Below the pieces are notes generated by a model. That model searched no databases. It was not told the origin of the DNA and was given only the letters and a program-made list of their open reading frames with translations. Both the position numbers and the translations under genes were made by a program. From IMG/VR virus record IMGVR_UViG_3300027963_000412, positions 1-20,143 of that record: a stretch of 20,143 nucleotides of DNA; one strand, 5' to 3'. Below are positions 1-20,143 of this stretch, piece after piece. Source of the stretch: a virus. Every line of letters starts with the position of its first letter. The stretch's first letter is position 1.

Positions 1-355
<355 letters not shown>

Positions 356-871
356 TCAGCCTTCATAATCTCTATGCATTTGTCGATCAATTTCAAGTTC
401 GTGTTGTCTCGCTAACTCAGCATCGGTTGGTTTTCTTGGATTGGGTCTTACAGGTCGTTGTCCATATCTCTCTAATGTTCTTTCTCTGGCTGCGCCTAAT
501 CTTTGTTCTTGTGGGTCTGTTGATCCTGAATAATAACCGGTTCGTAAATGTGCCAAAACATGTTTTAGATCTTCTGTTGAAGCACCATCTGGTGAACGTG
601 AGTCTAAACCTTCTACGCCTACAGCATCTCTCAGAACACGTTCTACGGCTTCAATATCCATATCACGATGATTATCTGGATTTCTCATAATTCTGATCAG
701 ATTGGATACCATCTCTTCTCGCCTGTCGGCTCTTAATGACACTCCGGCTACTTTGTTTCCGTCATTATTTCTGCGAATACTGTCTATTGAGTTTAGTCTG
801 GCTTCAAGAATATTAACTTTTTGTTCAAGTTGTTCTGATAAATTTTTATAATAGTTTGTTAGGTAGTTCAT
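356..871 (-). CDS. Putative head-packaged internal protein with shared N-terminal tag (171 aa)
   Basis: The function is not recognised. Residues 1-25 ([20 protein letters not shown] onward) form an amphipathic helix that recurs at the start of four more proteins in this window. It is followed by I21-L22-E23|A24, which fits the L/I-x-E site cut by T4-type prohead protease gp21. The rest is highly charged, probably helical, with many Arg/Glu/Asp and no membrane segment, and ends in a basic, Pro-containing stretch before an acidic tip. A TATAAATA late promoter lies 26 nt upstream. This member, unlike its paralogues, has a real leader with an AAGGA ribosome-binding site. A strong terminator follows. 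By analogy with T4 internal proteins, I infer that the N-terminus directs packaging into the head and is then cleaved. That role is inference. A structural or scaffold protein is the alternative. Confidence 0.7.
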   Translation of the reverse strand: MNYLTNYYKNLSEQLEQKVNILEARLNSIDSIRRNNDGNKVAGVSLRADRREEMVSNLIRIMRNPDNHRDMDIEAVERVLRDAVGVEGLDSRSPDGASTEDLKHVLAHLRTGYYSGSTDPQEQRLGAARERTLERYGQRPVRPNPRKPTDAELARQHELEIDRQMHRDYEG

Positions 872-897
872 TATAGTCCTTGTTCTTTTACTCTTTA

Positions 898-905
898 TAT
901 TTATA
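898..905 (-). promoter_or_regulatory. T4-type late promoter TATAAATA
   Basis: This is an exact T4 late consensus on the minus strand, 26 nt before the ATG at 871. The leader carries AAGGA at SD distance. Confidence 0.75.
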
Positions 906-912
906 AGTAAAT

Positions 913-2094
913 TTATTTAATTGGTTTTTTTGTACTAGGAAATCCGCCAACCAACATTCCTGCGTGTATTTTTACATGGTGATTGTTGAAAGATTCTACT
1001 AATTTCATCTGAGTTCCTGCAGAATGGGCGGATCTTATTTCTTCTCTTCTTCTGTTTAAATTTTCAATATGACCCATTGCTTGAGAAACTGCTTGATCAT
1101 ATGCAGTTCTTTGTTGTTTGTTTAATTTTGCGACATCTTTTGCAAGTTCAGTTCCAATGAACTGAGGACTTATTATATGTTCGTGACCCTTTCCTACGTG
1201 ATATGTATGAGAACCAAACAATTCTTCTGGTTTTGGCATTGAACCCCGATGATCTTCTGCTGTCTCCCATGCTTTTTGATATTGTGATACAATGTGTTCT
1301 GGGTCCAATCCAAAACCACTGAACCCTGTATTCAAATGAATGCCTGAATGTGGTGTTTGTCCTTTATAAACATCTTGTATTATGCGTCCAACACGACTAG
1401 AAATAAGTCCGTGGGCAGTTCCCAACAGACGTCTCATTACTTCTGTTTTTCTCTCTTTTGGTTTTTTTGTTGCATCTAAAAATTTTGCAACTTCTTTGTC
1501 AGTTGGTTCTTTTATTTCCTTTGGTTTTCTTTTTTTTCCTTTTACCTTTGCTTCTTCTGCCGCCATTTCTTCTTCTTGGGCTCTTTGACGTCTCAAAGTA
1601 CCTCTTGCCTCACTACCATTTCCAAAAATAGTTGGATCTGACCATGCTTTAATTTGATCCATCTCCCACTGAGCATCTCTTGCATGTTTCTGAATTCCCA
1701 GATGGTCAGCCTCAAGGGGTTTGGTTCCCCAACCATACATGTGTTGGACTATTGCACGTCCTTCGTCAGCATTAGCAGGTATTCTCCATGATATGGATTT
1801 TCCAACTGCTTCGGGTGGTTTTGCCAAAGATTGTGAAAAATTGGTAATTTTACCAGATACACCACTCAATTTATTTGCTGCAGATTGAACAAAATCTGAT
1901 GCTTTTTGTACTGCTCCAGAAGCTCTATTAAAAACACCTCTTCCCAAAACATTTTTTGCAACATCTGTTAAATAACCTTCTTCTACATTTATTTTTTTAT
2001 TTATCATAGAATTATTTGATAAATTATTAAGTATATTTTTTTCCCATGCAAGTTGTTTTGATAGGTTCTTATGATAATTTGTTGGGTAATTCAT
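913..2094 (-). CDS. Putative internal or structural protein with divergent shared N-terminal tag (393 aa)
   Basis: This is the largest of the five genes with the shared N-terminal helix, and the most divergent (MNYPTNYHKNLSKQL). The canonical L/I-x-E site is missing. The nearest candidate is V37-E38-E39|G40. Residues 45-100 are Ala/Ser/Gly-rich and amphipathic. About residues 160-215 are a strongly charged Lys/Glu-rich, probably coiled-coil segment. The C-terminal half carries several His-rich patches (for example SHTYHVGKGHEH) and another helical stretch. No enzymatic motif was recognised. An AATAAATA late motif sits exactly 5 nt before the ATG and there is no ribosome-binding site, so the message is predicted to be leaderless. 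It sits between two paralogues on the same strand. Packaging into the head is inferred only from the shared start. It could instead be a minor virion protein. Confidence 0.65.
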   Translation of the reverse strand: MNYPTNYHKNLSKQLAWEKNILNNLSNNSMINKKINVEEGYLTDVAKNVLGRGVFNRASGAVQKASDFVQSAANKLSGVSGKITNFSQSLAKPPEAVGKSISWRIPANADEGRAIVQHMYGWGTKPLEADHLGIQKHARDAQWEMDQIKAWSDPTIFGNGSEARGTLRRQRAQEEEMAAEEAKVKGKKRKPKEIKEPTDKEVAKFLDATKKPKERKTEVMRRLLGTAHGLISSRVGRIIQDVYKGQTPHSGIHLNTGFSGFGLDPEHIVSQYQKAWETAEDHRGSMPKPEELFGSHTYHVGKGHEHIISPQFIGTELAKDVAKLNKQQRTAYDQAVSQAMGHIENLNRRREEIRSAHSAGTQMKLVESFNNHHVKIHAGMLVGGFPSTKKPIK

Positions 2095-2099
2095 AAAAT

Positions 2100-2107
2100 T
2101 ATTTATT
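2100..2107 (-). promoter_or_regulatory. Late promoter AATAAATA, 5 nt before ATG
   Basis: The minus strand reads AATAAATA-ATTTT-ATG. If initiation follows the T4 rule (sixth base after the box), +1 is the A of the start codon. Confidence 0.6.
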
Positions 2108-2124
2108 ATTTCAAATTTTTAATA

Positions 2125-2904
2125 TTATTGAATTGAACTTGCCATGGATTGGGCAATTTCATCTTCTGACATTCCAGATTTTCTCATTCTGTCTTGTTGT
2201 TTTGTTCTAGTCTCAACGGAGGCAGTGAAAGCAGAACCAATTGGATCCAATGCAACCTCTGCTGCACCCTGTGCTGCACCTAATGATTTATCTGCTGCGT
2301 CGACTGCCCAATCAGGTATTCTTGAAAAAGCTGCTCTGGAACCTTTTTCAACAGCATCGAATACTCCTGCTTTCTCTGCAGCTGGTTTGACTAAGTGTTG
2401 TCCTATTAAATTACCAACAATTCCTGCTCCAATCCCCTTGGCTACATTGCCAGCTGCACGGCCAACTGATCTGGCAGTTGTTGATGGTATTTCTGTTGAA
2501 GGTGCCTGTGGCTTAAGATCAAGTCCGTGTCTTTTTCCAGCATCTATCATGGAAGCTTCCCATTCAGCTATCTCGGATGCCGGAGCTCCTTTAGATTTTA
2601 GATGGGATATAGCCCTTTGGTAGTCTGTATAATTCATTTCACGTGCAGCTGATGGAGCTGATGGAGCTGGCTTTGTAAGATCAAGTCCGTGTCTTGCTCC
2701 AGCTTCTACCATTTCAGCTTCCCAATCAGCTATTTGGGATGCCGGAGCTCCTTTAGCTTTTAAACTATCTAAAACTTTTTCGTAGTCTGTATAATTCATT
2801 TCACGTGCAGTAACTTCAGATTCTGACAATAATTTATTTAAATAATTTACTCGTTCTTGAAGTTGTTCCGAAAGATTTATGTAATAATTTGTTAGATAAT
2901 TCAT
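2125..2904 (-). CDS. Putative internal protein with shared N-terminal tag and duplicated 44-residue repeat (259 aa)
   Basis: The N-terminal tag [20 protein letters not shown] ends in L26-S27-E28|S29, a gp21-like cleavage site. Two tandem repeats follow at residues 33-76 and 87-130, with a period of 54 residues. Each contains REMNYTDY, a GAPAS-x-IA-x-WEA core and ends in RHGLDL. They are joined by a Pro/Ala/Ser linker. Residues 145-225 are Ala/Gly-rich and amphipathic, with GIGAGIVGNLIG as a glycine-zipper-like patch that could insert in or lie on membranes. No known domain was assigned. The gene has its own exact late promoter TATAAATA 5 nt before the ATG and no ribosome-binding site. The repeat units resemble small helical modules and may bind a partner. 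The glycine-zipper patch would fit a protein delivered to the cell envelope with the DNA, but that is speculation. Confidence 0.7.
   Translation of the reverse strand: MNYLTNYYINLSEQLQERVNYLNKLLSESEVTAREMNYTDYEKVLDSLKAKGAPASQIADWEAEMVEAGARHGLDLTKPAPSAPSAAREMNYTDYQRAISHLKSKGAPASEIAEWEASMIDAGKRHGLDLKPQAPSTEIPSTTARSVGRAAGNVAKGIGAGIVGNLIGQHLVKPAAEKAGVFDAVEKGSRAAFSRIPDWAVDAADKSLGAAQGAAEVALDPIGSAFTASVETRTKQQDRMRKSGMSEDEIAQSMASSIQ
2515..2646 (-). repeat. Tandem coding repeat, copy 2
   Basis: This encodes residues 87-130 of the 259-residue protein. It matches copy 1 with a 162-bp offset at both DNA and protein level. Both copies begin with Ala-Arg-Glu-Met-Asn-Tyr-Thr-Asp-Tyr and end with Arg-His-Gly-Leu-Asp-Leu. 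Confidence 0.85.
2677..2808 (-). repeat. Tandem coding repeat, copy 1
   Basis: This encodes residues 33-76 of the 259-residue protein. It is nearly the same as copy 2, which points to an internal duplication in frame. Confidence 0.85.
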
Positions 2905-2909
2905 AAAAT

Positions 2910-2917
2910 TATTTATA
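2910..2917 (-). promoter_or_regulatory. Late promoter TATAAATA, 5 nt before ATG
   Basis: The minus strand reads TATAAATAATTTTATG, identical in box, spacer and start codon to the promoter at 3746-3753. Confidence 0.7.
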
Positions 2918-2936
2918 ATTAAAGAATAATATCAAA

Positions 2937-2944
2937 GATAAATA
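2937..2944 (+). promoter_or_regulatory. Late promoter GATAAATA for the small membrane protein
   Basis: GATAAATA is followed by a 16-nt stretch containing AAGGAGA and then ATG at 2961. It is back to back with the minus-strand late promoter at 2910-2917. Confidence 0.55.
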
Positions 2945-2960
2945 TCTGAAAGGAGATACT

Positions 2961-3122
2961 ATGTTAGATAATATTAAGAATTTTGTGAAGTCTGTTACAC
3001 CCATCACTTGGATCCTCGTTGCTGTCGGTGTCCTTGCTGTAGTCGTTCTCACACTTTCTGCAACCCACGCCAAGGCTTCCGCAGCTGCTCCAGCAGCCGT
3101 AGAGGCCCCAGCAGCCAAATGA
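2961..3122 (+). CDS. Small single-pass membrane protein (53 aa)
   Basis: This short gene is read from ATG at 2961, 5 nt after a strong AAAGGAGAT ribosome-binding site. It ends at TGA before a perfect terminator. Residues 1-14 are polar (MLDNIKNFVKSVTP). Residues 15-32 form one hydrophobic helix rich in Val, Leu and Ile (ITWILVAVGVLAVVVLTL). The tail is Ala/Pro-rich (SAAAPAAVEAPAAK). No family was recognised. The size, single helix and late promoter would suit a holin-like, spanin-like or superinfection-related protein, but nothing proves it. Its C/G-ending codons (GTC, CTC, GCC) differ from its AT-rich neighbours. This suggests either high expression or a different origin. It is the only plus-strand gene in a block of minus-strand genes. 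The antisense reading of the same stretch is spurious. Confidence 0.75.
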   Translation: MLDNIKNFVKSVTPITWILVAVGVLAVVVLTLSATHAKASAAAPAAVEAPAAK

Positions 3123-3148
3123 GCCTATAAGCCATTCTGGTAATGAAC

Positions 3149-3177
3149 AAGGGATCCAATTTCTTGGATCCCTTTTT
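3149..3177 (+). terminator. Rho-independent terminator of the small membrane protein gene
   Basis: An 11-bp perfect stem (AAGGGATCCAA / TTGGATCCCTT) with loop TTTC is followed by TTT and an A/T-rich run. It lies 27 bp past the stop at 3122. Confidence 0.85.
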
Positions 3178-3197
3178 ATTTTTAAATTTTTTAATTA

Positions 3198-3740
3198 TTA
3201 AATATTTTTTGACATTCTTGAAAATTTATTTTTAATTTCATTATAGTCAAAAGTATTCCTTGATTGTCCTACTGTTTTATCTCTTAAAAGATTTAAATCA
3301 TTGTTGAGATTTGCTAGTGGATGATCTTCTCTTTTAATCGAACTTATCATATCTCTTCGTTCTTCTGGCATTATATCGATTGCATCTGGATTGCCGTATC
3401 TTTGAATGTATGGTGATCTTTCTTTTTGTTTAAAAAGACGGTCAGGGGTTTTGATGGCGTTAGTGTCAAGCCAGTTTTTACGTGCATCTGGATTGTATTT
3501 TGGTGGAACGTAATCAGGGCTTAACCAAGGTTTTGGAGACCATTCGGTTCCTCTTGAATCTGGTGTATTTGGAGTGAAATAATCTTTAGCTGCACCGGGT
3601 TCAAAAAATGATTTTCGAGATGGCTTTGGCTTTATATATGTGATGTCAAATTGTCCTTCATTCAATTGTGCATTAAGGACATTGACTTTTTCTTGAAGCT
3701 GATTACAGAGATTCTTGTAATAAGTTGTTAGGTAATGCAT
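3198..3740 (-). CDS. Putative internal protein with shared N-terminal tag (180 aa)
   Basis: The protein starts MHYLTTYYKNLCNQLQEKVN, the fourth copy of the shared tag. It has a clean gp21-like site L26-N27-E28|G29. The remainder is polar, Pro-rich and basic, with many aromatic residues (for example KPWLSPDYVPPKYNPDARK around 75-95) and no predicted membrane segment. It looks extended rather than globular. No known family was recognised. An exact late promoter lies 5 nt before the ATG, and no ribosome-binding site is present. The body shares nothing visible with the paralogues beyond the tag, so the tag behaves as a module fused to different cargoes. Function unknown. Head packaging is the favoured inference. 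Confidence 0.7.
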   Translation of the reverse strand: MHYLTTYYKNLCNQLQEKVNVLNAQLNEGQFDITYIKPKPSRKSFFEPGAAKDYFTPNTPDSRGTEWSPKPWLSPDYVPPKYNPDARKNWLDTNAIKTPDRLFKQKERSPYIQRYGNPDAIDIMPEERRDMISSIKREDHPLANLNNDLNLLRDKTVGQSRNTFDYNEIKNKFSRMSKNI

Positions 3741-3745
3741 AAAAT

Positions 3746-3753
3746 TATTTATA
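3746..3753 (-). promoter_or_regulatory. Late promoter TATAAATA, 5 nt before ATG
   Basis: The minus strand reads TATAAATAATTTTATG. It is the same 16-mer as upstream of the 2125-2904 gene. Confidence 0.7.
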
Positions 3754-3791
3754 AAACCGAAAAAAGGGGGGTCGGTTTAAAGATCTATTAT

Positions 3792-4253
3792 TTATTTGAT
3801 GTTTTTACTGATTACTTCACGACGATGTAAAAGATAACTATCGGTATTATTTACTTTTCCGTCGTTATTGATGTCATCATCTTCTTGGCCAACTCGATCA
3901 AGAGTTGGGAATGACTTCATAAAAGGAAGAATATTATCAATTTCGGCTTCAATATCTTGTAGATTGGATTGAATATTTCCTAAAGAACTATGGCTGGCTG
4001 CGTGTTGACTGGCTATGTCTCTGGTTGTTGGGTCATCCCAACCACGAACATTTGCCTGCCTATACATATTTGTTCCCAGAATTTTTATCTGTTCTTCGGT
4101 TCTTTTTATTCTATGAGCGGCTTTTGCTCTTTCTTTAGATAGAGCTTCATAATCTTTGGTCTTCAATGCTCTCTTGAGACCTGATTCCAAAATGTTTATT
4201 CTTTGTTCAAGATCTTCGCAAAGATTTTTGTAATAATTGGTTAGATAATTCAT
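3792..4253 (-). CDS. Putative internal protein with shared N-terminal tag and an EF-hand/dockerin-like loop (153 aa)
   Basis: The fifth tag copy ([20 protein letters not shown]) is followed by I21-L22-E23|S24, a gp21-like site. Residues 28-60 are Lys/Glu-rich and probably coiled coil. Near the C-terminus, D127-I-N129-N-D131-G-K-V-N135-N-T-D138 matches a calcium-binding EF-hand/dockerin loop. Acidic or Asn ligands stand at positions 1, 3, 5, 9 and 12, with Gly at 6 and a hydrophobic residue at 8. Only one such loop is present, whereas cellular dockerins usually have two. The promoter is GATAAATA, 5 nt before the ATG, overlapping the stop of the HNH gene upstream. The role is unknown. A Ca2+-stabilised C-terminal module in a packaged protein is the inference. 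Confidence 0.7.
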
Positions 4254-4258
4254 GCAGA

Positions 4259-4266
4259 TATTTATC
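4259..4266 (-). promoter_or_regulatory. Late promoter GATAAATA, 5 nt before ATG, overlapping a stop codon
   Basis: The box contains the TAA stop (4264-4262) of the HNH gene. The spacer TCTGC is 5 nt. Confidence 0.6.
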
Positions 4267-4633
4267 TTAAATTTTTGTTATTGAACATTACCTTCTTGGT
4301 AACTGGATCAGTGTGTCTCAAAGCATGGCAATTTGGACATACAAATACACCTTTGGCCAATTCATTATCTACTTTTTGGTAGCTATTGCATGCATTCATG
4401 TTCAGATGTTTTTCTTCCTCGTGGTGAAATACCAATGCATTTGGGTTTACATTCCAACCACAATCAACACACCCACTTTTTTCTTTTAATTCATAGACAT
4501 ATTTTGTTACACCGTTATAATGTCTTTGTACCTGCTTGGCTTTATTTGCTTTGCAAACAGAGCATCTGCATCCTTTATTGTAATTTGTTACAGTTGTAGT
4601 ATTGCATACGGCTATAGATGAATCTATTGTCAT
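4262..4633 (-). CDS. HNH endonuclease (123 aa)
   Basis: This is a small HNH-family nuclease of the free-standing phage type. The N-terminus has the common pattern of a Tyr-x2-Gly-Cys-Arg-Cys-x2-Cys-Lys cluster (about residues 18-28). The catalytic part has C-V-D-C-G-W (about 55-60), N-A-L-V-F-H-H (the HH pair) and C-P-N-C-H near residues 99-103. These two Cys pairs fit a zinc-bound beta-beta-alpha HNH fold. Such enzymes nick or cut DNA and often act as homing endonucleases. No intron is seen next to it. A CTAAATA motif lies 10 nt before the ATG with no clear ribosome-binding site. It adjoins the tagged-protein cluster, where it could have promoted cassette exchange. Family assignment is firm; the biological target is unknown. 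Confidence 0.85.
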
Positions 4634-4643
4634 AGGTTTTGTT

Positions 4644-4650
4644 TATTTAG
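4644..4650 (-). promoter_or_regulatory. Late-type promoter CTAAATA upstream of the HNH gene
   Basis: The minus-strand motif lies 10 nt from the ATG at 4633, so any leader would be about 5 nt. Confidence 0.45.
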
Positions 4651-4677
4651 AAATAGAATACCACCATATAACGAAAA

Positions 4678-4685
4678 GATAAATA
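4678..4685 (+). promoter_or_regulatory. Late-type promoter GATAAATA
   Basis: The motif lies 17 nt before the ATG at 4703. The leader holds only a weak TAAGAA ribosome-binding site. Confidence 0.5.
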
Positions 4686-4702
4686 TTATTATATAAGAAT
4701 TA

Positions 4703-4930
4703 ATGGATAAAAAATATATGTGGAATCAACCAAAAAAATCTGGTCAATCATTAGAAGACGCTATTCGTGGTGTACAACAAAAATATAAAAATCGCCCAAG
4801 TCCATTAGTCAACGTACAAGAAAATGTACATTACATTCCAACCCATGTGCCCGATCACATGTCTCCAACAAAAGACTTTAGAGATAATTTGTTAGGATCT
4901 TTTAAACCATCTAAAGATACTTTTAAGTAA
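4703..4930 (+). CDS. Hypothetical phage protein (75 aa)
   Basis: This is a small basic, polar protein (starts MDKKYMWNQPKKSGQ) with no membrane segment and no motif that I recognise. The middle (residues 30-55) is rich in Pro, His and Val and looks unstructured. The late-type promoter upstream and the hairpin covering its stop codon suggest a separate transcription unit. Start chosen at the first ATG. Only a weak TAAGAA lies 4-10 nt upstream. Codon use is A/T-ending, like the rest of the phage. Confidence 0.6.
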   Translation: MDKKYMWNQPKKSGQSLEDAIRGVQQKYKNRPSPLVNVQENVHYIPTHVPDHMSPTKDFRDNLLGSFKPSKDTFK

Positions 4931-4945
4931 CTTAAGGTTACTTAA
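4923..4945 (+). terminator. Hairpin at the end of the 75-aa gene, possible terminator
   Basis: TTAAGTAAC (4923-4931) pairs with GTTACTTAA (4937-4945) around a TTAAG loop, giving a 9-bp stem that includes the stop codon. There is no T run immediately after it; a T7 run appears only near 4972. It could therefore be a weak terminator or an mRNA 3' end stabiliser. Confidence 0.4.
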
Positions 4946-4991
4946 TATTACTTAAGATATTCTTTTGTAGGTTTTTTTATAGTTTCTTTAT

Positions 4992-5009
4992 AGGAACTTA
5001 TAAGTTTCT
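4992..5009. repeat. Palindrome centred on AACTTATAAGTT
   Basis: A 12-bp perfect palindrome (4995-5006) extends to 18 bp with one G/T wobble. It lies in the intergenic gap about 45 bp before the ATG at 5053. It could be a protein-binding operator or a second hairpin. Confidence 0.4.
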
Positions 5010-5039
5010 GTAAGTATATTCCAGATTCTCTAGCAGTCA

Positions 5040-5047
5040 AATAAATA
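5040..5047 (+). promoter_or_regulatory. Late promoter AATAAATA, 5 nt before ATG
   Basis: AATAAATA-ATATT-ATG has the same spacing as the minus-strand cassette genes. No ribosome-binding site is present. Confidence 0.6.
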
Positions 5048-5052
5048 ATATT

Positions 5053-5295
5053 ATGATCACAGAGTATACAAAATTCAATGAAACTTATTTTACAGTAAAC
5101 ATTGAACCTAAGAAACCTGTAAATATTAAAGATTTGTTTGATAAAATTTTAAACAAGCAAAAAGAACCATTTGCAAAAGTTTTTGTAATTATGCTTCCAA
5201 TGTTGTTTCCCGCAATATTAAAATATTTTAATGATAAAAATTTAAATATTAAGAACATAGCAACTGACAAAAAACATATTGTAATGGAACTGTAA
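5053..5295 (+). CDS. Hypothetical phage protein (80 aa)
   Basis: No family was recognised. The N-terminal half is polar (MITEYTKFNETYFTV). Residues about 43-58 form a hydrophobic stretch (VFVIMLPMLFPAILKYF) that could be one short membrane helix or a buried helix. The C-terminus is basic. A predicted leaderless late promoter drives it. It overlaps the next gene by one base (TAATG), so the two are translationally coupled and probably work together. Confidence 0.6.
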   Translation: MITEYTKFNETYFTVNIEPKKPVNIKDLFDKILNKQKEPFAKVFVIMLPMLFPAILKYFNDKNLNIKNIATDKKHIVMEL

Positions 5296-5867
5296 TGGCA
5301 AAAGATTCAAACAATTTTAATTTAAATTTTGAACAGCAAATGTTGAATCCCAATAATATGGGAGTCAGCAAAATAATTGCACCATATCGTGGTTCTTCTG
5401 TCAAAGAACAAGTTTATAAAAATATAGAAAAGAATGATGCAGAGTATTATAAGTTTATAGTTAAGAATTATGGTTCTTATGAAAACTTTTTATCTGAAAA
5501 AAATATCAACGATGAAGCTTCGGTTTTTGATCCAGACAGTGATTACATAATTGATACCACCATAATCACAAAAGATAGTAATCTTAAAACCGATCACATA
5601 TCGTCATATGAAGTACTTACAGAAATGCTTTCTGGAGTATGCACTGTATTTTTTATCAAACGGACCAATGGTGCATCTAGAAAATTAACTTGCACCCTGC
5701 AATCCAAATACATATCAAACACTCAAAAAAGTGTAAGACAACACTTTTTTAGTCCCATGGCAGGAGACCGAATTGGTGTATGGGATTTGAATGAACAGGC
5801 ATGGAAATCATTCTATATGTCAAGTGTTATTAAATTTGTTAGAGATGACACTACTGATCTTGAATAA
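5295..5867 (+). CDS. Phage protein with WYL_2/SH3-like C-terminal domain (190 aa)
   Basis: Residues 1-105 are polar and not recognised. Residues about 110-185 match the pattern of the small phage beta-barrel family called WYL_2 (formerly DUF2693, as I recall): a V-x-F-x-K-R-x-N-G-x-x-R-K-L-T-C-T-L strand pair, then a D-R-I-G-V-W-D-L segment and W-K-S-F before the last strand. The role of this family in phages is unknown. The fold is thought to be SH3/Sm-like and to bind nucleic acid or protein. The start codon overlaps the stop of the previous gene (TAATG). Its own stop lies inside the late promoter of the next gene. The domain call rests on memory of the pattern and needs a profile search. 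Confidence 0.6.
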   Translation: MAKDSNNFNLNFEQQMLNPNNMGVSKIIAPYRGSSVKEQVYKNIEKNDAEYYKFIVKNYGSYENFLSEKNINDEASVFDPDSDYIIDTTIITKDSNLKTDHISSYEVLTEMLSGVCTVFFIKRTNGASRKLTCTLQSKYISNTQKSVRQHFFSPMAGDRIGVWDLNEQAWKSFYMSSVIKFVRDDTTDLE

Positions 5868-5870
5868 ATA
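5863..5870 (+). promoter_or_regulatory. Late promoter AATAAATA overlapping a stop codon
   Basis: The box contains the TAA stop (5865-5867) of the 190-aa gene and lies 6 nt before the ATG at 5877. Confidence 0.5.
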
Positions 5871-5876
5871 GAATTG

Positions 5877-6050
5877 ATGACAAATGATTCCAAAAAGTTT
5901 GATCATTTACATGCAATCCTTTTCAGAGAAGCGAAGATTATTCTTTCAAAATATGAAGCATATCTTCAGGATAAAATTACGTCTAAAGAATTAGCACAAA
6001 AAATGTTAAACCTTAAAGACGTAATTAAAAAAATAGAAGACGCAAAATAA
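5877..6050 (+). CDS. Hypothetical small charged protein (57 aa)
   Basis: The reading frame runs from ATG at 5877 to TAA at 6048-6050 and encodes MTNDSKKFDHLHAILFREAK onward. The product is Lys/Glu-rich and looks entirely helical, with a possible two-helix hairpin (leucines and isoleucines spaced at heptad intervals in residues 10-55). No family was recognised. Support for coding comes from the late promoter placed 6 nt upstream, tight packing after the 190-aa gene, A/T-ending codon use like its neighbours, and a sigma70-like promoter starting 4 nt after its stop. It has no ribosome-binding site. Confidence 0.55.
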   Translation: MTNDSKKFDHLHAILFREAKIILSKYEAYLQDKITSKELAQKMLNLKDVIKKIEDAK

Positions 6051-6053
6051 TTA

Positions 6054-6081
6054 TTGACGTTTATTGTGTATGTGTTATTAT
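6054..6081 (+). promoter_or_regulatory. Sigma70-like promoter for the GMP reductase gene
   Basis: TTGACG (6054-6059), a 16-bp spacer and TATTAT (6076-6081) are followed by the ATG at 6090. The transcript would start only a few bases before the ATG. Confidence 0.55.
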
Positions 6082-6089
6082 TTGTAATA

Positions 6090-7127
6090 ATGATTGTCAA
6101 TTACGAACCTAAATTAGATTATTCTGACGTACTCATTGTTCCAAAAACAAGTGAAGTAAAGTCTCGCAAAGATGTGTCATTAGCTGTTGAAGCCACATTT
6201 AAGTGTGGTTCAAAATGGTCTGGGGTTCCTATTATGACAGCAAACATGTCAACAGTAAGTACACATGAAATGGCATTGGCTCTTTCTGAGTATGAAATGG
6301 TGACATGCTTGCGTAAAGGTGGTGAGTATTATGTTACTTTTGCTACTACCTATCCAGAAAAAGAAAAATATGTTTCATTAACTCTTGGATTGGATGCCGA
6401 TAGCAAATTGTTTGTAGACATGGCAACAATCAAAGATCCAACGTTTGTTTGTGTAGATGTAGCAAATGGCTACATGACAGAGTTTCACAATTTTATTAAG
6501 AAAGTAAGAAACAAATGGCCGACATCAATACTAATTGCTGGGAATGTTGTGACCCAAGAGGGGGTCGAGGAATTGTCAAAAGCTGGAGCAGATCTCGTAA
6601 AAGTGGGGATCGGATCGGGATCGATGTGCCTGACACGCAGAGTAGCGGGCGTGGGGTATCCCCAACTCTCGGCGGTCATAGAGTGTGCGGAAACAGCCGC
6701 AGCGTTAGGTATTGGGATCGTATCTGATGGTGGAATTGTACACCCCGGCGATTTTGCTAAGTCTTTTGTGGCTGGGGCTGCATTTGTTATGGCTGGAGGT
6801 GTATTTGCAGGACATGACGAGTGTGGTGGAGAAATTCGTCACTCCAATAATAACGCATCACTCACGATGCTTCATTATGGTATGTCCAGCAAAACCGCAA
6901 ATGAAAGATACAACGGGGGACTTAAGGATTACCGCGCTTCCGAGGGCCGCACTGTGGAAGTACCTTATCGTGGATCTGTACATCACACCGTTCAAGAAAT
7001 TCTTGGTGGATTGCGCTCTGCTTGTTCGTATGTTGGTGCTTTTAATTTGCATGACCTGTATTCACGTGGTACAATGATTAAGGTCAATCGTACTATAAAC
7101 AACATTTTTGAGAATCACGAAATATGA
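6090..7127 (+). CDS. guaC: GMP reductase
   Basis: The enzyme converts GMP to IMP and ammonia with NADPH, a purine salvage step. At 345 aa the protein matches the 346-347 aa of cellular GuaC and lacks the CBS domains of IMP dehydrogenase. Landmarks are DYSDVLIVPK near the start, WSGVPIMTANM, FVCVDVANGY, the catalytic loop G-I-G-S-G-S-M-C180-L-T182-R, then G-V-G-Y-P-Q-L-S-A-V-I-E-C-A, the phosphate-binding S-D-G-G, YGMSS and YRASEGRTV (catalytic Glu). The loop reads GSGS and CLTR where E. coli has GPGS and CTTR, but Cys180 and Thr182 are kept. The start at 6090 aligns with GuaC; a TTG farther upstream belongs to the -35 box. Its stop overlaps the next start (ATGA). Bases about 6545-6730 are clearly richer in G+C than the flanks. 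Phage GMP reductases are uncommon. It may rebalance purines during DNA synthesis. Confidence 0.9.
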   Translation: MIVNYEPKLDYSDVLIVPKTSEVKSRKDVSLAVEATFKCGSKWSGVPIMTANMSTVSTHEMALALSEYEMVTCLRKGGEYYVTFATTYPEKEKYVSLTLGLDADSKLFVDMATIKDPTFVCVDVANGYMTEFHNFIKKVRNKWPTSILIAGNVVTQEGVEELSKAGADLVKVGIGSGSMCLTRRVAGVGYPQLSAVIECAETAAALGIGIVSDGGIVHPGDFAKSFVAGAAFVMAGGVFAGHDECGGEIRHSNNNASLTMLHYGMSSKTANERYNGGLKDYRASEGRTVEVPYRGSVHHTVQEILGGLRSACSYVGAFNLHDLYSRGTMIKVNRTINNIFENHEI

Positions 7128-7687
7128 ACATTTTTGTTTTGGACAATGATGCCGCTACTTCCGCTCGTATGATGTGCGATAAGCACGTTGTAAAAATGAT
7201 TCTTGAGTCTTGTCAGTTGCTTTCAACTGCGCACCATGTTTTGGATGGTGATCCGTTAGAAGTCAATACTGGTAAGCGCAGGTACACCACGCATGTATGC
7301 ACAAAGAAAAATATCTGTAAGGCAGCAATGATTAATCATCCTTGCAATATTTGGACTCGTACAACTGGAGAAAATTATCTTTGGCTTTGGAAGCATGCAT
7401 ATGCATTGTGCAAGGAATACACTCGCCGCTACGGTAAGGTTCATTCAATGGAATCGATGTTGTTGAATGAATTGTATGACTTTCCTGTTAATTTGTCAAA
7501 AGGCAAATTGACTCCATTTGTTCAAGCCATGCCTGAACAATATAAGAATGAAAATCCAGTAGTTGCTTATCGCAGTTATTACATTAACGAGAAGGCGGCT
7601 TTTGCGAAGTGGAAGGCGACTGAGGTGCCTGAATGGTTTGTTGAGAAGATTGCTTACGTTTCTTCTGACGTTCTGGTTCCGTTCTGA
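7124..7687 (+). CDS. Conserved phage protein of unknown function (187 aa)
   Basis: I recognise the overall pattern from T4-like cyanophages and other aquatic phages, where it is left as hypothetical. Features are the start MNIFVLDNDAATSARMMCDK, H-V-V-K-M-I-L-E-S-C-Q, a central HPC-x-I-W followed by Y-L-W-L-W-K and E-Y-x-x-R-Y-G-K, and a C-terminal T-P-F-V-Q-A-M-P plus V-A-Y-R-S-Y-Y and F-A-K-W-K. Conserved His, Trp and Tyr residues suggest an enzyme or a nucleic-acid-binding protein. A distant relation to DNA glycosylases such as DenV crossed my mind but I cannot support it. It overlaps guaC by ATGA, so the two are co-translated. Its last 104 bp lie antisense to the end of the lysozyme gene. 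Confidence 0.75.
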   Translation: MNIFVLDNDAATSARMMCDKHVVKMILESCQLLSTAHHVLDGDPLEVNTGKRRYTTHVCTKKNICKAAMINHPCNIWTRTTGENYLWLWKHAYALCKEYTRRYGKVHSMESMLLNELYDFPVNLSKGKLTPFVQAMPEQYKNENPVVAYRSYYINEKAAFAKWKATEVPEWFVEKIAYVSSDVLVPF

Positions 7688-8216
7688 TTGCATCAGCAAG
7701 TTTTTGCATTCTTGGTGCAATACCAGTTTTGTCTCTTACAGATTCTCTATAGTCTTTAGCATCAATATATTCTATTGATGCTCCAGAATAATCTCCTGCA
7801 TTCAATTTTTTAAGAGCATTAGGAGATTTTCCTAACATACCTCTAAATTGTTCAGAAGCAAGTTGAGCTTGAAGTTCTGAAGAATAATTACTAAAATTAG
7901 GAACTAATTTTTGAACTTGTGGTAAACGAGTTCGAACATCTCTTTCAAGCAATTTATCTGCTTCTTGCGGTGTTAGTTTTGCTTTGCCACTCAAAACATC
8001 AGGATTAATATTTAATTCAGCAAAGATTTTTGGAGACTGTGCAGTTATTAAATGTCCATGTCCAACTGTATCTAATCCTTTGCTATCTTTATATACAGAA
8101 AGAATTTTTTCTTCATTACCAGCAGATTCATATCCTTTTATTTCTTTGCAAATACCATTAAGATCACATTGAATTTGTTGAGAGCCTTCGATTAAAAATT
8201 GTTGAAATGTTTTCAT
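7584..8216 (-). CDS. GH24-type phage lysozyme with T4-like capsid-targeting N-terminus
   Basis: This peptidoglycan muramidase has a domain at about residues 22-175. I-K-G-Y-E30 aligns with the catalytic Glu region of GH24 lysozymes. Y-K-D44-S-K-G-L-D-T50-V-G-H-G-H aligns with T4 lysozyme Asp20 and Thr26 (same 6-residue spacing) and the GxGH turn. About five extra residues lie between Glu30 and Asp44. The first residues MKTFQQFLIE|G copy the T4 capsid-targeting peptide MKTYQEFIAE|A in length, aromatic positions and the L-x-E cut site. I chose ATG at 8216; an in-frame TTG at 8267 would add a hydrophobic stretch but has no ribosome-binding site. The final 33 residues (Arg/Lys/Gln/Ser/Pro-rich) overlap the convergent gene and are low-complexity. 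A minus-strand CTAAATA motif lies at 8290-8296. It could be a lysis enzyme or, more interestingly, a head-packaged one. Confidence 0.85.
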   Translation of the reverse strand: MKTFQQFLIEGSQQIQCDLNGICKEIKGYESAGNEEKILSVYKDSKGLDTVGHGHLITAQSPKIFAELNINPDVLSGKAKLTPQEADKLLERDVRTRLPQVQKLVPNFSNYSSELQAQLASEQFRGMLGKSPNALKKLNAGDYSGASIEYIDAKDYRESVRDKTGIAPRMQKLADAIRTEPERQKKRKQSSQQTIQAPQSPSTSQKPPSR

Positions 8217-8227
8217 GATATTAATGC

Positions 8228-8255
8228 TTGCAAGTATGATTAGTAGTGATATAAT
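8228..8255 (+). promoter_or_regulatory. Sigma70-like promoter for the Sm-like gene
   Basis: TTGCAA, 16 bp, then a perfect TATAAT box. The ATG at 8277 follows an AAAGGA ribosome-binding site. Confidence 0.65.
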
Positions 8256-8276
8256 TAGTTTACACAAAGGAAATTT

Positions 8277-8585
8277 ATGAACGTAAAAATATTTAGATTA
8301 AATTCAGGCGAAGAAATCCTATCACGATTTGAAGAACAAGATTCTGGTTATACCTTAAAGGATCCAGCAATTTTGGTTCCTATGCGTGAAGGTCAAATTG
8401 GTTTGATGCCTTGGATGATGTACAGCAAGGCTTCAAAAGGTGTTTTTGTTCCCAAGACATTTATTGCGTTTACTGTTGATCCTCTAGAAGAACTGAAGAC
8501 GCAGTATGATTCTAGCTTGAATAAGGGCATTGTCACTCCTTCTCAGGGTGTTGATCCGCTGAGTAAGCTGAAGCTGACGATGTAA
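8277..8585 (+). CDS. Small Sm-like/SH3-barrel phage protein (102 aa)
   Basis: The sequence MNVKIFRLNSGEEILSRFEE followed by Y-T-L-K-D-P-A-I-L-V-P and then V-F-V-P-K-T-F-I-A-F-T-V-D-P matches a protein common in T4-like cyanophages. There the K-x-x-L-x-S-G-E-E-I/L strand pair recalls bacterial and phage Sm/LSm-type barrels. Residues 1-70 form the barrel. Residues 71-102 are polar (EELKTQYDSSLNKG) and probably a C-terminal tail. A role in RNA binding, as in Hfq, would be a guess. It has a strong sigma70-like promoter and a good ribosome-binding site, so early expression is likely. It is divergent from the lysozyme gene, whose late promoter seems to lie inside this coding sequence. Confidence 0.65.
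   Translation: MNVKIFRLNSGEEILSRFEEQDSGYTLKDPAILVPMREGQIGLMPWMMYSKASKGVFVPKTFIAFTVDPLEELKTQYDSSLNKGIVTPSQGVDPLSKLKLTM
8290..8296 (-). promoter_or_regulatory. Late-type promoter CTAAATA for the lysozyme gene
   Basis: This minus-strand motif lies inside the 5' end of the Sm-like gene and predicts a leader of about 70 nt to the ATG at 8216. It is the only late-like motif found upstream of the lysozyme. Confidence 0.35.
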
Positions 8586-8591
8586 GTATGA

Positions 8592-8966
8592 ATGAACATA
8601 GATCATGTGATTGAAAATTATCTTCCGATTGCAAAGCCATTGTCGATGGCAATGGAACGTCAGAAGAAACACATATCACTGGTTATATACAAGCGCAAAA
8701 TTATCGCGGTGGGTCAAAATGTTTTTAAGACCCACCCCGATACTTTGCGTTTGGGGTATAGATGTGCAGACATGCATTCTGAACTGGATGCATTTAGAAA
8801 AGTTCCAAAATCACTGCGCAGTGAAAAACTTATTCTTTTGAATTTTAGATTTAACCGTTTTGGTAATTTTAGAAATTCTAAGCCATGTCCAGTGTGTGCA
8901 AAGTGGTGTGGCGAAATCTTTCATAAAATTTATTATACTAATGATGATGGCATACAATGCCTCTAA
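8592..8966 (+). CDS. Small zinc-dependent deaminase-like protein (124 aa)
   Basis: The cytidine/deoxycytidylate deaminase signature is present: H62-S-E64 (zinc ligand and catalytic Glu) and P98-C99-P-V-C102 (two zinc ligands), 34 residues apart. Upstream, residues 28-41 give the paired beta strands expected before the active-site helix. The protein is shorter than dCMP deaminase (about 150-190 aa) and ends soon after the PCxxC helix. It lacks the extra allosteric and zinc sites of T4 gene cd. The substrate is open: free dC/dCMP, guanine-type bases or a nucleic acid. It follows the Sm-like gene by 6 bp, probably in the same transcript, and its TAA stop lies inside the next late promoter. The nearby GMP reductase hints at nucleotide metabolism. 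Family membership is good; the reaction is inferred. Confidence 0.75.
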   Translation: MNIDHVIENYLPIAKPLSMAMERQKKHISLVIYKRKIIAVGQNVFKTHPDTLRLGYRCADMHSELDAFRKVPKSLRSEKLILLNFRFNRFGNFRNSKPCPVCAKWCGEIFHKIYYTNDDGIQCL

Positions 8967-8969
8967 ATA
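8963..8969 (+). promoter_or_regulatory. Late promoter CTAAATA overlapping a stop codon
   Basis: It contains the TAA stop (8964-8966) of the deaminase gene. A 17-nt leader with GAGGA precedes the ATG at 8987. Confidence 0.65.
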
Positions 8970-8986
8970 TTCTACGAGGATTGTGA

Positions 8987-11053
8987 ATGCCTAAAAAAGC
9001 ATGTTGTTGTAATCAAATATCTTGGCCTACATCTTGTTGCAAACCACCTGAAGCTAGTTGTGTTGGCTCTGATATTAATATTTCCGTAGACATTTATGTA
9101 AAATTTTATTGTCAACCAAATGGAAATATATTAATTTGGAACTGTTCAAATGGAAGTCAAAATTCAATTGAATTTGAAATGGAACATTGGAGATTGACTT
9201 TAACTTACAGTCTTTCTGAAGACGATGTTGCACCAAAAATACCTTCACTTACATATCAAACTAGATCTGGTACATATAATTATTATGTTAATGAAGGTGG
9301 TACAGCAAATCCATCGTGGGGTGTATCATATTGGGGTGCATTTGGTTATGTAGGTGGATTTGTAGACCAACGTTTATATGGTAATACAGCTGGAGAATTT
9401 CCTATAAACGGAGGTTGCCAAAAATGTATAGATCCATGTGATGCAGCTGGTAAAATAAAAGGATGTAAAAATTTTAGTTATTCTGATGATACTGGTCAAA
9501 TAATTACTGGTTGTGGTATACCATTTCAATATCAATTATTTCCACCTTTATATTATTATACAGTTGTTAATTGTGACGCTTGTTGTAATGAAAGTTATGA
9601 AACTTTATATGATAATATAGATTTAAGTGCAAAATATAATGCTTGTGACAATTGTGGGTTTGGGGGGAGTGGACGGGCAAATGGGGCATATGCACTTGGA
9701 GTAAAAACAATTGACGGCGGAACATATTCTAATAATGCATTAGACACAAATATTTCATTAAGAGATGATGCATCTTGGAGTTTTGAGTTTATACCATCAT
9801 ATGATGGTCACATATCAAAATTAAATATTGATTTATTAAGTTGTCATTTTGGATGTTCAACAAGTAGCAATATGTATTTATATGATGCTTTTATTGGTTA
9901 TGTATATAAAGAAACAGAACATTTAACAGATTTTTATCCTACATTAAATCCTATACCACGATATTATGATAATATTTGTTTATTTGATTATGATTCATGT
10001 GGTATATCATCAGCAAATCCAAATTTAGTTGACCAAGTTTGTTTGACGATGACTCAATATTATAATCCACCGACAACAATTGGACTCACTTGTTCAAATC
10101 TTCCACCATGTGGTTGTATAGCAGGAGGACCAAATAATTGTAATGGTAATGTAGGAGAAATAACTCAGGGATTCTATATTCCAAATAGATATTTTCTGAC
10201 TAATTGTGGTTGCACGTGTGAAGATAAATATTCATGTTATAGATGGTTTCATAGATCTGCTGATCCAGATCAAATACGAAGACCTCATGAATTAAGTATA
10301 GAGTTGGGAATTGGATATAGAGATGTGATACCATGTGGTGATCATGTAGAAATGGATTTTTATGAAGAATTATATTTTACAGATGTATTTGATCCCGATG
10401 CACTTCCAATTAAAATAGAAAAAGTTTTAACTTCATCAAATGGAGTTAAATATGTGAATCCAGAATGGACTCAGGGTGTTTTATCAGCAGGAGCAGAAGA
10501 ATTTATTAATGGCTACAATTATTATAGCCAAGGTATGCGAATGAAATTGACTTATACAAGAAATTCCATTCCTCATGAAAAATATGTTTACAATAATGTT
10601 GAAAATAATTGCGTACCCACAACAATTGCAGGCGGAATAACAGGTTTTACGGCTCAAAATAAAATATATCCAGAATATCCTAAGCAAGGGCATCCAAATA
10701 TGTTTGAACATCCTCAAGGAATATATGAAGGTGAATATGCGTTATCAAAAATTAGTTATTGGACTCCTTCTGTAAACGCTACAGTAGATATTGCTAGTGC
10801 ACCACCTCCTCCGGGTGGATGGGCTAGGGGACAAACATATGGAAAACAACAAGAAGATCCACCAGTAGATGTGAGTGCATTTAATAGGTGTTATCCTTTT
10901 AATACACCATTTTTATCGCAAGAAATATATATCTATCCATATAACAATGCTGGTGCTTTATTAAATACAAATAATCCTATATCTAAACAAGCATATCCGA
11001 TTACATATCAATATTCTTATGGTGATATAACAGCAATAGTGACACAATCATGA
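8987..11053 (+). CDS. Large cysteine-rich protein, probable virion surface protein (688 aa)
   Basis: No family was recognised. The protein holds about 34 cysteines, mostly in pairs or clusters: CCC and CC within the first 18 residues, then C-x2-C-x3-C, C-x2-CC, C-x2-C, and two dense patches, P-P-C-G-C and N-C-G-C-T-C-E-D-K-Y-S-C. It is rich in Tyr, Asn, Gly and Pro, has no signal peptide or membrane segment, and looks beta-rich. The spacing does not match rubredoxin, ferredoxin or EGF signatures that I know. It could bind several zinc ions or be disulfide-stabilised outside the cell. A late promoter and a GAGGA ribosome-binding site mark it as a late gene. It overlaps the next gene by ATGA, and that partner also has a C-x2-C motif. 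A tail fibre or adhesin-like virion protein is the best guess. Confidence 0.6.
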   Translation: MPKKACCCNQISWPTSCCKPPEASCVGSDINISVDIYVKFYCQPNGNILIWNCSNGSQNSIEFEMEHWRLTLTYSLSEDDVAPKIPSLTYQTRSGTYNYYVNEGGTANPSWGVSYWGAFGYVGGFVDQRLYGNTAGEFPINGGCQKCIDPCDAAGKIKGCKNFSYSDDTGQIITGCGIPFQYQLFPPLYYYTVVNCDACCNESYETLYDNIDLSAKYNACDNCGFGGSGRANGAYALGVKTIDGGTYSNNALDTNISLRDDASWSFEFIPSYDGHISKLNIDLLSCHFGCSTSSNMYLYDAFIGYVYKETEHLTDFYPTLNPIPRYYDNICLFDYDSCGISSANPNLVDQVCLTMTQYYNPPTTIGLTCSNLPPCGCIAGGPNNCNGNVGEITQGFYIPNRYFLTNCGCTCEDKYSCYRWFHRSADPDQIRRPHELSIELGIGYRDVIPCGDHVEMDFYEELYFTDVFDPDALPIKIEKVLTSSNGVKYVNPEWTQGVLSAGAEEFINGYNYYSQGMRMKLTYTRNSIPHEKYVYNNVENNCVPTTIAGGITGFTAQNKIYPEYPKQGHPNMFEHPQGIYEGEYALSKISYWTPSVNATVDIASAPPPPGGWARGQTYGKQQEDPPVDVSAFNRCYPFNTPFLSQEIYIYPYNNAGALLNTNNPISKQAYPITYQYSYGDITAIVTQS

Positions 11054-11364
11054 ATAAAAATATAACTATAATTTATAACGGCAAAAAATCTCAAAGAAAA
11101 ATTATTTGCGAGATTCAAGAAGATGATACTTTAATAATAAAAGAAAATAAACCAATTTACAATTTTGAAGTATCAAAGACAAATACTTTCAATCAATCTA
11201 AATTAAACCTTGTTTCACAAAAACAAGGAATAGGTGAATTGTTTGCTTCATTTACCAAATTATTTGGATTCAAGCCATGCGCACCATGTGACAAAAGAAG
11301 AAAATACTTAAATCAAAAAACACCAATGTGGATGGCAAATATTATTGCAAAGTTCTATAAATAA
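11050..11364 (+). CDS. Small C-x2-C protein coupled to the cysteine-rich gene (104 aa)
   Basis: The start overlaps the stop of the 688-aa gene (ATGA), so it is translationally coupled and probably works with it. Residues 1-50 are basic, beta-like (ITIIYNGKKSQRKIICEI). Residues 65-104 contain G-F-K-P-C-A-P-C-D-K-R-R-K-Y-L-N, a possible zinc knuckle or iron-sulfur/thiol motif, followed by a hydrophobic helix (MWMANIIAKFYK). Similar C-terminal C-x2-C-x-x-R-x-x-x-L-N segments occur in other phage proteins that I recall, without known function. A chaperone or attachment role for its partner is possible but unproved. Confidence 0.6.
   Translation: MNKNITIIYNGKKSQRKIICEIQEDDTLIIKENKPIYNFEVSKTNTFNQSKLNLVSQKQGIGELFASFTKLFGFKPCAPCDKRRKYLNQKTPMWMANIIAKFYK
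11356..11363 (+). promoter_or_regulatory. Late promoter TATAAATA overlapping a stop codon
   Basis: It overlaps the TAA stop (11362-11364) of the 104-aa gene and lies 6 nt before the ATG at 11370. Confidence 0.65.
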
Positions 11365-11369
11365 TTTAT

Positions 11370-11576
11370 ATGGCAAAACAAAGAATAAAAAATAAAAATC
11401 GAAAGCTAAATGAAGATTTTAGTTATTACTTTGTTGCCCATGTAGATTCTTCTGGTGAAGTGACTCCTTTGTTGCTTACAGATGTTGAATATAAAAAAGC
11501 AAAACAAAGAGCAGTTAAAAACAAAGAAGATGTACCAGAAAATTTTATAATCTTTTCACAAGGTTTTAAGTCCTAA
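11370..11576 (+). CDS. Hypothetical phage protein (68 aa)
   Basis: This is a small basic protein (starts MAKQRIKNKNRKLNED) with a Lys/Arg-rich first 14 residues, a beta-like middle (YYFVAHVDSSGEVTPLLLT) and a helical, charged end. No family was recognised. It has its own late promoter with a 6-nt spacer and no ribosome-binding site, and its stop lies in the following late promoter. The basic N-terminus could bind nucleic acid. Confidence 0.6.
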   Translation: MAKQRIKNKNRKLNEDFSYYFVAHVDSSGEVTPLLLTDVEYKKAKQRAVKNKEDVPENFIIFSQGFKS

Positions 11577-11579
11577 ATA
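11573..11579 (+). promoter_or_regulatory. Late promoter CTAAATA overlapping a stop codon
   Basis: It contains the TAA stop (11574-11576) of the 68-aa gene and lies 7 nt before the ATG at 11587. Confidence 0.55.
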
Positions 11580-11586
11580 TTATACT

Positions 11587-11949
11587 ATGTCATGCACTAA
11601 AACATTAATGAATTTTCAAATAGAACTCCGTTTACACCACTGGGGTACTCAATCATATGCATCCCATAAAGCACTCGGAAAGCTTTATGAGAATCTTGAC
11701 AGTTTGATTGATACCTTTACTGAAGTGTATATTGGAATTTATGGAAAAGATTTTCTTAAAGAAATTAATGAATTAAAATTTAACGGTCCATACAAAACAA
11801 CTGCTACCAAAGTAGTAGATTCTCTTGAAGATTATTTGATGAATGAATTACCAAGTCAGATAGATGACAATCAAACTGAACTGTTAAATATAAGGGATGA
11901 GATGCTTGGGGAAGTACAACGAACCAAGTATCTCCTAACTTTAAGTTAA
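11587..11949 (+). CDS. Dps/ferritin-like small phage protein, DUF5856 type (120 aa)
   Basis: Residues 8-60 (M-N-F-Q-I-E-L-R-L-H-H-W, then S-Y-A-S-H-K-A-L-G-x-L-Y and L-I-D-T-F-T-E-V-Y-I-G) form two helices with the His, Glu and Asp spacing typical of Dps/ferritin four-helix bundles. The family is found in phages and some bacteria and I recall it as DUF5856. The conserved LHHW and SHKALG residues could be metal ligands. The protein is shorter than bacterial Dps (about 160 aa), so it may hold only part of the bundle or act as a dimer. A role in DNA protection or iron handling is inferred from fold similarity only. A late-type promoter precedes it, and the next gene follows after 10 bp. Confidence 0.65.
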   Translation: MSCTKTLMNFQIELRLHHWGTQSYASHKALGKLYENLDSLIDTFTEVYIGIYGKDFLKEINELKFNGPYKTTATKVVDSLEDYLMNELPSQIDDNQTELLNIRDEMLGEVQRTKYLLTLS

Positions 11950-11959
11950 GGAGTTACAG

Positions 11960-12325
11960 ATGAAAATTCCAGAGCTAGTTTACGAAATTCGCAACTTGGC
12001 TCGCAAAGAAGAAGATCCTATCAAGAAGGATCTTTTTTATCAATGCGCCAAATCAATGGAAATTCTTGGTAATCTTGCCAAGATTGGAGATCTAATAGTA
12101 GCAGAACAAAATGGTTCTACTGGCCCAATTAAAAACACAGAAGATGAAATTAAATGGGCAATTGATGATGAATCTCTCCGTATGATGGATGAGCACATTG
12201 AATCATTAATTCATTATAAGTTTATGGATAAAAACGACAGATGGCCCTATGACAATGAAGATATTAAATTGTTTGTATCAAAATATTTAAAATCTCAGAT
12301 TGTAAACGATTCTAACACCGAATAA
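11960..12325 (+). CDS. Hypothetical phage protein (121 aa)
   Basis: This is an acidic, mostly helical soluble protein (starts MKIPELVYEIRNLARKEEDP) with no motif that I recognise. A strong AAGGAG ribosome-binding site lies 7 nt before the ATG. The gene follows the Dps-like gene by 10 bp, so they share a transcript. The last 31 bp overlap the end of the convergent metalloprotease-like gene. No terminator is obvious in the overlap. Confidence 0.65.
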   Translation: MKIPELVYEIRNLARKEEDPIKKDLFYQCAKSMEILGNLAKIGDLIVAEQNGSTGPIKNTEDEIKWAIDDESLRMMDEHIESLIHYKFMDKNDRWPYDNEDIKLFVSKYLKSQIVNDSNTE

Positions 12326-12894
12326 ACCTTTGGTGGGATTGTTTTATGGCTTAAAACAGCCATATTTGATGGCATAATCTTTAAAACATACTTGCTATAG
12401 TATGGATTTCGCTTGTATGAGTGAAATTTACGAGTTTTTTCCATCAAAAAGTGGCTGTAGATGTAAACATGGGCTCGTTTTGCGTACATTTTGCTGTTAA
12501 TGGCTAGGTTGAAGTCCTTAATGATCTTCATGGCCCGTCTTTCACAATCTCTCTCCATGGCTCGTACAATGAAAAAAGCCCGTTTTACCTTTTTAAGAGG
12601 ATAATTTTTGCCTTTTAACCATGCATCAACAATATAAGATGCCTCATATGACTTGGTATAAATTTTAGAGCTGTTTATATATTGCAAAAAATGGCAATAT
12701 TCATGTACTAAAACCTGCATAAATTCATTGGCTTTGCGGGCTACAGCAATAGCCTTACCCGATTCATCAAAATAGCCAGAACAACGAAAACCATCAACAT
12801 TTACATGTTTTCCACGGCCAATAATAAGTTTCATACCGTATTCTGCAAGATGTTGCCTCACAAATTTTACGAACTGACGATTGCTCTGTCCCAT
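12295..12894 (-). CDS. Zinc metalloprotease-like protein with HExxH motif (199 aa)
   Basis: Residues 59-70 (M-Q-V-L-V-H64-E65-Y-C-H68-F-L) carry the HExxH zinc motif of gluzincin/SprT-like enzymes in a helix. A following helix with M-E-R-D-C-E-R-R-A (about residues 111-119) could supply the third, Glu ligand, as in the ExxxD/E-type gluzincins. The N-terminal part (residues 1-58) is a small alpha/beta region, and the C-terminus is Lys/Tyr-rich and basic. It is the size of small phage-encoded peptidases, but its substrate is unknown. A good late promoter and a GAAGGAGG ribosome-binding site control it. Start at 12894 is fixed by that site. It could instead be an inactive structural relative. 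Confidence 0.65.
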   Translation of the reverse strand: MGQSNRQFVKFVRQHLAEYGMKLIIGRGKHVNVDGFRCSGYFDESGKAIAVARKANEFMQVLVHEYCHFLQYINSSKIYTKSYEASYIVDAWLKGKNYPLKKVKRAFFIVRAMERDCERRAMKIIKDFNLAINSKMYAKRAHVYIYSHFLMEKTRKFHSYKRNPYYSKYVLKIMPSNMAVLSHKTIPPKVYSVLESFTI

Positions 12895-12915
12895 AGGGCC
12901 TCCTTCAGTCAGAAT

Positions 12916-12922
12916 TATTTAG
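12916..12922 (-). promoter_or_regulatory. Late promoter CTAAATA with ribosome-binding leader
   Basis: This minus-strand motif lies 21 nt before the ATG at 12894. The leader contains GAAGGAGG (12906 down to 12899). Confidence 0.65.
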
Positions 12923-12930
12923 GGAATTGC

Positions 12931-12958
12931 TTGACATCAACACCTCATAGAGTATATT
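12931..12958 (+). promoter_or_regulatory. Sigma70-like promoter TTGACA-N16-TATATT
   Basis: A perfect -35 box (12931-12936), a 16-bp spacer and TATATT (12953-12958). The ATG at 12990 follows AAAGGAAAG. Confidence 0.75.
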
Positions 12959-12989
12959 AAATCAACTTCTTATAAGAAAGGAAAGTTTT

Positions 12990-13226
12990 ATGGAAATTAC
13001 TACTGTTGATCGTCCGACTAAGCTTCAGAGAGTGTTTGATTTTATGCGTAGCGGCACCGCATTGACCGCTGGTGAGGCTCGCAAGCGTTTCCGCGTTAGC
13101 AACATGCGCGCAACGATGCATGATCTTCGTGAAGCCTTTGATCGTTTTGATATGAACTACGCTGTAGTTCGTGAGACAAAGAATGGTCGTTCGTACTACC
13201 GTGTCGTCCGTAATCGTTCTCGATAA
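12990..13226 (+). CDS. Small winged-helix/HTH DNA-binding protein (78 aa)
   Basis: Residues 9-52 read L-Q-R-V-F-D-F-M, then A-L-T-A-G-E-A-R-K-R-F-R-V-S-N-M-R-A-T-M-H-D-L-R, a typical helix-turn-helix in which L-T-A-G-E-A enters the second helix and S-N-M-R-A-T begins the recognition helix. The following Y-A-V-V-R and S-Y-Y-R-V-V strands make the wing. It is likely a DNA-binding regulator or accessory factor of the phage. It has the strongest host-type promoter of the window, a good ribosome-binding site, G/C-ending codons unlike most neighbours, and its own terminator, all pointing to high early expression as a single gene. Target unknown. Confidence 0.75.
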   Translation: MEITTVDRPTKLQRVFDFMRSGTALTAGEARKRFRVSNMRATMHDLREAFDRFDMNYAVVRETKNGRSYYRVVRNRSR

Positions 13227-13247
13227 AATTTAAAAAAGTTTTATCAA

Positions 13248-13275
13248 ATAAAACCCACTTAACGGTGGGTTTTAT
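13248..13275. terminator. Bidirectional terminator between convergent genes
   Basis: An 11-bp perfect stem, ATAAAACCCAC (13248-13258) and GTGGGTTTTAT (13265-13275), encloses loop TTAACG. T runs follow on both strands. It overlaps the stop codon of the minus-strand structural gene. Confidence 0.85.
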
Positions 13276-14546
13276 CCTATTTGCACATTTAAATCTAAAA
13301 TTACTGTTCCCTTGAATTCAACAAAAAGATTTCTTGGGGATGAAGATTCTTTGACATAAATTAAACTTGATTGGTCGTAACCCGGAGTACCAGTATAATA
13401 CAAATTATTTGTTACAATGTTTGTTTTTGTATTTTCTGAATATACTGTTACGGTATAACCTTGCAGCGATGGGTGACTTAAATCAATCTTGAATCCATTT
13501 GTAATACTGACACCAATTGAACTGGATTGTCTAAGTATATAAGATGTTGGGTAATTAACATACAAAGCTGCACTTGGGTTTCCAGAAGCATCGGTAGTTT
13601 CTATAATTTGAGCATAAACCAAAGCATCAAACAATTGAGATTTGTCTGATCTCGATGCATTAATGCCAGTATTTGAAAGATTGGAGCAAGAACTACATAC
13701 AACCCATTCAGTAGAATATGTTGATCCTTGGTATTGGCTTCTTAAAAATGCTTGAAGTTCATTTTGGTTTTCAAAACAATCTACTTGATCGCCTGTAGAA
13801 GTGTACACAACATAACAACCAGTAGTTTTTCTACTTTTTGAAAGTATTTCTGGATTAGCATTACCTCTTAAAAATTGAGTTATTGTTGTATTTGTTGTAG
13901 ATAAATTTTCGTTTGTTAATGTTACACCGGTATATATTAATTCTTTTTTATCTTTTAATTGTACTGATCCATTAACTAAAAGCTTTCCAGTATTTGAACA
14001 AGATCCAGATATTTCAACATATTCTTGTTTATTAAATATAGAACCTAAAATTCCTTTATTAACTACTGATTTAAATTTTCCATCATTTAAATTATTAACA
14101 ATCCAATTAGAAGTTGTACTACCTTTATAGGTGGTGGTATATTGGGGTGGATTCAAAAAGTTATTTGCAGTATAGTAACTATATGTAGAATCATAAGTAA
14201 AACCAGAAACAATTGAACCTATTATTAATCTATCATTTCCCGTCAGAGAAGAAAAACTAAACACACCAGAGATATCTTTTCTGACATTTACATACTCATC
14301 AAAATAATCACCATTTGATAAAGCAAATGTAGTTCCAGCTGGAGTAGATTTAAAAAGTTTAATTAAGGTTGATCTATCTGAAGTACTAAAACAGTTTGTA
14401 TAATCTATAAAACAAGTAGTACCAAGAATAGAAACATTTGGTGAAGAATTTACATAACTTTTTGTAAAAATGGGATCGTATGTGGATCCGTTAATTTCAA
14501 ATCCATAATTTTGAATTAATTGTGATGGATTTAAAAAATATGACAT
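13272..14546 (-). CDS. Virion structural protein, probably tail/fibre associated (424 aa)
   Basis: The protein is Ser/Thr/Asn/Gly/Tyr-rich and beta-rich throughout, with no signal peptide or membrane segment, as in phage fibre, neck or tail proteins. The start MSYFLNPSQLIQNYGFEING fits a structured N-terminal attachment region. A C-x2-C pair (CSSC, about residues 284-287) and scattered cysteines lie in the middle. The last 100 residues look like a compact beta domain (SLQGYTVTVYSENTK). No specific family was recognised. The start is one base after the stop of the 320-aa gene (TAAAATG), so the two are co-translated from one late promoter at 15532-15539 and probably form part of the same virion structure. 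Confidence 0.6.
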   Translation of the reverse strand: MSYFLNPSQLIQNYGFEINGSTYDPIFTKSYVNSSPNVSILGTTCFIDYTNCFSTSDRSTLIKLFKSTPAGTTFALSNGDYFDEYVNVRKDISGVFSFSSLTGNDRLIIGSIVSGFTYDSTYSYYTANNFLNPPQYTTTYKGSTTSNWIVNNLNDGKFKSVVNKGILGSIFNKQEYVEISGSCSNTGKLLVNGSVQLKDKKELIYTGVTLTNENLSTTNTTITQFLRGNANPEILSKSRKTTGCYVVYTSTGDQVDCFENQNELQAFLRSQYQGSTYSTEWVVCSSCSNLSNTGINASRSDKSQLFDALVYAQIIETTDASGNPSAALYVNYPTSYILRQSSSIGVSITNGFKIDLSHPSLQGYTVTVYSENTKTNIVTNNLYYTGTPGYDQSSLIYVKESSSPRNLFVEFKGTVILDLNVQIG

Positions 14547-14547
14547 T

Positions 14548-15510
14548 TTATGAAACTAGGTATGTTATTACTTGTGTTCCTGTATTTGAAACTGCAAAAA
14601 CTTTATTTGAGTTGTTTACTTTCAAATTAAAGCTTTCACCGGGATCTAATGCAAAACCATAAGATGATCCAATAAGTCCAGAAGTATTTCCTAGATAAAC
14701 AAAATCTGTATTTGTGGAAAGTGCTTTAATTGTTACTGCAGATGTTGCGGTGTATCCACCAGAATCAATCTGAGAAACACTAGCAGATGATACAGAAATT
14801 CTTCCTGTCTTAAATGCAGAAGGTACTGCTCCAGCGATACTTAAAATTTGTGAATTTAAAGTTCCAAGCGAATTGCTAATTCCGGCCATAGAAGCAAGAA
14901 TTGCATTATCATTAATACCAACAGTATTTCCAACAGTAACATTTACTGCTGTAGCACCAGAAAGTCCAACTACGGTTACTGTAGAAGGAATTGTTGCCGA
15001 AATTGTAGCTCCAGTTACATTTACATTTAATGCACCATTAGTTACAGTAGCAAAATTTCCACCAGTACTTGCAATGTTTACATAAACATATGTTGAGCCA
15101 GCCGGACCATATACAGAAATTGCATCATTTGTTTTGTTAATATATCTACCACCAGTAACTTCTACTTGCGCACCAGTTGCAGTACGGACGTATACTGGAG
15201 CTCCAGTGATACCCGATACTACTAAACTTCCAGATACGGGAACCGCAGTTCCGCTAGGAGTTCCTTGGATTGTAATTGTTCCTGTAAACCCAGCAATTGT
15301 AGCAGTCATTCCAGCTGCTACAGTTACGGGCAATGGATTGGAAGAAGATACGGGGGTGGCAGCTCCAGTAACACCATATGTGAGTTTAAAATATTGTGTG
15401 TAATAAGTATATCCACCGGCTACGTCTCTGATAGAGTCGGCACCAATGAATACGGTTGCTCCGCTGTTTAGTCCAATATAATTACTTCCAAAGTATGGTG
15501 AGATTGGCAT
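14548..15510 (-). CDS. Virion structural protein, low-complexity fibre-like (320 aa)
   Basis: The composition is extreme: Thr, Val, Gly, Ala, Ser and Ile dominate, with few charged residues and no Cys. A segment with S-S-S-N-P-L-P-V-T-V (about 55-65) resembles motifs that I recall in structural proteins of T4-like aquatic phages. Residues 65-220 alternate Thr/Val/Gly in short strands (GTITIQGTPSGTAVPVSG) and suggest a trimeric beta-helical shaft. The C-terminal 90 residues (ALDPGESFNLKVNNSNKVF) look like a small beta domain. An exact late promoter and an AAGGA ribosome-binding site precede it. Tail fibre or head decoration are both possible. Open frames on the opposite strand are artefacts of the repetitive codons. 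Confidence 0.65.
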   Translation of the reverse strand: MPISPYFGSNYIGLNSGATVFIGADSIRDVAGGYTYYTQYFKLTYGVTGAATPVSSSNPLPVTVAAGMTATIAGFTGTITIQGTPSGTAVPVSGSLVVSGITGAPVYVRTATGAQVEVTGGRYINKTNDAISVYGPAGSTYVYVNIASTGGNFATVTNGALNVNVTGATISATIPSTVTVVGLSGATAVNVTVGNTVGINDNAILASMAGISNSLGTLNSQILSIAGAVPSAFKTGRISVSSASVSQIDSGGYTATSAVTIKALSTNTDFVYLGNTSGLIGSSYGFALDPGESFNLKVNNSNKVFAVSNTGTQVITYLVS

Positions 15511-15531
15511 TTTTAATCCTTATGTCTAGAA

Positions 15532-15539
15532 TATTTATA
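15532..15539 (-). promoter_or_regulatory. Late promoter TATAAATA with ribosome-binding leader
   Basis: This minus-strand exact consensus lies 21 nt before the ATG at 15510. AAGGA lies 8-9 nt upstream of the ATG. Confidence 0.75.
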
Positions 15540-15551
15540 TTCTATTATTTA

Positions 15552-15580
15552 TTGGATTTATTCCAATTCAGGTGTAAAAT
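15552..15580 (+). promoter_or_regulatory. Possible sigma70-like promoter for gene 33
   Basis: TTGGAT, 17 bp, TAAAAT, then 6 nt to the ATG at 15587. The match is moderate and no ribosome-binding site follows. Confidence 0.4.
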
Positions 15581-15586
15581 AATCTC

Positions 15587-15820
15587 ATGTACATAGACGA
15601 TTCTGCAAAAGAACAATTTTCAAATAAAGTTATAGCCCGAGTAACAAATACAAAAATGAGTTTTATGGATTGTATACTTGAGATTACCGAAGAAATGGGA
15701 TTAGACCCTTCTGCATCGGCTAAACTTTTAACCAAACCAATAATTGAAAAAATAGAACAAGAAGCTAAAAATTTACATCTTTTAAAAAAGAAGAAATCCA
15801 AAAAGCTTCCGCTTGACTAA
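15587..15820 (+). CDS. 33: Late transcription coactivator, gp33-like (77 aa)
   Basis: In T4, gp33 bridges host RNA polymerase and the sliding clamp gp45 to activate late promoters recognised by gp55. This protein has the right size and layout for the short gp33 of T4-like cyanophages: M-Y-I-D-D at the start, a helical core with I-T-E-E-M-G-L-D-P-S-A-S-A-K-L-L-T-K-P-I, then E-A-K-N-L-H-L-L and a basic stretch before the end K-L-P-L-D. The last residues could be the clamp-binding tail, although T4 gp33 ends with a more acidic/hydrophobic motif. It sits immediately before gene 32, a pairing I recall from cyanophages. The assignment rests on pattern memory and context. The many late promoters in the window agree with it. 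Confidence 0.65.
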   Translation: MYIDDSAKEQFSNKVIARVTNTKMSFMDCILEITEEMGLDPSASAKLLTKPIIEKIEQEAKNLHLLKKKKSKKLPLD

Positions 15821-15840
15821 ACAGAACTCTGATACATAAT
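15813..15840 (+). promoter_or_regulatory. Sigma70-like promoter for gene 32
   Basis: TTGACT (15813-15818), 16 bp and CATAAT (15835-15840), overlapping the end of gene 33. The transcript would carry the hairpin at 15856-15872. Confidence 0.5.
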
Positions 15841-15855
15841 GATAGAACTTATAGG

Positions 15856-15872
15856 CCAAGGTAGATCCTTGG
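15856..15872 (+). promoter_or_regulatory. Leader hairpin upstream of gene 32
   Basis: CCAAGG-TAGAT-CCTTGG forms a perfect 6-bp stem 14 nt before the ATG at 15887. Its 3' arm overlaps the only SD-like GGGGA. The following AAGAAGATACT is unstructured. T4 gene 32 is repressed at translation by gp32 binding next to a leader pseudoknot, and this could be the counterpart. Confidence 0.45.
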
Positions 15873-15886
15873 GGAAAGAAGATACT

Positions 15887-16744
15887 ATGTCAAATTTTGC
15901 AGATTTTAAGAAGAAGAGTAAGAACTCAGTCGCATCTCTAACCGAGCGTATGGATAAACTCACCTCTAAGGAGAGTTACAAGGACGAGCGTCTTTGGAAG
16001 CCCGGTATTGATAAGTCGGGAAATGGATACGCTGTAATCCGCTTCCTGCCTGAAATTCAGGGTGAAGATACACCATTCGTGTCTGTGTACAGCCATGCTT
16101 TCAAGGGCAAGGGTGGTTGGCTTTTTGAAAATTGCCCAACTACAATTGGCGAGAAGTGCCCCATTTGTCAATCTAATACTGAACTCTGGAATAGTGGTAT
16201 CGAAGATGACAAGAACATTGCACGGAATCGTAAGCGTAAATTGACTTACTTCTCCAATATTCTTGTGATCGAAGATCCTGCCAATCCAGAAAACAAGGGA
16301 AAGGTTTTTCTTTACCAGTATGGCACAAAGATCTTCCAGAAGATTCAGAGCCTTGCTCACCCTGAGTATCAGGATGAGGTTGCAGTTGATCCATTCAACT
16401 TCTGGACTGGTGCAGACTTTAAGATCAAGATTCGTAATGTCGGAGGTTACGTTAACTATGATCGTTCGGAGTTTGCATCTCCTGCCCCGCTTCTTGGTGG
16501 AGATGACAAGAAGCTAGAGGAACTTTGGAAGAAGCAGTATCCTCTAAAGCCATTTGTTGAGAAGAACCAGTTCAAGAGTTTTGCCGAACTCAATGAACGA
16601 TACAAGAAGGCTGTTGGTGATGATGTTCGTGCTCAGTTTACTGAAAGCAAGAGCATTGAGGATGATGTGGCAGACACGGTAGTGTCTGAAGACATTGAGG
16701 AAAAGGATCCTCTAAAGTACTTCTCCGAGATGGAGAATGATTGA
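15887..16744 (+). CDS. 32: Single-stranded DNA-binding protein gp32
   Basis: gp32 coats single-stranded DNA in replication, recombination and repair. Seen here are a basic N-terminus for cooperative binding (F-A-D-F-K-K-K-S-K, then residues to about 30) and an OB-fold core with W37-K-P, Y48-A-V-I-R-F-L-P. The zinc site is H70, C83, C91 and C94, matching T4 H64, C77, C87 and C90 in order and near-equal spacing. A C-terminal acidic tail (about residues 245-285, E-D-I-E-E-K-D-P) recruits partners. The protein is 285 aa; T4 gp32 is 301. I start at ATG 15887 because MSNFADFKKK matches the family; an in-frame ATG at 15839 would add a foreign 16-residue extension. Codons are more G/C-rich than its neighbours, as expected for an abundant protein. 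A strong terminator follows. Confidence 0.95.
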   Translation: MSNFADFKKKSKNSVASLTERMDKLTSKESYKDERLWKPGIDKSGNGYAVIRFLPEIQGEDTPFVSVYSHAFKGKGGWLFENCPTTIGEKCPICQSNTELWNSGIEDDKNIARNRKRKLTYFSNILVIEDPANPENKGKVFLYQYGTKIFQKIQSLAHPEYQDEVAVDPFNFWTGADFKIKIRNVGGYVNYDRSEFASPAPLLGGDDKKLEELWKKQYPLKPFVEKNQFKSFAELNERYKKAVGDDVRAQFTESKSIEDDVADTVVSEDIEEKDPLKYFSEMEND

Positions 16745-16745
16745 G

Positions 16746-16772
16746 AAAAGCCCCCGCAAGGGGGCTTTTTTT
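16746..16772. terminator. Strong terminator after gene 32
   Basis: A 10-bp stem, AAAAGCCCCC / GGGGGCTTTT, with GCAA tetraloop is followed by T residues (T run 16766-16772). On the minus strand it also ends in TTTT, so it can stop the convergent operon. Confidence 0.95.
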
Positions 16773-17196
16773 ATGCCCAATATGGAAATCGACTAAATCT
16801 TTCTCTTCTATTAACAAATATTAAATTTGTAGGATCTACTGTAGGTTTTTCTTCAAATTTATTTGCAGCTTTTGGATCGGGAATCCAACGATTTACCAAT
16901 TGATTTGAATTACTATCTATCTGTGATTGAAGTGAATCTACTGCAGTTTTTAAATTATTATAACTATCTTCTGCATTAAATTTTATAGATAAATCAAGTG
17001 CTGTTTTAGATACCTCTGCTTGTGTATTTGTTTTTATATTAACTTGTGTTGCAGTATAAGGTAAACTAGGTGGCAAATTAACTTCTGCCTGTTCAACCGA
17101 TGCAGAAGGTGATTGTATAGAAGATGGTGTTATAGCCGAAGAAAAGATTTGTTTTTCTGCATCAACATCAATAGCTATGTTATTTTCATCATTCAT
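16771..17196 (-). CDS. Hypothetical protein at the end of the baseplate operon (141 aa)
   Basis: No family was recognised. Residues 1-60 are Ser/Pro/Ala-rich and probably disordered. Residues 62-105 are helical (A-L-D-L-S-I-K-F, then L-K-T-A-V-D-S-L-Q-S-Q-I) and could form a coiled coil. The C-terminus ends in R-R-E-R-F-S-R-F-P-Y-W-A. The ATG overlaps the stop of the frameshifted extension of the gp26-like gene (ATGA), which ties its translation to that frame. The stop lies in the T run of the gene 32 terminator. Position in an operon with gp4 and hub proteins suggests a baseplate or assembly role. Confidence 0.6.
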   Translation of the reverse strand: MNDENNIAIDVDAEKQIFSSAITPSSIQSPSASVEQAEVNLPPSLPYTATQVNIKTNTQAEVSKTALDLSIKFNAEDSYNNLKTAVDSLQSQIDSNSNQLVNRWIPDPKAANKFEEKPTVDPTNLIFVNRRERFSRFPYWA

Positions 17197-17402
17197 AACT
17201 GCATCCCACTTCCAAGATTATAAGCATTTGCCATTTGTTCATGTTTCTTTTGTTCTTGGTATTCAACAATAAGTTTAACATAGATTTCTCTTTCCCACCA
17301 AATCATACTGTCTATATCTACCAAGTTCCATCCAAAATTATTTATTAAGGTAAAGTTTGTCGTAAAATAATCTCTTAAATCAAAAAACTTTACCGAGAGA
17401 TA
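17193..17402 (-). CDS. -1 frame extension of the gp26-like protein (69 codons), expressed by frameshift
   Basis: This is an open frame of 69 sense codons ending in TGA at 17195-17193, overlapping the end of the gp26-like gene in its -1 frame. It has no start codon near its beginning: the first ATG would give only 37 residues without a ribosome-binding site. The translation is plainly protein-like: F-F-D-L-R-D-Y-F, then F-G-W-N-L-V-D-I-D-S-M-I-W-W-E-R-E-I-Y-V-K-L and a charged, helical end. The D-x-M-x-x-W-E-R-x-I-Y pattern recalls the small hub-assembly proteins (gp51-like) and the T part of tail assembly chaperones in other phages. Frameshifting at 17408-17402 would give a fused product of about 286 residues. 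It could alternatively be a separate gene whose start was lost. Confidence 0.65.
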   Translation of the reverse strand, partial: YLSVKFFDLRDYFTTNFTLINNFGWNLVDIDSMIWWEREIYVKLIVEYQEQKKHEQMANAYNLGSGMQL

Positions 17403-17421
17403 AAAAAACTTAAAATGCCAC
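17349..17421 (-). promoter_or_regulatory. Programmed -1 ribosomal frameshift signal
   Basis: Read on the minus strand: an SD-like AAGGAGG near 17427-17421 lies 12 nt (17420-17409) before the slippery heptamer T_TTT_TTT at 17408-17402, which is in the gp26-like frame (codons AGT-TTT-TTT-ATC). Then comes a 7-nt spacer (ATCTCTC). A 10-bp perfect stem follows, GGTAAAGTTT (17394-17385) with AAACTTTACC (17358-17349), around a 26-nt loop. The zero-frame stop TAA lies inside the stem. All parts match the dnaX-type bacterial -1 signal. Frameshifting itself is inferred. Confidence 0.75.
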
Positions 17422-18052
17422 TGACCTCCTTTTCACCTTCGCTCGTATTAAGCATAACATATAGTTCTGGCATTTTATTTAAAAATTTTTCTAACTTGGG
17501 TACAACATTTAGAGGCAAATTGTCTATCATATTCTTCATTTCATCATTGATAAATCTATCTACATAAAAAATCTCACCATTTAATATAATTTTATGAATA
17601 CAGGATTTAATCAAATATTCTTGATCTAATGAAGGCAGTTTTAATAAATCTTTAATTTTTGGAGTATGCAACATTAAACTCATTTTATCATTAAGTTTAA
17701 TTGTTTCTTCTATAAGACTATTTTTGTTTTTTATATCATATATGAATACTTGAATTTTTTCTTTATTGTAAATTAAATTTAGATATTCATCTACGCTTTT
17801 TGCTCTAATTTGCAAAAACAAAAACTCAGCATCGGCCAGACATAAATTTAAAACATCAACACCTTCCGTGTTTAATTTTAATAAATCAACCATAGCATTT
17901 AATGCTAATTTTTTATTTTCTTCTTGTAATACTATTGAAATGTTTTTGGCATCTTTTACACGAAATGGTGTAAATGTTACCTTTTTTTGTAAAAATGGTA
18001 ATGTAGTTTCATATCTTGGTAATAAATTTTCTAATGATTTGATAATATTCAT
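17390..18052 (-). CDS. 26: Baseplate hub assembly protein, gp26-like
   Basis: This resembles the T4 baseplate protein family represented by gp26 (PF12322, as I recall): L-P-x-Y-x-T-x-L-P at the start, F-x-P-F-R-V-K-D-A-K near residue 30, and C-L-A-D-A-E-F-L-F-L-Q-I-R-A-K-S-V-D-E at about 90-108. Members help to assemble the hub in the centre of the baseplate. Length is 220 aa from ATG at 18052; a GTG one codon upstream is possible, but AAAGG lies 7 nt from the ATG. The C-terminal part is helical and charged. The gene follows the tube-like gene by 10 bp. The last codons hold a slippery T_TTT_TTT, so a longer product with 69 extra residues is predicted. Confidence 0.65.
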   Translation of the reverse strand: MNIIKSLENLLPRYETTLPFLQKKVTFTPFRVKDAKNISIVLQEENKKLALNAMVDLLKLNTEGVDVLNLCLADAEFLFLQIRAKSVDEYLNLIYNKEKIQVFIYDIKNKNSLIEETIKLNDKMSLMLHTPKIKDLLKLPSLDQEYLIKSCIHKIILNGEIFYVDRFINDEMKNMIDNLPLNVVPKLEKFLNKMPELYVMLNTSEGEKEVSGILSFFISR

Positions 18053-18062
18053 CACTTAACCT

Positions 18063-18626
18063 TTATGTAAAAATAAAATCTCTGTACATAAACAATACTT
18101 GATATACCGAATATTCATTTTGGCGCAACATAGTCAAATCTAAAGGCATAGTTTCAATTGGATATACTTCAAAAAATGTGTATGTTCGATTGATGTTTCC
18201 ATTTAAATCTAACAAATTTATATTCATTTTAGAATTGTAAATAATATCATCATAAAAAGATAATTGAAACGGTGCACTAATGGTTCCACGTTGTCTTCCG
18301 CCAGAGTATATAAGATTAAACCATTTATCAAACAAATCTGTAATAAAATTATCGTTAGTTATGGCAAAACTAACAAGAACTCCTTGTGGAAATTTTTGAT
18401 AACGTGGTACAGTTCTTCCCAAACCATAACCAGCCAAATTATCAGCTACACCATCAATTGCTCTGGCTCCAATAGATATGGCCAACGGTTGTACATCCTC
18501 GTTTGATAATACTAATGATGGTGGAAGGCCATCAAAAGACATTGAAAATCTATTTGATCTTTGTAATCCATTATGGCGATCAAAATAATTTTTAATATTG
18601 ATTATTGAATTGGTGTTGTTAGCCAT
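18063..18626 (-). CDS. Tail-tube-like baseplate protein (gp54/gp19-like fold)
   Basis: The 187-aa protein has the layout of T4-type tube proteins: N-R-F-S-M-S-F-D-G-L-P near residue 25, P-L-A-I-S-I-G-A-R-A at about 47-56, G-L-G-R-T-V-P-R-Y-Q-K-F-P near 70, then D-L-F-D-K-W-F-N-L-I and a C-terminal F-F-E-V-Y-P-I-E-T-M-P-L-D-L plus V-Y-Q-V-L-F-M-Y-R-D. This pattern is shared by the tail tube protein gp19 and by the baseplate-tube adaptors gp48 and gp54. Size and operon place it closer to a gp54-type junction protein than to the major tube protein, but gp54 of T4 is longer (320 aa). It overlaps the gp4 gene by 8 bp and leads into the gp26-like gene. Confidence 0.6.
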   Translation of the reverse strand: MANNTNSIINIKNYFDRHNGLQRSNRFSMSFDGLPPSLVLSNEDVQPLAISIGARAIDGVADNLAGYGLGRTVPRYQKFPQGVLVSFAITNDNFITDLFDKWFNLIYSGGRQRGTISAPFQLSFYDDIIYNSKMNINLLDLNGNINRTYTFFEVYPIETMPLDLTMLRQNEYSVYQVLFMYRDFIFT

Positions 18627-19038
18627 TGTTGAATAAATCTTTTTCTGTTACAATTTTAAAAACGATATTATGAATATCGCAATATTTTTTTGCAGCCTGC
18701 CATTTTGCGGTATTTATTATCCAAGTTGCTTTTTCTTTCTTGGATGCGTTTTCTTTTAAATATGTTTGTTTTTTTGGTTTTACTTCTACCATCCAGTTAT
18801 GTAAACCAGCAGAGTTTTTAAATTGAATTAAAAAGTCTGGATAGTAGTTGTGTACTTTTTTATCTAATGGACTAACATATGGTATAGAAATTTCTTCTGA
18901 AGACCATTTTATAATGTTTGGCGTTTCATCACAAAACTTACAAACATTTCGCTCCCATAAGGATCTGCATACTATTTTTGATGCATCCCCAGCATACTTT
19001 TTAGGATTTTTGGGATTGTATACCGATTTATAGGCCAT
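18619..19038 (-). CDS. 4: Head completion nuclease-fold protein gp4
   Basis: This is an excellent match to T4 gp4 (also called gp50) over its whole 139 aa: Y-N-P-K-N-P-K-K-Y-A-G-D, then R-S-L-W-E-R, the I-K-W-S-S-E-E-I-x-I-P-Y stretch, S-P-L-D-K-K-V-H-N-Y-Y-P-D-F, V-E-V-K-P-K-K-Q-T, and W-x-x-A-K-K-Y-C. P-D-F plus E-V-K form the PD-(D/E)xK nuclease core. In T4, gp4 finishes the DNA-filled head before tail joining. It opens the minus-strand operon with the tube-like, gp26-like and 141-aa genes. The late motif CTAAATA is 6 nt before the ATG, so the message should be almost leaderless. Confidence 0.9.
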   Translation of the reverse strand: MAYKSVYNPKNPKKYAGDASKIVCRSLWERNVCKFCDETPNIIKWSSEEISIPYVSPLDKKVHNYYPDFLIQFKNSAGLHNWMVEVKPKKQTYLKENASKKEKATWIINTAKWQAAKKYCDIHNIVFKIVTEKDLFNNG

Positions 19039-19044
19039 ATAAAA

Positions 19045-19051
19045 TATTTAG
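19045..19051 (-). promoter_or_regulatory. Late promoter CTAAATA, 6 nt before the gp4 ATG
   Basis: The minus strand reads CTAAATATTTTATATG. It is one half of a divergent pair in a 35-bp gap. Confidence 0.7.
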
Positions 19052-19060
19052 GTATTTTGT

Positions 19061-19067
19061 CTAAATA
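19061..19067 (+). promoter_or_regulatory. Late promoter CTAAATA, 6 nt before the gp48 ATG
   Basis: The plus strand reads CTAAATATTAGATATG. It is the mirror partner of the motif at 19045-19051, with identical spacing. Confidence 0.7.
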
Positions 19068-19073
19068 TTAGAT

Positions 19074-19898
19074 ATGGCAAGAACTCTTAATTTTCAATAC
19101 CCCTATGGTCAGTATGCTGCAGAACAGCCTATGTGGATGAACTTTTATTGTGCAGAATATTCTTTAAGAAATTCCGATAGAACTAGGCAAGGTGTTCAAA
19201 ATAGAGCTTTTGCTCATCTGATTCTCCCTATGCCAAAAGAACCGGGATATCTTGCCGCACATGAATATGGTGAAAGTAATAATAATCCAGTAGGACCAAT
19301 GTTAAGTCGTGCCGGAATTGCAAATGCTGGTGGAGGTGTACAGGGTGCAATAAATGTTTTAAAAAGAACATTACAACCAGCAACTTTTTATTGGGAACGA
19401 ATGTTTGCAACTTCTACATTTAGAAGATTTAGTAACATAGCCGAAGCTACAATGGTTTCTGAAGCAAGAAAAAAATACTTTTTTCAATATTTGTTTGTAC
19501 CAAAAAATGCAGACGAAGCATTTCAAATAGAAAGTATTGTTGGAACATTTAGAAAATGCTCATATCCAAAGATTGCTACTGGATTGCCAGAAAGAACATA
19601 CCCACAACAATTGTGGACATTAAAGGTATCCAGAGGAAATGGTGTAGCATTTGGTGGCGAACAAAACCTTACTGCAAACTGGCTCGGTGAACCTCTTGTA
19701 TGTGTTTTAGAAACAGTTAAAGTTCAAAAAAATGATGAAAGCGATCCTATAATTAGATATTTGCCAAATGGGGCATCTTCTATAACAATGTTGGGCTTGG
19801 TCTTCAGTGAATTTGAAACCGGAACATATGTTCCTGATACAAATTCAATAATGTCAAAGTCTGAAATCTCTTCTAGATATTTTGGTTCATCTTTATGA
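19074..19898 (+). CDS. 48: Baseplate tail-tube cap protein, gp48-like
   Basis: The 274-aa protein fits the gp48 family: a polar, helical N-terminal half, with A-F-A-H-L-I-L-P-M-P-K near residue 45; a Gly-rich linker (A-N-A-G-G-G-V-Q-G, about 83-91); then the tube-like C-terminal domain with K-Y-F-F-Q-Y-L-F-V-P-K-N-A-D-E-A, I-V-G-T-F-R-K, and a last strand with M-L-G-L-V-F-S-E-F-E. T4 gp48 sits on the hub and is the first ring on which the tail tube is built. T4 gp48 is longer (364 aa). It overlaps the next gene, gp53-like, by ATGA. Assignment is supported by gp53 and gp4 neighbours. Confidence 0.65.
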   Translation: MARTLNFQYPYGQYAAEQPMWMNFYCAEYSLRNSDRTRQGVQNRAFAHLILPMPKEPGYLAAHEYGESNNNPVGPMLSRAGIANAGGGVQGAINVLKRTLQPATFYWERMFATSTFRRFSNIAEATMVSEARKKYFFQYLFVPKNADEAFQIESIVGTFRKCSYPKIATGLPERTYPQQLWTLKVSRGNGVAFGGEQNLTANWLGEPLVCVLETVKVQKNDESDPIIRYLPNGASSITMLGLVFSEFETGTYVPDTNSIMSKSEISSRYFGSSL

Positions 19899-20143
19899 AA
19901 TTTTTTAAAAATTTACCTAAAACGTCTTTTGCTAGTTTATCTGGTGATTTTATAATCTCAGATTTTTTTACTTATCTTGATGTCAATAGAAATGAAATTG
20001 ATATCTCAACAGTAAACATAGATAACAAAACAACTTTAATTGAAGCAGCATACGTAGTTTACAGTGATGTAAATAGTTTTTGGGCTTTTGTTGCAGCCAA
20101 TCAAACTATAAACCCTTTTGATTTATTGGCTGCAAATAATACA
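19895..20143 (+). CDS. 53: Baseplate wedge protein gp53, N-terminal part (cut by the window end)
   Basis: The open frame starts at ATG 19895 overlapping the gp48-like stop and runs past the window edge; 83 residues are visible (MKFFKNLPKTSFASLSGDF onward). The segment I-E-A-A-Y-V-V-Y-S-D-V-N-S-F-W-A-F-V-A-A-N and then I-N-P-F-D-L matches the LysM-like part of gp53, where T4 has an I-Y-G-N-P-x-x-Y-W-V-L-L-x-x-N stretch. gp53 joins the wedges in the baseplate. No defect is seen in the part available. Confidence 0.7.
   Translation, partial: MKFFKNLPKTSFASLSGDFIISDFFTYLDVNRNEIDISTVNIDNKTTLIEAAYVVYSDVNSFWAFVAANQTINPFDLLAANNT

Follow-up and report, generated by a model that had tools for sequence, protein, structure and literature searches.

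Five adjacent genes on the minus strand of the 20,143-nt window, by which we mean the whole stretch of viral DNA analysed, were found to begin with a common N-terminal peptide (the tag) and to be otherwise unrelated in their bodies. The earlier note had described both the shared tag and the unrelated bodies, and both descriptions were borne out, with the five genes located at the positions listed below and their bodies falling into five separate families by BLASTP. In the list, ↓ marks a cut and CTS the capsid-targeting tag, which in T4 is ten residues long.

356 to 871, minus strand: tagged gene A, 171 aa, body relative L052:1778-2266
803 to 871, minus strand: gene A tag, spanning residues 1-23, with a cut predicted at ILE23↓A and an extra site, LSE13
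898 to 905, minus strand: late-promoter-like TATAAATA upstream of gene A
913 to 2094, minus strand: tagged gene B, 393 aa, modelled with low confidence as mostly helical
1978 to 2094, minus strand: degenerate tag of gene B, residues 1-39, putative cut VEE39↓G
2092 to 2105, minus strand: core of a late promoter, TAAATAATTTTATG, adjoining the gene B start codon
2125 to 2904, minus strand: tagged gene C, 259 aa, body relatives L165, L166, L167, L011, L025 and L130
2821 to 2904, minus strand: gene C tag, spanning residues 1-28, with a cut predicted at LSE28↓S and two extra sites, LSE13 and LQE17
2902 to 2917, minus strand: late promoter, TATAAATAATTTTATG, adjoining the gene C start codon
3198 to 3740, minus strand: tagged gene D, 180 aa, no body relatives found
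3657 to 3740, minus strand: gene D tag, spanning residues 1-28, with a cut predicted at LNE28↓G and an extra site, LQE17
3738 to 3753, minus strand: late promoter, TATAAATAATTTTATG, adjoining the gene D start codon
3792 to 4253, minus strand: tagged gene E, 153 aa, helical-hairpin body with C-terminal Ca-loop module
3792 to 3917, minus strand: EF-hand/dockerin-like Ca-loop module, covering residues 113-153 of the gene E product
4185 to 4253, minus strand: gene E tag, spanning residues 1-23, with a cut predicted at ILE23↓S and an extra site, LCE13
4251 to 4264, minus strand: core of a late promoter, TAAATATCTGCATG, adjoining the gene E start codon
7584 to 8222, minus strand: phage lysozyme-family protein with a T4-like CTS, MKTFQQFLIE↓G (class I tag)

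A degenerate pattern for the start of these proteins matched exactly five times in the window, each time at a tagged gene, and its reversed form did not match there. A tag profile recovered four of the genes with E values of 8e-18 to 4e-17 and the degenerate copy at 2094 with 7e-7. Scans of viral contigs returned no body relatives of genes A, B or D; genes A and B each had one body relative among the collected loci (L052 and L054), outside these scan results, and tblastn of gene A against phage records found no match in cultured phages. The listed body relatives of gene C were likewise tagged. Gene E has the commonest kind of cargo body, which starts E↓(A/S)GLKKAL, and was modelled as a confident helical hairpin; a Foldseek search of viral structures with this model returned nothing beyond generic helical matches, and no match had E <0.001. 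In other phages, its Ca-loop module was fused to a Peptidase_S77 prohead protease or carried on the ORF just upstream. The structure model of gene B was unusable (pLDDT 48.7).

Comparison of four window copies of the tag showed that their codon differences were mainly synonymous (pS 0.37-0.86 versus pN 0.14-0.24), as the earlier note had stated, and 117 copies gave a pS of 0.75 versus a pN of 0.23. The tag peptide, with a pN/pS of ~0.31 at saturated pS, is under purifying selection. Its amphipathic helix moment was 1.42 versus 0.61 in shuffles, and AlphaFold placed the helix at residues 2-32. The gp21 site L/I-x-E was present with its E at residues 23-38 in 111 of 114 tagged proteins, and the windows of 16 residues that follow gave 2.7%, 1.8% and 6.3%; the last such site in the tag fell mostly at residue 23, 27, 28 or 31, and two or three gp21 sites within one tag were usual. 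The candidate cleavage sites noted beforehand for four window genes (A, C, D and E) proved right. The earlier note had not listed the additional in-tag sites at E13 and E17, the late promoters next to the ATG or the T4-like CTS of the lysozyme. The tag of gene B has no strict L/I-x-E, and its cut was placed at VEE39↓G because its body homologue, L054:5152-6564, has LEE↓G (junctions VEE↓GY versus LEE↓GY).

A search for further tagged ORFs, which the earlier note had proposed, found the tag on ~114 non-redundant proteins of ~45-50 body families from ~50 IMG/VR contigs, all of one uncultured T4-like lineage whose MCP is ~53% identical to that of cyanomyoviruses. A chance origin of the tag pattern was ruled out, as the reversed pattern had no match in any of 45 records. 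The gp21-like protease, which was also to be looked for, turned up as Peptidase_S77 in 11 of 45 lineage records, these being fragmentary, and the lineage also encodes Gp23 and the T4 scaffold; the 20-kb window itself contained neither gp21 nor capsid genes. Using the consensus and six tagged proteins (window genes A-E and L041), tblastn detected no tag in 50,697 phage records, a search in which the low-complexity filter may mask the 29-residue tag query. The tag profile found no match in six cultured or single-cell records, and the same profile matched in three control records known to bear the tag. Matches in genome_contigs were to unrelated Clostridia proteins and were rejected as chance. 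A literature search, with subscription journals mostly outside its coverage, found MNYLTNYY or NYLTNYYKN in no paper.

Counting of gp21 sites beyond the tag revealed 63 L/I-x-E motifs in the tagged bodies versus 134 expected (ratio 0.47, z -7.5), whereas the ratio was 1.14 in other phage proteins. The family-averaged ratio was 0.57, with 0 of 300 shuffles as low. Variant motifs in the same bodies gave ratios of 1.26-1.29 ([LI]xD, [LI]xQ and [LI]xK) and 1.11 ([VAF]xE), which ruled out an artefact of composition or disorder. Proteins bearing class I CTSs were also depleted (0.32), as was the MCP body (0.50). In T4, which served as a control, IPI, IPII and IPIII have no L/I-x-E site beyond the CTS, and the large folded head proteins Alt, gp24 and gp23 showed no depletion; depletion therefore marks exposed or disordered head proteins only. 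At least one site was kept in 41 of the 114 tagged bodies, and the bodies were basic at the median (pI 8.1), though not uniformly so.

The core proteins gp67-like, gp68-like, gp21 and gp22 were instead enriched in L/I-x-E by 2.3-3.5-fold (2.27 for gp67-like, 2.96 for gp68-like and 2.45 for gp22), and this bears on the possibility that the tagged proteins are not cargo but minor parts of the prohead core or scaffold, with the tag as a core assembly helix, and that they give the head its shape and for the most part end up degraded or lost. Such a role would fit the coiled-coil-like amphipathic character of the tag, the presence of the gene E module on core-region proteins as well, and the effect of T4 IPIII on head assembly (PMC9026906). 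However, prohead proteins that are digested are enriched in the very motif of which the tagged bodies are depleted, so the latter appear built to survive, and so many body families in variable copy number are ill-suited to a structural role. We therefore consider the core or scaffold role unlikely.

Homologous bodies were found to carry either the tag or a T4-like CTS. One phage has MKSFIQYLQE↓SGLKKAL and another has INLLE↓AGLKKAL at the end of its tag, on bodies 55% identical over 135 aa, with the junction exactly at E; further swaps joined at E were MKSFKDYLRE↓Q versus LIAE↓Q, QVNE↓ASRPTFIPLT versus TLNE↓VVRPTFIPLT, and the gene B pair given above. Natural exchange between class I CTSs and the new (class II) tag at the predicted cut site implies, as far as sequence comparison can tell, that the tag may be functionally interchangeable with a known CTS.

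Upstream of the tagged genes, TATAAATA was present in 47 of 124 cases versus 51 of 875 other genes, and 74 promoter cores ended exactly 5 nt before the ATG. Judged by promoter motif only, the tagged genes would be expressed late, from T4-type late promoters. The joint occurrence of promoter, five-base spacer and tag in 74 genes might also suggest a mobile cassette for gene starts, made up of late promoter, ATG and first codons, which recombination has spread for the sake of expression, its peptide being near-functionless. Yet the peptide is under purifying selection, the tag ends at a protease site and is exchanged there for a T4-like CTS, and several tagged genes, including gene A, have no abutting promoter, all of which make such a cassette very improbable. 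Least probable of all is that the tag sends proteins to the tail, the membrane or another late assembly site with an incidental L/I-x-E pattern: the window does hold tail and baseplate genes and the Foldseek matches are generic helical tail proteins, but the depletion is specific to the gp21 motif, the swaps are with T4-like head CTSs, and neither tail-fibre nor membrane features were recognised in the tagged bodies.

The best explanation, to which we assign a probability of about 0.87, is that the N-terminus common to these proteins serves as a capsid-targeting propeptide of a second class and is later removed, like the T4 CTS in its working and unrelated to it in sequence. The tagged proteins would be produced late, in many cases from a promoter right next to the start codon, and the amphipathic helix of 23-31 residues would dock them on the prohead core. 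A gp21-like protease would then cut after the E of the tag's final L/I-x-E, with further cuts probable at the internal residues E13 and E17, so that the tag would leave as small peptides. The cargo would stay in the head because its body is purged of L/I-x-E, and may be ejected with the DNA. Most probably, then, a wide range of proteins is brought into the virus head by the tag, which the head protease of the virus itself removes afterwards. The earlier note had proposed that the tag directs diverse effector cargo there for delivery with the DNA; direction to the head and removal by protease are strongly supported by the depletion, swaps, promoters and Peptidase_S77, and the fusion of gene E's Ca-loop module to the prohead protease in other phages points the same way. 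Against this reading count the lack of gp21 and capsid genes in the window, the L/I-x-E sites kept in some bodies and the missing strict site in the tag of gene B. That the cargoes are effectors and are injected is more tentative. No functional family was recognised in the bodies, and no defence or counter-defence function beyond one weak PADLOC hit among 116 proteins.

As with the T4 CTS on IPI, IPII, IPIII and Alt, an N-terminal propeptide ending at L/I-x-E is here placed on unrelated bodies, most of which, like the small T4 internal proteins, are free of further sites; late genes and a T4-type head with a Peptidase_S77 protease are common to both systems. A gp21-type protease, such as a T4 CTS calls for, was found in lineage records, with core proteins enriched in L/I-x-E. 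T4 CTSs, however, comprise 10-19 residues and resemble MKTYQEFIAE, in which positions 4 and 7 are aromatic, whereas the new tag is 23-31 residues long, has a consensus L at position 4 and Y at 7 and no overall resemblance to that sequence, usually contains two or three internal gp21 sites, has a promoter abutting the ATG, and occurs on many genes, here on five consecutive ones within 4 kb. Since the tag departs from the T4 CTS in both sequence and length, and since the same genomes use T4-like CTSs alongside it, we regard it as a second, parallel class. The class I CTS of these phages (MKSFKxFLxE) shares the putative protease site and the site depletion and is sometimes found on the same body family, but is ~10 residues long and has no sequence similarity to the MNYLTNYY tag. 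Head propeptides of the giant phages SPN3US and phiKZ are likewise long and N-terminal with extra internal cleavage motifs, and gp53 and gp54 begin with the same 15 residues although their bodies have diverged (PMC5694885); they differ in their A/S-x-E cleavage motif, in propeptide sequence and length (often >100 residues), and in having no large set of unrelated bodies under one tag.

At somewhat short of even odds, one uncultured sister lineage of cyanomyoviruses may run at least two, probably three, unrelated tags in parallel (MKSFKxFLxE, the MNYLTNYY type and MFKDYxFFSNNLQDAAxQILE), docking different cargo sets on different parts of the core and all removed by a single protease, with tag, start codon and abutting late promoter forming a plug-in cassette that could load any late product. 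Depletion of protease sites provides a simple computed test for head residency that is usable in other phages, and the tag may offer a second, possibly orthogonal, capsid-loading signal for phage engineering in laboratory strains. The ~50 cargo families, nearly all without assigned function, can be ranked as candidate proteins for delivery when infection begins, counter-defence proteins included. Wherever the start sequence is present, a protein is predicted to travel in the head, giving a handle on the head cargo of many uncultured T4-like phages.

All five genes that the earlier note had described as sharing an N-terminal peptide (the tag) were confirmed on the minus strand of the window:

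356-871, minus strand: tagged gene A
898-905: late-promoter core TATAAATA of gene A
913-2094, minus strand: tagged gene B
2125-2904, minus strand: tagged gene C
3198-3740, minus strand: tagged gene D
3792-4253, minus strand: tagged gene E

These genes were the sole matches to a degenerate start pattern in the window record (reversed pattern, none), and their bodies, the remainder of each protein, belonged to five different families. The window is a T4-like phage fragment from IMG/VR, 20,143 bases long. Its gp32 shares ~49.5% identity with the gp32 of Synechococcus phage S-CAM1, and genes for gp4-type head closure, the tail tube and the baseplate were recognised. Gene E is adjoined by an HNH-endonuclease-like ORF (4262-4633, minus strand; CxxC ... 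HH ... CxxCH by eye). A small conserved gene (4703-4930, plus strand; SLEDAIRxVQxKYKNRPSPL) is found close to tagged genes, or diverging from them, in ~10 records, in many cases with its own late promoter, and the ~51-G run at the contig end (1-51) is probably a sequencing or assembly artefact.

Pattern scans of IMG/VR placed the tag in ~50 contigs, and searching beyond the window for more tagged ORFs recovered it in 45/45 whole records, with up to five copies each and no match to a reversed control pattern. A profile run over all reading frames yielded 124 complete tagged proteins (114 non-redundant), whose bodies fell into 50 families at E 1e-3 and 45 at E 1e-2. Synonymous sites in the tag codons were saturated (pS 0.75) and other sites conserved (pN 0.23), indicating that the peptide is under selection, as previously claimed. 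The tag was not found in the cultured phages searched, where masking may have affected the short query, or in the literature searched. One tagged protein (L088:226-1530) carries a second, internal tag copy, NYYNNLSKQLQERINYLQHILNE, directly preceding the part common to its homologue in L048, which has another start.

The tag consensus was M-(N/D)-Y-L-T-N-Y-Y-K-N-L-(C/S)-E-Q-L-Q-E-(K/R)-(V/I)-N-x-L-E, followed by a variable stretch up to the last L/I-x-E, mostly at residue 23, 27, 28 or 31. Information per column was 2-4 bits in the tag and <0.8 just past the last site. The tag was strongly amphipathic (moment 1.42 vs 0.61 in shuffles), and an AlphaFold model of gene E formed one helix over residues 2-32. 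Tags held 2.5 L/I-x-E sites each, compared with 0.74 in shuffles, including E13 in 87 proteins and E17 in 60; in giant phages, extra sites inside the propeptide have been proposed to aid fragment clearance (PMC5694885).

The cleavage motif of T4 gp21 is L/I-x-E, cut on the C-terminal side of the E (PMC9026906). In 111/114 tagged proteins this motif occurred with its E at residues 23-38, and the next three 16-residue windows held one in only 2.7%, 1.8% and 6.3%. Tagged bodies contained 63 sites where shuffles predicted 134 (0.47, z -7.5); averaged by family the ratio was 0.57, with 0/300 shuffles equally low. Nearby motifs in these bodies showed no depletion ([LI]xD 1.29, [LI]xQ 1.29, [LI]xK 1.26, [VAF]xE 1.11), and the [LI]xE ratio in other proteins of the same phages was 1.14. 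Proteins of these phages with a start like the T4 capsid targeting sequence (CTS) gave 0.32 and the major capsid protein (MCP) body 0.50, while core proteins, for which digestion is expected, were enriched (gp67-like 2.27, gp68-like 2.96, gp21 3.51, gp22 2.45). Among T4 controls, IPI, IPII and IPIII had no site beyond the CTS, gp22 had 16 vs 5.9 expected, and no depletion was seen in Alt, gp23 or gp24, which are large and folded. The simplest reading of these sequence counts is that tagged bodies coexist with an active gp21-type protease.

Tag-bearing genomes also use the start MKSFKxFLxE, close to the T4 CTS MKTYQEFIAE, and homologous bodies bear either form, the junction falling exactly at E. 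Examples (slash, predicted cleavage point) are MKSFIQYLQE/SGLKKALDTG in L090 vs MDYQAQYYKNLCEQLQGRINLLE/AGLKKALSTG in L097 (55% identity over 135 aa, E 1e-44) and MKSFKDYLRE/Q in L049 vs KLIAE/Q in L041. In the gene E family, tags ending at 23 or ~28 and a 10-residue T4-like form all joined the body at one alignment column. Swaps also involved other starts: QVNE/ASRPTFIPLT and TLNEMGRPNFIPLT vs TLNE/VVRPTFIPLT, and gene B VEE39/GYLTDVAKN vs MHNQENLEE/GYFGDLAKN. A lysozyme-family protein in the window (7584-8222, minus strand) has the T4-like CTS MKTFQQFLIE/G; similar starts and its CDxNGICK segment recur in L012, L030, L109, L136 and L141, suggesting head-packaged lysozymes. A third shared start, MFKDYxFFSNNLQDAAxQILE and its relatives (L048, L108, L130 and L151), stands on bodies related to tagged ones and may represent a third class of capsid-targeting sequence.

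The T4 late promoter core TATAAATA occurred within 60 bases upstream of 47/124 tagged genes vs 51/875 others. In 74 tagged genes a TAAATA core ended exactly five bases 5' of the ATG, leaving no space for a ribosome-binding site, so that these transcripts are probably leaderless. Four of the five tagged window genes have this arrangement; the window total was five abutting sites, with 0.64 expected and 0/100 shuffles as high.

The gp21-like protease sought beyond the window was found as Peptidase_S77 in 11/45 records, amid gp17, sheath, tube, portal, two small core-like genes, gp21, a gene of unknown function, gp22 and gp23. Names here follow gene order, plus Pfam where tested, which confirmed Gp23 and the T4 scaffold family; the head proteins themselves lack the tag. 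A 228-267 aa protein separates gp21 and gp22 in 8/8 records examined (L138:12-722 and equivalents), the one member tested having no Pfam match. The gene E C-terminus (residues 113-153; window 3792-3917, minus strand) is a Ca-loop module that in other phages is fused to Peptidase_S77 itself (one phage, L183:341-1399), sits on the ORF immediately preceding it (L178:1824-2120) or occurs on many other T4-like phage proteins. This module is a second, independent tie between gene E and the prohead.

Recognised domains in the bodies were almost nil (Dockerin/EF-hand loops, DUF7178 and one weak peptidase/endolysin-like stretch), and the "effector" label of the earlier note is for this reason a hypothesis. 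Median body pI was 8.1 vs 6.1 for other phage proteins, a likeness to the basic T4 internal proteins. C-terminal tails such as HVTPSQY, HSSNATY or TTGSQQY are shared by tagged proteins of mainly two families (L012, L017, L041, L052, L058, L080, L089, L093, L096, L124 and L134), and 20/124 tagged proteins end in Y vs 18/761 others.

The sequences show the shared tag with its site pattern, the depletion, the swaps, the late promoters and a T4-type head, and the tag is best read as a new class of capsid-targeting propeptide. A tagged protein would dock on the core, the tag would be cleaved off, and the cargo would be retained in the head and later ejected. The tag would work like a T4 CTS, yet it departs from one in sequence and length and was for that reason not filed as a member. 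The cleaved CTS principle is already known; the tag class, its parallel use with T4-like CTSs, the multiple internal sites and the promoter-abutting cassette form appear to be new.
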